NCBI GenBank assembly: GCA_021781455.1
Contig: JAJXWV010000041.1
Coordinates: forward strand, 1-64,000
DNA length: 64,000 nt
Source of the DNA: Acidobacteriota bacterium
Lineage (GTDB): Bacteria; Acidobacteriota; Thermoanaerobaculia; Gp7-AA8
Direction: 5' to 3'
In this document: piece by piece, positions 1 to 64,000 of the stretch
Position numbering within the stretch: position 1 is the first letter of the stretch
Layout of the letters: every line of letters begins with the position of its first letter
The notes under the pieces: model-generated
What the model saw: only the letters and a program-made list of their open reading frames with translations
Databases searched by the model: none
Told to the model about the DNA's origin: nothing
Translations under genes and position numbers: made by a program

Positions 1-104
1 CAACCCTAAATAGAACGACGCGAAAGAGAGGACGGCAGCAAAGAAAAGAAACCAGCCTGCTGACACGATCAGCGCACCTTTGACAGGTCACTCCATATCA
101 GCCG

Positions 105-274
105 CGGGGAAGGGCGGTCGGGTGGAGCGGCGTAGCGCGGCGAAGAGTCTCAAAATTGCACGATTGTGAAGAGTCGGCTCTCATCACGAGATCGGTCAGC
201 GATCGTGCAATCTGGAGACTCTCCGCCGCGCCGCCGCCCTGCCTCCCACGGCTCCGCCGGCTCAGAGTGACGGG
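105..274. repeat. Large palindromic intergenic repeat, copy 1 (degenerate)
   Basis: This matches two better-preserved copies at 5876-6035 and 42437-42607. The left inner arm (about 122-151, GGTGGAGCGGCGTAGCGCGG followed by CGAAGAGTCTC) is clear. The right outer end (CCGCCGGCTCAGAGTG, ending at 269) is also clear. The left outer end is missing or diverged. The loop is longer than in the other copies and holds its own inverted repeat (ATTGCACGAT against GATCGTGCAAT). No protein gene is visible in 1-321. Confidence 0.7.
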
Positions 275-321
275 AGCGGAGTGGCCGCAACTTTGGCGGA
301 AGGGCTAGCCGGGTTCGCAGG

Positions 322-351
322 AAACAAAAGAGCCGGCACACGGCCGGCTCT
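322..351 (-). terminator. Rho-independent terminator of the response regulator gene
   Basis: On the minus strand a 9-bp perfect stem (AGAGCCGGC/GCCGGCTCT, positions 351-343 and 337-329) with a 5-nt loop is followed by TTTTGTTT. It lies 24 bp past the stop codon of the minus-strand response regulator gene. This is the clearest intrinsic terminator in the window. Confidence 0.85.
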
Positions 352-374
352 CGATCGCTTCCTGCTTCTTTGAC

Positions 375-758
375 CTAACTGACGGCGACGTACTTGTTGA
401 TCATGTCGACCATCTTGTCGCGGGTCAGAGGCTTGCGCATCCAGGCGTTCGCGCCGGAGCTCGGGAACATTTCCTCGAGCGACTTCTCCGGGAGATCGGA
501 GATCAGGACGATGGGAATGTCCTTCTTGTTCGACTGCGACTTGAGAACTTCGCTGAGGCGGTTTCCCTTGATGCTGGGGAGGTTCACGTCGAGAAAGATG
601 ATATCGGGTGTGTTGCTGGCGAGGACGTGGTTGAACTCGATCCAGCTCGAAGCTGTCAGGACCGTGCAGCCTTCCCGCTCCAGCAGCGCGCGTCCGAGCT
701 TCAGGACGAGCGGATTATCGTCGAGAATCAGGACGGTGACCTTCGACAACGGCGGCAT
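375..758 (-). CDS. Stand-alone response regulator (CheY-like receiver)
   Basis: The 127-residue product is a single receiver domain with no output domain. The usual phospho-acceptor set is visible: an acidic pair near the N-terminus (LILDDN), the acceptor Asp in FLDVNLP, the Ser switch residue in VLISDLP, and the conserved Lys in MRKPL. Such proteins act as phosphorylation-controlled switches for a partner kinase or protein. No histidine kinase is in the window, so the partner is unknown. The frame opens upstream at 809. I prefer the ATG at 758 because an AAGGA sequence lies about 10 nt before it, and the ATG at 809 has no ribosome binding site. The gene is divergent from the small membrane-protein gene at 842 and ends in an intrinsic terminator. 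Confidence 0.88.
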   Translation of the reverse strand: MPPLSKVTVLILDDNPLVLKLGRALLEREGCTVLTASSWIEFNHVLASNTPDIIFLDVNLPSIKGNRLSEVLKSQSNKKDIPIVLISDLPEKSLEEMFPSSGANAWMRKPLTRDKMVDMINKYVAVS

Positions 759-841
759 TAGAGCGCGTTCCTTTCTTACGGACGATTCAGACCCGGTTGC
801 AGGCGCCATGATACATTCACTGGCCGCAACTCACGCTGTTT

Positions 842-1336
842 TTGAGGACTTCATTGTCGGATACGACCCCGCCCGCAAACGTGTCTACCGACTCTACGTC
901 GCGCAGTCGCCGCACCCCGTTTGAGTACTACTCGTCGCCCGATGCGCAGCGGCCGCTCTTCTCCCGCCGGATCGGAGTGGGATGCGGGATCGCTTCGCTG
1001 ACCTTTCTTCTCGTCATCTTCATTGCCGGCGCGGTCGTGGCACACCACGGTCTCGGCCGCTACATGGACCCGCTCCTGGGCATGATGGCCGACGAGATGG
1101 GTCCCATGTACACGAAGGACGTGACTCCCGCTGAACGGAAGGCCCTCAGCGACGAGATCACGCAACTGCGTGAGAACGTCCGCACCGGCCGAGTGCCGGT
1201 CGCGAAACTCGAGACCGTCATGTCCTCTCTCAGGAAAGTCATCGAAGACCAGCACATCACGCCGTCCGAAGCTCAAAGCCTCACCCGCGAGCTTCACCAG
1301 ACGAATACCGCCCCGCCGAAGCCGACCCACCGATGA
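842..1336 (+). CDS. Hypothetical single-pass membrane protein upstream of uvrB
   Basis: The 164-residue product has one strongly hydrophobic segment at about residues 47-69 ([15 protein letters not shown] core). A polar Ser/Thr/Arg-rich N-terminus precedes it, and a helical charged C-terminal domain (about 85-150) follows. I recognise no family. The start is uncertain: TTG at 842 is used because the frame has no ATG before the membrane segment. A TTG at 854 or GTG at 881 would also keep the domain. The stop overlaps the uvrB start (ATGA, 1333-1336), so the two genes are probably co-transcribed and translationally coupled. A direct link to excision repair is not implied. Confidence 0.6.
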
Positions 1337-3324
1337 ACTTCCGGCTCGTCTCCTCGTTCGAGCCTCAGGGTGACCAGCCCGAGGCCATTCGCCAGCTCGT
1401 CAACGGAATCGAGTCGAAGGAGAAACACCAGGTCCTGCTCGGCGTGACCGGCTCGGGCAAGACGTTCACCGTGGCCAAGGTCATCGAGAGCATCAACCGT
1501 CCGACGCTGGTGCTCAGCCACAACAAGACGCTGGCGGCGCAGCTCTATCAGGAGTTCAAGAACTTCTTTCCGGAGAACGCGGTCGAGTACTTCGTCTCCT
1601 ACTACGACTACTACCAGCCCGAGGCGTACATCCCGCAGACCGACCTGTACATCGAAAAGGAGATGACCAAGAACGACGAGATCGACAAGCTGCGCCTGGC
1701 CGCGACCAAGTCGCTGTTCGAGCGCCGCGACGTCATCATCGTCGCTTCGGTCTCCTGCATCTACGGCATCGGCGACCCGCAGCTCTACTTCGGCATGCTG
1801 CTGTTCTTCGAGCGGGGCGCGGAGAAGCCGATGACCGAGTACCTGCGCCGCCTTACGGAGATGCAGTACGAGCGCACGCTGTACGACCTCGGACGCGGCA
1901 CGTACAGGGTGCGCGGCGACGTCCTGGAGCTGTGGCCGGCCTACGAAGACGACGCCGTGCGCATCGAGTTCTTCGGCGACGAGATCGACAAAATCACGCG
2001 CATCGACCCGATCACCGGAAGGGGAGGGAAGACCTTCGACCGGCTGGCAGTCTATCCGCGCACGCACTACGTCACGCCCCGGGAGCGCCTTCTCCAGGCG
2101 ATGGAGAACATCCGCGTGGAGCTCGATGAGCGGGTCAGCGAGCTGAGGGCCAACGAGCGGCTGCTCGAAGCGCAGAGGCTCTCGCAGCGGACGCTGTTCG
2201 ATCTGGAGATGATCGCAGAGCTGGGATTCTGCAACGGCATCGAGAACTACAGCCGGCATCTGAGCGGGCGTGCGCCGGGACAGCCGCCCCCGACGCTGAT
2301 CGACTATTTCCCGAAGGACTTTCTGCTGGTCATCGACGAGTCGCACCAGACCGTGCCGCAGGTGCGCGGCATGTGGGGCGGCGACCGCTCGCGCAAGCAG
2401 ACGCTCGTGGAGTACGGGTTCCGCCTGCCCAGCGCCATCGACAACCGGCCGCTGTCGTTCGACGAGTTCGAGGGTAAGCTCGACCAGATCATCTACGTCT
2501 CGGCCACGCCGGGGCCGTACGAGCTCGACAAGACCGGCGGTCAGTTCGTGGAGCAGGTCATCCGGCCGACCGGGCTGCTCGACCCGCAAATCGTGATGAA
2601 GCCGGTCAAGGGACAGGTCGACGACCTGATCGGCGTCATCAAGGAACGCGTGGCGAAGAACGAGCGCGTCATGGTCACGACGCTGACCAAACGGATGTCC
2701 GAAGATCTCACGCGCTATCTGATGGAGCTTGGGATCAAGGTCAACTACCTGCACTCGGATGTGGAGACCCTCGAGCGCATCGCCATCCTGCGCGACTTCC
2801 GCATGGGCGTGTACGACGTGGTGGTCGGCATCAACCTGCTGCGCGAAGGGCTGGACATCCCTGAGTGCTCGTGCGTGGCCATCCTCGATGCCGACAAGGA
2901 GGGCTTCCTCCGCTCCACCACCTCGCTGATCCAGACCATCGGCCGCGTCGCGCGCAATCTCAACGGCCTCGCCATTCTCTACGCCGACGTCGTGACCGAC
3001 TCCCTTCGCAACGCCATCAGCGAGACCAACCGCCGTCGCGTCATCCAGCAGACGTACAACGAGGAACATGGCATCGAGCCGGCGTCGATCATCAAGGCCA
3101 TCGATTCCGACCTCGTGAAGATGTCGAACCTCGATTACGTCGACCTCGCGCCGGCACCGGGTTCGAAGTCGAGGCTCGACCTCGCCGCCGACGGCGACAT
3201 CGACAAGAGCATCGCCCGGCTGACGAAGGAGATGAAGGAAGCAGCCAAGAATCTCGACTTCGAAAAGGCCACGGAGCTCCGGGACCGGTTGCGGGAACTG
3301 AAGGAGATCCGGATCTTCGTCTGA
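1333..3324 (+). CDS. uvrB: UvrABC system protein B
   Basis: This 663-residue protein has the family's normal length and architecture. It is the damage-verifying helicase-like subunit of nucleotide excision repair; it is loaded by UvrA and then recruits UvrC. Visible motifs are Walker A GVTGSGKT (37-44), the damage-probing beta-hairpin region [12 protein letters not shown] (about 90-101), DESH (335-338), the motif VI region QTIGRVARN, and a C-terminal UVR motif (about 623-658) that contacts UvrC. The start ATG overlaps the stop of the preceding gene. uvrC lies 2.7 kb downstream; uvrA is not in the window. Confidence 0.98.
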
Positions 3325-3565
3325 GGTTTGCCGAGTCCTCGCAGAATGCCGCGAGGCCGGGAACCGCCGACCTCGCCGCCGTCAGGCCGCCGTCCGATCA
3401 GCCCAACCCATCGTCCGAGCGCGCGAAGCACGCGACAGATCCCTGGGACCACCTTTCGTCGGCCACTTCGTGCCCTCGTACGCTGATGCGATCGCTTGCT
3501 TCGGCGGCCTCACGGCCACCGCTAAATTCTCACGGCGGCTACGCCGACTGGGCGTCTCCGCCTGA

Positions 3566-4261
3566 CTAACGCGGGGGAGATGTCGCCGTCGTCGAAGGCA
3601 TCGTCGTTGGCGTAGGCCCCATTGCCGGCGTGCCCACCGGCATCGTCGGTGGCGGCGCCTGCGTAGGCTGCTGATACGGAGTCTTCGGCTGATACGGAGT
3701 CTGCGCCCCCGCGGCGGCGCCTGAAGCATTCGGCATCGACCTCGGCGCCGCCGGGCCGAGCACGACTTCGGTACCACCATTCGGCATGGGCGCAGGCTGT
3801 TTCGGTGTGCGGGCCACTCTTTTCTTCGCCGCGGGGCGTGCGGGCTGAGGCGCCGCCTCAGCCACCGGAGGTGCGGCAACAGCCGCCTCGGCCGGCGCTG
3901 CCAGGCGCGCAAGCACCGGCGTGTACGCGGCCTTGCCGAGGGCGCACGGATCGGTCGTCGTCTTCGTTTCCAGGAACTCGTGGAGATGATCGGCGACATT
4001 GCTCTTGTCGAGCATCAGCAGTTTCGTCCCGGAGCGGGTGCGCTCGACCCGGATGACGCGGTCCGTGACGAGGCACTTGAGGAAGGACTCCGCTGCAATC
4101 GTGCTGGTCCCCGTGCCGAGGGAGATCGTCCTGTCCCTGCCGTCGATCTTGAGGACGACCGAGTCGCCGGATGCGGCGCCCATGCCGAGACCGTACGTCT
4201 GGGCCGCGGATGGAAGAGCAACGAACGCGGAGGCGAGGAGTGCTGCCAGGATGGTGCGCAT
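3566..4261 (-). CDS. Secreted protein with Ala/Pro-rich tail
   Basis: The 231-residue product starts with a cleavable-looking signal peptide (MRTILAALLASAFVALPSAA, cut near 20-21). About 95 residues of mixed sequence follow, with two cysteines (in LKCLV and DPCAL). The C-terminal half (about 118-231) is low-complexity Ala/Pro/Thr, with repeated YQPKTPYQ-like pieces. I recognise no family; the folded part could be a small periplasmic domain tethered by a flexible tail. A TAAAAT box sits 6 nt before the ATG, which predicts a leaderless transcript. Its 3' end faces the uvrB 3' end across 240 bp with no clear gene. Confidence 0.7.
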   Translation of the reverse strand: MRTILAALLASAFVALPSAAQTYGLGMGAASGDSVVLKIDGRDRTISLGTGTSTIAAESFLKCLVTDRVIRVERTRSGTKLLMLDKSNVADHLHEFLETKTTTDPCALGKAAYTPVLARLAAPAEAAVAAPPVAEAAPQPARPAAKKRVARTPKQPAPMPNGGTEVVLGPAAPRSMPNASGAAAGAQTPYQPKTPYQQPTQAPPPTMPVGTPAMGPTPTTMPSTTATSPPR

Positions 4262-4267
4262 CCTCGG

Positions 4268-4273
4268 ATTTTA
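4268..4273 (-). promoter_or_regulatory. -10 box of a predicted leaderless promoter
   Basis: TAAAAT on the minus strand lies 6 nt before the ATG at 4261. At that spacing the transcript would begin at or next to the start codon. No clear -35 box is seen. Confidence 0.5.
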
Positions 4274-4364
4274 CGTCCGCGCGTCACAGCGCGCACGCAC
4301 CGAGCTCTACAGCTCCTGCAGGGCTCGCCGGAGACGAGGGTTGCGGACGCGCTGGTGCGCGTTG

Positions 4365-5123
4365 CTACGGATTATCGAGGGTACGTTTCCGAACAGGATA
4401 CGCGCGATGGATTTTCCATAGATCGCGCAGAGCGCGGACGAAATCGGTCGACCGGATCTTCGATCCCTCCACGTCATGCCAGACGCGAACCGGCAGCTCG
4501 CAGATCGCCTTCGCCGCCTGGTCATGGCCGCGAAGCCGGATGAAGCGGGCGATGATCTCCACGTCGAAGATCCACCGCGACAGGAACGGCGACGCGAACA
4601 CGTGCCGGATGTCGCTGGAATTGCGGAAGAGCTTCGCGCCGCACTGGGTGTCGTAGACCGCCAGGCCGAGCGTCCGGGAGATCAGCGTCGCACCCACACG
4701 GCCGGAATAATGGCGCGATGAGCGCCGGCTGATATCGAGCCCGAGAAGCCGCACGCGCGCGCCGAAAACCATGTCGATCGCCGGCCGGGAGGCGAGGACC
4801 TCCAGGAACGGCGGCAGCTCCGACAGCGGTGTCGCCAGGTCGGCGTCCCAGAATCCCACGGCGTCCGGCCTGCGCTCGAACGCAGCCAGCAGTCCCCGCC
4901 GCACCGCCTCCGCCTTGCCGCGATTGCGCTCCAGATGCAGAACCTGGAAGCGATCGGGATTGGCGTCGTGCAGTGCATCCAGGACCCGCCCGGTGCCGTC
5001 GCTGCTGCCGTCGTTGACGAAGAGGAAATCGACTCGATCCCCTTGCAGATTGAAACGGCGAAAGGCCTCGCCATCGAGGCGCTTCTCTTCGTTGTAACAG
5101 GGGACGACGATGATCGCGTGCAC
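4365..5123 (-). CDS. Family 2 glycosyltransferase (dolichyl-phosphate glucosyltransferase-like)
   Basis: The 252-residue GT-A glycosyltransferase has the N-terminal nucleotide-sugar binding signature VVPCYNEEKR (6-15), VNDGSSDGT (37-45) and the metal-binding DxD in FWDADLATP (93-95). These, with the GARV and TQCGAKLF segments, fit the dolichyl/polyprenyl-phosphate beta-glucosyltransferase type of family 2. The likely role is transfer of a sugar to a lipid carrier for surface glycan assembly, but the substrate is inferred only. No membrane segment is present. The start is GTG at 5123, preceded closely by GGAGG; the spacing is short, so the exact start is not certain. It is divergent from the esterase gene at 5224. 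Confidence 0.85.
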   Translation of the reverse strand: MHAIIVVPCYNEEKRLDGEAFRRFNLQGDRVDFLFVNDGSSDGTGRVLDALHDANPDRFQVLHLERNRGKAEAVRRGLLAAFERRPDAVGFWDADLATPLSELPPFLEVLASRPAIDMVFGARVRLLGLDISRRSSRHYSGRVGATLISRTLGLAVYDTQCGAKLFRNSSDIRHVFASPFLSRWIFDVEIIARFIRLRGHDQAAKAICELPVRVWHDVEGSKIRSTDFVRALRDLWKIHRAYPVRKRTLDNP

Positions 5124-5184
5124 AGCCTCCGCATTGTCGCGGCCCGCGCCGGTTTGCGCAACGGGTACAATGCCGTCGCGCCCG

Positions 5185-5212
5185 CTGACTGGTCAATCTG
5201 TTGACTAGTCAG
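5185..5212. promoter_or_regulatory. Twin palindrome, operator-like, before the esterase gene
   Basis: Two near-identical 10-bp palindromes, TGACTGGTCA (5186-5195) and TGACTAGTCA (5202-5211), have centres 16 bp apart. Together they also form a 12-bp inverted repeat (5185-5196 with 5201-5212). A TACAAT box lies just upstream at 5168. The site is 11 bp before the ATG at 5224 and in the divergent gap shared with the glycosyltransferase. It could bind a dimeric repressor or form a leader hairpin; no regulator gene is adjacent. Confidence 0.5.
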
Positions 5213-5223
5213 CAGACTGACTG

Positions 5224-5844
5224 ATGATCGATATCCACCTGATTGAGACCCCGGTCCACGGCCGGACCTTGTTCCGTCCCGCCGATCCTCGACGCCTCCT
5301 CGTCGGTTTTCACGGCTACGGCGAGACCGCCGACGTGCATCTCGGCCAGCTGGAGCGGCTCCCCGGAGCGGGGCAGTGGTCCCTTGCGGCCGTCCAGGCA
5401 CTGCACCCGTTCTATGTCCGCTCGACCCAGGAGGTCGTTGCCAGCTGGATGACCCGACTCGACCGCGAGCACGCCATCGCGGACAACATTGAATATGTGC
5501 GCCGCGTCCTCGCGGATCTTCCGGCGGCGCGGATTCGCGTGTTCGCCGGCTTCTCGCAAGGTGCCTCGATGGCCTGGCGCGCCGCTGCCGCTCTCGGCTG
5601 TTCCGGGGTGATCGTCCTGGGCGGCGACGTGCCGCCGGATCTGCCCACGGCCGCGAAGCTCCCTTTGGCACTCATCGGCAGAGGCGCTCGCGATGACTGG
5701 TACACAAACGAAAAGCTCAAGAAAGACTTGAGCTTCCTGGAAGGTCGAGCTCGAGCCACGGCCTGCGTCTTCGAAGGTGGCCACGAGTGGACCGATGAGT
5801 TCCGGACGGCAGCCGGAGAGTTCCTTCGCGCTGTGTCTTCCTGA
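5224..5844 (+). CDS. Alpha/beta-hydrolase, phospholipase/carboxylesterase-like
   Basis: The 206-residue cytoplasmic protein has the size and fold signals of the YpfH/carboxylesterase group. It has an oxyanion-hole region HGYGE (30-34), nucleophile elbow GFSQGAS with Ser111, a likely acid in RGARDDW (Asp157 or 158), and His187 in FEGGHEW. It probably hydrolyses short acyl esters or lysophospholipids; the true substrate cannot be read from sequence. No signal peptide is seen. It is a single gene between a divergent glycosyltransferase and a large palindromic repeat, with an operator-like twin palindrome just before the start. Confidence 0.85.
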   Translation: MIDIHLIETPVHGRTLFRPADPRRLLVGFHGYGETADVHLGQLERLPGAGQWSLAAVQALHPFYVRSTQEVVASWMTRLDREHAIADNIEYVRRVLADLPAARIRVFAGFSQGASMAWRAAAALGCSGVIVLGGDVPPDLPTAAKLPLALIGRGARDDWYTNEKLKKDLSFLEGRARATACVFEGGHEWTDEFRTAAGEFLRAVSS

Positions 5845-5875
5845 AGTGGAGCTGGGCGCGAAGACTACTGCCCGA

Positions 5876-6035
5876 CACTCTAAGCCGGCGGAGCCGCGTG
5901 GGTGGCCGGGGTGCGTGGAGCGGCGTAGCGCGGCGAAGAGTCTCCAGCGGGCAAATCGTCCCGGTCAGAGACTCTTCGCCGCGCTCCACCGCTGCCGCCC
6001 ATCCACCGCCCACGCGGTTGCGCCGGCTCAGAGTG
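5876..6035. repeat. Large palindromic intergenic repeat, copy 2
   Basis: This is a near-complete copy. Outer arms are CACTCTAAGCCGGCGGAGCC and, inverted, GCCGGCTCAGAGTG. Inner arms include GAAGAGTCTC (5935-5944) and GAGACTCTTC (5968-5977), separated by a ~23-nt loop. It fills the gap between the esterase gene and uvrC. It shares long stretches with 105-274 and 42437-42607, which is more than chance hairpins would give. Confidence 0.85.
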
Positions 6036-6069
6036 GCGGGGCCCGGATGACCCGTCGCGCTGATCTTGT

Positions 6070-6075
6070 TCTAAT
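6070..6075 (+). promoter_or_regulatory. -10 box of a predicted leaderless promoter (uvrC)
   Basis: TCTAAT lies 8 nt before the uvrC ATG at 6084. No Shine-Dalgarno-like sequence is in between. No good -35 box is seen. Confidence 0.5.
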
Positions 6076-6083
6076 CCGGTCCG

Positions 6084-7913
6084 ATGTCCGAATCCGATCC
6101 CCGTTACGACCGTCTGAAGGCGCGCATCAAGGAGCTCCCCGAACGGCCCGGCGTGTATCTGCACAAGAACGCCGAAGGCGAGGTCATCTACGTCGGAAAG
6201 GCGCGCAACCTTCGCAATCGGGTCAATTCGTACCTCGTTGGCCGCGGAGCGCGTGACGCCAAGACGATGACGCTCGTCGCGGAGATCGACACGATCGAGT
6301 TCGTCACGACGAACAACGAGCTCGAGGCGATCCTGCTCGAGAACAACCTCATCAAGGCGCACCAGCCCCGCTACAACATCCTTCTCCGCGACGACAAGAC
6401 CTATCCGTACATCAAGGTCACGCTGTCCGAGGCGTATCCGCGAGTGGTCTTCACGCGCAGGGTGGACCGAAAGAAAGGCGACCTTTACTTCGGGCCGTTC
6501 TTCGCAGGCACGGCTCGCCGGATCCTCAAGCTCGTCGCGGACCAGTTCAAACTTCGCAGCTGCGATCTCGAGATCGTGGAAGGAAAGAGCGCGCTGTCGC
6601 GGCCGTGCCTCTACTACGACATGCACCAATGCCTCGGTCCGTGCGTCGTCGAACTGACGACGACCGAGGAGTATCGGGAGATGGTCGACGACGTCGTGCT
6701 GTTTCTCAGCGGGAAATCGCGTGAGCTGCAGGAGCGGCTGACCGGCCGGATGTACAAGGCCGCCGGAAACGAAAACTTCGAGCTGGCGAAGTACTACCGC
6801 GATCTGATCCGCACGGTCGAACGCGTTCAGGCGGAGCAGCAGGTCGCTTCTGCGGGCGACGAGGATGCGGACGTGTGGGGCGTTTACGAAGAGGGCGGCG
6901 ACGTGGCCATCCAGCTCTTCGTCCTCAGAAACGGCAACCTCGTCGATCGCCGCGAGCTTTTCTGGGAGAAGGTCCCCGACTATCAGCCCGGATACTTTCT
7001 GAGCGAAGTCCTGCAGCGGTACTACCTGGACAACCTCTTCATTCCGCATGAGATCCTCGTGTCTTCCGAAGTGGAAGAAGAGTCGCTGCTGAGCGACTGG
7101 CTCACAGCGCAGGCGGGGAGGAAGGTCCAGATCCGCATCCCGCAGCGGGGCAGAGGCGTCGATCGTCTCGATCTGGCCATCCGCAATGCGCGGCTTTCGC
7201 ACGAGTCGCGCTTCCGCAAGTCGACGCAGGATCGCCTGCAGATCGCCGCCTCGCGGCTGGGACAGCTGCTGGGCGCGCCGGGGGAGATCCAGCGCATCGA
7301 GTCCTTCGACATCTCGAACATCCAGGGCTCCGACTCGGTTGCCGGAATGGTCGTCCTCGACCGCGGAAAGTTCGACAAGAACCACTACCGCGTCTTCAAC
7401 ATCAAGAGCGTGGTCGGGGCGGACGACTTCCGTTCGATGGCGGAAGCGGTCGACCGCCGCTACCGGCGCATGCTCGAGGAGGAGAAACCGCTGCCCGATC
7501 TGATCCTGATCGACGGTGGCCGCGGCCAGCTCAACGCCGCGCTGACGGCGCTCAACAAGCTCGGCGTCGAAGAGATCACGATTGCCGGCCTGGCGAAGCG
7601 GGAAGAAGAGATCTACGTTCCCGATCGCGAGGAACCGATCCGCCTCGATCGGCACGATCCGGCGCTGCAGCTGCTGCAGATGGTACGGGACGAGACGCAT
7701 CGGTTCGCCGTCTCTTCGCACCGGCGGCGCCGCTCGAAACGCGTTCTCCACAGCGAGCTCGACGACATTCCGGGGATCGGAGAGAAGCGGCGACGGCTTC
7801 TCATCGAGCGCTTCGGCAGCCTTTCTGCCGTGAAGCAGGCCTCGCCGCAGGATCTGATCAACGTCCTGGGACGCAAGGTCGGCCAGCAGGTTTACGACGA
7901 GCTGCACGGGTGA
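6084..7913 (+). CDS. uvrC: UvrABC system protein C
   Basis: The 609-residue protein is the dual-incision nuclease of nucleotide excision repair and has full family length. The N-terminal GIY-YIG domain (about 14-100; GVYLHKNAEG, VIYVGKARNL) makes the 3' cut. A Cys-bearing region (CDLE...RPCLYYDMHQCLGPC) and a UVR motif (about 205-240) follow. The C-terminal RNase H-like domain (IESFDISNIQGSD, DLILIDGGRGQLN) makes the 5' cut. A helix-hairpin-helix pair (DDIPGIGEKRRRLL) closes the protein. Transcription appears to start from a -10 box 8 nt before the ATG. uvrB is upstream but separated by three unrelated genes. Confidence 0.97.
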   Translation: MSESDPRYDRLKARIKELPERPGVYLHKNAEGEVIYVGKARNLRNRVNSYLVGRGARDAKTMTLVAEIDTIEFVTTNNELEAILLENNLIKAHQPRYNILLRDDKTYPYIKVTLSEAYPRVVFTRRVDRKKGDLYFGPFFAGTARRILKLVADQFKLRSCDLEIVEGKSALSRPCLYYDMHQCLGPCVVELTTTEEYREMVDDVVLFLSGKSRELQERLTGRMYKAAGNENFELAKYYRDLIRTVERVQAEQQVASAGDEDADVWGVYEEGGDVAIQLFVLRNGNLVDRRELFWEKVPDYQPGYFLSEVLQRYYLDNLFIPHEILVSSEVEEESLLSDWLTAQAGRKVQIRIPQRGRGVDRLDLAIRNARLSHESRFRKSTQDRLQIAASRLGQLLGAPGEIQRIESFDISNIQGSDSVAGMVVLDRGKFDKNHYRVFNIKSVVGADDFRSMAEAVDRRYRRMLEEEKPLPDLILIDGGRGQLNAALTALNKLGVEEITIAGLAKREEEIYVPDREEPIRLDRHDPALQLLQMVRDETHRFAVSSHRRRRSKRVLHSELDDIPGIGEKRRRLLIERFGSLSAVKQASPQDLINVLGRKVGQQVYDELHG

Positions 7914-7988
7914 AGTCCTGAGTGCCGAGTGCTGAGTCCCGAGTTTCACTCGTTCTGTCTCAGGACTCAGCACTCAGGACTCAGGACT
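7914..7988. repeat. Tandem-unit hairpin (GAGTCCTGAGTGCTGA type)
   Basis: The left arm (7914-7944) is built from tandem AGTCCTGAGTGC-like units. The right arm (7958-7988) is the inverted complement, with a ~13-nt loop. It begins directly after the uvrC stop codon. It has no T-tract, so it is a weak candidate for an intrinsic terminator but could protect or process the 3' end. A lone arm of the same units occurs at 45572-45604. Confidence 0.8.
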
Positions 7989-8060
7989 GGGATCTGTCCG
8001 TTCACGCCTAACTGCCCAGAATATTGTGCAGTCCAGCCGCGCGTTCCCGATCCCGCGTGC

Positions 8061-8066
8061 GATAAT
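8061..8066 (+). promoter_or_regulatory. -10 box of a predicted leaderless promoter
   Basis: GATAAT lies 5 nt before the ATG at 8072. This favours a leaderless start at 8072, although an in-frame ATG at 8108 has a good ribosome binding site. Confidence 0.45.
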
Positions 8067-8071
8067 CCACG

Positions 8072-9991
8072 ATGGTCCGGGTCAACAACACGGAGAGCGG
8101 AGAGAGCATGAAGCTGGAAGGTGAAATCGGCGAGATCAAGGTCATCGAGCACCTCGTCGAAATGGGGCGGGAGCGATTCACGGGCGCCATTCGATTCGAG
8201 AATGACGGGATCATCAAGATCATCTACTTCAAGGAAGGCGACGTGCTCTCCGCGAGCACCAACGACCGCGCCGACAGCGTCGACGAAATCCTTCTGCGCG
8301 CCGGCAAGATCGGCCGCGAGCACATCAAACAGGCATTGGCCAAGCGGAAGGAAAACGAGACCCTCGGCGATGCCCTCCTGAACCTCGGCTTCATCACCCG
8401 CAAAGAGCTCACCTGGGCCCGACGCGTCCAGGTCATCGGCGTCATTCGCTCCATCGAGGCCTGGACTGCCGGCCAGTACACCGTCGTGGCCGACTATCTT
8501 CCGAAGCGTGAGGAGGGAACTCTTTTTCCGCTTCCGCAGATCATCATCGAGCTGATCGTCACGGATCAGGAGCGGCAGAAATACGAGCGCGAGCTCAATG
8601 GCGGCAACGCCGTTTTCGAAAAGGCCTCTGGTTTCGACGAAGGGTTCCGAAGGCTCGGCCTGAACGAAGACGCCGATGCCATCGTGGCCCAGGTCGACGG
8701 CATACGAACCGCCGCGGAAGTGGCCTCGGTTTCGGGGAAGGACGCCTTCAATGTCTACAAGCTCATGCACGCGCTGGCGATCCTCGGTCTACTAGCGCGA
8801 CGCGACAAAGCTCAAGGAACACCTGAGCTTTCGCTCGGGACACCCGACGACTACGGATTCGCGACCGCGGGCGTTGCCGATGCTGCCGACCTCTGGGGCG
8901 AGTCCCCGCCGCGCTCGGAAGAGCCGCCGCACAGCTTCGGCATCGATCTGCCGCCGATGGGCGGTCCCGTCGAAGAGGCGCCTGTGGTCACTCCGGAACA
9001 GGCAGACGCGTCATTCGGGTCGCTTCCCGCGTGGGAAGCACCGGCGCCGATCCCTGAGCCCACGGTGCCGGTTGCTCCGCTGCCGCCGCTGGACGTGCCG
9101 CCGCGGGGGCCCTCATCGACACCACCATGGGAAACGCGGAAAGCACCCGTCGCGCCGTCGCAGGAGCAGTGGGGCTTCGACGAAGCGCAGATCGAGACTG
9201 CGCGCCGGGCGACGGTCCCGAAGCCGCCAGAGCGCGTGCCGCCTCCGATGCGCGAAGTGGTGAAGAAGGCATCGAAGCCCAACAGGCCGGTCGCGGCGCT
9301 GCTCGGGGCGGTGGGAATCGTGATCCTCACGTTTGCCGGCTACGCAGGCTGGACGTGGTGGCAGTCGCGGTCCGCTTCGAGCGTGGCCGAGGTCGCACCT
9401 GCTGCGCCGAGGCATCGCGTACAGAGACCCCCTGTAACGGCGACGGAGACCGCAGCGGCAACGACTGCCGAGACGCCGGCCGGCATCTCGACGGCACGGC
9501 CTCCGATGGAACCTGCTGCCACGGTGAAGCCTGCGAACGCGGCACCCCTCACCGCGGCGGCGCAGAAGGCACGCGCAACCGCATCGGGCGCGGCACCCGT
9601 CTCCCAGATTCCTGCGCCGGTCTCGAGCGGAACCCGCGTGGAGCGGGGCACTGCAGGAGCGACGATCACGAACAGCGGAGCCGCCGGTGCGGTTGCGCAT
9701 GACGCGACGAAGGCGCACTTCGACGAGATGGCGCGAACGTTCGCGGCCCAGGCCAGCGGGAACTACACGGTTCAATTCGAGCTGGTCTGCGAGACGCCTT
9801 CCCTGGCCACCGCGGTGCGGGAGGGAGGCCAGAACATCTGGTTCGTTCCCTTCTCGTACCGGAATCGGGCGTGCTATCGAGTCTTCTGGGGCCACTACGG
9901 AACGCGGGACGAGGCGGCGAAGGCGGTGGGCGAGATCCCGCGGTCGCTGCGCGGCGCCGCTCCGGTCGTGGTGAGCGTGCCGAAGCCGTAA
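8072..9991 (+). CDS. DUF4388-like sensor domain / transmembrane / SPOR-like protein
   Basis: The 639-residue protein has an N-terminal domain (about 13-115) resembling the DUF4388/PATAN type: GxL-x(n)-F-TGAIRFENDG, IIYFKEGDVL, and SVDEILLRAGKI. A second helical domain runs to about 250. A long Pro/Ala-rich linker (about 265-400) follows. One membrane helix is at about 405-428 (PVAALLGAVGIVILTFAGYA). After another Ala/Thr-rich stretch, the C-terminus (about 563-637; NYTVQFELVCE, YRVFWGHYGTRDEA) looks like a SPOR peptidoglycan-binding domain. The layout suggests a cytoplasmic sensory module linked to the periplasmic wall. The start may be 8072 (leaderless) or ATG 8108 (GGAGAG ribosome binding site). 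The domain calls are by eye. Confidence 0.7.
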   Translation: MVRVNNTESGESMKLEGEIGEIKVIEHLVEMGRERFTGAIRFENDGIIKIIYFKEGDVLSASTNDRADSVDEILLRAGKIGREHIKQALAKRKENETLGDALLNLGFITRKELTWARRVQVIGVIRSIEAWTAGQYTVVADYLPKREEGTLFPLPQIIIELIVTDQERQKYERELNGGNAVFEKASGFDEGFRRLGLNEDADAIVAQVDGIRTAAEVASVSGKDAFNVYKLMHALAILGLLARRDKAQGTPELSLGTPDDYGFATAGVADAADLWGESPPRSEEPPHSFGIDLPPMGGPVEEAPVVTPEQADASFGSLPAWEAPAPIPEPTVPVAPLPPLDVPPRGPSSTPPWETRKAPVAPSQEQWGFDEAQIETARRATVPKPPERVPPPMREVVKKASKPNRPVAALLGAVGIVILTFAGYAGWTWWQSRSASSVAEVAPAAPRHRVQRPPVTATETAAATTAETPAGISTARPPMEPAATVKPANAAPLTAAAQKARATASGAAPVSQIPAPVSSGTRVERGTAGATITNSGAAGAVAHDATKAHFDEMARTFAAQASGNYTVQFELVCETPSLATAVREGGQNIWFVPFSYRNRACYRVFWGHYGTRDEAAKAVGEIPRSLRGAAPVVVSVPKP

Positions 9992-10000
9992 GCCGGCGCC

Positions 10001-10432
10001 ATGCCCTGGCTCGTCGACGGCAGCAACGTCCTCGGCGCGATCGGTGCCGATCGCGTGGCCGTCGAGCCCAAACGCGACCTGGCCCGCCTCGTCGCCGCGT
10101 TCGCTCGCCTGCGACGCACGAAGCTGACGTGCTACTTCGACGGCCCCGAGCCGCCGGACTTCGGCCGGCACCTCGGCAATGCCACGATCGTGTTCAGCGG
10201 CGCGCGGACCGCCGACGAGCTGATCGTGGAGCGCATGCGCGGCGGTGCGGCGGGAATCGTGGTGACGTCCGATCGCGCGCTGGCTGCGCGCATCGCCGGC
10301 CGGCGGGTGAAGGTCATCGATTCCGCGCAGTTCGTTCGGGAATTGCGGGAGCTCGAGCGCGATCCGACGGTCACGCCGGCAGAGGACTGGATCGCCTATT
10401 TTTCTGATCCGAAAAACCGGAAGAAATTTTGA
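10001..10432 (+). CDS. NYN-domain (YacP-like) putative RNase
   Basis: The 143-residue protein has PIN-like NYN nuclease features: WLVDGSNVLG (3-12), CYFDGPEPP (about 45-53), a TADELIVERM acidic motif and IVVTSDRALAARI. These supply the clustered acidic residues of YacP/Rae1-type ribonucleases. It probably acts on RNA, but its target is unknown. It starts 9 bp after the preceding gene. A perfect 18-bp palindrome (10432-10449) overlaps its stop codon and may help end transcription. rnpB follows downstream on the same strand. Confidence 0.8.
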   Translation: MPWLVDGSNVLGAIGADRVAVEPKRDLARLVAAFARLRRTKLTCYFDGPEPPDFGRHLGNATIVFSGARTADELIVERMRGGAAGIVVTSDRALAARIAGRRVKVIDSAQFVRELRELERDPTVTPAEDWIAYFSDPKNRKKF

Positions 10433-10504
10433 TGTCGGCCGGCCGACATTGTTAGTAAGCGGCTTAAACACCGATATTTACGTATATGAATTTGTTTCGA
10501 GATT

Positions 10505-10587
10505 AGGTCGCGAGGTCACGAGGTTTCAAGGTCGCGAGGTTGGCGTTCGCCGACCTCGAAACCTCGTGGCCTCGAAACCTCGCGACC
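10505..10587. repeat. Tandem-unit hairpin (GAGGTCGCGAGGTCACGAGG type)
   Basis: The left arm (10505-10541) repeats a CGCGAGGT/CACGAGGT unit. The right arm (10551-10587) is the inverted complement (ACCTCGNNACCTCG). It sits between the NYN gene and rnpB. The same unit type recurs in frame inside recJ (39652-39728) and after the bifunctional nuclease gene (53279-53384). Confidence 0.8.
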
Positions 10588-10620
10588 GGGAAGTTTGCCG
10601 CGCCTGATCTGTTACTCCTT

Positions 10621-11012
10621 CCGTGGAGCGGATCGGAAGATCGCTGCTTCCGTTCTTCGGAGCGGCAGCGGAGGAAAGTCCGAACTCCGACGGGCAGCAG
10701 GCTGGATAACGTCCAGGCGCGGCAACGCGACGGAAAGTGCAACAGAGAACAGACCGCCGATCGCGCGCCGCAAGGCGCGAGGAGGCAAGGGTGAAACGGT
10801 GCGGTAAGAGCGCACCGCGGACCGCGTGAGCGGCTCCGGCTAGGTAAACCCCCTGCGGAGCAAGACCAAATAGGGAAGCAGTTGGAATCGCCCGTTTCCG
10901 TTGAAAGCTTCCGGGTAGGTTGCTCGACCACCGCGGCAACGCGCGTGGCAGATGAATGATCTTCACCCGCCTCGGCGGGCTACAGAATTCGGCTTACAGG
11001 TCCGCTCCACAC
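10621..11012 (+). ncRNA. rnpB: RNase P RNA (bacterial type A)
   Basis: This is the catalytic RNA that matures tRNA 5' ends. The universal core is readable: GAGGAAAGTCCGAACTCC (10671-10688), the AGAGAACAGACCGCC box, AAGGGTGAAACGGTGCGGTA, GGCTAGGTAAACCCC, GACCAAATAGG, and the 3' core ATGAATGAT...ACAGAATTCGGCTTAC. The ends are set by the P1 helix: GTGGAGCGGA (10623-10632) pairs perfectly with TCCGCTCCAC (11001-11010). A TTTTT run follows at 11013. The length of about 390 nt is normal. Confidence 0.95.
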
Positions 11013-11017
11013 TTTTT

Positions 11018-11093
11018 CGGCTCTTGGCTGCCGGCTCTTGGCTCTTGGAAGGCTTTCGAAACCCAAGAGCCAAGAGCCAACACCCAACAGCCG
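11018..11093. repeat. Tandem-unit hairpin (GGCTCTTGGCTCTTGG type)
   Basis: The left arm (11018-11050) contains tandem GGCTCTTGGC units. The right arm (11062-11093) contains the inverted CCAAGAGCCAAGAGCC. It lies directly after rnpB. The same unit type forms the hairpin between scpA and scpB (17809-17881). Confidence 0.8.
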
Positions 11094-11214
11094 TATTGAC
11101 GCGAATCGTCATCACTGCCGCCGCGCGATGTCACCCGCCGTCGATTCGCAACGGCCCCCGCAGAGAGAGAACGCTTTCCACTCGCTGCGCACCGCCTTTG
11201 CTACTCTCTCCCTC

Positions 11215-12147
11215 GTGCTTCAGCCTCCGCGGCCCTTGTCGCGCAACAGTCACGTCGCCGTCCTCGCCATCTCTTCACCCTCCGAGCTGCCGCGAATCGA
11301 GGAAGCGGTGCAGAAGCTCGAACAGAGCGGGCTGAAGGTGACGCTCGCCGGAAACATCGCCGCTACGGGAAATCACTCCTACCTTGCCGGCAGTGACGAC
11401 GATCGCGTCGAAACCTTCAACCGTTTCCTGAGGTCTGCCGAATACGACGGTTACTTCTTCGCTCGTGGCGGCTACGGCGCAGGGCGCATTCTCGATCGCC
11501 TCGACTACGACGCCATCGCCGCGAATCCGCGACCGATCATCGGCTTCAGCGACCTCACCGCGCTGCACCAGGCCATCGCCGTCCGCTGCAACGTCGGAAC
11601 CTTCCATGGGCCCATGGTGAACCTCGACTTCTTCAACGGCCTCTCGCCCGACATCGAGCGCTGGTTCTGGTCGATGCTCGGCGGCGAAGCTCCTCTGCAA
11701 TGGGGATTCGATCGCAAACAGGTGCTCCAGGAGGGCGAGGCGGAGGGCGTGCTGTTCGGAGGGTGCCTGTCGATCATCACCTCCCTGGTCGGCACACCGT
11801 ACGACTTCTGGGTCGACGATGGAATCTGGTTCTTCGAAGATGTCGAAGAGCCACCGTATCGAATTGACCGAATGTTGACCCACCTGAGGCTGTCTGGTAG
11901 ATTCCGCCGCGTCCGTGGCGTGGTCGTCGGCAGGCTCAAAGACTGCGGCAGCGAAACAGAAATCGACGCCCTCCTGCGCGAATTCTTCGGGTCCCTCGCA
12001 ATCCCGGTTGTGCGCGATCTTCCATTCGGCCACTATGGAGACAACCTCCTTCTGCCGATCGGCGCGCCTGTCCGTCTCAGCACAGGCGAGAGGGCATTCA
12101 CCGTCACTCGACCGGCGGTTGCTCGGAATGAGGCTTCGGCAGGATGA
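11215..12147 (+). CDS. LD-carboxypeptidase (peptidase family S66)
   Basis: This 310-residue enzyme removes the terminal D-alanine from the tetrapeptide of recycled or cytoplasmic murein peptides. Family features are the N-terminal PPRPLSRNSHVAVLAISSP, FARGGYGAGRILDRLD, the nucleophile-bearing GFSDLTALHQA, the acidic WFFEDVEEPPYRIDRML, and LPFGHYGDN with the His. The frame is open from 11038, but I prefer GTG 11215 because it places the conserved start of the family at residue 1. The upstream part is encoded by the hairpin repeat. It overlaps the next gene by ATGA. LdcA is known as a cytoplasmic recycling enzyme; whether it does so here is inferred. Confidence 0.87.
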   Translation: MLQPPRPLSRNSHVAVLAISSPSELPRIEEAVQKLEQSGLKVTLAGNIAATGNHSYLAGSDDDRVETFNRFLRSAEYDGYFFARGGYGAGRILDRLDYDAIAANPRPIIGFSDLTALHQAIAVRCNVGTFHGPMVNLDFFNGLSPDIERWFWSMLGGEAPLQWGFDRKQVLQEGEAEGVLFGGCLSIITSLVGTPYDFWVDDGIWFFEDVEEPPYRIDRMLTHLRLSGRFRRVRGVVVGRLKDCGSETEIDALLREFFGSLAIPVVRDLPFGHYGDNLLLPIGAPVRLSTGERAFTVTRPAVARNEASAG

Positions 12148-12926
12148 AAGCCGTCTTCAAGACCACGGGCGGTAAGGATCCGGTGAAAGAATCGACCGCG
12201 ACATACGGTACCGGTGAGCACATCTTCGACCAGGGTGACCTCGGCACCGAGATGTTCATCATCCTCGACGGTTCCGTCGACATCATCAAGCACATCAGCG
12301 GCGAGTCCCATCTCCTGTCGCATCTGGAGAAGGGTGACTTCTTCGGGGAGATGGCTCTGCTGGAGAATGCCCCCCGTACTGCCGACGCCATCGCCGGGAG
12401 CGAGGTCAAGGCGCTGGTCATCAACGGCTCGCAGTTCGACGACATGCTCCGGCGCAATCCGGAGATCGCCGTCCGCATCATCCGCAAGTACTCGAAGCGC
12501 CTGCGCGAGGCCAACGCCCTGCTGGAGAAGCTCGTCGGCCGCGAAGTCGACGCCGACCATGTCGCGCTCGATGCCACGCAGATCGTCCAACCCGAAAAGG
12601 CCACCCGGCACCGGCTGGTCGACGTCGCCACCGGCACGGCCTTCTTTCTCAGCAGCGGCGACGAGACCACCATCGGCCGCGCCGATCCCGTCACCGGCAT
12701 CCTTCCGGACGTCGACCTGACACCCGTCGACACCAACCGCTCCGTCTCCCGCCGGCACGCTAAGATCATCCACAGCGGCGAGGACTACCACGTTCTCGAG
12801 GAAGTCGGCACGGTCAACGGAACCTACGTCAACGACCAGCGCATCCCCACCGGCGTGCCCGTGACTCTCCACCACGGAGATCTGGTCAAGATCGGGCTGA
12901 TCTCGATGAAGGCCGTGTTCGAGTAA
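12144..12926 (+). CDS. Cyclic nucleotide-binding domain + FHA domain protein
   Basis: The 260-residue cytoplasmic protein joins two signalling modules. Residues about 20-125 form a cNMP-binding domain (FDQGDLGTEMFIILDGSVDI, FFGEMALLENAPRTADAIA phosphate-binding cassette). Residues about 155-260 form an FHA phosphothreonine-binding domain (TTIGRADP, RSVSRRHAKI, GTVNGTYVND). There is no DNA-binding domain, so it is not a CRP-type regulator. It may couple a nucleotide signal to a Ser/Thr-phosphorylated partner. It starts by ATGA overlap with the carboxypeptidase gene. No Ser/Thr kinase is in the window. Confidence 0.88.
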   Translation: MKAVFKTTGGKDPVKESTATYGTGEHIFDQGDLGTEMFIILDGSVDIIKHISGESHLLSHLEKGDFFGEMALLENAPRTADAIAGSEVKALVINGSQFDDMLRRNPEIAVRIIRKYSKRLREANALLEKLVGREVDADHVALDATQIVQPEKATRHRLVDVATGTAFFLSSGDETTIGRADPVTGILPDVDLTPVDTNRSVSRRHAKIIHSGEDYHVLEEVGTVNGTYVNDQRIPTGVPVTLHHGDLVKIGLISMKAVFE

Positions 12927-12994
12927 GACCGCAGACCGCAGAACGCTCGTCTTCTACCCAGCGTAGAACTTTCGCCGCCGGCACTTCCCTGGTG

Positions 12995-13000
12995 CAAAAT
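12995..13000 (+). promoter_or_regulatory. -10 box of a predicted leaderless promoter (recG)
   Basis: CAAAAT lies 7 nt before the GTG start at 13008, with no purine-rich ribosome binding site in between. Confidence 0.4.
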
Positions 13001-13007
13001 CCTCTTC

Positions 13008-15080
13008 GTGCCCGTCACTCGCGACACTCCCATCCAGTTCCTCAAAGGCGTGGGCGAGACTCGGGCGAAGTCGCTCGCCGAGCACGGCCTGGAAACGGTG
13101 GGCGACCTCCTCTGGTTTTTTCCCTACCGCTATGAGGATCGCCGTCATCCCACGCGCATCGCCGACATCGGGCGCCATGTGAACGAGGGCGTTCTCCTGC
13201 GCGGCAAAGTCATATCTGCCAGGGCGCATATATCGCCCGTCAAACACGTCAAGCTCTTCGAGGCCGTTCTCCAGGACGCCAGCGGTGCGGTGAAGCTCGT
13301 CTGGTTCAACCAGAACTTCCTCGCCAGGCAGATCGAGCGCGGTGATCACCTGTCGGTCTTCGGCGTGCCCAAGGCCACGATCAGCGGCCACGTGCAGATC
13401 GAATCGCCCGACTGGGAGGAGTTCGAAGGCTCCGAGGACGACGCCGGATCGATCGTCCCGATCTATTCGAAGGTGGGCACGATCCCGCCGAAACAGTTCC
13501 GGCGCATGGTCTTCACCGCCCTCGACGAGTGCCTCGGCGATCTTCCCGATCCGATGCCGGCGGAGGTCCGCGCGGTTCTCGGGCTGACGGATCTGCGCCT
13601 GGCTCTGGAAGGGATTCACCGGCCGGCGGAGCTGACCGGCGAGTTCCTCCGTTACCGCTCGCCGGCCCACCTGCGGATCATCCTGCAGGAGTTCTTCACC
13701 TTTCAGCTGGCTCTGCGAATCCGCCGGGCCACCCAGGAAGTGAAGAAGAAGGAGCGCCGCATCCGGGTCGACGACGCGCTGCGGGAGCAGGTGCGCGGCG
13801 TACTTCCCTTCCGTCTGACCGCCGCGCAGAAGAGGGTGGTCAAGGAGATCGCCGACGACCTGCAGTCGGATCGGCCGATGTACCGCCTGCTGCAGGGTGA
13901 CGTCGGCAGCGGCAAGACCATCGTGGCCCTCATCGCCGCCATGATCGCCATCGACAACGGTCACCAGGCGGCGCTGCTGGCGCCGACGGAGATCCTGGTC
14001 GAACAGCACTACCAGCGAATTCGTCAACTACTTGACGATTCCGTCGTCGTGGCGCGGGCCACCGGCTCGATGACCGCTGCGGAGCGCCGCACGCTCCTGG
14101 CCGGCCTGCGCGAAGGCGTGATCCAGCTCGTCATCGGAACCCACGCGCTTCTCGAAGAGCGGGTGCAGTTCCAGTCGCTGGCCCTGGCCATCGTCGACGA
14201 GCAGCATCGCTTCGGCGTCGAGCAGCGTCAGCGCCTCTTCGCCAAGGGCGGCACGCCCGACATCCTGGTCATGACCGCCACGCCGATTCCGCGCTCCCTG
14301 GCCATGACCCTCTACGGCGACCTCGAGCTCTCGGTCATCGACGAGCTGCCGCCGGGGCGCACGCCCGTCCGCACGGAAGTGCGCACGTCCACCGCCCTGG
14401 GCCGTGTCTACTCCTTCATCGAGCGCGAGATCGATTCGGGCGCGCAGGCCTACGTCATCTTTCCGATCATCGAGGAATCGGAGAAGACGAATCTGAAGGA
14501 CCTCACCGCCGGATTCAAAGAAATCCAGGAGCGTTTCAAACGCCGGCGGGTGGCCATGATCCACGGCCGCATGAGCGCCGACGAGAAGGAACAGACCATG
14601 AAGCGCTTCAAGGGCGGCGAGATCGACATCCTGGTGAGCACGACGGTCATCGAGGTGGGCATCGATGTGCCGAACGCCTCGGTCATGCTGATCATCGATG
14701 CCGACCGCTTCGGCCTTTCGCAGCTCCATCAGCTGCGGGGCCGCGTCGGTCGCGGGGAGCGGAAGTCGTGGTGCGTCCTCATCCACGATGAATCGGAAGG
14801 CTCCGAGGGAACCGACCGGCTCCGGCTGTTCGCCGGGACCAGGGACGGATTCGAGGTGGCGGAACGCGATCTCGAGCTGCGCGGACCGGGCGAGTTCCTC
14901 GGCACGCGCCAGTCGGGCATCCCGCGATTCCATTTCGGCAATATCCTTCGGGATCACGACCTGATGGACGGGGCACGCGACGCCGCCATCGAGGTCATGG
15001 AGACGAGCGGTCTGCCACACGCCGAAGAGATCGCCTCGAAACTTCTCGGCATCGAGGTTGCGGCAACGGCGAGGGATTGA
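13008..15080 (+). CDS. recG: ATP-dependent DNA helicase RecG
   Basis: This 690-residue protein remodels stalled replication forks and branch-migrates Holliday junctions. It has an N-terminal wedge/OB domain (about 40-170; FPYRYEDRR, VKLVWFNQ), then helicase motifs: LTAAQKRVVKEI, Walker A GDVGSGKT (297-304), DEQH (397-400), MTATPIPRSL, and motif VI QLRGRVGRG. The C-terminus has the RecG-typical RDLELRGPGEFLGTRQSG. The start is GTG 13008, which matches the family N-terminus (PIQFLKGVGETRAKSL). It runs into the lipoprotein gene with a short overlap or gap. Confidence 0.97.
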   Translation: MPVTRDTPIQFLKGVGETRAKSLAEHGLETVGDLLWFFPYRYEDRRHPTRIADIGRHVNEGVLLRGKVISARAHISPVKHVKLFEAVLQDASGAVKLVWFNQNFLARQIERGDHLSVFGVPKATISGHVQIESPDWEEFEGSEDDAGSIVPIYSKVGTIPPKQFRRMVFTALDECLGDLPDPMPAEVRAVLGLTDLRLALEGIHRPAELTGEFLRYRSPAHLRIILQEFFTFQLALRIRRATQEVKKKERRIRVDDALREQVRGVLPFRLTAAQKRVVKEIADDLQSDRPMYRLLQGDVGSGKTIVALIAAMIAIDNGHQAALLAPTEILVEQHYQRIRQLLDDSVVVARATGSMTAAERRTLLAGLREGVIQLVIGTHALLEERVQFQSLALAIVDEQHRFGVEQRQRLFAKGGTPDILVMTATPIPRSLAMTLYGDLELSVIDELPPGRTPVRTEVRTSTALGRVYSFIEREIDSGAQAYVIFPIIEESEKTNLKDLTAGFKEIQERFKRRRVAMIHGRMSADEKEQTMKRFKGGEIDILVSTTVIEVGIDVPNASVMLIIDADRFGLSQLHQLRGRVGRGERKSWCVLIHDESEGSEGTDRLRLFAGTRDGFEVAERDLELRGPGEFLGTRQSGIPRFHFGNILRDHDLMDGARDAAIEVMETSGLPHAEEIASKLLGIEVAATARD

Positions 15081-15082
15081 AC

Positions 15083-15460
15083 ATGCGCAGAACGATGACC
15101 ACGCTGTTCGTAGTACTGGCACTGGCGGGGTGCACGAAGGAACAGGCCACCGACGAGCTCGGGTCGGTGAAGAAGGCCGAGAGAGCGGCGGCCGCGGCTT
15201 CGGCGCATGCCAACGTTGCGATTGCCGAGCCTCTCGGCGTCGACGAATGCGACTCCTATCTGCAGAAATACGAAAGCTGCCTGACGGACAAAGTGCCGGT
15301 CGAGGAGCAGGAGTCATATCGGGTGAAGCTCGACTTCCAGCGCCGCGACTGGGAGAAGATGGCCGCCGATCCGGCGGCCCGCGATACGCTCGTCCAGCAG
15401 TGCAAAGACGCAGCGACGCTGGCGAAGGATACGTTCGGGAAGTATGGATGCGATTTTTGA
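15083..15460 (+). CDS. Small lipoprotein with paired cysteines
   Basis: The 125-residue product has a lipoprotein signal peptide with lipobox LALAGC (about residues 12-17); the Cys would be lipid-modified. The mature part has four more cysteines in two pairs: a C-x9-C pair (CDSYLQKYESC) and a C-x15-C pair that ends near the C-terminus (GKYGCDF). The region between is helical and charged. This looks like a helical hairpin held by disulfides. I recognise the pattern from lipoproteins of other predatory and soil bacteria but know no function. The start is ATG 15083, three bases after the recG stop, with a GAGGG ribosome binding site. Confidence 0.7.
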   Translation: MRRTMTTLFVVLALAGCTKEQATDELGSVKKAERAAAAASAHANVAIAEPLGVDECDSYLQKYESCLTDKVPVEEQESYRVKLDFQRRDWEKMAADPAARDTLVQQCKDAATLAKDTFGKYGCDF

Positions 15461-15842
15461 CACCGAGTTCATCCCGAGCGTTCGAATCGCGCAGGCGCGA
15501 GACCTGGGAGAAGAAACGTTCGAAGTTCCCCCTCTCCCCGCCGCAACGGGGAGAGGGCCGGGGTGAGGGGTCTCGTTCTCGTTGAAAAGGAGACCCCTTA
15601 TCCGCCTTCGGCACCTTCTCCCCGCTGCGGCGGGGAGAAGGGCCACAAACGCCACAGCCCGCATAAACACTGGGAGTTTCTTGGAAGCGCAGCGAGGGAT
15701 CAACGCCGCGACAGCCACAAGCATGCGCAGGCCGCATCGGGCGTCGACCTGCGGTGAAGCGGACGTGGATCTCCGCTGATCCCTCGCTGCGCTCGGGATA
15801 AACTTCTTCTGTTACACTGCCGCGTCCAAAACGAACCCGTGA
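15461..15842. repeat. Gap before trpS filled by three palindromic repeats
   Basis: No gene is seen in this stretch. It holds (1) a hairpin CTCTCCCCG/CGGGGAGAG at about 15531-15554, followed by CCGGGGTGAGGGG; (2) a related hairpin TTCTCCCCGC/GCGGGGAGAA at about 15617-15640; and (3) a perfect 16-bp inverted repeat GCGCAGCGAGGGATCA (15687-15702 and 15777-15792) with a 74-nt interior. Possible promoter boxes (ATAAACT at about 15798, TTACACT at about 15811) lie just before trpS. Confidence 0.7.
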
Positions 15843-15849
15843 GTAACGA

Positions 15850-16857
15850 TTGAACCAGGCTCCACAGTACGTCCTCAGCGGCCTCCGTCCGACAGGCCGC
15901 GTCCACCTCGGAAACTACTTCGGAGCAGTCCGCAACTGGATTCAGCTGCAGGACCGCTACCGCTGTTTCTACTTCGTCGCCGACTGGCACGCGCTGACTT
16001 CGGACTACGCGGATCCGTCGAAGATCCGGCAGTCGACTTTCGACGCCGTGGCGGACTGGATCGCCGCCGGCATGGACCCGCAGAAGTCGACGATCTTCCT
16101 GCAGTCGGGGATTCGCGAGCATGCCGAGCTGCATCTGCTTCTCTCCATGGTCACGCCCCTGCCGTGGCTCGAGCGCGTGCCGACCTTCAAGGACCAGCAG
16201 CAGCAGCTCGAGGACAAGGACCTCAACACCTACGGCTTTCTCGGCTATCCGCTGCTGCAGACCGCGGACATCATCATCTATCGGGCGAACTACGTTCCGG
16301 TGGGTGAGGACCAGGCTTCGCACCTGGAGCTGTCGCGGGAGATCGTGCGCCGCTTCAACAATTTCTACGGACCGGTCTTTCCGGAACCGCAGCCGCTGTT
16401 CACCGAGACGCCCAAGGTGCCGGGCCTGGACGGCCGGAAGATGTCGAAGTCGTACGGAAACACGATCGGCCTGACCTCGAGCGCCGACGAGATCCGCAAA
16501 CTGACCATGACGATGTTCACCGACCCGAACCGCGTCCGGCGCAGCGACCCCGGCAATCCCGACATCTGCAACCTCTTCCAGTTCCACAGGCTCTTCTCGG
16601 ACGACCAGACGATCGAGCGCGTCGACCGCGAGTGCCGTGCCGCGCAGATCGGATGCGTCGAGGACAAGAGGCTCATCGCCGAGATCATGATCGAGAAGCT
16701 GCGCCCGATCCGGGAGCGGCGCGAGCAGATCGACCGGGATCCGTCGATCGTGTGGGACGCGTTGCGTGAGGGCAACCGCCGCGCCCGCGAGCGCGCCGGC
16801 GAGACCATGGAGCAGGTGCGCAAGGCCATGCAGGTCGATTTCCCGGAACTGCGGTAA
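15850..16857 (+). CDS. trpS: Tryptophanyl-tRNA synthetase
   Basis: This 335-residue class I synthetase charges tRNA-Trp. It has the HIGH-equivalent TGRVHLGNYFG (15-25), the tryptophan pocket segments FVADWHAL and GYPLLQTADIIIY, GEDQASHLELSREI, and the KMSKS loop (197-201). The length is that of the compact bacterial type. The start is TTG at 15850; the only nearby upstream start (GTG 15839) is closed by a stop codon. scpA follows 5 bp downstream, so the two may be co-transcribed. Confidence 0.96.
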   Translation: MNQAPQYVLSGLRPTGRVHLGNYFGAVRNWIQLQDRYRCFYFVADWHALTSDYADPSKIRQSTFDAVADWIAAGMDPQKSTIFLQSGIREHAELHLLLSMVTPLPWLERVPTFKDQQQQLEDKDLNTYGFLGYPLLQTADIIIYRANYVPVGEDQASHLELSREIVRRFNNFYGPVFPEPQPLFTETPKVPGLDGRKMSKSYGNTIGLTSSADEIRKLTMTMFTDPNRVRRSDPGNPDICNLFQFHRLFSDDQTIERVDRECRAAQIGCVEDKRLIAEIMIEKLRPIRERREQIDRDPSIVWDALREGNRRARERAGETMEQVRKAMQVDFPELR

Positions 16858-16862
16858 GGGTC

Positions 16863-17807
16863 ATGAACGACGATCCCAAAGCGACCGCCGATGGCCGACC
16901 GCCGACGGCCGAAGAACCGGGTGCGGCAGGCAGTGGACGGCGGTCGGCGGACAGTGAGCCGCGGTCCGGCGAGAGCCACGGCTCGATCGCCATCGGACCG
17001 AATTTCGAATCCTCCGTGGAAGCTTCCGCCGCCATGGGTGAAGAGGAAGAGGAGGCAGCGTACAGCGTCGAGCTGCCCACCTTCCACGGCCCGCTCGACC
17101 TCCTTCTTCACCTCATCAAGAAGCACGAAGTCGACATCTACGACATTCCCATCACCCTGATCACCGAGCAATACACGAGCTACCTCGAGGCGATGGAGGA
17201 GCTCGATCTCGACATCGCCGCGGACTACATCTACATGGCGGCGCTGCTGATCCACATCAAGTCGCAGATGCTCCTCCCGCGCGACGAGAACGCCGATCAG
17301 GAGATCGAGGATCCGCGGCAGCAGCTCGTGGACCGGCTCCTCCAGTACCAGCGGTTCAAGGCCGTGGCGGAGTCGTTCGCGGAGCTGGACGTGGTGCGCA
17401 TGGGCGTCTGGTCGCGGCCGGCAGCGACGCTTCCCGGGCAGGACGCCAGTGAGATCGACATGAGCGAGGTCGGCCTGTTCGATCTCATCGACGCCTTCCG
17501 CAGCGCACTGCGCCGCTACAAGGACGCCCATCCTCAGGCTCTCGAGCTGCAGCGCATCGTGCACAAGGTCTCCGACAAGATGGCCGAGCTGTTCGAGAAG
17601 CTGAAGGAGAAGTCGCCGATCCGGCTGCAGTGGTTCCTCGAGGGCCGCGGGCGCAACGAGTTGATCGCCGTCTTCCTCGGCATGCTCGAGCTGGTCCGCC
17701 TCGGTGGAATCTCACTGCAGCAGAGCGACACCTTCGGCGAGATCCTGATCTCGCGAACGGACAAGGACATCGATCAGGGACAATTTGCGATGTTTGATCA
17801 GACGTGA
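16863..17807 (+). CDS. scpA: Segregation and condensation protein A
   Basis: ScpA is the kleisin that bridges SMC heads, with ScpB, for chromosome condensation. The kleisin N-domain starts near residue 65 (YSVELPTFHGPLDLLLHLIKKHEVDIYDIPI). The DLDIAADYIYMAALLIHIKSQMLLP helix and the C-terminal winged-helix (FLGMLELVRLGGI) follow. The first ~57 residues are low-complexity, and positions 16881-16969 are an inverted repeat of GACCGCCGA-like units, so this part may be a repeat insertion. ATG 17034 (MGEEEEEAA...) is a reasonable alternative start. smc is not in the window. Confidence 0.93.
   Translation: MNDDPKATADGRPPTAEEPGAAGSGRRSADSEPRSGESHGSIAIGPNFESSVEASAAMGEEEEEAAYSVELPTFHGPLDLLLHLIKKHEVDIYDIPITLITEQYTSYLEAMEELDLDIAADYIYMAALLIHIKSQMLLPRDENADQEIEDPRQQLVDRLLQYQRFKAVAESFAELDVVRMGVWSRPAATLPGQDASEIDMSEVGLFDLIDAFRSALRRYKDAHPQALELQRIVHKVSDKMAELFEKLKEKSPIRLQWFLEGRGRNELIAVFLGMLELVRLGGISLQQSDTFGEILISRTDKDIDQGQFAMFDQT
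16881..16969. repeat. Tandem-unit inverted repeat inside scpA 5' end
   Basis: The left arm (16881-16910) has tandem GACCGCCGAYGGCC-type units. The right arm (about 16934-16969) carries the inverted GGCGGTCGGCGGAC. If translation starts at 16863, it encodes residues about 7-36 of ScpA. The architecture is like the intergenic hairpins elsewhere. Confidence 0.55.
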
Positions 17808-17808
17808 G

Positions 17809-17881
17809 CGGCTCTTGGGGATTGGCTCTGGGCTCTTGGGAGATTGTGGTTTCCCAAGAGCCAAGAGCCAACAGCCAATAG
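17809..17881. repeat. Tandem-unit hairpin (GGCTCTTGGG type)
   Basis: The left arm (17809-17841) has GGCTCTTGGG/GGCTCTGGGC units. The right arm (17851-17881) has CCCAAGAGCCAAGAGCC and ACAGCC. It separates scpA and scpB, genes that normally overlap or abut, and uses the same unit as 11018-11093. Confidence 0.8.
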
Positions 17882-17899
17882 CGTTTTCCGTGGAGAGCA

Positions 17900-18727
17900 A
17901 TGGAACCCAACGAACTGAAAGCGGCTCTCGAGGCGATCCTCTTCGTCAGCACCGAGCCGGTGCGCGTCGAAGAGCTGGCCGATTCGTTTTCCGACGTGTC
18001 GGCCGATGACGTGACCGCGCAGCTGGAGACCATCCGGAAGAATCTCGAGGAGAACATCGGCGGCTTCATGCTCGAGCAGACCGCCGGCGGGTGGCGCCTG
18101 GCAACGCGAGCCGAGCACGACCCGGTGCTGAAGAAGTACTTTTCGAAAAAAGGGGAGAACCGGCTTTCCCTCGCCGCACTGGAGACGCTGGCCATCATCG
18201 CCTACCGTCAGCCCGTGACGGCCCCCGAGATCTCGGACATCCGCGGCGTCAACTCCACGGGCGTGATCCGGACGCTGCTGGAGCGGCGCATGATCCGAGT
18301 GGCCGGACGCAAGAACGTCGTCGGCAGCCCGTTCCTCTATCGCACGACGAAGGAGTTCCTCGTCCACTTCGGCCTGAACGACATCCGCGATCTGCCGCGG
18401 CTCGAAGAATTCGGCGATCTGATCGGCGAGAACATGAGCGATGATCTCGTGGCAGCCATCGCCTCGGCGGAGACGACGCCTGCATCCGAAATCCAGGAGA
18501 TCGCCGATGGCGCCGAGCGCGAGCGCGCCGAAGCGGAAGCGATGGCGGAGCTGGCCATCAACGAGCGCGGCGCTTCTCCGACGGCGTCGGACGTGCGCAT
18601 GCATCCGGCCGCTGAAGAGATGCCGGCACGCGATTCAAGTTCGCCGTCGATCGATGAAGAAGACGAACACACGCAGAACTCGACGGACGATGAAGTAGAA
18701 TCATCGAACGGCGATCATCGAGAGTGA
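17900..18727 (+). CDS. scpB: Segregation and condensation protein B
   Basis: The 275-residue protein is the dimeric winged-helix partner of ScpA in the SMC condensin. The family core is residues 1-180: NELKAALEAILFVSTEPV, LSLAALETLAIIAYRQPVTAPEI, RGVNSTGVIRTLLERRMI, and GSPFLYRTTKEFLVHFGL. The last ~95 residues are an acidic, disordered-looking tail (EEDEHTQNSTDDEVESSNGD), longer than usual for ScpB. It overlaps rluB by TGATG. Confidence 0.95.
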   Translation: MEPNELKAALEAILFVSTEPVRVEELADSFSDVSADDVTAQLETIRKNLEENIGGFMLEQTAGGWRLATRAEHDPVLKKYFSKKGENRLSLAALETLAIIAYRQPVTAPEISDIRGVNSTGVIRTLLERRMIRVAGRKNVVGSPFLYRTTKEFLVHFGLNDIRDLPRLEEFGDLIGENMSDDLVAAIASAETTPASEIQEIADGAERERAEAEAMAELAINERGASPTASDVRMHPAAEEMPARDSSSPSIDEEDEHTQNSTDDEVESSNGDHRE

Positions 18728-19632
18728 TGGAACTGGAGCGACTGCAGAAAATCATCGCGCATGCCGGGTTCGCGTCACGTCGCGAAGCCGAGGTGATGAT
18801 TCGGGAGGGGCGAGTCACGGTCAACGGCCGTGTCGTCACCGAATTGGGCAGCCGCGCCAGCGCCGGACGCGATCACATCAAAGTCGACGGAAAGCTGATC
18901 ACGCGTGCCGAGCCGCATCGCTACATCCTCCTGAACAAGCCGAAGGAAGTGATGACCACGGTCGAAGACCCGCAGGGGAGACGGACGGTCATCGATCTGG
19001 TCCGAGGAGTGCGCGAGCGGATCTATCCGGTGGGGCGACTCGATTTTCATTCCGAGGGACTGATCATCCTGACCAATGACGGCGACCTCGCCTTCAAGGT
19101 CTCGCATCCGCGGCACGGCTCGGTGAAGACATACAGCGTGAAAGTGCGCGGCGTTCCCGAGGAACGCCTCATCGACAAGCTGCAGCGCGGCATCACCGTC
19201 GACGGCAAGCGCACGCTGCCCTGCGAGATCCGCCGCCTCAAGACCACCGGCCGCACCCAGGAGGAAGGCAACAGCTGGTTCGAGGTGAAGCTGCGCGAAG
19301 GACGGACGCAGCAGATCCGCAAGATGTTCCAGGCCGTCGGCCATCCGGTGGCGAAGCTCAAGCGCGTTGCCATCGGCCCGATCTCCGATCCGAAGCTCAT
19401 GCCCGGCGACTGGCGCGAGCTCACCAGGCAGGAAGTGAAATTGCTGGCCACCGTCATGGAGCCGCGCGAGCCGAAGGCGCCCCGCCGGCCGGCCAAGCGG
19501 CCGACGATCCGAAAGAAGCCGGCCGCAGCAAAGCCGGGGAAAAAGACCTCTCTGAACAAGACGGGCTCGAAGCGCCGCACGGCCGCCAGCCAGGAAGGCA
19601 AACCGCGGAGCCGCGCCGGCCGCACCCGGTAG
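18727..19632 (+). CDS. rluB: 23S rRNA pseudouridine synthase (RluB/RsuA family)
   Basis: The 301-residue enzyme isomerises a uridine in rRNA to pseudouridine. An N-terminal S4 RNA-binding domain (LQKIIAHAGFASRREAEVMI) is followed by the RsuA-type catalytic domain with NKPKEVMTT, the catalytic Asp motif GRLDFHSEGLIILTNDGDLA and the RQQ-like EGRTQQIRKMF. The C-terminal ~55 residues are a Lys/Arg/Pro-rich tail that probably binds RNA. The scpB-rluB-cmk order is common in many bacteria. GTG 18724 is an alternative start one codon earlier. The specificity (RluB against RsuA) is inferred from context and the extended tail. Confidence 0.92.
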   Translation: MELERLQKIIAHAGFASRREAEVMIREGRVTVNGRVVTELGSRASAGRDHIKVDGKLITRAEPHRYILLNKPKEVMTTVEDPQGRRTVIDLVRGVRERIYPVGRLDFHSEGLIILTNDGDLAFKVSHPRHGSVKTYSVKVRGVPEERLIDKLQRGITVDGKRTLPCEIRRLKTTGRTQEEGNSWFEVKLREGRTQQIRKMFQAVGHPVAKLKRVAIGPISDPKLMPGDWRELTRQEVKLLATVMEPREPKAPRRPAKRPTIRKKPAAAKPGKKTSLNKTGSKRRTAASQEGKPRSRAGRTR

Positions 19633-19638
19633 AGTCCG

Positions 19639-20307
19639 ATGGAGCGGCTCATCGTGGCGATCGACGGCCCCTCCGGCGTCGGCAAGTCGACAGCGAGCCG
19701 TCTGGTGGCGAGCGAGCTCCGCATTCCCCACATCGACACCGGTGCCATGTACCGCGCCATCGGCCTGGCGGCGGTTCGCGCAGGGATCTCCACGCGCGAT
19801 GAGAAGGGCGTCGAGAATCTCGCCTCGCAGGTCCACATCGAGTTCATCCCCGGCGAGCGTGGCCGCATCCTGCTCGACGGCGAAGACATCACGCCGCTGA
19901 TCCGCACTCAGGAGATCAGCATGGCCGCCAGCGACGTCTCGGCGATTCCCGGGGTCCGCCGGATTCTCGTCCGTCTGCAGCAGGAGATGGGACGGCGCGA
20001 CGGCGGCGTGCTCGAAGGACGCGACATCGGGACGAAGGTGTTTCCCGAGACGCGGTACAAGTTTTTTCTCATGGCGCGTCCGGAAGTTCGCGCTCAACGG
20101 CGCTATCGCGAGCTGCTGGCCAAGGGCCAGGCGACGGATCTCGAGACGGTTCTGCAGGATACGGTGAAGCGTGACGAGCAGGACTCGACGCGTGCCGATT
20201 CGCCGCTGTCGTACGACCACTCGTACACCGTCATCGACACTTCGGATCTGTCGATCGACGAGGTCGTCTCGCGGATCGTCGGTGCCGTGAGGGCGATCGG
20301 CGCCTAA
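19639..20307 (+). CDS. cmk: Cytidylate kinase
   Basis: The 222-residue enzyme phosphorylates CMP and dCMP. It shows the P-loop GPSGVGKS (10-17), the conserved PHIDTGAMYRAI, the IRTQEI segment, GGVLEGRDIGTKVFP and the lid region (RPEVRAQRRYREL, KRDEQDSTRADSPL). It follows rluB by 6 bp in the scpA-scpB-rluB-cmk run. In many bacteria cmk precedes rpsA, and here rpsA is the next recognisable gene after one small secreted-protein gene. Confidence 0.97.
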   Translation: MERLIVAIDGPSGVGKSTASRLVASELRIPHIDTGAMYRAIGLAAVRAGISTRDEKGVENLASQVHIEFIPGERGRILLDGEDITPLIRTQEISMAASDVSAIPGVRRILVRLQQEMGRRDGGVLEGRDIGTKVFPETRYKFFLMARPEVRAQRRYRELLAKGQATDLETVLQDTVKRDEQDSTRADSPLSYDHSYTVIDTSDLSIDEVVSRIVGAVRAIGA

Positions 20308-20346
20308 CGCATCCGTTTCTTCCGGGTGATCCGGGAGATCGCCGCG

Positions 20347-20352
20347 TAGAAT
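20347..20352 (+). promoter_or_regulatory. -10 box of a predicted leaderless promoter
   Basis: TAGAAT lies 6 nt before the GTG start at 20359. There is no ribosome binding site in the 6 nt between. Confidence 0.5.
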
Positions 20353-20358
20353 CTCCGC

Positions 20359-20889
20359 GTGCGCAAATCACTCTCTGTCTTCGTCTTGTCGTTGCCGATG
20401 GTCCTGTCACTGCCGACTGCCGCCCGGGCGGCCGTCGAGTACGCGATCACGATCGACAGCGCGGGCAACCCGATCACGCCACATCGCGCCCTTCATGTGA
20501 CGGTCGACGGCCCGCGGCGGCGCGTCGAGATTCGGACGCCGGAAAAGAACCCCGTGGCATTCGACGTTTTCATCGCCGACCTCGATCGCCGGCCGGGTTT
20601 CACAGGAGTGAACACCGACTTGAAAACCTGGTGGTACCCGGCATCGCCTTCGGTTTCCGTTGACGCGATGATCGCTTCGAAACTCGGCATCGTGGAGGGA
20701 TTTCCGCTGCGGACAATCGTGGCGTCATCTCGAGCTTACGCAGGAGGAATGCCCCAGCACGAGGAGGTGACTGCGAACGTGAGCGACTACCGGACGGCGC
20801 GGAGTGAACCCCGACTGTTCGAAATTCCCAAGGGATGCGTCGAGCAGAAAACGGTGATCGCGGGGCCAGGCGCCCTCAGCCATTATTGA
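20359..20889 (+). CDS. Secreted hypothetical protein
   Basis: The 176-residue product has a signal peptide (about 1-24, ending in AARA) and a small beta-rich body. Segments such as HVTVDGPRRRVEIRTPE, TWWYPASPSVS and the C-terminal RLFEIPKGCVEQ faintly resemble DUF4412-type periplasmic proteins, which carry alternating short strands; this is a weak, by-eye resemblance. There is one Cys in the mature part. It sits alone between cmk and rpsA with its own apparent leaderless promoter. The function is unknown. Confidence 0.65.
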   Translation: MRKSLSVFVLSLPMVLSLPTAARAAVEYAITIDSAGNPITPHRALHVTVDGPRRRVEIRTPEKNPVAFDVFIADLDRRPGFTGVNTDLKTWWYPASPSVSVDAMIASKLGIVEGFPLRTIVASSRAYAGGMPQHEEVTANVSDYRTARSEPRLFEIPKGCVEQKTVIAGPGALSHY

Positions 20890-21056
20890 GGAACAGCTTT
20901 GATATCAAACGAGGTCCGCGGCGGCCGTTAACCGGGGCGTTCCGGAGTTATGCAGAGTGCGCGTCGGCGACAAAGTTGGTTGTTCAAGGCGCGTGATGGA
21001 AGGCCGTTCCGACCCGGTTTCTCCGCTTTGTCCGCAACGCGCGTGATGAGCGTTTC

Positions 21057-21085
21057 TTGATTTCCACCCGCCCCCCCGCTAAACT
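21057..21085 (+). promoter_or_regulatory. Sigma-70-type promoter of rpsA
   Basis: TTGATT (21057-21062) and TAAACT (21080-21085) are separated by 17 nt, the best-matched two-box promoter in the window. It would give an rpsA leader of about 110 nt. The 160 bases before it (20890-21050) show no gene. Confidence 0.65.
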
Positions 21086-21141
21086 CCCGATTTCGGCTAG
21101 TATCAACAACTTAGCGTTGTTCCGCAGCCGCGAAGAGCCAG

Positions 21142-21189
21142 CCGCGAGTGCCGGGTTTCCAGAGCACTCGCGGGGCGCATCAGGGAGGT
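21142..21189 (+). promoter_or_regulatory. Leader hairpin and ribosome binding site of rpsA
   Basis: A perfect 10-bp stem CCGCGAGTGC/GCACTCGCGG (21142-21151 and 21164-21173, 12-nt loop) stands 8 nt before AGGGAGGT (21182-21189), which is 11 nt before the rpsA ATG. A strong hairpin directly before the ribosome binding site of an S1 gene suggests autogenous control, as known for rpsA in Escherichia coli. The sequences are not expected to be alike. Confidence 0.5.
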
Positions 21190-21200
21190 CCCCCAGTCAC

Positions 21201-22949
21201 ATGGCGTCCAGCGACGAACCCAAGAAAAACAATGCATCACTCCGTCAGGGGGACAGCCGAAACCTCGAAACCCTCGGGATGGACGAGCTCCTGAACCTCT
21301 ATGACAAGTCGACCCTCGTCGAGGGCGAAATTGTCAAAGGTCGAGTCGTCAAGGTCACTCCGTCCGACGTCGTCATCGACGTCGGCTACAAGACCGAGGG
21401 GTTGCTTCCGATCACCGAGGTGACAGGCTACGACGGACAGGTCAAGGTCAAGAGGGGCGACGAGCTCGAAGTGTTCGTCGAACATCTCGAAGACACATCG
21501 GGTTACGTGATTCTCTCGCGAGAAAAAGCGGCCCGCATGCGCATCTGGGACGACATCGAAGCCGCTTATCGCGCCGACCAGCCCATCGACGGCCGGGTCA
21601 TCGACCGCGTGAAGGGCGGGCTTTCCGTCGATGTCGGAGGAATCAAGGCGTTCCTTCCCGGCTCGCTGATCGACACCAAGCCGATCAAGAACCTCGATGC
21701 TCTCAAGGGCCACGAGTACAAGTTCAAGATCGTCTCCTTCGACAAGAAGCGGAGCAACGTGGTCCTGTCTCGCCGCGCGATCGTGGAGGTCGAGCAGGCC
21801 CAGCAGAAGCAGAAGACGTTTGGCCGGCTCGAGGAGGGAAAGCTCACGCACGGGGTGGTGAAGAACATCACCGACTACGGGGTGTTTGTCGACCTCGGCG
21901 GCGTGGACGGCCTGCTGCACATCACCGACATTTCCTGGGGCCGCGTCAATCACCCCAGCGAGTACTTCAACGTCGGCGACGAGATCGAAGTGGTCGTCCT
22001 CAAGTTCGATTCTCAGGCAGAGCGCGTCTCGCTCGGCTACAAGCAGAAGTCGCAGGATCCCTGGACCGACGTCGCGGACCGGTATCCGCTCGGCTCGAAG
22101 GTCCGCGGCCGTGTGGTGTCGTTGACTGACTACGGCGCGTTCATCGAGCTCGAAGAAGGGGTGGAAGGACTGGTCCACGTCTCCGAGATGTCCTGGACCA
22201 AGAAGATCCGCAATCCTTCGAAGCTGCTGTCGATCGGCGAGGAAGTCGAAGCGGTCGTGGCGGACGTGAACGTCCCGAACCGGCGCATCTCCCTCTCGCT
22301 GCGGGCGCTCGAGCAGAACCCGTGGGAGACGGTGGGCAACCGCTATCCCGTCGGCACGGTGATCACCGGAAAGGTCCGCAATCTGACGGACTTCGGCGCC
22401 TTCGTGGAAGTCGAGGAAGGCATCGACGGGCTCATCCACATCTCGGACATGTCGTGGAACCGGCGCATCAAGCACCCGAACGAAGTCCTGAAGAAGGGCG
22501 ACACCGTACAGGCGCGGGTGGTGAACGTGGATGCCGAGAACCAGCGGCTGTCGCTGTCGATCCGCGAGTTCCTGCCCAACGACTGGGACGAGTTCGCAAA
22601 GACCCGCGCGGTGGGCGACGAAGTCATCGGAACGATCACGAAGATCACGGATTTCGGTCTCTTCGTCCGGCTGGCGGACGGAGTGGAAGCGCTTGCGCAC
22701 ATCTCCGAGATTCAACGCGACCCGAAGACGAAACTGGACCGGACCTTCAAGCCGGGCGAGCCGATCCGGGCTCGGATCATCAAGATCGACCCGCACGAGC
22801 GGAAGATCGGCCTGACCACGCGTGACGTGGAGCCGCTGACCGAAGAGGAGCGCAGCCAGCACACTCCCGAAGCAGCATCGCCAAACGAACCGGCTGCCGA
22901 GCCTCCGGAGCCGGAGCCTCACGAACCCGAAGGGCATCCGCAGAGCTGA
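21201..22949 (+). CDS. rpsA: 30S ribosomal protein S1
   Basis: The 582-residue protein has six S1/OB-fold RNA-binding domains, the full number for S1 of Gram-negative type. Recognisable units start with IVKGRVVKVTPSDVVID, IDGRVIDRVKGGLSVDVGG, THGVVKNITDYGVFVDLGG, VRGRVVSLTDYGAFIELEEG, ITGKVRNLTDFGAFVEVEEG and VIGTITKITDFGLFVRLADG. It binds mRNA at the 30S platform and helps to initiate structured messages. The frame is open from 21057, but ATG 21201 has a strong AGGGAGGT ribosome binding site. The C-terminus is Pro/Glu-rich. sppA starts 3 bp downstream. Confidence 0.97.
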   Translation: MASSDEPKKNNASLRQGDSRNLETLGMDELLNLYDKSTLVEGEIVKGRVVKVTPSDVVIDVGYKTEGLLPITEVTGYDGQVKVKRGDELEVFVEHLEDTSGYVILSREKAARMRIWDDIEAAYRADQPIDGRVIDRVKGGLSVDVGGIKAFLPGSLIDTKPIKNLDALKGHEYKFKIVSFDKKRSNVVLSRRAIVEVEQAQQKQKTFGRLEEGKLTHGVVKNITDYGVFVDLGGVDGLLHITDISWGRVNHPSEYFNVGDEIEVVVLKFDSQAERVSLGYKQKSQDPWTDVADRYPLGSKVRGRVVSLTDYGAFIELEEGVEGLVHVSEMSWTKKIRNPSKLLSIGEEVEAVVADVNVPNRRISLSLRALEQNPWETVGNRYPVGTVITGKVRNLTDFGAFVEVEEGIDGLIHISDMSWNRRIKHPNEVLKKGDTVQARVVNVDAENQRLSLSIREFLPNDWDEFAKTRAVGDEVIGTITKITDFGLFVRLADGVEALAHISEIQRDPKTKLDRTFKPGEPIRARIIKIDPHERKIGLTTRDVEPLTEEERSQHTPEAASPNEPAAEPPEPEPHEPEGHPQS

Positions 22950-22952
22950 GCG

Positions 22953-23945
22953 ATGTCAGATCCCGGTTCACCGATCGACCCGCTGCAGGCACCCGCTGCG
23001 GCACCCGCTGGGCAGGAAGCGGCGGGTCTGCCTCCGCGGCACAAGTCGCGCGCCGGCGCGTTTTTCCTCGGTGCCTTCAGCGGATGCCTGGTCGTCTTTG
23101 CCCTGGCGTTCCTCGTCGGAGTGGTCGTAGCCGTTTCGAGTGGTGACTCGGGCGAGCTGCAGCTGTCCACGAACAGAGTGGCGGTGGTCCCGATCGAAGG
23201 CGAGATCCTCGATGCCCGGGACACGATCGATTCCCTGCACAGGTACGCGGACAACTCGCTCGTGCGCGCGATCGTGGTTCGCATCGACAGCCCCGGTGGC
23301 GCCATCGCCCCTTCTCAGGAGATCTACGAGGCCATCCGGAAGGTCCGGCAGGAATCGGGCAAGCCCATCGTGGCTTCTCTCGACAGCGTGGCTGCCTCGG
23401 GCGGTTTCTACATCGCCGCCGCGTGCGACCGCATCGTCGCCAACCCCGGCACCATCACCGGCTCGATCGGCGTGATCATGCAGTGGATGGAGATGAAGGA
23501 TCTGCTGGCGTGGGCCAAGCTGAAGCCGGAGACGATCACCAGCGGCGCGATGAAGGCCGCCGGCTCTCCCTATCAGCAGCTCACCGACGCCGAGCGGCAG
23601 TACCTGCAGGGCATCGTGGCCGAGCTGCACGGGCAGTTCGTGCGGGCTGTGGCCGAGGGGCGGAAGGGGAAGATCTCGGAGGCGGAGGTGGCCCGCATCG
23701 CCGACGGCCGCGTCTTCACCGGCGAGCAAGCGCTGTCGCTCAAGCTGGTCGACAACATCGGAAACTTCGACGACGCCGTGAAACTGGCGGCCGATCTGGC
23801 CGGTATCCATGGCAAGCCGGCGGTGATCTATCGGCGAAAACACAAGAACGGGTTACTCGATCTGCTGTCGGGCTCGAACGACAGCGAGGCGGCGATTCAA
23901 CGCATCCTGAGCCGCCAGGCGCCCCGGTTTCTCTACAGGTGGTAA
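22953..23945 (+). CDS. sppA: Signal peptide peptidase SppA (short type)
   Basis: The 330-residue inner-membrane serine protease has one N-terminal membrane segment (about 36-60) and an outward protease domain. The Ser/Lys dyad is visible as Ser149 in VAASGGFYIA and Lys201 in TSGAMKAAG. The substrate-site RIDSPGG (about 107-113) and TGSIGVIM are also typical. This is the single-domain type of about 35 kDa, not the duplicated 67-kDa form. It degrades cleaved signal peptides. It follows rpsA by 3 bp and precedes the HU/IHF gene. Confidence 0.95.
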   Translation: MSDPGSPIDPLQAPAAAPAGQEAAGLPPRHKSRAGAFFLGAFSGCLVVFALAFLVGVVVAVSSGDSGELQLSTNRVAVVPIEGEILDARDTIDSLHRYADNSLVRAIVVRIDSPGGAIAPSQEIYEAIRKVRQESGKPIVASLDSVAASGGFYIAAACDRIVANPGTITGSIGVIMQWMEMKDLLAWAKLKPETITSGAMKAAGSPYQQLTDAERQYLQGIVAELHGQFVRAVAEGRKGKISEAEVARIADGRVFTGEQALSLKLVDNIGNFDDAVKLAADLAGIHGKPAVIYRRKHKNGLLDLLSGSNDSEAAIQRILSRQAPRFLYRW

Positions 23946-23972
23946 GCGGAACAGTGCGAGGAGGCTACATTG

Positions 23973-24356
23973 GTGGATCGAGATTCTGAGGTTCAGCCGG
24001 ACGAGAACAAAGCGGGCGTGATGACGAAGGCCGAGCTCGTCGACGAGGTGGCGCGTGTCGTCCAGCTCACGAAGAAGCAGGCCGAGACCATCGTCAACAT
24101 CGTCTTCGACTCCATCGTCGACTCCCTTCGCGCCGGACAGAAGATCGAGCTGCGCGGCTTCGGCAGTTTCCGCCTGCGCAACCGCAAATCGCGCACGGGT
24201 CGCAATCCCAAGACCGGCGAAAAAGTGGAAGTGCCGTCCAAGAAGATCCCTTATTTCAAACCGGGCAAGGAGCTCAAGGAGCTCATCAACAAGGCCCTCG
24301 CCGACGGAGAGGTCAGCTCGGAGACCAACAGCGGGAACGTGGCGGCCGGCGAATAG
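23973..24356 (+). CDS. HU/IHF family DNA-binding protein
   Basis: This histone-like DNA-bending protein has a core from about residue 17: MTKAELVDEVARVVQLTKKQ, KIELRGFGSFRLR, the beta-arm RNPKTGEKVEVPSKKIPYFKPGKELKELI, and a polar tail. The Pro in the arm (VPSKKIPYFKPG) intercalates into DNA in this family. The order rpsA-sppA-HU/IHF suggests an ihfB/himD-like gene, but HU and IHF subunits cannot be told apart here. The start is GTG 23973, 8 nt after a strong GAGGAGG (23958-23964); TTG 23970 is possible. The N-terminus is ~16 residues longer than usual, so ATG 24021 would give the standard length. Confidence 0.93.
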   Translation: MDRDSEVQPDENKAGVMTKAELVDEVARVVQLTKKQAETIVNIVFDSIVDSLRAGQKIELRGFGSFRLRNRKSRTGRNPKTGEKVEVPSKKIPYFKPGKELKELINKALADGEVSSETNSGNVAAGE

Positions 24357-24448
24357 CACTTCGAATCTCGGGAACCCGGAATGAAGAATGGGATCGCACC
24401 ACGCCGCGTTCTGGATGTCCCGGTTCTCGATTCGAGATCCCTCCTTCC

Positions 24449-24967
24449 ATGCAGGTTCTCTACACTCCCTGGAGGTACCCGTACTTGACCTCGCCGAAAA
24501 GCGAGCAGGCCCAAGGCTGCATCTTCTGCATCGCCGCCGCCTCGCCCGACCGGCGCTCCACTCTGACACTGTTCCGTGGCGATCGCGTTCTGGTCATGCT
24601 CAACCGTTATCCGTACACGAATGGACATCTGATGGTGGCGCCCATCGCCCATGAAGCGCGGCTGTTCGACAGCAACGACTCCAGCCTGCGGGCGCTGATC
24701 CGCACCACGGCCGAGGCCCAGCGAATCCTTTCCGACGTCTATCATCCCGACGGCTTCAACATCGGCATGAACTTCGGACAGATCGCCGGTGCCGGAGTGG
24801 CCGACCACTACCACATGCACGTCGTGCCGCGATGGAGCGGCGACGCGAATTTCATGACCGTCACCGCCCAGACCCGTCTCGTGCCCGAAGACCTCGACGT
24901 TACATTCGACAGACTTCGGCCGCAGTTCGACTCTCTGAGCAAGGACCTCGTCGAATCCAATGAATAA
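24449..24967 (+). CDS. HIT family nucleotide hydrolase/transferase
   Basis: The 172-residue protein carries the histidine triad as HYHMHVVPRW, with the usual GFNIGMNFGQIAGAGVADH before it. The N-terminal CIFC (24-27) with a later acidic pocket is common in the Ap4A-phosphorylase-like HIT group, and NRYPYTNGHLMV is the typical HIT strand. It probably hydrolyses or phosphorolyses dinucleoside polyphosphates. Its stop overlaps the next start (ATGAATAA, 24960-24967), so it leads a small operon with two membrane proteins. Confidence 0.93.
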   Translation: MQVLYTPWRYPYLTSPKSEQAQGCIFCIAAASPDRRSTLTLFRGDRVLVMLNRYPYTNGHLMVAPIAHEARLFDSNDSSLRALIRTTAEAQRILSDVYHPDGFNIGMNFGQIAGAGVADHYHMHVVPRWSGDANFMTVTAQTRLVPEDLDVTFDRLRPQFDSLSKDLVESNE

Positions 24968-25325
24968 ACGGACCGCTACCGCGATGGTGCTGGCCTTTCT
25001 CGTTCCCGGTGCCGGGCACTTCATGCTCGGACGCCGCGCCCGCGCCGTGACCTTCTTCTGCATCATCGTTTTCATGTTCCTTGTCGGCATCGCCGTCGAT
25101 GGGCGGCTCTACACGATCCAGCAGGGAAACCTCCTCACGCTGCTCGCCACCATCGGCTCGATGGGCGCGGGCCTCCTGTACTTCATCGCCCGCGCCATGG
25201 GGCCGTTCGGCGACATCACCTCGATCACCTTCGAATACGGCACGGCCTTCATCCTCACTGCCGGCTTGATGAACCTTCTGCTCGTGCTCGATGTCTACGA
25301 CATTTCCGAAGGGCGGAAAGAATGA
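24960..25325 (+). CDS. Small four-helix membrane protein
   Basis: The 121-residue protein has about four hydrophobic segments (about 8-22, 30-46, 57-77, 92-110). The N-terminal AFLVPGAGHFMLGRRARA resembles the start of TM2/DUF6677-type small membrane proteins (LxPGxGHxxLG). The function is unknown. It overlaps both neighbours (ATGA-type), which places it in one unit with the HIT gene and the 61-residue protein ahead of lpxB. Confidence 0.75.
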   Translation: MNKRTATAMVLAFLVPGAGHFMLGRRARAVTFFCIIVFMFLVGIAVDGRLYTIQQGNLLTLLATIGSMGAGLLYFIARAMGPFGDITSITFEYGTAFILTAGLMNLLLVLDVYDISEGRKE

Positions 25326-25507
25326 GCATCCTTCGCCACCACATCGTCCTGATGTTTCTGTACGCTGGCGCCACGGGGCTCTTCTTCACGCTCCTCTGGA
25401 AGGACGACCGGCGCGCGCGCATCCGCTTTTTTCTTCTCGTCTTTCTCTCGTTGTTCTTCGGCGGCATCGCCATCGGCTGGGTGATGTTCCCGTTCCCCTT
25501 GAAATGA
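25322..25507 (+). CDS. Very small membrane protein
   Basis: The 61-residue product has two hydrophobic helices (about 8-25 and 36-56) separated by a charged loop (KDDRRARIR). It starts inside the stop of the preceding gene (ATGA, 25322-25325). That overlap and the clean helix pattern argue that it is real. No family is recognised. A tandem-unit hairpin begins at its stop codon, and lpxB follows. Confidence 0.65.
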   Translation: MSILRHHIVLMFLYAGATGLFFTLLWKDDRRARIRFFLLVFLSLFFGGIAIGWVMFPFPLK

Positions 25508-25508
25508 A

Positions 25509-25591
25509 GGTGACCGGGTCACCGAGTCACCGGGTCGCGGGGTTTTTCCGGCAGTCACCAGGCGACCCGGTGACCTTGTGACCCGGTGACC
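25509..25591. repeat. Tandem-unit hairpin (GGTGACCGGGTCACCG type)
   Basis: The left arm (25509-25541) repeats GTGACCGG/GTCACCGG units. The right arm (25553-25591) repeats ACCCGGTGACC units inverted. Each unit is itself palindromic (GGTGACC), so several folds are possible. It lies between the small membrane-protein gene and lpxB. Confidence 0.8.
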
Positions 25592-25608
25592 GCCCTGGCC
25601 TGATCATC

Positions 25609-26705
25609 ATGAAACTCGCAATCGTTGCCGGCGAAGCGTCCGGTGATCTTCACGCCTCCGAAGTTCTGAAGGAGCTGAAGAAGCTCGATCCCGACGTCAA
25701 GGCGTTCGGCATCGGGGGAGATCTGCTGGCCCGCAACGGCATGAAGCTGCTGCACCACGCGCGGGAGATGGGCATCGTCGGCCTCTTCAACGTCGTGCGC
25801 CATCTGCGCATGTTCCGCCACATCTTCGATGAGCTGATCGACGCCATCGCCCGCGAGAAGCCCGATGCCGTCGTCCTCGTCGACTATCCCGATTTCAACC
25901 TGCGCGTGGCGAAGCGCTGCAAGGCCATGGGCCTTCGCGTCATCTACTACATCTCTCCGCAGCTGTGGGCGTGGCGCCGCGGACGTGTGAAGCAGATCGA
26001 GCGGTATGTCGATCACATGATCGTGATCTTCCCGTTCGAGGAGGAGTTCTACAGACAGCACAACGTGCCGGTCACGTACGTCGGCCATCCTCTGATCGAG
26101 CAGGTACTGGGGGTGGGTCGGGCGCCGAAGAAGGAAGGCATCACGCGCATCGTGCTGCTGCCGGGCTCACGGCGGATGGAAATCGCATCGCTGCTGCCGG
26201 CGATGGTCGACGCGGTGCAGATCCTCGGCCGTGAGCGCAAGATCGAGCCGTTCATCATCCAGGCACCAACGATCGAATACGAAGAGCTCGAAGAGATCAC
26301 GAGCAAAATGGGTGTCACCATTCCGATCCTTCCGCACGACCGGGGCGAAGGAATCGCCGCAGCCGACCTGGCGATCTCGTCGTCCGGCACGGCCACGCTC
26401 GAGTGCGCCGTCCTGGGCACGCCGGTCGTGGTCATGTATAAGCTCTCGCCGGCGACCTACTGGCTCGCGCGCCGCCTCGTGAACCTGCCGCATTTCAGTC
26501 TGGTGAACATCGTCGCGGGAAAGAAGGTCGTTCCCGAACTGCTGCAGGGCGACGTCAACGGACCGCGCATTGCCGAAGAGGCGCGCGCGATCCTCGACCC
26601 GGCAAACTACGACTGCGTGGTGGCCGGACTGGGCGATGTGAAAGCCAAACTCGGGCGCTTTGGCGCCAGCCGCCGTGTAGCGAAGACCATCGTGAGCGTC
26701 CTTCA

Positions 26706-26709
<4 letters not shown>
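25609..26709 (+). CDS. lpxB: Lipid-A-disaccharide synthase
   Basis: The 366-residue GT-B glycosyltransferase (family 19) joins UDP-diacylglucosamine and lipid X in lipid A synthesis. Signatures are the N-terminal VAGEASGDLHAS, the FGIGGDLLARNGMKLL segment, VLVDYPDFNLRVAK, ISPQLWAWRRGRVKQI, and the donor-site LAISSSGTATLECAVLGTPVVVMYK. It is cytoplasmic and membrane-associated. Its stop overlaps the start of the MsbA-type exporter gene (ATGA), so synthesis and export genes are joined in one operon. Confidence 0.96.
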
Positions 26710-28609
<1,900 letters not shown>

Positions 28610-28613
<4 letters not shown>

Positions 28614-29235
28614 AGTTCGTCGCCTTTCTGGGATCGCTGTTCATCCGCGGGCTGCATGCCACGCTGCGCGTGCGGCACGTCCGCGCGGAGAACATCGAGC
28701 GGCTGCCGCAGTACATCCTGGCCTTCTGGCACTGCCACCTGCTCCTGATGCTGCACTCGCGCTACCGGCGGCCGATCTCGGTGATCATTTCGCAGTCGAA
28801 AGACGGCGAAGCGATTGCCCGCGTGTTCGACTGGTACGGCGTGGACTCGGCGCGCGGGTCGTCGACGCGCGGCGGGTCGGCGGCGTTGCGCGAGCTGATC
28901 CGGGAAGCGCGCGAGGGAAAGAACATCGTATTCACGCCCGACGGTCCGAAGGGACCGGCGCGTGTGGCAAAAAGCGGTGTGGTCTACGCGGCGCAGGCCA
29001 CCGGGCTGCCGATCCTTCCCATCGCCTTCGCCGCTAAAAAAAAAAGCTTCTCCGCTCGTGGGACCGCATGGTCGTCCCGTACCCGTTCACGCGTGCGATC
29101 TTCCTCTATGGCGACCCGATCGTCGTGCCGCGTCACGGCGATCCGGAAGAGTGGCGGGAGCGCGTGGAGGCGAGCATGAACGCACTGGCCAGCGAAGCAG
29201 AGAACGATTTCGAGAGACTATGGAGGGAGCGGTAG
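28610..29235 (+). pseudogene. DUF374 lysophospholipid/lipid A acyltransferase-like, frameshifted at A10
   Basis: The reading frame matches the DUF374 acyltransferase group through residue ~143: HVRAENIERLPQYILAFWH, LLLMLHSRYRRPISVIISQS, SSTRGGSAALREL, VFTPDGPKGPAR, VVYAAQATGLPILPIAFA. It then meets ten consecutive A (29036-29045) and continues in the wrong frame to a stop at 29179. Reading one base shifted after the A run gives a family-like C-terminus (LLRSWDRMVVPYPFTRAIF, LYGDPIVVPRHGD, then EEWRERVEASMNAL) and stops at 29235. So either the run is really 11 (or 8) A, or transcriptional slippage restores the frame, or the gene is broken. The family transfers acyl groups in the lipid A/phospholipid pathway, which fits the lpxB-msbA operon. 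Confidence 0.8.
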
Positions 29236-29243
29236 CGGCGACG

Positions 29244-29329
29244 GGTTCCGCGGTTGCGCTGTTCCGCGGTTGCGCGGTGTTCGGCCGGACGAGCACCGCG
29301 GAACCGCGCAACCTCGGAACCGCGTAACC
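29244..29329. repeat. Tandem-unit hairpin (GGTTCCGCGGTTGCGC type)
   Basis: The left arm (29244-29280) has GTTCCGCGGTTGCGC units. The right arm (29293-29329) has the inverted ACCGCGGAACCGCGCAACC. It fills the gap before yicC. A lone arm of the same unit is at about 60382-60416. Confidence 0.8.
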
Positions 29330-29373
29330 ATGGCGACGCAGACCTGGCGATCGATCGCAACCGCGCAACGAAC

Positions 29374-30264
29374 ATGATCCATTCAATGACCGGCTTCGGC
29401 CGCTCCGCAGGTGCCCTTTCGCAGCGCTACTTCGTCGCCGTAACGACGAAGAGCGTCAACCACCGTTTCCTGGAGGTCTCGGTGCGCATGCCGGAGTTCT
29501 TCTGGGAGCTCGAGCCGGCCGTGCGGGCGATCGCCGCAGAGACCTTCTCCCGCGGGAAGCTCGACATCTCCATCCGGGTCCAGAGAACGCAGCAGCCCGA
29601 ATACAACGTCCGCATCAACACGCAGATCGCCAACGTGGTGGTGCCGCAGCTGCGGTCGATGTCGGAGGAGCTCGGGCTGGGATCGACCTTTGCGGGAAGC
29701 GATCTGATGCGCGTTCCCGATCTACTGCAGGTAGAACCGATCGAGACCGAGATCACCGACGAGGAACGCGACGCGCTGGCTCGGCTGGTGCGCGAAGCCC
29801 TGGCCCAGATGATCGCCATGCGCACGCGCGAAGGGGAGTCGCTGCACGCCGACATCACGGCACGCCTGAAGACCATTCGCGATCTTCAGCAGCGCCTCGG
29901 CGCCTATCGCGACGAGATCCGCAGCGAGCTCCTCTCCGCCTATCAGCAGCGGGTGCAGGAGATCGGGGCGCAGGCCGGCGTGCAGGTGCCGGAGGAGCGG
30001 ATCGCGCAGGAAGTCGTGCTCATGGTCGAGCGCGGCGACATCGCCGAAGAGCTCACCCGCCTTACGCACCACATCCAGCAGTTGCAGCAGGCCATCGACG
30101 GCCGCGAAGCGGCTGGAAAGAAGCTCGACTTCCTTTCGCAGGAGATGCTGCGCGAGATCAACACGATGGGATCCAAGTCGCGCTCCGCGACGATCAGAAC
30201 CCTCGTTGTAGAATTGAAAACCGAGGTGGAAAGGATCCGCGAACAGGTGCAGAACGTTGAGTAG
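29374..30264 (+). CDS. yicC: YicC family endoribonuclease-like protein
   Basis: The 296-residue protein begins with the family hallmark MIHSMTGFGRS and ends with the DUF1732 region (GKKLDFLSQEMLREINTMGSKS, RTLVVELKTEVERIREQVQNVE). YicC-family proteins are reported as RNases that affect sRNA stability and stationary phase; the reaction is known from the family, not from this sequence. The frame is open from 29254 through the hairpin repeat, but ATG 29374 gives the standard N-terminus. The yicC-gmk-rpoZ-coaBC order is conserved in many bacteria. The stop overlaps the gmk start. Confidence 0.94.
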   Translation: MIHSMTGFGRSAGALSQRYFVAVTTKSVNHRFLEVSVRMPEFFWELEPAVRAIAAETFSRGKLDISIRVQRTQQPEYNVRINTQIANVVVPQLRSMSEELGLGSTFAGSDLMRVPDLLQVEPIETEITDEERDALARLVREALAQMIAMRTREGESLHADITARLKTIRDLQQRLGAYRDEIRSELLSAYQQRVQEIGAQAGVQVPEERIAQEVVLMVERGDIAEELTRLTHHIQQLQQAIDGREAAGKKLDFLSQEMLREINTMGSKSRSATIRTLVVELKTEVERIREQVQNVE

Positions 30265-30940
30265 TAACTTTCACTCGGACGGGACGTTATTCATCGTTTC
30301 CGGCCCGTCCGGGGCGGGGAAGACGACCCTCATCGAGCGCGTCCGCCAGCAGCTCGAGCCGATCGGCATCAGCCTCTATTTTTCAGTCTCCCACACCACG
30401 CGAAAACCGCGCACAGGCGAAGTCGACGGGAAGAGCTACCACTTCGTCAGCCAGCAGCAGTTCCAGGGCATGGTGGAGCGGGGGGAATTTCTCGAGTGGG
30501 CTCACGTTCACGAGCAACGGTACGGGACTTCCAAAGGAGAGGTCGTCGGACGCCTCAATCGCGGCGAGGACGTGATCCTCGACATCGATTACCAGGGCGC
30601 GCGGCAGATCGCCGAAGACCCGTGGCTGAGCGAGCGGTCGCTCAACATTTTCATATTCCCGCCGTCGTTCGACGTCCTCGAGCAGAGGCTCCGCGAGCGC
30701 GGCCTCAACACGGAAGAAGAGATCAAGACACGGCTGGGGAAAGCCATCGCCGAGATCGACGCCTACAAGGACTTCTACCGTTACGTGATCATCAACGACG
30801 ACCTGAATGTGGCGACGGAGTGCCTGAAGGGCGCCGTCATCGCCAAGAAACTGCAGACCAAGACGGCCCTCGAAGCCATCAGCGCGATGGCCGAGCGGTT
30901 CAAGGAGGAACGAAATGGAAAGATTGCCCGAGGGCGTTGA
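30257..30940 (+). CDS. gmk: Guanylate kinase
   Basis: The 227-residue enzyme phosphorylates GMP to GDP. It shows the P-loop GPSGAGKT (16-23), the GMP-binding SHTTRKPRTGEVDGKSYHF, FLEWAHVHEQRYGTSK and the Walker B-like DVILDIDYQGARQI. The start is TTG 30257, which overlaps the yicC stop; the family N-terminus (GTLFIVSGPSGAGK) fits. The 3' end overlaps rpoZ. Confidence 0.96.
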   Translation: MSSNFHSDGTLFIVSGPSGAGKTTLIERVRQQLEPIGISLYFSVSHTTRKPRTGEVDGKSYHFVSQQQFQGMVERGEFLEWAHVHEQRYGTSKGEVVGRLNRGEDVILDIDYQGARQIAEDPWLSERSLNIFIFPPSFDVLEQRLRERGLNTEEEIKTRLGKAIAEIDAYKDFYRYVIINDDLNVATECLKGAVIAKKLQTKTALEAISAMAERFKEERNGKIARGR

Positions 30941-31124
30941 CAGCCGCTTCCGGTACGTGTTGCTGGTGTCGAAGCGCGCTGAGCAGCTGGTCCAGGGATC
31001 GCAGCCCAAGGTGAAGCCCCGGCACTTCAAGCCGACGCGCATCGCCATGGACGAGATCGATGCCGAGCTGGTGAAGTGGCAGCTCGAGCCGCCGGTCGAG
31101 GAACCGACCGCCATCTCCGAATAG
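30915..31124 (+). CDS. rpoZ: RNA polymerase omega subunit
   Basis: The 69-residue protein fits the small omega subunit, which latches the beta' subunit and in some bacteria helps to bind (p)ppGpp. Visible family parts are the N-terminal SRFRYVLLVSKRAEQLVQG helix and a KPTRIAMDEIDAELVKWQ helix. Its start lies 26 bp inside gmk, preceded by a strong AAGGAGG (30903-30909), and the gmk-rpoZ pairing is conserved across bacteria. This supports the call despite the short length. Confidence 0.93.
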   Translation: MERLPEGVDSRFRYVLLVSKRAEQLVQGSQPKVKPRHFKPTRIAMDEIDAELVKWQLEPPVEEPTAISE

Positions 31125-31200
31125 ACTGCAGACGACAGACCGCAGACCGCAGACCGCGATCCGAACTGTGGTCTGTGGTCTGTCGTCTGTGGTCTGCGAC
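31124..31200. repeat. Tandem-unit hairpin (AGACCGCAGACCGCAGACC type)
   Basis: The left arm (31124-31158) has CAGACCGCAGACCGC units. The right arm (31166-31200) has the inverted GTGGTCTGTGGTCTGTCGTC. It exactly fills the gap between rpoZ and coaBC. A short single run of the same unit (GACCGCAGACCGCAGA) follows the cNMP/FHA gene at 12928-12943. Confidence 0.8.
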
Positions 31201-32394
31201 ATGAAGATCGTTCTTGGTGTGTCCGGCGGCATCGCGGCCTACAAGGCGCCGGAGCTGGTGCGCCGCTTGCGCGATGCCGGCGCGGACGTCCGCGTGATCC
31301 TGACGCCGAATGCGGCGCGGTTCGTCTCGCCGCTGTCGCTCGCCGCAGTCTCCGATCACGGCGTCATCCTCGATCAATGGGGCGATCCGCAGCACGGCGG
31401 CGTCGACCACATTGATCTGGCACGCTGGGCGGACGTGCTCTTCATCGCGCCGGCCACTGCGAACATCCTCGCCAAGCTGACGGCCGGCATCGCAGACGAT
31501 GCCCTGACCACGTATGCACTGGCCCATCGCGGGGCCATTCTCGTCGCACCGGCCATGAACACGTTCATGCTGCAGCACCCGACGGTGCAGGCAAATGTTG
31601 AGATGCTGCGGGCGCGTGGCGTCGACGTCATCGAGCCCGACAGCGGCATGCTGGCCTGTGGCGACGAAGGCGCCGGCCGGATGCCGGACGTGCCGGTGCT
31701 CGTCGATCGGGTCAAGGCGCACTTCGCCTCTCGCGACCTGGAGGGGCAGTCGATCCTCGTCACCGCCGGCCCCACGCGCGAAGCGATTGACCCTGTCCGC
31801 TACATCTCCAACCGCTCATCCGGCCGCATGGGCTACGCCATGGCCGAGGCGGCGCGGAGAAGGGGAGCGAAGGTGACGCTGATCTCCGGGCCGGCCGCGA
31901 TCCCGGTGCCGGCCGGCGTGAACGTCACGCGCGTGACGAGCGCCGCCGAAATGCGCGAGGCGGTGATGAAAGCGCTGCCGGAGAATCGCATCCTGATCAA
32001 GGCCGCGGCCGTTGCCGATTTCGCGCCGGCCAGCGCCGCCGATCGCAAGATCAAGAAGGGCGCCGCGGACGAGTTGACGCTCACACTCCGCAAAACGCCC
32101 GACATTCTGGCCGAGGTTGCGGCTGCCAGACACCGGCCATTCATCGTGGCGTTTGCCGCGGAGACCGACGCCGTGGAATCGAATGCCAGGGAGAAGCTGG
32201 CGAAGAAGAACGCCGATCTGATCGTGGCCAATGACGTCTCGGACGCCTCGATCGGATTCGATTCCGAGCAGAACGAGGTCGTCGTGATCGCGCGGGACGG
32301 CAGCACCACGAAGATTCCGAAGGCGGCAAAGATCGTGGTCGCAAACCGGATCCTCGATCTCGTGGTCGCAAAACTCAAAGATGGCAGGACGTGA
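31201..32394 (+). CDS. coaBC: Bifunctional phosphopantothenoylcysteine synthetase/decarboxylase
   Basis: The 397-residue enzyme makes 4'-phosphopantetheine for CoA. The N-terminal flavodoxin-like decarboxylase (about 1-180) has VSGGIAAYKAPELVRRLRDA, the catalytic His in VDHIDLARWAD and LVAPAMNTFMLQ. The family motif is usually PxMNxxMW; here the last position is Leu. The C-terminal synthetase starts at about 184 (ILVTAGPTREAIDPVRYISN), with SGRMGYAMA and AAAVADFAP. ATG 31201 gives the standard start; the frame's earlier ATG at 31168 lies inside the hairpin. Confidence 0.96.
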   Translation: MKIVLGVSGGIAAYKAPELVRRLRDAGADVRVILTPNAARFVSPLSLAAVSDHGVILDQWGDPQHGGVDHIDLARWADVLFIAPATANILAKLTAGIADDALTTYALAHRGAILVAPAMNTFMLQHPTVQANVEMLRARGVDVIEPDSGMLACGDEGAGRMPDVPVLVDRVKAHFASRDLEGQSILVTAGPTREAIDPVRYISNRSSGRMGYAMAEAARRRGAKVTLISGPAAIPVPAGVNVTRVTSAAEMREAVMKALPENRILIKAAAVADFAPASAADRKIKKGAADELTLTLRKTPDILAEVAAARHRPFIVAFAAETDAVESNAREKLAKKNADLIVANDVSDASIGFDSEQNEVVVIARDGSTTKIPKAAKIVVANRILDLVVAKLKDGRT

Positions 32395-32395
32395 G

Positions 32396-32455
32396 TTTCA
32401 CCACAGAGGCACAGGGAGCACAGAGTCTCTGTGTCTTCTGTGCCTCTGTGGTGAA
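32396..32455. repeat. Tandem-unit hairpin (CACAGAGGCACAGAG type)
   Basis: The left arm (32396-32426) is TTCACCACAGAGGCACAGGG then AGCACAGAG. The right arm (32427-32455) is the inverted TCTCTGTG...TGCCTCTGTGGTGAA, with almost no loop. It lies between coaBC and the glycosylase gene. Related arms occur alone at about 46920-46960 and as a pair at 60431-60494. Confidence 0.85.
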
Positions 32456-32474
32456 TTCCAACGTGGCGGACTGA

Positions 32475-33179
32475 ATGAACTCTGATCTCGCGAATGAGCT
32501 CGCGTTTCTGCGAGAGCTCGGATACACGCACCTCGATATCGCCGATCGGCCGAAGAGCGCGGAAGGTATGAGCACACAATCCGCGGTCGATCTCTCCGAT
32601 CCAGGCGCTCTCCACTCCATCGAATCGATCGAGCAGCTGGAGGCCATTGCTTCGGTCTGCACGAAATGCAGGCTGTCCACGGGAAGGACGCAGGTCGTCT
32701 ACGGCACCGGCAGTCCGAACGCCGATCTGATGTTTATCGGCGAGGCGCCGGGACGCGACGAAGACATCCAGGGAAAGCCGTTCGTGGGCCGCGCCGGGCA
32801 GCTCCTGACCGACATCATCAAGGCCATGAAGCTGACGCGCGACGACGTCTACATCGCCAACGTGATCAAGTGCCGCCCGCCCGAGAACCGCAATCCCGAG
32901 CCGGAAGAGCTCGAGGCGTGCCGCCCTTTCATCCAGCGGCAGATCGAGCTCATCAAGCCGCGCGTGATCGTCACCCTCGGCAAGTTTGCGCTGCAGAGCC
33001 TCACCGGGAAGATGTACGCGATATCGGCGGCGCGCGGCAGCTGGCTCGACTACAAAGGCATCAAGGTGATGCCCACGTACCATCCCGCTTACCTCCTCCG
33101 AACGCCGGGTGCCAAGAAGGACGTCTGGCAGGACATGAAGAAGGTCATGGCTCAGCTGGGGATCGCAGTCGAGAAGTGA
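32475..33179 (+). CDS. Uracil-DNA glycosylase, family 4 (Fe-S)
   Basis: The 234-residue enzyme removes uracil from DNA at the start of base excision repair. It has the Fe-S cluster cysteines in CTKCRLS (about 62-65) and later in [14 protein letters not shown] plus EACRPF, motif [24 protein letters not shown] and motif B HPAYLLR. This fits the thermophile-type family 4 enzymes (UDGa), which are also common in mesophilic bacteria. The first ~50 residues are an extra N-terminal stretch without recognised motifs. Some family members are annotated as phage SPO1 DNA polymerase-related. Confidence 0.93.
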
Positions 33180-33193
33180 TCCGACGCGGTTGC

Positions 33194-34159
33194 TCAGAAC
33201 GGGGCGTCTTTGCTCAGAATCCTTCGCCGCAGCTCCCACCGAAGGCGGCGCAGTTTCGGTCTGAAGAAATAGTCTGCGCGGGCAGTCAGGCCGCGAAGGC
33301 CTCGCTTCGGCGTCGCCACGACGAGAGCGTGGTAGTGGGGGAGTGTTCCCGATTCCAGGAGCGATCGCTCGGAGTCGAACAGCTGCTGCAGAAGTCTGTC
33401 AGGGGCAGCGGTCCAGTCGATCCAGGGATAGAGCACCGACAGGAGCGAGCCGCCGTAGGGACGGATCGCAACGACGTCGAATCCACACTCCACCTTCGGC
33501 ATGATCTCGCTCGATCGGATCGCCTCGGAAGGGTCGTCCGCCTGGATGGGCAGCGATAGCGACTCCACGCGCCGGGCTTCCCGCGGAACCATGGACGAAA
33601 ACATCTTGCGGTGAACGGCGATCAGATCGTCGTTCCAGTCGAATCGCGACGGACCGATGTACTCGTCGAGGTAGAGCAGCCCGCCCGGTTTCAAGGAACG
33701 CGAGACGGCAGCGAGGAGCTTCTCGAGCTTGGAAACGTGATGCAGTGACTGATGAAAGAAGACCGCGTCGTACTGGCGTCGAGGCAGTGCCGGGCGGTTG
33801 AAGTCGGCGATGAAGTAATGAATGCGGTCGCCATGGCCGGCGCGGACCGCCTCGCGCCGGGCGATCTCGACGGACGCCAAAGAGCCGTCGAATGCGTCGA
33901 CAACGCCGCAGAGATCGCGGTTGATGAGGTCGCGCTCGAGCGGTCCGGTGCCGCAGCCGATCGACAGCGCACGTTCGAACCGCGGCGTGCCGCGCGTTTG
34001 CAGAAACTCGGTGAACCACTTGAACGGCCAGCCGTCGCTGCGGCCCATGATCCAGGTATTGATGTAGCCGCGGACAGCCACGTTCTCCATCCAGCTCGTG
34101 TGCGTGGGCGAGGAGGTCTCGCGATCCCAGAAGGTTGCGGCGTCGCTGGTCGTGGTCAT
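33194..34159 (-). CDS. Class I SAM-dependent methyltransferase
   Basis: The 321-residue protein has a Rossmann methyltransferase domain: motif I ALSIGCGTGPLERDL, an acidic loop (VVDAFDGSLASVEIAR), FIADFNRP and the motif IV region YDAVFFHQSLHHVSKLEKLL, then PGGLLYLDEYIGPS. The C-terminal ~100 residues have no known fold to me and end in an Arg-rich stretch (RPKLRRLRWELRRR). The substrate is unknown; the pattern is close to methyltransferases of surface-glycan and secondary-metabolite clusters. It stands alone on the minus strand, with a TAGAAT box 15 nt before the ATG. Confidence 0.87.
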   Translation of the reverse strand: MTTTSDAATFWDRETSSPTHTSWMENVAVRGYINTWIMGRSDGWPFKWFTEFLQTRGTPRFERALSIGCGTGPLERDLINRDLCGVVDAFDGSLASVEIARREAVRAGHGDRIHYFIADFNRPALPRRQYDAVFFHQSLHHVSKLEKLLAAVSRSLKPGGLLYLDEYIGPSRFDWNDDLIAVHRKMFSSMVPREARRVESLSLPIQADDPSEAIRSSEIMPKVECGFDVVAIRPYGGSLLSVLYPWIDWTAAPDRLLQQLFDSERSLLESGTLPHYHALVVATPKRGLRGLTARADYFFRPKLRRLRWELRRRILSKDAPF

Positions 34160-34174
34160 CGGTCGCGGCTCGCG

Positions 34175-34180
34175 ATTCTA
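34175..34180 (-). promoter_or_regulatory. -10 box of the methyltransferase gene
   Basis: TAGAAT on the minus strand is 15 nt before the ATG at 34159. This predicts a leader of only ~8 nt. Confidence 0.4.
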
Positions 34181-34245
34181 CTGAAAGCGTCGAACAGCCG
34201 TCGGGAAGCACAGCGGCGCGGCGCAGTCCGCGGGAGCACGACGAG

Positions 34246-34284
34246 AGTTGCGGACGCGCTGCTGCGCGTCCCTACCGCCGCGTG
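34246..34284. repeat. Dispersed GTTGCGGACGCGCTGC repeat
   Basis: GAGTTGCGGACGCGCTGCTG then CGCGTCCCTACCG occurs here, with a close relative at about 4337-4371 and an inverted copy at about 57534-57565. The unit is itself a small hairpin (GGACGCGC/GCGCGTCC). Confidence 0.6.
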
Positions 34285-34340
34285 CCCACCGCACGTCCCT
34301 ACAGAATCATGCCGAGTTGAACTAAGCTCCGGCGCAGTCG

Positions 34341-36881
34341 ATGCCCCACGGAATCTCTGCTTTCGCCGAGGTCGCGATCCCGGTCGCGGTGCACGGAACG
34401 TACACGTACTCCATCCCCGAGCCGTTGCGCGATGCGGTGCGGCTGGGAGCGCGGGTGGAGGTTCCGTTCGGAGCGAAAGCGACCACCGGGTTCGTGGTCG
34501 GACTGCCGGACGCAGCGGCCGTCGATGCCGCGAAGCTCAAGCCCATCCGCGCCGTTCTCGACGACGAAGAGCCCGCCCTCACACGCGAGATCATCGATCT
34601 CTGCCGTTGGGCCGCCGAGTACTACATCGCGCCGATCGGGGAGATGCTGCGCGTGGCCTTGCCTGCGAACATGGCCAGTCGCGGCAAGCGCGATGCCGTC
34701 TTCGCCGGAGACGAGGCGATGATCCAGGCCGCTCTGGCGAGCAGCCGGATCGTCGAATCCGATCTGCAGATCGTCCACGAGCTGCGCAAGCGGCCGCTGC
34801 CGATCTCCATGCTCCTTGCGGACATGGGCGCCACGCGCGGAGCGATCGACCGGCTTCGCGGTGCGGGCCTCATCGCCATCCGCGATCGCGTGCTGGACGC
34901 GAAAGGCGTCCGCTACGACCGCTTCGTGATCCTGGAAGAAAGGAGTGCCGGCTTCCAGCCGGCCGGTCGCCGGGCTTCCAGCCCGCCGACTGGTGGCCTT
35001 GACTCATCCGACCCGCCGGGCAAGATGCCCGGCGGGCGGCCGGCTGGAAGCCGGCACCCCACGAACAAGCAGCAGGCCGCGATCGATCTGCTCGAATCGC
35101 GCGGCGGGGAACTGTCCGTTCGCGCGCTCGAGAGCGCCGGGATCAGTGTGGCCGTGCTTTCCGCACTCGTGATGAAAGGCGTCGTACGCATCGAGCGGCG
35201 GCCGCGGCGGCATACGCTCGATGCCTTTCTTGCCGGACTCGACCCCGCGGGTGTGCGCGAGCTTCGCTATTCCTCCGAACAGGAATCGGCCATCGCTGCG
35301 GTGAAGCCCACGTTCGGCGCGTTTGCACCCTTTCTCCTCGAAGGCGTGACCGGCAGCGGCAAGACCGAGGTCTACATCGAGCTGATGCGCGAGGCGGTGA
35401 GGCGAGGGGAGCAGGCCCTTCTTCTCGTTCCCGAGATTTCGCTCACGCCTGTCTTCGCGGCACGGCTGAAAGAGCGCTTCGGCGAGCGCATCGCCATCCT
35501 GCACAGCAACCTCTCGGCGAGCGAACGCTATGACCAGTGGTGGCGCGCGCGCCGCGGCGAGGTCGACGTTGCCATCGGCCCCCGCTCGGCGCTCTTCGTT
35601 CCGTTTCCGCTGTTAGGGCTGATCGTGGTCGACGAAGAAGGCGACAGCGCCTACAAGCAGGAGGAATCTCCGCGGTATAACGCCCGTGATCTGGCGGTCG
35701 TCCGCGCCCAGCTCCGCGGAATCCCGCTGGTCCTCGGATCCGCCACCCCTTCGCTCGAGTCGCGCGAGAACGCCGCGCGAGGCAAGTACACGCTGCTGCG
35801 GATGACCAAGCGCGTGGAGGCCCGGCCGCTTCCTGCCGTGGAAGTCATCGACTTGCGGAAGGAGAAGGCTGAGAAGGAAGACAAAGGCTTCGTGATCTTC
35901 AGCGCGCCGATGAAGCGGATCCTGCGGCAGACCTTCGACGCCGGCGAGCAGGCCATCATCCTCATGAACCGCCGCGGCTACGCGCCGTACCTTCTGTGCC
36001 GCGAGTGCGGACACGAGTTCCGCTGTGAGGATTGCAGCGTCACCCTGACCGTGCACCGGCGCGCCGGCCTGCTGATCTGCCACTACTGCGGCCATCGCGA
36101 GCGGATTCCGTCGAAGTGCCCGCTCTGCGGCGGCGAGGTCCTGCAGCCGATCGGATTCGGTACCGAGAAGGTCGAGGAGCGTTTCCACCGCGATTTCCCG
36201 GACGTCGCCGTCGACGTGCTCGACCGCGATTCCACGCGGAAGAAGGGCTCGCTGGTGAAGATCCTCGACCGCTTCCGCCGCGGCGAGACACGCGCGCTGG
36301 TCGGAACGCAGATGCTCAGCAAGGGCCACCACTTTCCGAACGTCACCCTGACCGCCGTTCTCAACGCCGACTCGATCCTGGGCTATCCCGATTTTCGCTC
36401 GGCGGAGAAGACGTTCTATCTGTTGACCCAGGTGGCGGGTCGTTCCGGCCGGGGGGAGCTGCCCGGACGCGTTCTGATCCAGAGCGCGTTTCCACAGCAC
36501 TACGCGATCGAGCACGCCACGCGGCACGACTACGAGTCGTTCTTTGAAGCGGAGATCCAGTTCCGCCGCACGTTTCACTATCCGCCGGTCACGTCGATGA
36601 TCGCCCTCCTGTTTCGCGGCGAGAACCTGACGGACGTCGAGCGCGCGGCGACGCAATGCGGCAGCCATCTCGAGGAAGCGATTCGGCAGCTTGCGGGAAC
36701 ACGCATCCAGGGCCCGGCCGCCGCACCGCTGGCCAGGATCAAGGGCGTCTGGCGCTATCAGATCCTCGTGCGCTCGCCACAGCGCGTGGCGCTCCGCCGC
36801 GCCGTCGAAGCGGTGATGCTTCCGCGCAAATGGAAAGGGGTCGAAGTGGCCATCGACGTCGACCCGGTGAACATCCTGTAG
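34341..36881 (+). CDS. priA: Primosomal protein N' (PriA helicase), with in-frame repeat insertion
   Basis: The 846-residue helicase restarts replication at stalled forks. It has an N-terminal 3'-DNA-binding domain (about 1-100; TYTYSIPEPLRDAVRLGARVEVPFG), Walker A GVTGSGKT, two zinc-binding groups (CRECGHEFRCEDC; CHYCGHRE...CPLCGG) and the C-terminal GTEKVEERF and AGRSGRGELPGRVLIQ motifs. The DEAD-box position reads DEEGDSAYKQ; most PriA have DEEH. Residues about 202-240 are encoded by a palindromic repeat (34945-35057) of Gly/Pro/Arg-rich content, apparently placed in a linker between the DNA-binding and helicase domains. The overall length is ~100 residues above E. coli PriA. Confidence 0.95.
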   Translation: MPHGISAFAEVAIPVAVHGTYTYSIPEPLRDAVRLGARVEVPFGAKATTGFVVGLPDAAAVDAAKLKPIRAVLDDEEPALTREIIDLCRWAAEYYIAPIGEMLRVALPANMASRGKRDAVFAGDEAMIQAALASSRIVESDLQIVHELRKRPLPISMLLADMGATRGAIDRLRGAGLIAIRDRVLDAKGVRYDRFVILEERSAGFQPAGRRASSPPTGGLDSSDPPGKMPGGRPAGSRHPTNKQQAAIDLLESRGGELSVRALESAGISVAVLSALVMKGVVRIERRPRRHTLDAFLAGLDPAGVRELRYSSEQESAIAAVKPTFGAFAPFLLEGVTGSGKTEVYIELMREAVRRGEQALLLVPEISLTPVFAARLKERFGERIAILHSNLSASERYDQWWRARRGEVDVAIGPRSALFVPFPLLGLIVVDEEGDSAYKQEESPRYNARDLAVVRAQLRGIPLVLGSATPSLESRENAARGKYTLLRMTKRVEARPLPAVEVIDLRKEKAEKEDKGFVIFSAPMKRILRQTFDAGEQAIILMNRRGYAPYLLCRECGHEFRCEDCSVTLTVHRRAGLLICHYCGHRERIPSKCPLCGGEVLQPIGFGTEKVEERFHRDFPDVAVDVLDRDSTRKKGSLVKILDRFRRGETRALVGTQMLSKGHHFPNVTLTAVLNADSILGYPDFRSAEKTFYLLTQVAGRSGRGELPGRVLIQSAFPQHYAIEHATRHDYESFFEAEIQFRRTFHYPPVTSMIALLFRGENLTDVERAATQCGSHLEEAIRQLAGTRIQGPAAAPLARIKGVWRYQILVRSPQRVALRRAVEAVMLPRKWKGVEVAIDVDPVNIL
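34945..35057. repeat. Palindromic element inside priA
   Basis: The left arm holds GTGCCGGCTTCCAGCCGGCC (34945-34964) and the inverted GGCCGGCTGGAAGCCGGCAC is at 35038-35057, a perfect 20-bp match. A second nested pair (CCGGGCTTCCAGCCCG, and CCGGGCAAGATGCCCGG as its own hairpin) lies within. It keeps the priA frame open for 113 bp. Confidence 0.9.
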
Positions 36882-36981
36882 GAGTGCGGGCGTCTCGCCC
36901 GCACCCGCGGGACGTCGCGTCCCGCGGGGACTCAGCGCCGGACGAGACGTCCGGCGCGTGCGGGCGGGACGCCCGCACTCC
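36881..36981. repeat. Three-hairpin palindromic element after priA
   Basis: GGAGTGCGGGCGTCTCGCCC...(36881) pairs with its inverted form ending at 36981 (GGGCGGGACGCCCGCACTCC). Inside are CCGCGGGACGTCGCGTCCCGCGG and GCCGGACGAGACGTCCGGC as separate hairpins. It separates priA from the convergent hypothetical gene and could end transcription from both sides. Confidence 0.85.
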
Positions 36982-36990
36982 ATGTCGCCC

Positions 36991-37572
36991 CTACGCCATG
37001 GGCTCCTGCCGCATCGGCTCCTGGAGGTTCACCAGGCCCTGCAGCAGACGCTCATCGACGGTGCCGTCGACCTCGCGCACGAAGGGGACGACTCCCTCTA
37101 GGCGGTAGAGGAGAAGCAGCAACGCGGCATAGACGCACTCCGCCTTCGAGCGCTCGGACGTGTGGAACGGATAACGCCGGCCGAACGCGTTGGCGTCGAC
37201 GGTTCGAAGCGAGGAGATGGCGTTGTTCATCGACCACGAGATGCGGCTGGCCAGATCGGACGGCGGATTGCCCGGCCGGCTGTGGCGCGCCGCATCTGCC
37301 AGGCGGTCCAGCGCCGTGCAGACGCTTCGCAGCGCTTCTTCGATCAGCGCCCGCTGTGGATCGGAAGCGGGCAGAGGTTCGGCGACGGCAGTGAGGATCT
37401 CGATCCGTCGACGAACGTCGCGCTCGAGCTTCTCGATGATCCACTGGATGGAAGGGACGTGGCGCATGGGCTCGTTGAGCGTCTGCGTCTCCAGTGGCGG
37501 AAGAGGCTGCGGTTTCGCAGCGACTTCAGCAGCGACTTCAATCGTCGGTTCGGTTGCCAGTTCCTGTTCCAT
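36991..37572 (-). CDS. Hypothetical helical cytoplasmic protein
   Basis: The 193-residue protein has no signal peptide or membrane helix. It is mostly predicted alpha-helical (IIEKLERDVRRRIEILTAV, ALIEEALRSVCTALDRLADAARH, ECVYAALLLLLYRLEGVVPFV). The N-terminus is acidic with Ala/Pro; the C-terminus ends in near-repeats (LQEPMRQEPMA). I recognise no family. It is divergent from accA (20 bp between starts), so the two share a regulatory gap, and it is convergent with priA. Confidence 0.65.
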   Translation of the reverse strand: MEQELATEPTIEVAAEVAAKPQPLPPLETQTLNEPMRHVPSIQWIIEKLERDVRRRIEILTAVAEPLPASDPQRALIEEALRSVCTALDRLADAARHSRPGNPPSDLASRISWSMNNAISSLRTVDANAFGRRYPFHTSERSKAECVYAALLLLLYRLEGVVPFVREVDGTVDERLLQGLVNLQEPMRQEPMA

Positions 37573-37591
37573 TTGTTAGCGTCCGCACGTC

Positions 37592-38539
37592 ATGAGCGCC
37601 GACGCGGCTTTCGAAGAACCCCTTCTCCGCCTCCGGCGGCAGATCGAAGAGCTCTCCGCCCAGGAATCGGAGCCCGCCAGGCAGGTGGAAATCGATGAGC
37701 TGCGCGAGAAGCTTAGCAAACTCTCGAAGGAAATTTACTCGAACCTGACGCCCTGGCAGAAAACGCTGGTGGCGCGGCACCCGCAGCGGCCTTACACGCT
37801 CGACTATATCGCCGCCCTTTTCGAGGATTTCACCGAGGTTCACGGCGACCGCAAGTTCGCCGATGATGCCGCGCTGGTGGCCGGCTTCGGGCGCTTTCAC
37901 GGCCAGCCGTGCGCGATCATCGGTCACCAGAAGGGGAGAAACACCAAGGAAAAGGTCATCCGCAACTTCGGCCAGCCACGGCCGGAAGGATTTCGCAAGG
38001 CCCTGCGGGTGATGAAGCTTGCGGAGAAGTTCAACCTCCCGATCTTCACCCTGGTCGACACGCAGGGCGCCTATCCGGGCCTCGATGCCGAGGAGCGCGG
38101 GCAGGCCGAGGCCATTGCGGTGAACCTCCGCGAAATGGCGGCGCTGAAGGTTCCGGTCATCGTCACGATCATCGGAGAAGGCGGAAGCGGCGGCGCCCTG
38201 GCCATCGGAGTCGGCGACCGCGTGATCATGCTCGAGCACGCCGTCTACTCGGTCATCTCGCCCGAAGGATGTGCAGCGATTCTGTGGAAGAACTCGGCCG
38301 CCGCCCCCGAAGCTGCGGCAGCGATGAAGATCACCGCCCAGGATCTGAAGAAGATCGGCGTCATCGACGAGATCGTCTCCGAGCCTCCCGGCGGCGCGCA
38401 CAGCGACCCGCAGCAGACGGTCATGCTTCTCGACCCCTTCCTCGAGCGCGCTCTCCACGAGCTGCAGAAGATCAAGCCCGCCCAGCTTCCCGAAGAGCGC
38501 TACAAGAAATTCAGGAAGATGGGGCACTACGAGAAGTGA
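37592..38539 (+). CDS. accA: Acetyl-CoA carboxylase carboxyltransferase subunit alpha
   Basis: The 315-residue subunit transfers the carboxyl group from biotin to acetyl-CoA in the first step of fatty acid synthesis, together with AccD. It has the N-terminal coiled helix ([11 protein letters not shown]...[20 protein letters not shown]), [26 protein letters not shown], the oxyanion-hole segments [16 protein letters not shown] and [11 protein letters not shown], and [14 protein letters not shown]. Length and motifs are normal. It is a single gene; accD is not in the window. Confidence 0.97.
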
Positions 38540-38616
38540 GATTTGAGATTGATGCTTTATGAACCGCAGACGCTCAAATCGCTGCTTCGGTTCATAAATC
38601 ATCAATCTCAAATCTA
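38539..38616. repeat. Long AT-richer hairpin between accA and recJ
   Basis: The left arm (38539-38567, GAGATTTGAGATTGATGCTT onward) pairs with the right arm (38587-38616, ATAAATCATCAATCTCAAATC). The loop also holds GAACCG/CGGTTC. Its AT-rich composition stands out from the flanking genes. It directly follows the accA stop. Confidence 0.85.
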
Positions 38617-38632
38617 AAATTCGTCGCCCCCC

Positions 38633-40387
38633 ATGCCCATCTTCGACCGCTGGATCCTTCCCGAACCTGCAGCGGATGACGCGCGGGTTCCCGTCGCTCA
38701 CCCCGCGCTCCGCTCGATCCTGATCCGGCGCGGGATCGCCGATGCCGATTCCTATCGCCGCTTCGTCGCGCCTTCGATCGACGACCTGCACGACGGCTCC
38801 TTCATTCACGGCATGGCCTACGCCTGCGAGCGCATCGAGCGCGCCGTGCGGAACCGCGAGCCGATCCTGATCTACGGCGACTACGACGTCGACGGAGTCA
38901 CCTCGATCGTTCTCCTGCAGACGGTCCTCCGTTCCCTCGGTGCGAGCGTCGATTTCGTCGTGCCGCACAGGCTCGTCGACGGCTACGGCCTGAAGATCGA
39001 AGTCCTGGAGCGAGTTCTCGCCGAGAAGAACGTCAAGCTCGTCGTGACCGTCGACTGCGGGATCACCAGCGTCGAACCGGTGCGCCGCGCCATCGATCGC
39101 GGCATCGACGTGATCATCACCGATCACCATCTCCCGCCTGGAGTCCTGCCGGAAGCGGCGGCGGTGCTCAATCCGAAGCAGCCTGGCTGCCAGTATCCGT
39201 TCAAGGAGCTGGCGGGCGTCGGGGTGGCGTTCAAGCTCTGCTGCGAGCTCATACGGCGCAGCGAGAAAAAGATCTCGATCGACTCGCTGCTGAAGATCGC
39301 CGCCATCGGCACCATCGCCGACGTGGCGCCGCTGGTCGGCGAGAACCGCACGATTGCCTGGCTCGGCCTGCGCGGGCTCGCCGACGTCCGCAACCCCGGT
39401 CTTCGTGCGCTGCTGAAGCGCATCGGCATCTACGGCCGGCCGCTGCGCGCCACGGACATCGGTTTCAAGGTCGGCCCGCGGATCAACGCGGCGGGGAGGC
39501 TGGCTTCGGCGAATACGGCCATCGATCTCTTCTCGGCAGCGGACGACGAGGCGGCCTGGAGCGCCTGCGCGGAGCTCGACCGGATGAACGTCGAGCGGCA
39601 GGAGATCGAACGGACGGTGAGGGCGGAAGCGGAGCAGCAGGTCGAGGAGTTGGTCGCGAGGTCGCGAGGTCACGAGGTTACGAGGTCTGTCCCGCCTCGT
39701 GACCTCGCAACCTCGCAACCTCGCAACCGGTTCCCTCGCGTCCTCGTCCTGGCCGGCGAGAACTGGCACCGGGGCGTGGTCGGACTGACCGCCGGACGCA
39801 TGGCTCAGAAGTATCACCGGCCGGCCCTGGTCCTGTCGATCGACGGCGATCACTGCGTCGGATCGGCGAGGAGCATTCCTTCGATCAACCTGCACGGCCA
39901 GCTCGAGCGTGTGGCGGACTTGTTCACCCACTTCGGCGGTCATGAGTTCGCCTGCGGCTTCGCCCTCCCGCGCGCCGCGGTGGATGAGCTCCGCGTCCGC
40001 CTGACGGAGGCGTTCGACCGGATGGACGACGAGCTCTTCGTCAGGACGGCGGCCATCGACGCCGAGCTTTCGCTTGCCGACGTCGGCCGCGAGTTCGCGT
40101 CGTTGCACGAGACGCTCGAGCCGTTCGGGGCCGGCAATCCGCGGCCCCTCTTTTTGACGCGCGGTCTTTCGGCGGCGAGCTCGCGAACGTTTGCAGAGCA
40201 TTGTTGCGAGTTGGTGCTGACAGACGGCAACCGGACGGCAGCGGCGGTGCTGTGGCCCTCGGTCAAAGAGCTTGCAGCCGAGATCGCGGAGTGCGGGAGA
40301 GCCGACGTGGTCTTCCACATCGAGGCCGACGCGTACTCCGCGACGGGCGCGCGCATGAGCGTCGTCGACGCCCGAAAAGCGGAATAG
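38633..40387 (+). CDS. recJ: Single-stranded-DNA exonuclease RecJ, with in-frame repeat insertion
   Basis: The 584-residue 5'-3' exonuclease acts in recombination and mismatch repair. DHH-family motifs are visible: IYGDYDVDGVTSI (motif I), VTVDCGIT, ITDHHLPPG (DHH), ELAGVGVAFKL, IGTIADVAPL; the DHHA1 domain has HRGVVGLTAGRMAQ, GSARSIPSINL and HFGGHEFACGFAL; and the OB-like C-terminus has LEPFGAGNPRPLF. Residues about 340-366 are encoded by a tandem-unit hairpin (39652-39728) placed just before the RVLVLAGENWHRGVV strand. The start at ATG 38633 lies 17 bp after the long hairpin. Confidence 0.95.
   Translation: MPIFDRWILPEPAADDARVPVAHPALRSILIRRGIADADSYRRFVAPSIDDLHDGSFIHGMAYACERIERAVRNREPILIYGDYDVDGVTSIVLLQTVLRSLGASVDFVVPHRLVDGYGLKIEVLERVLAEKNVKLVVTVDCGITSVEPVRRAIDRGIDVIITDHHLPPGVLPEAAAVLNPKQPGCQYPFKELAGVGVAFKLCCELIRRSEKKISIDSLLKIAAIGTIADVAPLVGENRTIAWLGLRGLADVRNPGLRALLKRIGIYGRPLRATDIGFKVGPRINAAGRLASANTAIDLFSAADDEAAWSACAELDRMNVERQEIERTVRAEAEQQVEELVARSRGHEVTRSVPPRDLATSQPRNRFPRVLVLAGENWHRGVVGLTAGRMAQKYHRPALVLSIDGDHCVGSARSIPSINLHGQLERVADLFTHFGGHEFACGFALPRAAVDELRVRLTEAFDRMDDELFVRTAAIDAELSLADVGREFASLHETLEPFGAGNPRPLFLTRGLSAASSRTFAEHCCELVLTDGNRTAAAVLWPSVKELAAEIAECGRADVVFHIEADAYSATGARMSVVDARKAE
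39652..39728. repeat. Tandem-unit hairpin inside recJ (GCGAGGTCGCGAGGTCACGAGG type)
   Basis: The left arm (39652-39687) repeats TCGCGAGG/TCACGAGG units. The right arm (39694-39728) repeats CCTCGCAACCTCGCAACC. It uses the same unit as the intergenic hairpins at 10505-10587 and 53279-53384, but here it is in frame and translated. Confidence 0.9.
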
Positions 40388-40478
40388 CATCAGCAACTTG
40401 CGGGGTTGCGAAGGGAGGCGGGCCGGAACGCGGGTCGCAGGCCCGATGGTCGCGCCAGGTCCCCGTAAATCCTCCGAG

Positions 40479-42431
40479 ATGCAACGAACGATCAAGATCC
40501 TGCGCGTCGCGCTGCCGATCGCTTTCTTCGCGTTCGTGCTCGTGATCGTGCTCAGCTGGACCCGGACGCGCACCGCGCGGGACCGCACCGCGACCGAACC
40601 GGTCGTGGTCACGCGCACCGGCGAGAAGCCGCAGCTCGAGTCGAAGCTCTTCGAAGACACGCAGACGATTGCCGGCCGGGTGGTTTCGCGGATCAAGGCT
40701 CGCCGCGTGGTGGCCTATTCGTCGAACTGGAACACGCTCGAGGACGTCCAGCTGACCATCTACCGGCCTAACGGGCTGACCTACGAGCTGGTCTGCCCGC
40801 AGGCGCAATTCAACAGCGAGACGAAGGAGGCGGACGCCAAGGGCGGTGTCCACGTCACCTCCAGCGACGGCGTGGAGATCCAGACTGCACAGATTCACTT
40901 CGACGGCAACCGGCTCACCAACCGCATTCCGGTGCAGTTCAGGATCGACCGCTGGACCGGCAACGGCGGCGCGCTCGACCTCGACGTGCAGGCCGAGACC
41001 CTGCGGCTGTTCGAGAATCTCGAGGCCACCATGGTTCCGGAACAGGCTGGCGAGGAGCCGATCACCATCAAGAGCGCGGATGGGGTCTTCCAGCGCAAGA
41101 CCAACGACGTCACCTTCACCCAGAACGTGCAGATGACCCGCGGCGCCGACAAGCTCACCGGCGACCGCATCTTCGGCCGCTTCACGCAGGACAGGCGCAG
41201 GCTGACGGATCTCCAGGGAAACGGCCACGTCTTCATGTCGATGTCCAGCAACGTCTCTGCCGGCGAGAACCTCGGGGGCCGGAAGGACATCACCTGCGAC
41301 CGCTTCTACAGTGAGGTCACGCCCGACGGACAGATCACCGCCATCGACGCCGTGGGCGATACCGCGCTCGCGCACGCCGTTCTCGACGGGCCTCCGAAGC
41401 GCGACATCGTCGCCAAGAGCTTCCGCGTCGCTCTGGCCGGCAGAGCAGTGACCGAGATGAAGGCCGAGTGGCAGGTGGTGATGAAAGAGCTCGGACCGGT
41501 GCAGCGGACGATCATTGCCGATCACGTCACGGTCAGCTTCGACCCGCAGCAGCACAAGGCCACCGCGGCCTTCCTGGAAGGGAACGTCAAGTACACCGAC
41601 CCGAAGAACCAGGCTACGGCGATTCGAGCGAATTACGACATCGCCGGAGATCGCGTGTTGCTGACGGCACAGCCGGGATTCGACCCCACGGTCGTTTCCG
41701 AGGGAAACATCCTGAAGGCGAAACAGATCGAGTTCTCGCCGCGGGCAGGGACGGCAAGAGCGGTTGGAAGCGTGATCGCCCAGCTGACCTCCAAACAGAA
41801 CGGGCCGGCTGCCGACTCCACGAACATCTTCCCCGTCAACAAGCCGGTGTTCGTCAACTCGGATGTGCTGACCATGCGTCAGGCGAACAAGGTGGCGGTG
41901 TTCAGCGGAAACGTCAGGGCCTGGCAGGACACCAACACGCTGTTCGCGCAGGAGCTGCAGGTTCAGGGCGCAGGAGACTCGATCACCGCGCGCGGCAATG
42001 TGCGGACGGTCTTGTACAACACCTCGGAAGGACAGCGAAAGACGCCGGTGACGTCGAAGAGCGACCAGTTGCTGGCGCGCAAGAACGACCGCCGGGTGGA
42101 CCTCCTCGGCAACGTGCAGATCGACGACGAGGATCGGACCATGTCGTCCGATCACGCCGTGTTCCTGTTCGATGCGGCCAGGAAGCTCGACCGGGTCGAC
42201 TCCGAGAAGCACGTGATCCTCACCGAGGCGGCGACCCAGCGGAAGGCCACCGGCGATCGCGCGGTCTACCAGGTCAAAACGCGCATGATCTACCTCATGG
42301 GCAGCCCGGCCACGCTCAACGCGCCGACCGGCAACGTGGCCGGCCAGCAGATCACCTTCGACATCAAGCGGAACAAGGTCGACGTGACCGGCCCGACGAC
42401 GCCGACGCACGGGACGTACAAGCCGGAATGA
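40479..42431 (+). CDS. LPS transport protein: LptC-like anchor fused to LptA/OstA repeats
   Basis: The 650-residue protein has one N-terminal membrane anchor (about 8-27) and a long periplasmic body of beta-strands. The first ~180 residues resemble LptC (YSSNWNTLEDVQLTIYRPNG, EADAKGGVHVTSSDGVEIQT). The rest contains two or more OstA/LptA-like stretches, for example NDVTFTQNVQMTRGADKLTG, VAVFSGNVRAWQDTNTLFAQ and DDEDRTMSSDHAVFLFD. LptC hands LPS to the LptA bridge, so one chain may cover both tasks. The frame opens at 40398, but ATG 40479 gives a clean membrane anchor. lptB and rpoN follow, as in the common lptC-lptA-lptB-rpoN order. Domain limits are by eye. Confidence 0.85.
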   Translation: MQRTIKILRVALPIAFFAFVLVIVLSWTRTRTARDRTATEPVVVTRTGEKPQLESKLFEDTQTIAGRVVSRIKARRVVAYSSNWNTLEDVQLTIYRPNGLTYELVCPQAQFNSETKEADAKGGVHVTSSDGVEIQTAQIHFDGNRLTNRIPVQFRIDRWTGNGGALDLDVQAETLRLFENLEATMVPEQAGEEPITIKSADGVFQRKTNDVTFTQNVQMTRGADKLTGDRIFGRFTQDRRRLTDLQGNGHVFMSMSSNVSAGENLGGRKDITCDRFYSEVTPDGQITAIDAVGDTALAHAVLDGPPKRDIVAKSFRVALAGRAVTEMKAEWQVVMKELGPVQRTIIADHVTVSFDPQQHKATAAFLEGNVKYTDPKNQATAIRANYDIAGDRVLLTAQPGFDPTVVSEGNILKAKQIEFSPRAGTARAVGSVIAQLTSKQNGPAADSTNIFPVNKPVFVNSDVLTMRQANKVAVFSGNVRAWQDTNTLFAQELQVQGAGDSITARGNVRTVLYNTSEGQRKTPVTSKSDQLLARKNDRRVDLLGNVQIDDEDRTMSSDHAVFLFDAARKLDRVDSEKHVILTEAATQRKATGDRAVYQVKTRMIYLMGSPATLNAPTGNVAGQQITFDIKRNKVDVTGPTTPTHGTYKPE

Positions 42432-42436
42432 CCGCG

Positions 42437-42607
42437 CCCCGTCACTCTGAGCCGGCGGAGCCGCGTGGGAGAAAGGGCGGGTGGAGCGGCGCAGCGCGGC
42501 GAAGAGTCTCAAACCTGCCGATCGTCCCGGTAAGAGACTCTTCGCCGCGCTCCACCGCTCCCGCCCATCCACCGGCCCCGCGGTTCCGCCGGCTCAGAGT
42601 GACGGGG
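42437..42607. repeat. Large palindromic intergenic repeat, copy 3
   Basis: This is the most complete copy. Outer arms GCCCCGTCACTCTGAGCCGG (from 42437) and the inverted CCGGCTCAGAGTGACGGGG (to 42607) are perfect. Inner arms GTGGAGCGGCGCAGCGCGGC and GAAGAGTCTC pair with GAGACTCTTC and GCCGCGCTCCAC around a ~25-nt loop. It lies between the LptC/LptA fusion gene and lptB, with ~90 bp remaining before lptB. Confidence 0.9.
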
Positions 42608-42696
42608 CGACGTCGCAGAAGTGCCCACCAAGCGCGCCGTGAGTCAAGTCTGGCGCGGCGGCGCAGCGTGAACTACATTCCGCGCAACGAGAGAGC

Positions 42697-43482
42697 ATGA
42701 ACGGAGAAGACCAGCCGACAATCCTGCCATTCGCACCGCCCCACCAGCAGGAGGCGCCGCTGCGGCTGGTGGCCGAAGGTCTGGTGAAGGTTTACAAGGG
42801 GCGGCAGGTCGTTCGAGGAGTCTCGGTCGACATCCGTCAGGGTGAGATCGTCGGACTGCTCGGTCCGAACGGCGCAGGCAAGACGACGACGTTCTACATC
42901 ATCGTCGGCCTGATCCGGCCCGACGGCGGTACGGTGCGTCTCGGCGACGAGGACATCACCGAATTGCCGATGTATCTGCGCGCGCAGCGCGGCATCAGCT
43001 ATCTGCCGCAGGAGCCCTCCGTGTTCCGAAAGCTGACGGTGGAAGAGAACCTGCTCTCGGTCTTCGAGACGATGAACCTCCCGCTGGCGGAGCGCGAACG
43101 GCAGACGCGACAGTTGCTCGAGGAGTTCGGTATTACGCACATCGCGCGTAACCGTGCATACTCGTTGTCGGGTGGTGAGCGCCGGCGTGTGGAAATTGCC
43201 AGAAGCCTGGCAATCAATCCGGCATTCATATTGCTAGATGAGCCGTTTGCAGGAATCGATCCAATCGCTGTGTTTGAGATTCAGCGCATCGTTTCCCAAT
43301 TGCGTTCCCGCGGAATCGGAATTCTCATCACAGACCATAACGTGCGGGAAACGTTGAAGATCACGGATCGGGCCTATATCATCAAAGAAGGTGAGATTTT
43401 CCGACAGGGCGTGCCTGAAAGCCTCTCCGCGGACGCTGAAGTTCGACGAATTTACCTCGGCGAATCCTTCAACCTGAGCTGA
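42697..43482 (+). CDS. lptB: LPS export ABC transporter ATPase LptB
   Basis: The 261-residue cytoplasmic ATPase powers extraction of LPS from the inner membrane by LptFG. It shows Walker [13 protein letters not shown]-loop [18 protein letters not shown], signature [17 protein letters not shown], Walker [17 protein letters not shown] and the switch His in [20 protein letters not shown] and the C-terminal YLGESFNLS are typical of LptB. The N-terminus is ~20 residues longer than E. coli LptB. The last third (from about 43200) uses noticeably more A/T-ending codons than the rest. Confidence 0.96.
43354..43382 (+). promoter_or_regulatory. Possible internal promoter for rpoN
   Basis: TTGAAG (43354-43359) and TATCAT (43377-43382) are 17 nt apart inside the 3' end of lptB. 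Because the bases also encode conserved LptB residues, the match may be accidental. Confidence 0.25.
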
Positions 43483-43513
43483 ATCAGGCGCCCCTCCTGT
43501 CGCAGTCCCGACG

Positions 43514-44965
43514 ATGCCACTAGAACAAAAGCTCCACCTCAAACTCTCCCAGAAACTGATCATGACGCCTTCGCTGCAGCAGGCGATCAAGCTGCTGCAG
43601 TTGTCGAAACTCGAGCTCCAGGAAGTGCTCAACCAGGAGCTCCTTGAGAACCCCCTCCTGGAAGAGTCAGCCGAAGAGACCAAGGCCGAAGAAGCCGAGG
43701 CCGAGGCGCAGGAGAAGAACCAGAACGAAGAGGAGCAGAAACCTCAGGAGCCGGAGAAGGAAAAAGAGAAGGATTCGTTCGAAGAGATCGATTACGACGC
43801 CTATTTCCAGGACTACATCGAATACGGCTACAACCCGCGGATGACGGAGGAACACGACGAGTTTCCCATCGAGAACACCCTCACCCGTCCGCCCAACCTC
43901 ACCGACCACCTGACCTGGCAGCTCAACATGAGCGACGCCTCGCCGGACGTGAAGCAGGTCGCCTACTTCATCATCGGCAACATCGACGAGGACGGCTATC
44001 TGCGCGCCACCAGCGAGGAGATCGCCGCGGCCGGACCATGGTCGGCCGAGCTCGTCGAGAAGGCGATCACGGCCATTCAGTCGCTCGATCCCATCGGCGT
44101 AGGTGCCCGCGACCTGCGCGAATGCCTCCTGCTCCAGCTCGATTTCCTGGAGATCGACGTACCCCTCGTCGAGGTGGTCGTCCGCGATCACTGGGACGAG
44201 TTCATGCAGAGAAAATTCGTCCAGCTGGCGAAGACCCTCGGCATCGACATGAAGACGCTGGAGGGGCTCGTGGAGATCATCAAGCACCTCGACCCCAAGC
44301 CCGGCCGGAAGTACTCGGACGAGCGCGCCATCTACGTGGAGCCGGACGTGTACATCCAGAAGGTGGGGGACGAGTACGTGATCGTCCTGAACGAAGACGG
44401 CATGCCCAAGCTGCGCATCAACGGCAGCTATCGGGCCATGCTGAACTCGATGGACTCGAAGCAGGACGGGGAGACGGTCAATTACATCAAAGACAAGATC
44501 CGCTCGGCGGTGTGGCTGATCAAGTCACTCGACCAGCGCCAGCGGACGATCTACAAGGTGGCCGAGTCGATCGTGAAACATCAGCGGGAATTTCTGGAAA
44601 AAGGCATCGACTACCTGCGGCCGCTGGTGTTGCGCGACGTTGCGGACGACATCCAGATGCACGAGTCCACTGTGTCGCGCGTCGTGTCCAACAAGTACAT
44701 GCACACACCGCGCGGGCTCTTCCTGATGAAGTACTTTTTCCACAGCGGGATCGACTCGGACACGGGCGAAGACATCTCCAGCCTGACTGTCAAAAAGAAG
44801 ATCCAGAGCTATATTGATGCCGAAGATCCGCGCAAGCCTCTCTCTGACTCCAAGATCATGAAGATACTCAACGACGAGGGGATCAACATTGCGCGACGCA
44901 CCGTGGCGAAGTACCGCGACGAGCTCAACATCCCGTCGTCGACGGACCGCAAACAGATTTTCTAA
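43514..44965 (+). CDS. rpoN: RNA polymerase sigma-54 factor
   Basis: The 483-residue sigma factor directs transcription that needs enhancer-binding activators. Region I is Gln/Leu-rich (KLHLKLSQKLIMTPSLQQAIKLLQLSKLEL). An acidic Glu/Lys region II spans about 50-95. The core-binding domain (NLTDHLTWQLNMSD, EDGYLRATSEEI), the helix-turn-helix (VADDIQMHESTVSRVVSNKYMHTPRG) and the RpoN box ARRTVAKYRDEL (about 460-471) follow. It is complete. The neighbours lptB (31 bp upstream) and hpf (21 bp downstream) form the classical rpoN locus. No sigma-54 activator is encoded in the window. Confidence 0.98.
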   Translation: MPLEQKLHLKLSQKLIMTPSLQQAIKLLQLSKLELQEVLNQELLENPLLEESAEETKAEEAEAEAQEKNQNEEEQKPQEPEKEKEKDSFEEIDYDAYFQDYIEYGYNPRMTEEHDEFPIENTLTRPPNLTDHLTWQLNMSDASPDVKQVAYFIIGNIDEDGYLRATSEEIAAAGPWSAELVEKAITAIQSLDPIGVGARDLRECLLLQLDFLEIDVPLVEVVVRDHWDEFMQRKFVQLAKTLGIDMKTLEGLVEIIKHLDPKPGRKYSDERAIYVEPDVYIQKVGDEYVIVLNEDGMPKLRINGSYRAMLNSMDSKQDGETVNYIKDKIRSAVWLIKSLDQRQRTIYKVAESIVKHQREFLEKGIDYLRPLVLRDVADDIQMHESTVSRVVSNKYMHTPRGLFLMKYFFHSGIDSDTGEDISSLTVKKKIQSYIDAEDPRKPLSDSKIMKILNDEGINIARRTVAKYRDELNIPSSTDRKQIF

Positions 44966-44986
44966 TCCAACAAGTGAGGTGCAGGC

Positions 44987-45556
44987 ATGGCAACCGTCAT
45001 CACCGGTCGCAGTTTCGAGGTCACTCCCGACATTCGCACGCTGCTGGAGAAGAAGCTCGGCAAAATCCAGGAGAAGCTCTTCCACGACGTCATCGACATC
45101 CGCGCCGTGCTCCGGGTCGAGAAGTACCGCAACATCTGCGAAGTGAACATGGTCGGCAAGGACCATGACGTGAAGACGGTCCAGCAGTCCGACGAGTCGA
45201 TGCAGGACGCGATCAACCTGGCCATCGACCACCTCAAGCGGCAGGCCCAGAAGAACCGCAAGAAACTGCGAGACCATCACCGCAAGGACGGCAATCACGC
45301 CAAGGAAGAAGTCACCGAGTGGGCGGTGCAGGTGCTGGAGCCGGGAAAGCTGCGCGAAAGCGGCGACCACAACCGGCCCCGCATCATCAAGACCAACAAC
45401 CTGCCGATCCGCCCGATGTCGATCGAGGAAGCAGCTCTGCGTCTGGAGGACTCCAAGAACGAGTTCATCGTCTTCAGAGATGTGGATACCGAAAAGATCT
45501 CGGTCATTTACCGTCGACAGGACAACAACCTGGGACTGATCGCGCCGGAGGTCTGA
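44987..45556 (+). CDS. hpf: Ribosome hibernation promoting factor, long form
   Basis: The 189-residue protein has the N-terminal S30AE domain (about 1-100; ITGRSFEVTPDIRTLLEKKLGKI, SMQDAINLAIDHLKRQAQKNRKK) and the C-terminal dimerisation domain (about 130-185; KPMS-like RPMSIEEAALRLEDSKNEFIVFRD, SVIYRRQDNNLGLIAPEV). Long-form HPF makes 100S ribosome dimers by itself, so no RMF is needed. The linker is charged. The ribosome binding site is a GTGAGG sequence before ATG 44987. Confidence 0.96.
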   Translation: MATVITGRSFEVTPDIRTLLEKKLGKIQEKLFHDVIDIRAVLRVEKYRNICEVNMVGKDHDVKTVQQSDESMQDAINLAIDHLKRQAQKNRKKLRDHHRKDGNHAKEEVTEWAVQVLEPGKLRESGDHNRPRIIKTNNLPIRPMSIEEAALRLEDSKNEFIVFRDVDTEKISVIYRRQDNNLGLIAPEV

Positions 45557-45571
45557 TTCCCACGGCCAGAC

Positions 45572-45604
45572 GAGTCCTGAGTGCTGAGTGCTGAGTCCTG
45601 AGTG
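45572..45604. repeat. Lone arm of the GAGTCCTGAGTGCTGA repeat
   Basis: GAGTCCTGAGTGCTGAGTGC then TGAGTCCTGAGTG matches the arm units of the hairpin at 7914-7988 but has no inverted partner nearby. The remaining gap up to hprK (45605-45792) shows no gene. Confidence 0.75.
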
Positions 45605-45792
45605 AGCGGCGTTGCGAGTGCAACGCCGCACGCGAGGCCAATCCGCACGACGGCAAGGATCGAATCCCCAGCCTCAGCGATGCCCGGATCCTCAATCGCG
45701 CCTTCGAAAAGGCGGCTCAGGCGTCGATCGTGAAATAGAGCGGTAAGGCGGTGCCGGCTGGTCGCGCGGCAGCGCTCGCGCCGGTACTTCGC

Positions 45793-45798
45793 TAAACT
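45793..45798 (+). promoter_or_regulatory. -10 box of a predicted leaderless promoter (hprK)
   Basis: TAAACT lies 7 nt before the GTG start at 45806; no ribosome binding site is seen between. Confidence 0.5.
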
Positions 45799-45805
45799 AA
45801 CGACC

Positions 45806-46885
45806 GTGAGCAATCAGCAGGAGGATTTCGTCCAGACCAACGTGCAGATCCTGCTCAGTGGCGAGCTCGAGGATCTGGCGCTGAAGCTCATCACCGGCGA
45901 AGACGGACTGGACCGTGTCATTCTCCGCCCGCGCGTCCAGAAACCGGGCCTGGCCTTCGCCGGCTATTACGAGTACATCAAGCCCTGGCGCGTCCAGATC
46001 ATCGGCGAGTCCGAGACGAAGTACCTGCAGTCGCTCCCGCCGCGCCTTCGCGAGAAGCGCGTGCGCGACGTGGCCGCCCTCGACGTCTCCTGCTTCATCG
46101 TCACCAAAGGCATTCAGCCTCTCGAAGAGTTCACGCACGAGTGCGAGAAGCGGTCGGTGCCTCTGTTCTCGACGCCGTCGATGTCGTCGACGACGATCAC
46201 ACGCTGCACCTATTTCCTGGAAGAGACGATGGCGCCGCGGATCACGATGCACTCCGGCCTGCTGGACGTCTACGGCATCGGGGTGCTGCTCGTCGGCGAC
46301 AGCGGGATCGGCAAGAGCGAGTGCGCTCTCGACCTCGTCTATCGCGGTCATCGGCTCATCGCGGACGACATGGTGGTCATCCGCCGCCACCCCAACGACG
46401 TTCTCCTCGGCTACTCCAACGACCTGCTGCGCCATCACATGGAGCTGCGCGGCATCGGCATCATCGACATCAAGGATCTGTTCGGCGTGGCCTCCACGCG
46501 CGATGTGAAGCCCATCGACCTCGTGGTGAAGCTCGAAAAATGGGTGGAAGGAACCGAGTACGACCGGCTGGGGATCGCCGGCGAGAGTTACGAGCTGCTG
46601 GGCGTGTCCAAACCGTACGTCCGGCTGCCGGTGGCGTCCGGCCGCAACCTGGCCCTGCTGGTCGAGATCGCAGCGCGCAATCACCTGATGAAGCTGCAGG
46701 GCTACGACTCGGCCCGCGCCTTCACGCAGCGCATCGACGACATGATCGCCAACGAGGGGAGCGCCGCCTCCCAGTCCCTGCCTGCCGTTCAACGCGAGGA
46801 GGCGCTCAGCTCGCAGATCCGCAGCAGCAACACGCGCCAGATGCTGCAGCCCGACGTGCTGAACCGGATTCGCAGGCAGAAATGA
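45806..46885 (+). CDS. hprK: HPr kinase/phosphorylase
   Basis: The 359-residue enzyme phosphorylates and dephosphorylates Ser46 of HPr in response to metabolites. The N-terminal domain (about 10-135) has IQPLEEFTHECEKRSVPLFSTPS. The C-terminal kinase domain has TMHSGLLDVYGIGVLLVGDS, the P-loop GDSGIGKS (164-171), ADDMVVIRR, and the HprK signature MELRGIGIIDIKDLFG. The C-terminal ~45 residues are a polar extension. The matching HPr encoded 1.5 kb downstream keeps Ser46, so the regulatory pair is intact. ptsN, often between hpf and hprK in proteobacteria, is absent. Confidence 0.96.
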   Translation: MSNQQEDFVQTNVQILLSGELEDLALKLITGEDGLDRVILRPRVQKPGLAFAGYYEYIKPWRVQIIGESETKYLQSLPPRLREKRVRDVAALDVSCFIVTKGIQPLEEFTHECEKRSVPLFSTPSMSSTTITRCTYFLEETMAPRITMHSGLLDVYGIGVLLVGDSGIGKSECALDLVYRGHRLIADDMVVIRRHPNDVLLGYSNDLLRHHMELRGIGIIDIKDLFGVASTRDVKPIDLVVKLEKWVEGTEYDRLGIAGESYELLGVSKPYVRLPVASGRNLALLVEIAARNHLMKLQGYDSARAFTQRIDDMIANEGSAASQSLPAVQREEALSSQIRSSNTRQMLQPDVLNRIRRQK

Positions 46886-46919
46886 GCGACTTCGTCCGTC
46901 CTGCCTCGCCGTCCACCCT

Positions 46920-46962
46920 CTGCGTACCTCGGTGCCTCTGCGTCTCTGTGGTGAAATCAGCG
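46920..46962. repeat. Lone arm of the CTCTGTGGTGAA repeat
   Basis: CGGTGCCTCTGCGTCTCTGT then GGTGAAAT resembles the right arm of the hairpin at 32396-32455. No inverted partner is next to it. It sits in the gap between hprK and rapZ. Confidence 0.6.
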
Positions 46963-46982
46963 GCGATCGCACCATTCAAGCC

Positions 46983-47849
46983 ATGAAGCGTCCGGAATAT
47001 CTCGTCATCATCACCGGCCTTTCCGGCTCGGGCAAAAGCTATGTGCAGTCGACGCTCGAGGACCTCGGCTTCTACTGCAGCGACAACCTTCCTCTGGAGC
47101 TCATCGAGCCGTTTCTGGATGAAGTGGCCTCGCATGAGAACGCCAACCGCGTCGGCATCGTCGTCGACGTCCGCACGCACGACTTCGCGAAGATCTTTCC
47201 GGACTTCTATCGCGAACGCATCCTGAAACTCGTTCCGAACGCGGTGCTGATTTTTCTCGACGCCAGTGACGAAGTGCTGGCGCGCCGTTTTTCGGAGACG
47301 CGGCGGCCGCACCCCCTGGGAAAGGACCTGCCGATCCTCGAAGCGATCCAGCGCGAGCGCGAGCAGCTGGGGGACGTGAAGGCGCTGGCGAACCTGGTCC
47401 TCGACACGTCGCAATTCTCGGTTCACGAGCTGAAGGCCGAAGTGATGAAGCGCTTTCAGCTTCCCGGATACGAAGTGACGATGCTGGTCACGATCATCAC
47501 CTTCGGCTTCAAGTATTCGATGCCGTACAACCTCGACCTTCTCTTCGACGTGCGCTTCCTGCCGAACCCGCATTTCGTCGAGGAGCTGAGGCCGAAAACC
47601 GGGCTCGACCGCGAGATCGTCGATTATCTGGAGGAACAACCGGAGTACGAGGAGTTCTACAAAAAACTTCTGGCGTTCGTGTCGTACCTCGTTCCGCAAT
47701 ACCGAAGAGAGATGAAAAGCTATCTCACGATCGGGATCGGCTGCACAGGCGGCCGGCACCGTTCGGTGACGGTGGGGCAGCGGCTTGGCGAGGACCTGGA
47801 AGCGCAGGGATACGCGGTCGAGATCGTGCACCGCGACGTGCGTAGGTGA
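46983..47849 (+). CDS. rapZ: RNase adapter / nucleotide-binding protein RapZ
   Basis: The 288-residue protein has the N-terminal P-loop GLSGSGKS (12-19), the DLGFYCSDNLPLELI segment, VVDVRTHD, DASDEVLARRFSETRRPHPL and the C-terminal signature FSYKYS-like TFGFKYSMPYNLDLLFDVRFLPNP and IGIGCTGGRHRSVTV. In E. coli, RapZ binds glucosamine-6-phosphate and guides RNase E to the sRNA GlmZ; outside enterobacteria its role is less clear. The hprK-rapZ-EIIA order links it to the PTS. ATG 46983 gives the family N-terminus. Confidence 0.95.
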   Translation: MKRPEYLVIITGLSGSGKSYVQSTLEDLGFYCSDNLPLELIEPFLDEVASHENANRVGIVVDVRTHDFAKIFPDFYRERILKLVPNAVLIFLDASDEVLARRFSETRRPHPLGKDLPILEAIQREREQLGDVKALANLVLDTSQFSVHELKAEVMKRFQLPGYEVTMLVTIITFGFKYSMPYNLDLLFDVRFLPNPHFVEELRPKTGLDREIVDYLEEQPEYEEFYKKLLAFVSYLVPQYRREMKSYLTIGIGCTGGRHRSVTVGQRLGEDLEAQGYAVEIVHRDVRR

Positions 47850-47930
47850 GGGGAGCAACGACGGCCCCGCCCGCACCGGCGATCCTCCGCAAATCCAGTA
47901 TCATGGCCCGCCGGAACGGAGAGAGACCCA

Positions 47931-48356
47931 GTGATTGGTGCCCTGATCGTGACCCACGGAAACCTTGCCTACGAGCTCCTGAAGGCAGCCCAGAAAATCG
48001 AAGCGGACATCGGACCGATCGAAGCCGTGCCCCTGGAGTGGACCGATTCGGTCGATGAGGCGCGCGAGAAGATCCGCCTGGCACTGGAGAAGTTCGGCCC
48101 CGATCGCGGCGTGATCATCTTCACGGACATGTTCGGTGGCACGCCCAGCAACATCAGCCTCTCCTTCCTGGAGGAGGGGCGGGTGGAGATCGTGACCGGC
48201 GTAAACCTCCCGATGATCGTCAAGTTCGGCACGCTGCAGCAGGAGGCCACCGATGTGGCTACGCTCGCACACGTGATCAGCGAGAAGGGATCGAAGGCCA
48301 TCCGCGTGGCCTCGGATCTTCTCGCTGCCGAGAGGCGCGCGGGGGTGCAGGGTTGA
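47931..48356 (+). CDS. PTS EIIA component, mannose family
   Basis: The 141-residue domain is a mannose-type EIIA with the phospho-accepting His9 in IVTHGNLA, and FTDMFGGTPSNISLSFL plus TGVNLPMIV typical of the fold. It accepts phosphate from HPr. No EIIB, EIIC or EIID gene is in the window, so a regulatory role (as with other orphan EIIA proteins) is likely. The start is GTG 47931, with GGAGAGAG about 10 nt upstream. Its stop overlaps the HPr start (TTGA). Confidence 0.94.
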   Translation: MIGALIVTHGNLAYELLKAAQKIEADIGPIEAVPLEWTDSVDEAREKIRLALEKFGPDRGVIIFTDMFGGTPSNISLSFLEEGRVEIVTGVNLPMIVKFGTLQQEATDVATLAHVISEKGSKAIRVASDLLAAERRAGVQG

Positions 48357-48622
48357 CCCAGCGCGACATGGAGATCAAGAACAAACTAGGACTTCATGCT
48401 CGCGCCGCCGCAAAGCTCGTCCACACCGCCGCTCGGTTCAAATCCGACATCAAGCTGCGCAAGGGCGACGAAGAAGTCGACGGCAAGTCCATCCTCGGAA
48501 TCCTCCTCCTGGCCGCCGGACGCGGCTCTGTCCTGACCGTGAAAGCCGACGGGGAGGACGAGCGCGAGGCTCTCGATGCCATCGAGAAGCTCATCGAGGC
48601 GAAATTCGACGAAGTAGAGTAA
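48353..48622 (+). CDS. ptsH: PTS phosphocarrier protein HPr
   Basis: The 89-residue carrier has both control residues at the canonical positions: His15 in NKLGLHARAA (phosphorylated by EI) and Ser46 in DGKSILGIL (phosphorylated by HprK). The TTG start at 48353 is chosen because it puts these at exactly 15 and 46; ATG 48368 would shorten the first strand. GGGGGT before the TTG can serve as a ribosome binding site. It overlaps the EIIA gene and is followed within 14 bp by ptsI. Confidence 0.96.
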   Translation: MTQRDMEIKNKLGLHARAAAKLVHTAARFKSDIKLRKGDEEVDGKSILGILLLAAGRGSVLTVKADGEDEREALDAIEKLIEAKFDEVE

Positions 48623-48635
48623 TTTGTCTGCAGGC

Positions 48636-50444
48636 ATGCCTCCCACCGACCGCGCACTGAAGAGCTCCGCCGGAACGCGCAGCGACATCCGCACTTACAA
48701 GGGCATCGGCGTCTCGCCGGGCATCGCCATCGGCCGCGCCCTGATCATCGAGAAGCGCGTGGCCTCGGTGTACCGCGTCCCGGTCCGCGAGGAGGAAATC
48801 CCGGGCGAAGTGACGCGCTTCCTGGAGGCGCTGGAGAAGACCCGCGACGAGCTCCTCGACCTCAAACAGAAGGTCAGCCGCTCCATGGGCGACGAGTACG
48901 CCTCCATTTTCGAGGCCCACGCCATGATGGTCAGCGACGCCTCCTTCGCCGACAAGGTCATCCAGAAGATCGAGTCCGAGCAGGTCAACGCCGAGTGGGC
49001 CCTCTCCGAAGTCGAGGAGGAGCTGCAGGCGCGGTTTCAGAGCTTCGAGGACAACTACCTGCGCGAGCGTGTCGCGGACGTCAAGGACGTGTCCGAGCGC
49101 GTGCTCGTCAATCTCCAGGGCATTGCCCATCACGACCTCTCCGAGATCAGCCACGACGTCATCATCATCGCCGACGACCTGACGCCCTCCGACACGGTGC
49201 ACTTCAACCGGCGACCCATCGTCGGCTTCGCCACCGAGGTCGGCGGCCGGACGTCACACACCTCGATCATCGCCAAATCGCTGTTCATGCCGGCGGTCAT
49301 CGGCGTGCCGCGGCTGACCCGGACCATCGACAACGACGAGCTGGTGATCATCGACGGCTACGAAGGCACGGTCATGGTCAACCCGACGGCGGCCATGATC
49401 GAGGAGTATCAGAGCCGGGTCACGCGCCATGCCGAGGCCGAGCGGAAGCTGCTCGAGAACCGGGAAATCCCGGCGATCACCAAGGACAACATCCGCATCT
49501 CGCTGCAGGCCAACATCGAGCTGCCGGAAGAGCTCGACGACGCGTTCAAGTTCGGCGCGGAAGGCATCGGCCTTTACCGGTCCGAGTTCCTCTACATTTC
49601 CAAGTCCCCGCTGCTGCCGACCGAAGAAGAGCATTTCGAGACCTACCGCACCCTCGTGGAGGCGGTGGCTCCAGCGGATTGCATCATTCGAACGTTCGAT
49701 CTCGGTGGAAAGAAGCTGGCCCGAGAAGTCATGGGCAGCAAGGAAGACAACCCCGTCCTCGGGCTGCGCGCGCTGCGCCTCTGCATGAAGCACCGCGACA
49801 TGTTCAAGACCCAGCTGCGGGCGCTCCTGCGCGCTTCGGCGTTCGGAAACCTCAGGATCATGTTCCCGCTCGTCTCCGGGGTACAGGAGCTTCGCCAGGT
49901 CAAGAGACTCATCCGCGAGATCATGGGCGAGCTGGACGAGGAGAAGATCGCCTACAACAAGAATCTGAAGATCGGAATCATGGTCGAGGTTCCGTCGGCG
50001 GCGATCATCGCCGACATCCTCGCCACCGAATCCGATTTCTTCGCCATCGGCACGAACGACCTCATCCAGTACTCGCTGGCCATCGATCGCTCCAACGAGA
50101 ACGTGAGCTATCTCTACGAGCCGCTCCACCCGGCGCTGCTGCGCCTGATCAAGGGTGTCATCGACGCCGGAAAGCGCGCCGGCATTCCGGTGTCCATGTG
50201 CGGCGAGATGGCGGCCGACCCGATCTACGCCACGGTGCTGATCGGGCTGGGCCTGGAGATCTTCTCGATGAACCCGACCTCGATCCCCGTCGTCAAGAAC
50301 GTCGTGCGCGCAGTGCGTTACCGCGACTGCCGGCGCATCGCCGAGATCGCATTGCAGAAGAAGACTGCGCAGGAGATCGAGGAGTTCGTCATCGAGAGCG
50401 TGGCCATGCGCTTTCCGGAAGGGCTGGCAAACAAACAACTATGA
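48636..50444 (+). CDS. ptsI: PTS enzyme I (phosphoenolpyruvate-protein phosphotransferase)
   Basis: The 602-residue enzyme takes phosphate from PEP and passes it to HPr. Visible are the N-terminal YKGIGVSPGIAIG, the HPr-binding helices (about 40-140), the active-site His in GGRTSHTSIIAKS (His208), the PEP-binding GAEGIGLYRSEFLY, RTFDLGGKKL, and the C-terminal FFAIGTNDLIQYSLAIDRSN and SMCGEMAADP with the catalytic Cys. ATG 48636 is chosen; TTG 48624 would add four residues. It is the general sugar-type EI, with no GAF domain like EI-Ntr. It overlaps the cupin gene by ATGA. Confidence 0.97.
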   Translation: MPPTDRALKSSAGTRSDIRTYKGIGVSPGIAIGRALIIEKRVASVYRVPVREEEIPGEVTRFLEALEKTRDELLDLKQKVSRSMGDEYASIFEAHAMMVSDASFADKVIQKIESEQVNAEWALSEVEEELQARFQSFEDNYLRERVADVKDVSERVLVNLQGIAHHDLSEISHDVIIIADDLTPSDTVHFNRRPIVGFATEVGGRTSHTSIIAKSLFMPAVIGVPRLTRTIDNDELVIIDGYEGTVMVNPTAAMIEEYQSRVTRHAEAERKLLENREIPAITKDNIRISLQANIELPEELDDAFKFGAEGIGLYRSEFLYISKSPLLPTEEEHFETYRTLVEAVAPADCIIRTFDLGGKKLAREVMGSKEDNPVLGLRALRLCMKHRDMFKTQLRALLRASAFGNLRIMFPLVSGVQELRQVKRLIREIMGELDEEKIAYNKNLKIGIMVEVPSAAIIADILATESDFFAIGTNDLIQYSLAIDRSNENVSYLYEPLHPALLRLIKGVIDAGKRAGIPVSMCGEMAADPIYATVLIGLGLEIFSMNPTSIPVVKNVVRAVRYRDCRRIAEIALQKKTAQEIEEFVIESVAMRFPEGLANKQL

Positions 50445-50833
50445 GCGCAGACGACGACCTGTTCCGCATCAAAGACATCCAGCACGTGCCCAAGCCGTGG
50501 GGCTATGAGCTGATCTTCGCGAAGACGAGCCGCTACGTGGGCAAGATCCTGCACATCAACCGCGGCGAGTCGCTCAGCCTCCAGTATCACGAGATGAAAG
50601 AGGAGACGCTCTACGTCGTGAGCGGCGAGCTGCGGCTGACGATCGAGCACGAGGGGGACCGACGCGCGCTGATGCTGCGGAAAGGGGAGTCGTTCCACAT
50701 CCCGCCGCGGCTGATTCACAGAATGGAAGCGGTTGCGGACACGGACGTGGCGGAAGTGTCGACCCCTGAGCTGGAGGACGTGGTGCGGCTCGAAGATCGT
50801 TACGGCCGCGTACCCGCGGGCTCGAAACCGTGA
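50441..50833 (+). CDS. Cupin domain protein (mannose-6-phosphate isomerase type II-like)
   Basis: The 130-residue single cupin contains KPWGYELIFAKTSRYVGKIL, the metal-binding motif 1 LSLQYHEMKEETLYVVSGEL (HxnE pattern), and motif 2 HIPPRLIHRMEA. These match the C-terminal cupin of type II phosphomannose isomerases and small sugar-phosphate isomerase-like proteins. The substrate is not certain. It starts inside the ptsI stop (ATGA) and ends with GTGA overlapping the next gene, so it belongs to the PTS operon and may act on a phosphosugar. Confidence 0.87.
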   Translation: MSADDDLFRIKDIQHVPKPWGYELIFAKTSRYVGKILHINRGESLSLQYHEMKEETLYVVSGELRLTIEHEGDRRALMLRKGESFHIPPRLIHRMEAVADTDVAEVSTPELEDVVRLEDRYGRVPAGSKP

Positions 50834-51393
50834 AAACGATCGTGGCGGCCTGGCTCGTCGCTGCCGTGGCTGGTTCGCTGGCCGCGCAGTCCCAGCCCTC
50901 GCAGACAACTGCGGAACCGCCACCTGCGTCCACTTCGACAACGCTCGATCCTCCGAAGACCGAGACGGAGTCGCCACTGGTGCGCGCGGCGCGGCTGTCA
51001 AAGGCCAATCGGAAGATTCCGAAGAAGGTTCTGACCAACGCGGACGTCAAGAAGTCGAAGGGGAAGCTCGCCGTCAGCTCGCCGCCTCCGCTTCCCGCAG
51101 GCGGATTGCCGAAAGCCGACACCGACAAGCGGTCGCCCCTCGAGAAGCAGGATGCGCAGTATCGGGCCAGGAAGGCGGCGGAAGAACGCGTCGGCGTTGC
51201 TCAGAAGAAGGTCGATGGTCTGGAGAAGGACCTCGCCGCCATCGAGCAGTCGTACTACGAGGAAAAGGACCTGAACCGCCGCGACGACGTCATCCAGAAG
51301 CGTTTCGCGCAGGCGAAGCGGCAGCTGGAAGAGGCGCGCAAGGAGCTCGCGGACGCGCGCGACGCGGTGTCGGCGACCACTCCGAAGCCTTAA
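50830..51393 (+). CDS. Secreted coiled-coil protein
   Basis: The 187-residue product has a signal peptide (about 1-19, VAAVAGSLAA), a Pro/Thr-rich segment, a basic stretch (NRKIPKKVLTNADVKKSKGK), and a long charged coiled coil from about 105 to 180 (EERVGVAQKKVDGLEKDLAA, RFAQAKRQLEEARKELADAR). No family is recognised. It may be a periplasmic structural or envelope protein. It is translationally coupled to the cupin gene (GTGA overlap). Confidence 0.7.
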   Translation: MKTIVAAWLVAAVAGSLAAQSQPSQTTAEPPPASTSTTLDPPKTETESPLVRAARLSKANRKIPKKVLTNADVKKSKGKLAVSSPPPLPAGGLPKADTDKRSPLEKQDAQYRARKAAEERVGVAQKKVDGLEKDLAAIEQSYYEEKDLNRRDDVIQKRFAQAKRQLEEARKELADARDAVSATTPKP

Positions 51394-51489
51394 AACCAGC
51401 ACTTCTATCCATTCCGGGACTTCCCGGCCTGCCACGGTTGTTCCCCGACTGATCCGGCTGCGCGGCCGGGATAAACTCTGCGACGGACC

Positions 51490-52791
51490 ATGGCCAAGAC
51501 TTTTTTCATCGAGACCTGGGGCTGTCAGATGAACGATCTCGACACCCAGCGCCTCAGTGGCAGCCTCAAGCTCCGCGGTTACCGGCGCGTGGAGGACGAG
51601 AATGGGGCCGACCTCATCCTGCTCAACACGTGCTCGATCCGTGAAAAGTCGGAGCAGAAAGTGTTCTCGCGGCTGGGCGAGCTTCGTGAGGTCAAGAGGG
51701 CGAACGGCGGGGTGAAGATCGGCGTCTGCGGCTGCGTGGCGCAGCAGGAAGGGGAGCGGATCCTCCATCGCGCGCCGTGGGTTGATTTCGTCATGGGCCC
51801 GGGTAATGTCGGCAATCTCGACATGATCCTCGACGAAGGCGCGCGCCTGGCTCTCGAGTTTCCGGAGCATCGCCAGTACGACTACCTCTCCATCGACCGC
51901 TCCTCACCGACGAAAGCCTGGGTGACGATCATGGAAGGCTGCAACAAGAACTGCACCTTCTGCATCGTGCCGACGACGCGCGGGCGCGAGGTCTCACGTC
52001 CGTTCGACGACATCGTGGCCGAGTCGCGCGCCGCGGTCGCCGGCGGCCGGGTGGAAATCGAGCTCCTCGGCCAGACCGTCAATGCCTATCGCTGTCCCGT
52101 GTCCGGGCGCGACTTCGGCGCCCTGCTCGCCGCCGTGGCCACCCTCGACGGCGTAGCCCGGCTCCGCTTCATGACCTCGCATCCTGCCGAAGTGAACGAG
52201 TCGATGATCGGTGCCATGCGCGATCACGCCAACATCTCGCGCTATCTCCACCTGCCCGTGCAGTCGGGCTCATCGAAGATCCTGCGCCGGATGAAGCGCC
52301 TCTACACGCGCGAAAAATACGTGCAGACGATCGCCCGGATCCGCGAGGCGGTGCCGGAGATTCACTTCTCCACCGATTTCATCGTCGGATTCCCTGGCGA
52401 GAGCGAGGAGGATTTCCAGGAGAGCCTCAGCCTCATCGAAGAGGTTCGATACGGCTCGCTCTTCGCATTCAAGTACTCGCCGCGACCGGGCACGCCGGCA
52501 CTGCGGATCGGACCGCCCGTAGACGATGAGATTGCCTCGGAGCGTATGTCGCGTCTGTTCGACCTGCACGAGCGCATCAAGCGGGAACTGCTGGAGTCGT
52601 ATCGCGGTCGTGTCCTGCCGGTGCTGTACGAAGGCCCCAGCCGCCACGATCCGGCCATGCTGGCCGGGCGGACCGAGGACAATTACGTCGTCAACTTCTT
52701 CGGAAATCCCGCCACCCCGGTCGGGAGTATTCTTGGAGTACGCATCGATCAGGCGCAGCACCACACTTTGCGCGGGGAGGCCATCGCATGA
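51490..52791 (+). CDS. miaB: tRNA-2-methylthio-N6-dimethylallyladenosine synthase
   Basis: The 433-residue radical-SAM methylthiotransferase modifies A37 of tRNAs. The N-terminal UPF0004 domain has three cluster cysteines (WGCQMN, NTCSIR, CGCVAQ). The radical-SAM motif is CNKNCTFC (C-x3-C-x2-C). The C-terminal TRAM domain is about 370-430. QTVNAYR (the LGQTVNAY strand) is typical of MiaB rather than MtaB/RimO. A TAAACT box lies 12 nt before the ATG. It overlaps the bifunctional nuclease gene by ATGA. Confidence 0.96.
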   Translation: MAKTFFIETWGCQMNDLDTQRLSGSLKLRGYRRVEDENGADLILLNTCSIREKSEQKVFSRLGELREVKRANGGVKIGVCGCVAQQEGERILHRAPWVDFVMGPGNVGNLDMILDEGARLALEFPEHRQYDYLSIDRSSPTKAWVTIMEGCNKNCTFCIVPTTRGREVSRPFDDIVAESRAAVAGGRVEIELLGQTVNAYRCPVSGRDFGALLAAVATLDGVARLRFMTSHPAEVNESMIGAMRDHANISRYLHLPVQSGSSKILRRMKRLYTREKYVQTIARIREAVPEIHFSTDFIVGFPGESEEDFQESLSLIEEVRYGSLFAFKYSPRPGTPALRIGPPVDDEIASERMSRLFDLHERIKRELLESYRGRVLPVLYEGPSRHDPAMLAGRTEDNYVVNFFGNPATPVGSILGVRIDQAQHHTLRGEAIA

Positions 52792-53279
52792 GTGAACTGG
52801 TTCCGATGTCCATCAAAGGGCTCATGCTCGACCCCGTGTCCAACTCGCCGATCGTGGTGCTCAAGGACGAGCAGGAGACCTGCTTCCTCCCGATCTGGGT
52901 GGGAATCTTCGAAGCCAATGCCATCGCCCTGCAGCTCGAGAACGTCACCACGCCGCGGCCGATGACTCACGATCTCCTCAAAAACATGATCGCCGAGCTC
53001 AACGCCCAGGTCTCCCGGATCGTGATCAACGACCTGCGCGATTCCACGTTCTTCGCGCAGATCCTCCTGGTCATCGGGGGGAAGACCCTCGAGCTCGATG
53101 CCCGCCCCAGCGATGCCATCGCGCTGGCCCTCCGGGTCGAGGCGCCGATCTACGTCGCCCAGACCGTCCTCGACCAGGCCCAGACCATTTCGCCCGACGT
53201 CGAAGAGGGGCAGGAAGAGAAGATGAAGAAGTGGTTCGAGAACCTCGAGAACGAGGATTTCGGCAAGTACAAGATGTAG
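52788..53279 (+). CDS. Bifunctional nuclease family protein (DUF151)
   Basis: The 163-residue protein has the complete BFN/DUF151 domain: GLMLDPVSNSPIVVLKDEQE, CFLPIWVGIFEANAIALQLENVTTPRPMTHDLL, and LDARPSDAIALALRVEAPIYV. A UVR-like C-terminal helical tail (EEGQEEKMKKWFENLENEDFGKYKM) is present. The family is named for DNase/RNase activity in plants; the bacterial role is not settled. It is coupled to miaB by ATGA overlap, a common pairing. Confidence 0.94.
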   Translation: MSELVPMSIKGLMLDPVSNSPIVVLKDEQETCFLPIWVGIFEANAIALQLENVTTPRPMTHDLLKNMIAELNAQVSRIVINDLRDSTFFAQILLVIGGKTLELDARPSDAIALALRVEAPIYVAQTVLDQAQTISPDVEEGQEEKMKKWFENLENEDFGKYKM

Positions 53280-53384
53280 GTCACGAGGTTGCGCGGCCTG
53301 GAGGTGGCATCTGCCGTTTCGATGAGGTCACGAAGTGAACACCTCGAAACCTCGTGACCCCGAAACCTGGAAACCTCGTGACCG
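53279..53384. repeat. Tandem-unit hairpin (GGTCACGAGGTT type)
   Basis: The left part (53279-53332) has GGTCACGAGGTTGCGCGGCC and, later, GAGGTCACGAAG. The right part (53340-53384) has CCTCGAAACCTCGTGACC repeated twice. It sits between the bifunctional nuclease gene and parA and shares its unit with 10505-10587 and 39652-39728. Confidence 0.75.
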
Positions 53385-53450
53385 CGCGCCTCGCACGCCA
53401 AACATCACTTCCCATCTCAGCGACGCGCCCTTAGAATCCAACCAGCGTCC

Positions 53451-54206
53451 ATGATCATTACCGTTGCGAACCAGAAGGGTGGTGTGGGCAAGACCACCAC
53501 CGCCATCAATCTTTCTGCGGCTGTCGCCAACAAGGGCTTCAAGACGCTGCTGATCGACCTCGACCCGCAGGCGAATTCGACGATGAGCTACGTCGACGTT
53601 CGCGCCGTGGAGCGCTCGATGTACGACGTCCTCGTCACCGAGGAAATCGAGTTCGAGAAGGCGGTCGTGCCCACGCAGCTGCCGAACCTCTGGCTGGCCC
53701 CCTCGCGCATCTCGCTGGCCAAGCTCGAGTCGAAGCTCATCGGCGACCTGGACGGCCCCTTCCGCCTCAAGGACAAGCTGGCCAGGACCATCACCGATTA
53801 CGACTACGTCTTCATCGACACACCACCGACCCTGGGCATGATCACGGTCAATGCTCTGGTGGCCTCGACTCACGTGCTCGTGCCGATCCAGTCGTCGTAT
53901 TTCGCGCTGGAAGGGACCGACGACCTGCTGGAGACGATCGAGAAGATCAAGGCTCGTCCAAATCCGAACCTGCAGCTTCTCGGTGTCGTCATCACCATGC
54001 ACGACAAGCGCACCACTCTCGCCAAGGACATTCACGAGCAGATCGGCAACGTCTTCGGCGACCGCCTCTTCAACACAATCATCACGAAATCGATCCGCCT
54101 CGAGGAGAGCCCGGCCTACAAGGAGTCGATCTTTACGTTCGCGCCGAAGTCCAGCGGAGCGATGGAGTACTACTCGTTGTCGGAGGAGCTGCTCGCCCGC
54201 GTGTGA
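53451..54206 (+). CDS. parA: Chromosome partitioning ATPase ParA (Soj)
   Basis: The 251-residue Walker-type ATPase has the deviant Walker A KGGVGKTTTA (9-18), LLIDLDPQANSTM, and Walker B DYVFIDTPPTLGMIT. It forms ATP-dependent dimers on DNA and moves ParB-parS complexes. There is no N-terminal DNA-binding extension, so it is the chromosomal Soj type. A TAGAAT box lies 13 nt before ATG 53451. parB follows after a hairpin repeat. Confidence 0.96.
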   Translation: MIITVANQKGGVGKTTTAINLSAAVANKGFKTLLIDLDPQANSTMSYVDVRAVERSMYDVLVTEEIEFEKAVVPTQLPNLWLAPSRISLAKLESKLIGDLDGPFRLKDKLARTITDYDYVFIDTPPTLGMITVNALVASTHVLVPIQSSYFALEGTDDLLETIEKIKARPNPNLQLLGVVITMHDKRTTLAKDIHEQIGNVFGDRLFNTIITKSIRLEESPAYKESIFTFAPKSSGAMEYYSLSEELLARV

Positions 54207-54220
54207 TCTGGACGAAGACC

Positions 54221-54315
54221 CATGTTGAATGGTGAATGTTCAATGTTGAATGGTGAATGCACCGGTCCCGAGGTTCATTCAACATTCAACATTCCACACT
54301 CCACATTCAACATTT
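54221..54315. repeat. Tandem-unit hairpin (ATGTTGAATGGTGAATG type)
   Basis: The left arm (54221-54259) repeats AATGTTGAATGGTGAATG units. The right arm (54273-54315) repeats the inverted CATTCAACATTCAACATTCC. It is AT-rich, unlike its surroundings, and separates parA and parB. Confidence 0.85.
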
Positions 54316-54340
54316 CCAGCTGATCAGGGAATCTGCAGGC

Positions 54341-55180
54341 ATGACCACCATGAAACGAGGCCTTCCCGAGCGCTCCAGCATGCGCCACGACTCCCATTAC
54401 GTCGAAGAGCTGACCCGTCGCTCCGGCCGGCACATCGGGTCGATGATCCCGACCTCGATGATCGAAGCGAATCCCGATCAGCCCCGCAGCAACCTCGGCA
54501 ACATCGAGGAGCTGGCCGCCTCCATCCGGGAGAAAGGCGTGCTCGAGCCGATCCTGGTGCGCCAGGTCGACGACAACAGGTACCAGATCATCTCCGGCGA
54601 ACGCCGGTTCCGCGCCGCCACGATGGCCGGCCTCGATGAGATCCCGGCCATCGAGCTCGACGTCGACGACAAGGAGCAGGTCGAGATCGCGCTCATCGAG
54701 AACATCCAGCGCAAGGACCTGACGCCCTTCGAAGAAGCGGAAGGCTTCCTCGTCCTTCAGCAGAAATTCGGGTACACGCACGAAAAGATTTCGCAGGTCA
54801 TCGGCAAGTCGCGAACGACGATCACCGAGACTCTGCTGATCAACGACATTCCGGACCGCATCCGCCTGATGTGCCGCCAGGCCGGCATCTCCAACAAGTC
54901 GGTGCTCGTGCAGGTGGCGCGTGCGGCCAGCGAAGAAGCGATGGAGAAGGTCGTGCGGGCCTTCGCGGCAGGGGAGCTGTCGCGCGACGATCTTCGCCGG
55001 AAGACGGCCGCGAAGCCGGAGCAGAAGAAGGCAGGACGGCCGAGGAACTTCGTCTGGAGCGTGAAGGACAAGCAGCTTCCCTTCAGCGTGAACCTCAGCT
55101 TCAAGAAGGCAAGCGTGGACAAGAAGGAGATCATCGCGGCACTTCGGGAGCTGTTGCACCGCGTCGAGTCGGAGAAGTAG
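54341..55180 (+). CDS. parB: Chromosome partitioning protein ParB (Spo0J)
   Basis: The 279-residue CTPase/DNA-binding clamp has an N-terminal CTP-binding domain (PTSMIEANPDQPR, SIREKGVLEPILVRQ, ISGERRFRAATMAG, IALIENIQRKDLTPFEEAEG), a helix-turn-helix (YTHEKISQVIGKSRTTITETL), and a short C-terminal domain (FSVNLSFKKASVDKKEIIAALRELLHRV). ATG 54341 has AGGGA ~10 nt upstream. A parS site of the usual TGTTTCACGTGAAACA form was not found in the window by eye. Confidence 0.96.
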   Translation: MTTMKRGLPERSSMRHDSHYVEELTRRSGRHIGSMIPTSMIEANPDQPRSNLGNIEELAASIREKGVLEPILVRQVDDNRYQIISGERRFRAATMAGLDEIPAIELDVDDKEQVEIALIENIQRKDLTPFEEAEGFLVLQQKFGYTHEKISQVIGKSRTTITETLLINDIPDRIRLMCRQAGISNKSVLVQVARAASEEAMEKVVRAFAAGELSRDDLRRKTAAKPEQKKAGRPRNFVWSVKDKQLPFSVNLSFKKASVDKKEIIAALRELLHRVESEK

Positions 55181-55197
55181 GCACGGGCCATTTCAAA

Positions 55198-55357
55198 GTG
55201 AAGTCACTGCGATTCTCACTCCTCGTCATCGCGGCAGCTGCGGCGCTCGCCTCCACGCGCCGTGAGGCTGGCACGAGACACTGGCCGCGTTCCGCAGACC
55301 ACGCTCATCCGATTCCAACCCACCAACGAACTGTCCGACTATCTGAAGTCGCACTCG
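55198..55357 (+). pseudogene. Possible broken small secreted-protein gene
   Basis: GTG 55198 opens a signal-peptide-like start (VKSLRFSLLVIAAAAALAS). After about 55262 that frame turns Arg/His-rich. The +1 frame (GTG 55262) gives a more protein-like end (QTTLIRFQPTNELSDYLKSH) with a stop at 55357. This suggests a frameshifted remnant, but the piece is short and may be chance. The rest of the gap to 55680 holds no clear gene, only GC-rich inverted repeats. Confidence 0.25.
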
Positions 55358-55644
55358 TGACACGATTTCCACAAATGCCTCGTTGACATCGCGGCCTCGG
55401 CCGCGTATCGTCGCGCGTCAACATGCATCGCGTCACCGCAACTTTGATGGGCCGAATGGTGATGCGCCGCCCGGGCGCGGACGCGTAGCCTCGCTGCGTT
55501 CTCGGCCCGGGTCCCCTCCAGTAGCTCCCTCCCACAACAACATCGCGCATCGACCCGTGTCCCCGTGAAGCACCGGATTCATTTCCGGTGAGCGGACCGC
55601 CGGCCTGACCGCTGGCGCTTCCGGGAACGTCGTCGGTGCGAGGT

Positions 55645-55674
55645 GCAGGCAGGAATGCCTGCGCCACGCGGAGG
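55645..55674 (+). promoter_or_regulatory. Leader hairpin and ribosome binding site before the PLP-enzyme gene
   Basis: GCAGGCA (55645-55651) and TGCCTGC (55656-55662) form a small hairpin. GGAGG (55670-55674) lies 6 nt before ATG 55681. I looked for SAM or cobalamin riboswitch cores in 55358-55644 and saw none. Confidence 0.5.
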
Positions 55675-55680
55675 AAATGC

Positions 55681-56486
55681 ATGTCATACCGATTCGACAC
55701 GCTGGCGATTCACGCCGGCCAGCCCGACGACGACGCCACCGGCGCCGTCACCTTTCCCATCTATCAAACCTCGACGTTCCGGCAGACCGAGCCCGGCGTG
55801 AACAAGGGCTTCTGCTACGCGCGCACCGACCATCCCACGCGGCGTGCGCTGGAAGAGAATCTTGCGGCGCTCGAGGGCGCGCGATACGGGGTCGCGTTTG
55901 CCAGCGGGATGTCGGCCATTCACGGCACTCTGTCGCTTCTCAGTGCCGGCGACCACGTCGTCTCCACGCGCGATCTCTACGGCGGCGCGTGGCGGATCTT
56001 CACCAAGTACTTCTCGAAATTCGGCGTGGAGTTCACGTTCGTCGACACCACGGACGTCGCCCAGATCGAAGCGGCCATCCAGCCACAGACCAGGTTCCTC
56101 TGGCTGGAGACGCCTTCCAATCCGCTGCTGAAAATCACCGACATCGCCGCCTGTGCCGCGGTCGCTCGCCGCGCCGGTGTGCGCAGCGTCGTCGACAACA
56201 CTTTCGCGACGCCGCTGCTCCAGCATCCGAAGGGCGGCTGAAGCTCTGGACGCTCGCCGAATCGCTCGGCAGCGTGAAGAGCCTCTTCTGTCATCCCGCC
56301 ACGATGACGCACGCGTCGGTCGAGCCCGAGGTGCGAAGAAAAGTTGGCATCGGTGACGGGCTCCTCCGCCTTTCCGTCGGGCTCGAGGACGTACGCGATC
56401 TCATCGAAGACCTCGACCAGGCGCTCGAGCCGCTGCGCACCCGCGATGCGGTTGCGGCGCAGCAGCGGGGGAGGAGACTCGCATGA
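55681..56486 (+). pseudogene. Cystathionine gamma-synthase/lyase family PLP enzyme, internal deletion
   Basis: The N-terminal part (ATG 55681 to about 56230) is a normal Cys/Met-metabolism PLP enzyme: FDTLAIHAGQPDDDATGAV, PIYQTSTFRQTEPG, RTDHPTRRALEENLAALEGA, FASGMSAIHGTLSLLSAGDH, LWLETPSNPLLKITDI, VVDNTFATPLLQ. It then hits a stop at 56241. The C-terminal part continues in another frame to 56486 (KLWTLAESLGSVKSLFCHPA, TMTHASVEPEVRR, GLLRLSVGLEDVRDLIEDLD). Roughly 110-130 residues between them are missing, including the PLP-binding Lys region (normally SxTKYxxGHSD). As written the product cannot be active. The remnant end overlaps the hom start (ATGA), so it was once co-translated with it. 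Confidence 0.9.
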
Positions 56487-57511
56487 AAACGACACGACTC
56501 GGACTGCTCGGCTGTGGCACCGTCGGCGGAGGCCTTGTCGATCTCGTCGAGCGCGAGCGGCCGCGGATCCGCGCCCGCTACGGCGTCGATCTGGAGATCC
56601 GACACATCCTGGTGCGCGATCTCGGCAAGCGCCGCCCGGGTGTCGACCGCCGGCTGCTGACCAGTTCCGCCATCGACGTGATCGACGACGGCTGCGACAT
56701 CGTCGTCGAGTTGATCGGCGGCGTTCACACAGCAGGCGCGTTCGTTCGCCGGGCTCTCGGCAGCGGCAAGGACGTGGTCACCGCCAACAAGGCGCTGCTG
56801 GCGGCACACGGCGACGAGCTGTTCGAGATTGCCGCCGCGCGCGGGCTGTCGATCGGCTTCGAAGCCAGCGTCTGCGGTGGGATTCCCATTGTGCGCGTGC
56901 TCCACCGGGGGCTCGCCGGTGACTCGATCGAATCGATCCGCGGCATCGTCAACGGGACGTGCAATTTCGTTCTGTCGCGCATGGAGGAAGGCCTCGACTT
57001 CGATGCGGCGGTCCGCGCCGCCCAGCAGCGCGGCTTCGCCGAGGCCGACCCGTCGCTCGACATCGACGGCTACGACGCGGCGCAGAAGATTCGCATCCTG
57101 TCGTCGCTGGCGTTCGATGCGCCGATCACGCACGAGTCGGTGATCGGAATCCGAACCGTGACCCGGGCCGAGATCGAGCGGGCTCACGCCGGCGGCTGTG
57201 TGATCCGGCTCGTGGCCGAGGCGGAGCGGATGCCCGGAGGGGTAACGCTTCGTGTGCGGCCACAGGAGATCGACGCCGCGGACATCTTCGGAACGATCCG
57301 CGACGAGTTCAATGTCGTAGCCATTCGCGGGCGGGCGACCGGCGAGGTGATCCTCACGGGGAAAGGAGCGGGTGCGCAGCCGACCGCATCGGCCGTGCTG
57401 GCCGACGTGATCGAGATCGCGCAGTTGCGCCGGGGCCGTGGCGTGGAGGCGCGCGATGTGGAGCGGCCGATCGCCAGGCCGGTCGCCGTGCGCGCCGCCG
57501 CCGCGTGGTAG
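56483..57511 (+). CDS. hom: Homoserine dehydrogenase (short form, no ACT domain)
   Basis: The 342-residue enzyme reduces aspartate semialdehyde to homoserine for Thr and Met synthesis. It has the NAD(P)-binding GLLGCGTVGGGLVDL, VTANKALLAAHGDELF, EASVCGGIPIVRVL, the catalytic-domain NGTCNFVLSRM and GFAEADPSLDIDGYDAAQKI with the catalytic Asp/Lys. The feedback-sensing ACT domain (about 80 more residues) is absent, so allosteric control by threonine is not expected. It overlaps the remnant of the PLP enzyme gene. Confidence 0.95.
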   Translation: MKTTRLGLLGCGTVGGGLVDLVERERPRIRARYGVDLEIRHILVRDLGKRRPGVDRRLLTSSAIDVIDDGCDIVVELIGGVHTAGAFVRRALGSGKDVVTANKALLAAHGDELFEIAAARGLSIGFEASVCGGIPIVRVLHRGLAGDSIESIRGIVNGTCNFVLSRMEEGLDFDAAVRAAQQRGFAEADPSLDIDGYDAAQKIRILSSLAFDAPITHESVIGIRTVTRAEIERAHAGGCVIRLVAEAERMPGGVTLRVRPQEIDAADIFGTIRDEFNVVAIRGRATGEVILTGKGAGAQPTASAVLADVIEIAQLRRGRGVEARDVERPIARPVAVRAAAAW

Positions 57512-57533
57512 GTGGCGTGGGAACGCGTGATTC

Positions 57534-57565
57534 GTAGGGACGCGCAGCAAGCGCGTCCGCAGCTT
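57534..57565. repeat. Inverted copy of the GTTGCGGACGCGC repeat
   Basis: GTAGGGACGCGCAGCAAGCG then CGTCCGCAGC is the reverse of the 34246-34284 copy. The rest of the gap to lptFG (57566-57745) has an AT-rich inverted repeat ATAAG/CTTAT (57653-57666) and no gene. Confidence 0.6.
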
Positions 57566-57749
57566 TCGTCGGCGGGCGGGAAGAACCAAAAAGGGAGCCG
57601 GCGGGGGTGGCAGACGCACTGCTGTGCGCCCTTACCGCGCGGAGAACTTAACATAAGCTATCTTATCGGACTCTGAGGAAAACCCCGGACAGCCCAGGCT
57701 GCTCGGTCCGCTGGCTCCTTCTCGCCCTGCGGGAAAATCCTGAGACGTC

Positions 57750-57774
57750 AGGCGGTTACAATCCCAGCCAGTCG
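57750..57774 (+). promoter_or_regulatory. -10 box of the lptF/lptG fusion gene
   Basis: TACAAT at about 57757-57762 is 12 nt before ATG 57775. There is no strong ribosome binding site; the leader would be about 5 nt. Confidence 0.35.
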
Positions 57775-60183
57775 ATGAAGATCCTTACTCGATACGTGAT
57801 CAAGGAGATGATCGGGCCGACCCTGCTCGGCTTCCTCTTCTACACCTCGATCATCCTCATGCAGCAGCTCTTCACCTGGGCCGGCATGATCATCAACCGC
57901 TCGCTCTCCGCCGGCACCGTCGGCAAGCTGCTGCTCCTGTCGCTTCCACACATCGTGGTGCTGACCCTCCCGATGTCGCTGCTGTTCGGGATCCTGATCG
58001 CCATCGGCCGGCTGTCGTCCGACTCCGAGATCATCGCCATGCGGGCTCTCGGCATGTCGACGCGGATGATCTACCGCCCCGTCTTCATCGTCAGCGCGGT
58101 CATGTTCGTGCTGAACCTCTACCTCATCAACGTGATCGTTCCGAAGGGCAACAAGGAATTCCAGAGCCTGCGGAACGAGGTGGCGACCTCGTACGTGCAG
58201 AAGGAGGTCAGACCGCGCGTCTTCTTCGACCAGTACCCCGACGTCACCATCTACGTGAACGACGTGAATCCGCACACCGGCGAATGGAAGGGCGTCTTCG
58301 TCGCCGACAGCCGGATCGACGCGAACGAACAGTCCACGCCGCAGAAGGCCGTCGAAGCCGCTGCCCGTGAGCAGCAGGCGTCCGCGATGGGGCTTCCGCA
58401 GCGCACCGGCCAGAAGATCAGCATCGCCGACCGCGGCAGCATCGTCACGATGAAGCCCTCCGGGCAGATCTGGCTGAACCTTTACGGCGCCCAGAATCAC
58501 ATCTGGGATCCACGAAAACCCGACCGCTACGACGTCACGGTCAACGAGATCCAGCGGATCTTCCTGGGCGACAAGCTCTCCGACACCCGCTACACCCCCT
58601 CGCTTCGGGAGATGAACCTGCGTGAGCTCATCCAGCAGGTGCGTATGCTCCGCACGACCACCGACAAGGAGACCTACAACCTTGCCTGGGTCGAGATCCA
58701 CAAGAAGTTCTCGATTCCATTTGCCTGTATCGCGTTCGGAGTCCTCGGTCTGCCTCTTGGAATCACGAACCGGCGTGGCGGTAAAAGTTCAGGTTTTTCT
58801 TTAAGTATCGCAATCATCCTTTTCTACTACGTCGCCATCAACAACGGCGAAACGTTCGCCGCCGAGGGCAAGCTCTCCCCGTTCATCGGCATGTGGGCTG
58901 CGAACATCGTCCTGCTGGCGGTCGGGATCTACCTGCTGGTGCGCGCGAACCGCGACGTCGGTGCGGGACGGGCGGGTCGAGGGGTTGTTCAGCGAATCGT
59001 GCGCCGGGTCGCCAGGGTCTTTCAAACCCGCCGGCAGCGGGAATCGACGGAAGAGGGATCCTCCATTCTCAGCCGGCTGGACATCACCTTCCCGAACATC
59101 ATCGACCGCTATGTCCTCCGCGAGTTCATGAAGGTTCTCGGGCTCGTCCTGATCTCGGTGGCGGCCCTCTTCATCGTCATCGACTACACCGGAAACGCCG
59201 CCGACATCCGCATGAATCACATCCCTTTCCACACCGTGTTTGCGTACTACCGTTTCCTGATCTTCCAGATCCTGAACTGGACGCTGCCGATTTCGGTGCT
59301 GGTGGCGACGCTGGTCACGTTCGGAATGCTGTCGAAGAACAACGAGGTGACGGCCATCAAGTCGAGCGGCGTTTCTCTCTTCCGCATTGCCACTCCCATC
59401 GTGGCCATCGCCGTGATGATCGGAGTGCTCTCATACCTGCTCCTCGACTTTGTCCTTCCCTACTCGAACCAGAGGGTCGATTCGCTGCACACGGTCATCA
59501 AGAAGGGGAAGGCCGCCGCCGCCGCGTCCGCGAACCAGCAGCGGCTGTGGATGGTCGGCAAAGGCCGCTACCTGATCAACTTCCTCAACTACGACCGGGA
59601 ATTGAACGAGCTCAGTCAGGTACAGATCTTCGAGCTGCATCCGACCGAGTTCCGTCTGACGAGGCGCGTCTACGCGCAGCGGGCTCGATGGAACGGCCAC
59701 GCCTGGGTGTTCGAAAACGGCTGGATCCGCTCCTTCAACGACAAGGGAGAGATCCTGGCTGAAACGCCGATTACCACGCCCCTCGCGCTGTACTACCGGG
59801 AGACGCCGGAAGATTTCGCCACCGAGGTGCGGACGCCGGAGGAAATGACGTTCGCGCAGCTGCGGCGGTACATCGAGACGATCCGGCGGGCCGGCTATTC
59901 GGCCGAGGAGCTCTCGGTCAAGCTGTGGACGAAGACGTCGTGGCCGGCGCTGAGCGTGGTCATGGCACTGATCGCGCTGCCGTTTGCATTCAAGATCGGG
60001 AAGCGCGGCGCGCTCTACGGGATCGGCATCGCCCTGGTGCTCGGCATCTTCTACTGGATCGTCTTCGCAATCTTCACCAAGTTCGGCGAGGTTGGAAACC
60101 TGCCGCCAATTCTCTCCGCCTGGAGCGCGAACATCCTTTTTGCGATTGCAGCCGTGTATCTGTTTCTCAACGTGGAGACGTAG
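57775..60183 (+). CDS. LPS export permease, LptF and LptG fused in one chain
   Basis: The 802-residue protein contains two full YjgP/YjgQ permeases in tandem. The first (about 1-395) begins ILTRYVIKEMIGPTLLGFLFY, has the large periplasmic beta-jellyroll insert (about 135-300), and ends with three helices (IPFACIAFGVLGLPLGI...). A basic linker (about 396-430) follows. The second starts at about 438 (NIIDRYVLREFMKVLGLVLI), with its own jellyroll and final helices (FAFKIGKRGALYGIGIALVL). LptF and LptG are normally separate proteins that pair with the LptB ATPase. Here the 1:1 ratio is fixed by fusion. A short AT-richer patch lies at about 58755-58815. Confidence 0.93.
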   Translation: MKILTRYVIKEMIGPTLLGFLFYTSIILMQQLFTWAGMIINRSLSAGTVGKLLLLSLPHIVVLTLPMSLLFGILIAIGRLSSDSEIIAMRALGMSTRMIYRPVFIVSAVMFVLNLYLINVIVPKGNKEFQSLRNEVATSYVQKEVRPRVFFDQYPDVTIYVNDVNPHTGEWKGVFVADSRIDANEQSTPQKAVEAAAREQQASAMGLPQRTGQKISIADRGSIVTMKPSGQIWLNLYGAQNHIWDPRKPDRYDVTVNEIQRIFLGDKLSDTRYTPSLREMNLRELIQQVRMLRTTTDKETYNLAWVEIHKKFSIPFACIAFGVLGLPLGITNRRGGKSSGFSLSIAIILFYYVAINNGETFAAEGKLSPFIGMWAANIVLLAVGIYLLVRANRDVGAGRAGRGVVQRIVRRVARVFQTRRQRESTEEGSSILSRLDITFPNIIDRYVLREFMKVLGLVLISVAALFIVIDYTGNAADIRMNHIPFHTVFAYYRFLIFQILNWTLPISVLVATLVTFGMLSKNNEVTAIKSSGVSLFRIATPIVAIAVMIGVLSYLLLDFVLPYSNQRVDSLHTVIKKGKAAAAASANQQRLWMVGKGRYLINFLNYDRELNELSQVQIFELHPTEFRLTRRVYAQRARWNGHAWVFENGWIRSFNDKGEILAETPITTPLALYYRETPEDFATEVRTPEEMTFAQLRRYIETIRRAGYSAEELSVKLWTKTSWPALSVVMALIALPFAFKIGKRGALYGIGIALVLGIFYWIVFAIFTKFGEVGNLPPILSAWSANILFAIAAVYLFLNVET

Positions 60184-60186
60184 CCC

Positions 60187-60378
60187 ATGACGCTCACGAC
60201 GATTCTTCTGTTCGCCGTTGGGTTACCTCTGGCGGCGTGGCTGGTAGCAGTGGCTCTGGAGCGCATGGCGCCCTGAACCAAATGGGCGATCGCCGGCTTC
60301 GTAGGCCTGTCGGTCTTTGTGCTCGCGAGGGAGCGGAGAAAGAGCCGGGCCAGTCGTCAGGCACAGACAGAGCGCTGA
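60187..60378 (+). pseudogene. Small two-helix membrane ORF with in-frame UGA
   Basis: ATG 60187 starts 3 bp after the lptFG stop and encodes a 29-residue hydrophobic peptide (MTLTTILLFAVGLPLAAWLV core) that ends at UGA 60274-60276. The same frame then continues for 33 codons with a second hydrophobic helix (WAIAGFVGLSVFVLA) and a basic tail (RERRKSRASRQAQTER) to UGA 60378. It looks like one 63-codon protein cut by a nonsense codon, or a real 29-residue peptide. No family is known. Confidence 0.4.
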
Positions 60379-60381
60379 CTT

Positions 60382-60494
60382 CCGCGGTTGCGGGGTTACG
60401 CGGTTGCGCGGTGTGCGGACGAAAAATTCGTCTCTGTGTTCTTTGTGTTCTCTGTGGTTAAACAGCCATTTCAACCACAGAGGACACAGAGACG
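60382..60494. repeat. Two repeat elements between lptFG and pckA
   Basis: At about 60382-60416 is a lone arm of CGCGGTTGCG units (as in 29244-29329). At 60431-60459 and 60473-60494 is a hairpin of CTCTGTG...GTGGTT against AACCACAGAGGACACAGAG units (as in 32396-32455). It lies between two convergent genes and could terminate both. 60495-60562 shows nothing clear. Confidence 0.75.
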
Positions 60495-60562
60495 TCCAGC
60501 GCTGTCAAGGTTGCTTCGTGAAGATCGTGACGCCACACGACCTCCACCTGCCCTCTGCGCTC

Positions 60563-62173
60563 TCAGATCGCCTCGACGATCTCCGCATCCAGCCCCGGCC
60601 ACTTGTGCAGGTATTCGCGGCGGTCGCGGTTGTACTTCGCCACCAGCTGGTTGTACTCGTCGAGCCTCCCCTGCCGCTCGTACATCTTCTTCGGCTGCAG
60701 GTAATCGAAGTCCTCGACCCCCGGCACCTTCGTGGCCACCAGATATCCGAAGTCAGGATCGCGTTCCCACTTGATCGTTCCTTCGGCGATCGCCTTGACC
60801 ACTGCCGAAGACTGCTGAATCTTCACCTTCTTCGAGCGCTCGTCCTCCTCGCCGCCGCCGATACGACCGGTGTTGAGGAGATAGACCTCCATCGCACAGC
60901 TCTTCATCAGTTCGTTCATGCGGTTGCCCTGATAAGCGTGCAGCAGCGGAAAGAAAGGGTTCGTTCCCGGGACGCGAAGCGACTTGCCCGCCTCGGAGGC
61001 GCCTCCGGCGGACGTTCCCTTGGTCTCCCCGAGCATGAAGTACGCCGCGGCGAGCGGCCCTTCGAGCCTGGCCACGGCCGGAATGATGGTCTCGTTGCGG
61101 TTGAGGATGAGGAGGAAATCGACCTTCGTGGCCACCTCACGTGCGTCGGCGGCTCCGGCGATGTCTGCCATCCGGATCACGGCGCGTCCGTTCTGCGTGT
61201 ACGAGGTGTCGAAGTAGTCGACCTTCCCTCCCTCACTCTGGGAAACGTTTTCCAGATAGGCGTGCGGTGACGCGCAGGCGTGGTAGATCGTCGGCTCGTC
61301 GTTCGGATTGAGACCGAAGGTCTTGGCGAAGCAGCCGTTCTCAGTCGCGTAGATCTTGCCACCCGGCATGAGCGCACAGAAGTCGTCCTGCACCGGTTGA
61401 GAGTTGTTCTGCTTAGTGAACGTGGTGGTGGTCTTGCCGGTGCCCGAGAGCCCGACGATGAGCCCGACGCGGTTCTTTCCCCTGACCGGGATCACCTTGC
61501 ATCCGGCGTGAAGGGCCAGGCCGCCGCGCTCGTAGACGAGCTTGTTCCACATCCGCAGGCCGCCCTTCTTGGACTCGCCGAAGTAGTCCGAGCTGAACAC
61601 GCGCGTGACGTAGTTTTCCAGGTCGACGGCGATGAGGCGCTTTTCCGGATAGCCCTCAGCCTCGAGGTTCGGCGTGTAGATCACGGTCAGCGCGGGGTCG
61701 AAAGCCTCGAGCTCTTCGGCCGTGGCCGGGTAGTAGAGGATCTGTTGCATGGCGGCGATGTTGGCGTTCGCCTTCTCGATGATGAGGCGTGCCGGCACGC
61801 GGAACTCCCGGTCGTTTCCGATGAAGCCCTCCACGACCAGCATGTCTCGGGTGCGGATGTACTCGTTCTGCAGTCTCGCCATCCGCTCGTACTCGGCGCG
61901 GCTGATGGTCTGGTCGGAATGCTCGTGCGGACGGTCGGTGGCCACGAAGGTCGAGAGCTTCGATCGTGAAACGACCCGAGTGCCAACGTTCAAGTTGTTG
62001 AACTCCGTCAGCCTGGCGTTCGGCATCTCCTCGCTGAAGGTGCGGAGCTGTTCGGGCGTGGGGTTCCAGACGAATGACTTCGCTTCGACGGGCAGCTTGC
62101 GCCGGCCAGCCGTTCTTCCGGCGTGGTGGGAAGGGTGGGAAGCCGCATTTTCACTGGGCAGGATCTCAGTCAT
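60563..62173 (-). CDS. pckA: Phosphoenolpyruvate carboxykinase (ATP)
   Basis: The 536-residue enzyme interconverts oxaloacetate and PEP using ATP, at the start of gluconeogenesis. Motifs are the oxaloacetate/PEP site segments RVFSSDYFGESKKGGLRMWN, the kinase-1a P-loop GLSGTGKTTTT, QDDFCALMPGGKIYATENGCF and FFPLLHAYQGNRM. It is the ATP-type, not the GTP-type. ATG 62173 (MTEILPSENAA) is chosen because GAAAGGGA lies just upstream; the frame opens at 62218. PEP made here is also the phosphate donor for enzyme I of the PTS. Confidence 0.95.
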   Translation of the reverse strand: MTEILPSENAASHPSHHAGRTAGRRKLPVEAKSFVWNPTPEQLRTFSEEMPNARLTEFNNLNVGTRVVSRSKLSTFVATDRPHEHSDQTISRAEYERMARLQNEYIRTRDMLVVEGFIGNDREFRVPARLIIEKANANIAAMQQILYYPATAEELEAFDPALTVIYTPNLEAEGYPEKRLIAVDLENYVTRVFSSDYFGESKKGGLRMWNKLVYERGGLALHAGCKVIPVRGKNRVGLIVGLSGTGKTTTTFTKQNNSQPVQDDFCALMPGGKIYATENGCFAKTFGLNPNDEPTIYHACASPHAYLENVSQSEGGKVDYFDTSYTQNGRAVIRMADIAGAADAREVATKVDFLLILNRNETIIPAVARLEGPLAAAYFMLGETKGTSAGGASEAGKSLRVPGTNPFFPLLHAYQGNRMNELMKSCAMEVYLLNTGRIGGGEEDERSKKVKIQQSSAVVKAIAEGTIKWERDPDFGYLVATKVPGVEDFDYLQPKKMYERQGRLDEYNQLVAKYNRDRREYLHKWPGLDAEIVEAI

Positions 62174-62352
62174 GCTTCGGTCCCTTTCGAGCTGATGCGT
62201 CGGTTCCAACTGACGCAAGGATTGCGCCGAAACGCACTACGGTGAGGACGATGGCGGTCTCGTGCTTCCGCCCCCTAACTGGCTGGAACGACGGGCCTTG
62301 GCGGAATGGTTGGATTGTACACGACCGGAGCAAGCACATCCAGAGCCGCGCG

Positions 62353-63507
62353 TCAGTGATCGACGCTACGTCGTCGTGTTGGCCGGCTGGTGAGGTACCG
62401 AACGCTGATGCGACCGCTGTTCGTGTACGCGAGCGCCACCCGGCTCCCGGCGGCCGCCAGCGCATATTGTCGCGGGAGGACGGCCGGATACACGGGTGTC
62501 GGGGAGAGGGGCGTTACCGAGCCGTCGCTTTCGATCTGGATCGCCCTCAGCGATCCCAGCTCCTGTGGCGTCGCACCGGCTTGCGCGAAGGCGAGAATGT
62601 CCGACGAGCCATCCCACACGATGGCCGGTCCGAAATCGCTCCCTGTCGTGAACGTCTGCACCGGCCCCACGCTCGCGAGACCCGGCGCGATCTGGCGCCC
62701 CGCGATGCCGCCCTTCGGCAGCGTCGCCCACACCACGAGATAGTTGCTGCCGTTCCAGACCACGTCGGGCATGCCGGCGCTGGTAGCGAGGACCGTTTCG
62801 GTCTCCGGTCGAGCCATGCCGTCGGCGCCGACGATGATCGCGTGCACCTCGCGATTCGTACTCGGGCATCCGAGAGAACATGGGGTTACCCACGGCTCAT
62901 CGGACGTGAGCTCCCAGACAACGAGGAATTCCGTTCCGTTTGAGGCCACGGCCACCTTGTCGACGGCGTTCGGAAAGGGGCCGGAAGCCTCCAGCACCTG
63001 CCAGGTGATCGCCTGTCCCTGCGTGTCGAGCATGGTGGAGAGAACGCGGTTCCATTGCTGCCAGACCACGAGATAGGAGCTCTTGCTCGCACCGATGGCC
63101 ATGCGCATCGTGTGGCGCGAATCGACAGACTGCAGCAGGAAGTTGTCAGCAACCGCGCTGCCGTCACTCCCGATTCTGCGGACGTACAGCCAGTCGTTCT
63201 CGACCCACGCGGCCATGCTCTCGTTCCCGATGGAGACCACGCCGCCGTCGCGGTGAGGGACGGGATCAAGGGCCAACGCCCGTTCCGGCGGAATCGGTTC
63301 CCTGCCGTCAATCCTGCCTGCGTACGTCGCCCCTCCATTCCAGAGCAGCACCGTGCCGTTCTGAGGCATCGATAGATAAGGAAGTTCCTGTCCCGAGCCG
63401 TTCGGCGATGCGGGAGTGAGTGGAAGCTCGGGGCCGAAGCTGGCGGCAGACGCCGTCATTGCGGCCATCAGCAGAGCCACGAAAAGAATGCTCGACAAGA
63501 AACGCAT
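62353..63507 (-). CDS. Secreted repeat protein (WNG...YLVVW-type repeats)
   Basis: The 384-residue product has a signal peptide (about 1-22, MRFLSSILFVALLMAAMTAS then A). The mature part has repeated strands of the type VVWNGSNYLVVWATL, IGASKSSYLVVWQQWN, ASNGTEFLVVWELTS and IVWDGSSDILAFAQ, spaced ~50-60 residues apart, which suggests a beta-propeller-like exported protein. One CSLGC pair is present. The function is unknown; similar proteins are common among secreted proteins of soil bacteria. ATG 63507 has AGAGGTGA upstream. It is divergent from panE. Confidence 0.75.
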   Translation of the reverse strand: MRFLSSILFVALLMAAMTASAASFGPELPLTPASPNGSGQELPYLSMPQNGTVLLWNGGATYAGRIDGREPIPPERALALDPVPHRDGGVVSIGNESMAAWVENDWLYVRRIGSDGSAVADNFLLQSVDSRHTMRMAIGASKSSYLVVWQQWNRVLSTMLDTQGQAITWQVLEASGPFPNAVDKVAVASNGTEFLVVWELTSDEPWVTPCSLGCPSTNREVHAIIVGADGMARPETETVLATSAGMPDVVWNGSNYLVVWATLPKGGIAGRQIAPGLASVGPVQTFTTGSDFGPAIVWDGSSDILAFAQAGATPQELGSLRAIQIESDGSVTPLSPTPVYPAVLPRQYALAAAGSRVALAYTNSGRISVRYLTSRPTRRRSVDH

Positions 63508-63549
63508 CGCTTCACCTCTGCAAAAACGTTCGTCCGCGGCGCTGAGAGG

Positions 63550-63555
63550 CATAAT
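63550..63555 (+). promoter_or_regulatory. -10 box of a predicted leaderless promoter (panE)
   Basis: CATAAT lies 7 nt before ATG 63563 with no ribosome binding site between. Confidence 0.5.
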
Positions 63556-63562
63556 TCGCGCC

Positions 63563-64000
63563 ATGCGAATTGGAATCATCGGCGTAGGCGGCGTCGGAGG
63601 CTACTTCGGTGGCCGGCTCGCCGAGGCAGGCGAAGAGGTGTTCTTCATTGCCCGTGGCAGGACACTGGAAGCGCTGCGCAGGCGCGGGCTGCATGTCGAG
63701 AGCGTGAACGGCGATTTCGTTGTCCCTCGGGTAAACGCGACGGACGATCCATCGTCGCTTGGCCGTGTCGACGCCATCATCGTGGCAACGAAAGCATGGC
63801 AGGTCCGTGAAGCCGCCGAGGCGGTGCGGCCGATGATCGGTCCGGCCACGATCGTCGTCCCGCTCGAGAACGGGATGGAGGCGCCGGACGACATCGCCTC
63901 GGTCCTCGGTCCCGACCACGCCTTGGGAGGGCTTTGCACGATCGTCAGCTTCGTGGTCGATCCTGGCCACATCCGCCACGCCGCGGCCGATCCGATCATC
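63563..64000 (+). CDS. panE: 2-dehydropantoate 2-reductase (3' end outside window)
   Basis: The visible 146 residues are the NADPH-binding half of a ketopantoate reductase: GIIGVGGVGGYFGGRLAEAG (Rossmann GxGxxG), IARGRTLEALRRRGLHVES, VDAIIVATKAWQVREAAEAV with the family Lys, and VVPLENGMEAPD. The enzyme makes pantoate for CoA. The C-terminal helical domain lies past the window. Members of the ApbA/PanE family can have other substrates, so the pantoate role is likely but not certain. coaBC, a later CoA gene, is elsewhere in the window. Confidence 0.88.
   Translation, partial: MRIGIIGVGGVGGYFGGRLAEAGEEVFFIARGRTLEALRRRGLHVESVNGDFVVPRVNATDDPSSLGRVDAIIVATKAWQVREAAEAVRPMIGPATIVVPLENGMEAPDDIASVLGPDHALGGLCTIVSFVVDPGHIRHAAADPII

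Follow-up and report, generated by a model that had tools for sequence, protein, structure and literature searches.

A fused LptC–LptA protein that very probably serves as the periplasmic LPS bridge of an Acidobacteriota bacterium

In Escherichia coli K-12, LptC and LptA are the products of two genes (b3199 and b3200; 191 and 185 residues by translation) that lie downstream of kdsC in the order lptC-lptA-lptB-rpoN-hpf. In the available text of PMC5575297 the E. coli bridge comprises a single LptC, a single LptD and a multimer of LptA whose length is given as unknown; the same text estimates about 16 nm for a machine containing one LptA, compared with 21 nm for the periplasm, and the number of LptA copies per bridge is stated to be unknown in the available portions of both PMC10094684 and PMC5575297. 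In the accessible part of a survey of sigma-54 loci in didermal species, lptABC and hpf are given as the conserved neighbors (PMC3162934). The Lpt clusters of Negativicutes and Halanaerobiales likewise group OstA-domain proteins with LptB, as two separate proteins of about 200 residues that are accompanied, according to the available text of PMC5007114, by a single LptF/G homolog and by no LptD or LptE that was found there. In the Lpt-like system of Borrelia burgdorferi, as far as the accessible text of PMC10353723 describes it, the LptC and LptA parts stand directly before lptB but are separate proteins.

The locus described here lies in a window of 64,000 nucleotides, the whole stretch of DNA that we analyzed, from the genome of an Acidobacteriota bacterium (4.88 Mb in 90 contigs, with completeness rated at 100% by the tool). 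At its center is one open reading frame for a protein that we call LptCA, which was assigned from the reading frame itself, family profiles and structure models:

38633–40387, + strand: recJ (DHH, DHHA1 and RecJ_OB domains), upstream of lptCA; synteny marker
40479–42431, + strand: fused LptC–LptA protein (LptCA), 650 residues plus stop
42697–43482, + strand: lptB, ATPase of the LPS exporter (TIGR04406, 366.6 bits)
43514–44965, + strand: rpoN (three sigma-54 domains); synteny marker
44987–45556, + strand: hpf-like gene (S30AE domains); synteny marker

The gene order of E. coli K-12 is mirrored at this locus, with one reading frame in the place of lptC plus lptA and with recJ instead of kdsC as the upstream neighbor. 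An earlier note on this DNA had placed the gene just before lptB and rpoN, and this holds, as 265 bases separate the lptCA stop from the lptB start at 42697 and rpoN follows at 43514. The start of lptCA is backed by two relatives (L007 and L009), in each of which its own ATG aligns with residue 1. The estimated mass of the protein, from its 650 residues, is about 72 kDa, and its length is well beyond the roughly 190 residues of a stand-alone LptC, as it comprises an LptC part plus LptA-type stretches. In comparison with the Negativicutes and Halanaerobiales clusters, the present genome has one 650-residue fusion together with LptD and LptE.

Two repeat-like features were observed near lptCA. 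Most of the lptCA–lptB gap is occupied by a near-palindrome (window positions 42430–42614) with 86-nt arms that are 79% complementary and a 13-nt loop. Genome-wide there are at least 40 copies of this element of about 170 nt, a number that comes from scoring 40 of 302 initial candidates. The other 39 copies are 87–95% identical in the better orientation, and the element is a dispersed palindromic repeat family. Within the recJ reading frame, at 39650–39730, a near-repeat tract (gaggtcgcgaggt and its complement), seen by eye only, has the appearance of an in-frame repeat insertion.

Within LptCA, the membrane anchor, the LptC domain and four OstA/LptA-type stretches follow one another along the chain:

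40482–40571, + strand: N-terminal membrane helix, residues 2–31, the sole helix listed in the full-length AlphaFold2 model
40533–41027, + strand: LptC domain (PF06835), residues 19–183; modeled fold like LptC 6mit_C over residues 50–197
41067–41237, + strand: OstA/LptA-type stretch 1 (PF03968, 21 bits)
41505–41738, + strand: OstA/LptA-type stretch 2 (PF03968, 21.8 bits); model of residues 265–408 like LptA 2r1a_G
41853–41996, + strand: OstA/LptA-type stretch 3 (PF03968, 30.9 bits); model of residues 374–514 like LptH 4uu4
42057–42374, + strand: OstA/LptA-type stretch 4, near full length (PF03968 positions 3–112, 40.5 bits); model of residues 521–645 like LptA 2r1a_C

The earlier note had proposed an LptC-like, anchored N-terminus, and this is borne out by the helix at residues 2–31 together with two LptC profiles, PF06835 on residues 19–183 (50.8 bits, cut-off 21) and the TIGR04409 equivalog (64.4 bits, cut-off 38). 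In addition, an HMM built from the N-terminal block of our alignment of relatives (A2; 57 rows, comprising 56 fusions and one LptD-like row) matches residues 3–183 of E. coli LptC with an E value of 2.5e-15 against that single target. A proposed equivalence between the near-invariant G161 of LptCA and G153 of E. coli LptC was rejected, as G161 aligns to S158.

After the LptC domain come about 460 residues of LptA/OstA-type jellyroll. PF03968 (LptD_N, LptA/OstA) picks out four stretches at E ≤ 1 and scores 101.6 bits on the whole protein (cut-off 20.4), and OstA_2 scores 29.9 bits (cut-off 21.2); the "at least two" LptA/OstA-like stretches of the earlier note were therefore an undercount. In the genome search each of the four PF03968 places exceeds the Pfam cut-off, the stretches being individually weak (21–41 bits), and when a stricter E ≤ 0.001 per stretch is applied with hmmscan, two PF03968 and three TIGR03002 stretches are kept. 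The LptA equivalog TIGR03002 gives 102.1 bits on the whole protein against a cut-off of 71.7; no single stretch reaches this cut-off in any of 50 genomes, and the whole-protein score is thus a sum over the repeats of LptCA. A PDB sequence search with LptCA gave nothing stronger than weak LptA matches, the best of them at E 0.025, and a plasmid search with the protein returned no match. The locus resembles E. coli LptC and LptA in its position before lptB-rpoN-hpf, in its anchor-plus-jellyroll and LptA folds and in the partners LptB, LptD and LptE; it differs in that E. coli has two genes and an LptA copy number stated to be unknown (available text of PMC10094684), whereas here one gene carries four LptA-type stretches.

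Structure prediction, which the earlier note had proposed as a check, came out in favor of its reading, with jellyrolls of the LptC and LptA types over the length of the protein. The full-length AlphaFold2 model, built from four sequences, has a mean pLDDT of 71.6 and consists of the helix at 2–31 followed by strands; residues 186–530 folded alone, also from a shallow alignment of four sequences, give 77.5, and the lowest-scoring models stand at 41 in one run and 37 in the other. As the sole helix belongs to the LptC part, the protein does not look like a soluble LptA with a signal peptide of its own. With VIA-align, residues 50–197 superimpose on LptC 6mit_C (Z 15.6, 2.3 Å, 142 aligned) and residues 521–645 on LptA 2r1a_C (Z 16.6, 2.3 Å, 122 aligned). 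In the isolated middle part, residues 186–394 match the LptD jellyroll (9a39; Z 13.4, 3.1 Å over 167), residues 265–408 match LptA 2r1a_G (Z 11.6, 2.0 Å, 128 aligned), and residues 374–514 match LptH 4uu4 (Z 10.3, 2.5 Å, 125 aligned). The overlapping registers of these matches in the predicted models are more in keeping with one unbroken jellyroll than with a string of separate beads. Foldseek and VIA-align also list unrelated beta proteins (teneurins, OspA and junctophilin), and because OspA (Z 8.6) and junctophilin (Z 10.7) score close to the weaker LptA/LptH matches, the assignment of the middle part leans on the sequence stretches too.

The full-length model has low confidence at residues 256–268, 440–452 and most of 482–520, segments that could be flexible or processed linkers. 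They could hold a processing site, in which case LptCA would be a precursor that is cut in the periplasm into an ordinary LptC and soluble LptA-like pieces assembling as in E. coli. We consider this distinctly unlikely, since the isolated middle model shows jellyroll matches over residues 186–514 with a single low-confidence loop at 256–268, and since no hydrophobic window with a mean hydropathy of at least 1.6 follows the first helix in any of 54 related frames (the highest value is 1.14 in six repositioned ones), so that no internal signal peptide is apparent. The retention of fused frames over the phylum, detailed below, fits a need for linkage without proving it. We favor a genuine LptC–LptA fusion acting as the LPS bridge of the periplasm, a reading that we hold to be very probable.

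A search for a separate lptA, also suggested in the earlier note, found none with four profiles in this genome, and this outcome too favors the note's reading. PF03968 (E ≤ 10) and TIGR03002 (E ≤ 0.1) retrieve the LptCA frame and LptD only, PF13100 (E ≤ 10) retrieves the LptCA frame only, and the A2 profile (E ≤ 10) retrieves the LptCA frame, LptD (2.1e-5) and a 45-residue frame near a contig start that matches the first 29 positions of the profile at chance level (E 1.33). LptD, on contig C38 (PF04453, 79.4 bits), is accordingly the sole other OstA-type protein found in the genome. LptE (69.3 bits) and LpxC (335.9 bits) are present, and LptF and LptG are themselves fused:

57775–60183, + strand: LptF and LptG in one reading frame of 802 residues, with two LptF_LptG domains (544.2 bits)

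These searches bear on two other readings of the protein. In the first, LptCA is only part of the bridge, which several fusion chains or a divergent separate LptA would complete. Profile searches can miss divergent jellyrolls, and the 45-residue frame is all that they offer in that direction; on the other side stand the lack of any other LptA candidate with the four profiles and the length of the jellyroll, as residues 53–637 amount to about 4.5–4.7 LptA lengths (of 131 or 125 residues each), more than the one-LptA E. coli machine of the available text of PMC5575297. This reading is unlikely in our judgment, and as the fusion stays in the bridge under it, it overlaps with the favored explanation and the two are not exclusive. 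In the second, LptCA would be a long LptC whose additional jellyrolls carry another lipid or buffer LPS. LPS in this lineage is predicted here from gene content, which leaves some room for such a role, but the stretches are themselves members of the LptA/LptD_N family, LpxC, LptD and LptE are present, and no other protein was found that would link LptC with LptD. Loss of lptA in E. coli leads to a build-up of LPS in the inner membrane. We regard this second reading as very improbable, and the LptC–LptA fusion as bridge protein is retained below.

Fusion frequency was surveyed across Acidobacteriota genomes. Four relatives were found, in MAGs of Thermoanaerobaculia (a class of Acidobacteriota) or Acidobacteria, that are 54–63% identical in the best segment; a masked run breaks up L010, one of the four. 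At E ≤ 0.001, LptC matches occur in 182 and PF03968 matches in 232 of 297 phylum genomes. Among the matches listed, where some frames are LptD and one frame is represented by two rows, 149 of the 150 LptC rows are open frames of at least 548 residues; the remaining one, of 300 residues, comes from G116, where frames of 299 and 474 residues were taken as split. Among the matches listed for PF03968 in the phylum, no frame shorter than 500 residues was seen by eye. Within the class, LptA-profile (TIGR03002) matches at E ≤ 0.1 occur in all 50 genomes, some perhaps via LptD alone, as may be the case in G206 with its one row in a 786-residue frame. LptA-profile frames below 500 residues, counted by eye, make up five rows in three genomes, and each was rejected as a short lptA: those of G305 (168 residues) and G307:C75 (204 residues, two rows) lie at contig ends, and that of G301 (472 residues, two rows) comes after an LptC frame but is out of register with it and was taken as split.

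From the hits we chose, fetched and examined 54 frames, leaving out two at contig ends (L062 and L063), two that are split (L065 and L072) and two short fillers in which the gene is absent (L073 and L088); L054 and L008 come from the same contig, of length 102650. All but one of the 54 were taken as fusions, the exception being LptD-like (L109, from G118), with 105.4 bits to an LptD model, below its cut-off of 683. The 53 fusions are 548–860 residues long (median 688, with starts chosen by rule). In 50 of the 54 an lptB gene is found in the 3 kb that follow, the others being the LptD-like L109 and L071, L086 and L089, which are fusions by Pfam all the same. An N-terminal hydrophobic segment (mean hydropathy of at least 1.6) is present in 52, 46 of them directly and six after repositioning, and the two below this value are L087 (1.43; LptC 71.6 bits) and L109 (1.52). 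At E ≤ 0.001 the members of A2 match PF03968 in 57 of 57 cases and PF06835 in 56, the one row without PF06835 being a fusion, and they match TIGR04409 in 57 and TIGR03002 in 56. Frames of 1000–1350 residues (G052, G119, G160, G262 and others) suggested an LptC–LptA–LptB fusion, which was rejected, as the seven that were fetched (L057–L061, L066 and L067) overlap the upstream recJ frame and have lptB in another reading frame; they were taken as over-long open frames and trimmed to the membrane helix.

These data suggest that, where it is detected in Acidobacteriota, the LptC–LptA fusion is the rule. They also bear on whether adjacent lptC and lptA genes were merely joined by a missed stop or a frameshift in assembly or gene calling. 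Assemblies of the MAG type can carry indels, and G116 and G301 do have split frames; such an error would, however, have to create several LptA stretches and not one, and the recurrence of fused frames in independent genomes (56 aligned, and 149 of the 150 LptC rows among the matches listed) refutes an artefact, to which we assign a negligible probability.

The LptF–LptG arrangement is similarly widespread: LptF_LptG matches occur in 69 of 70 phylum genomes, as a rule as two domains in one frame, and the frames measure 744–987 residues among the matches listed. Three genomes of family f32 (G026, G051 and G063; 99–100% complete by the tool) have no PF03968 match at E ≤ 0.001, and their LptF_LptG matches are weak and broken (best E about 1e-19, in frames of 744–756 residues). 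These three may have lost the LPS bridge or may have a strongly diverged one.

Long single-chain grooves have been proposed to cross the periplasm in the AsmA-like proteins TamB, YhdP and YdbH, which differ from LptCA in family and cargo. For LptCA, we propose that LptB2–LptFG would extract LPS and that the N-terminal helix would anchor the bridge in the inner membrane. The LptC domain is predicted to dock on the extractor and receive LPS, whose lipid chains would slide along a continuous groove formed by about four to five jellyroll units in one covalent chain until the C-terminal LptA-like unit passes it to the N-terminal jellyroll of LptD. As the gene sets how many LptA-like units there are, the LptC–LptA and LptA–LptA assembly steps would fall away, and the joints that remain would be those between extractor and LptC and between LptA and LptD. 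The earlier note had proposed that the bridge is a covalent extension of the inner-membrane complex; this is supported, and the architecture of LptCA implies it. We infer that in the cell the chain remains uncleaved, with joints of the E. coli kind. It also seems somewhat more likely than not that a single LptCA chain crosses the periplasm alone and reaches the outer membrane, as several LptA lengths in one chain should provide enough jellyroll to do so without more copies, by an estimate from residue counts, not coordinates.

We found no description of a natural LptC–LptA or LptF–LptG fusion in the open-licence papers searched. Automatic pipelines probably label LptCA-type proteins as LptC. 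The sequences are therefore not new and the parts are known families, and it is the fusion arrangement that appears to have gone unremarked. Surveys that score gene presence or absence against E. coli references can be misleading in such cases, as lptF and lptG are described as "apparently lacking" in Acidobacteria in the available text of PMC8871954, against the 69 of 70 genomes with matches here. A natural fusion fixes the copy number and order of the LptA-like units, and it supplies a bridge of defined length for purification. More tentatively, with somewhat less than even confidence, we suggest that Acidobacteriota use a fixed-length, single-chain spanning bridge together with an LptFG fusion, which would reduce seven proteins to five polypeptides (LptB, LptFG, LptCA, LptD and LptE), and that the range of 548–860 residues may act as a ruler matched to the width of the periplasm. 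Drugs that break the LptC–LptA or LptA–LptA joints are predicted to have fewer targets in this phylum.
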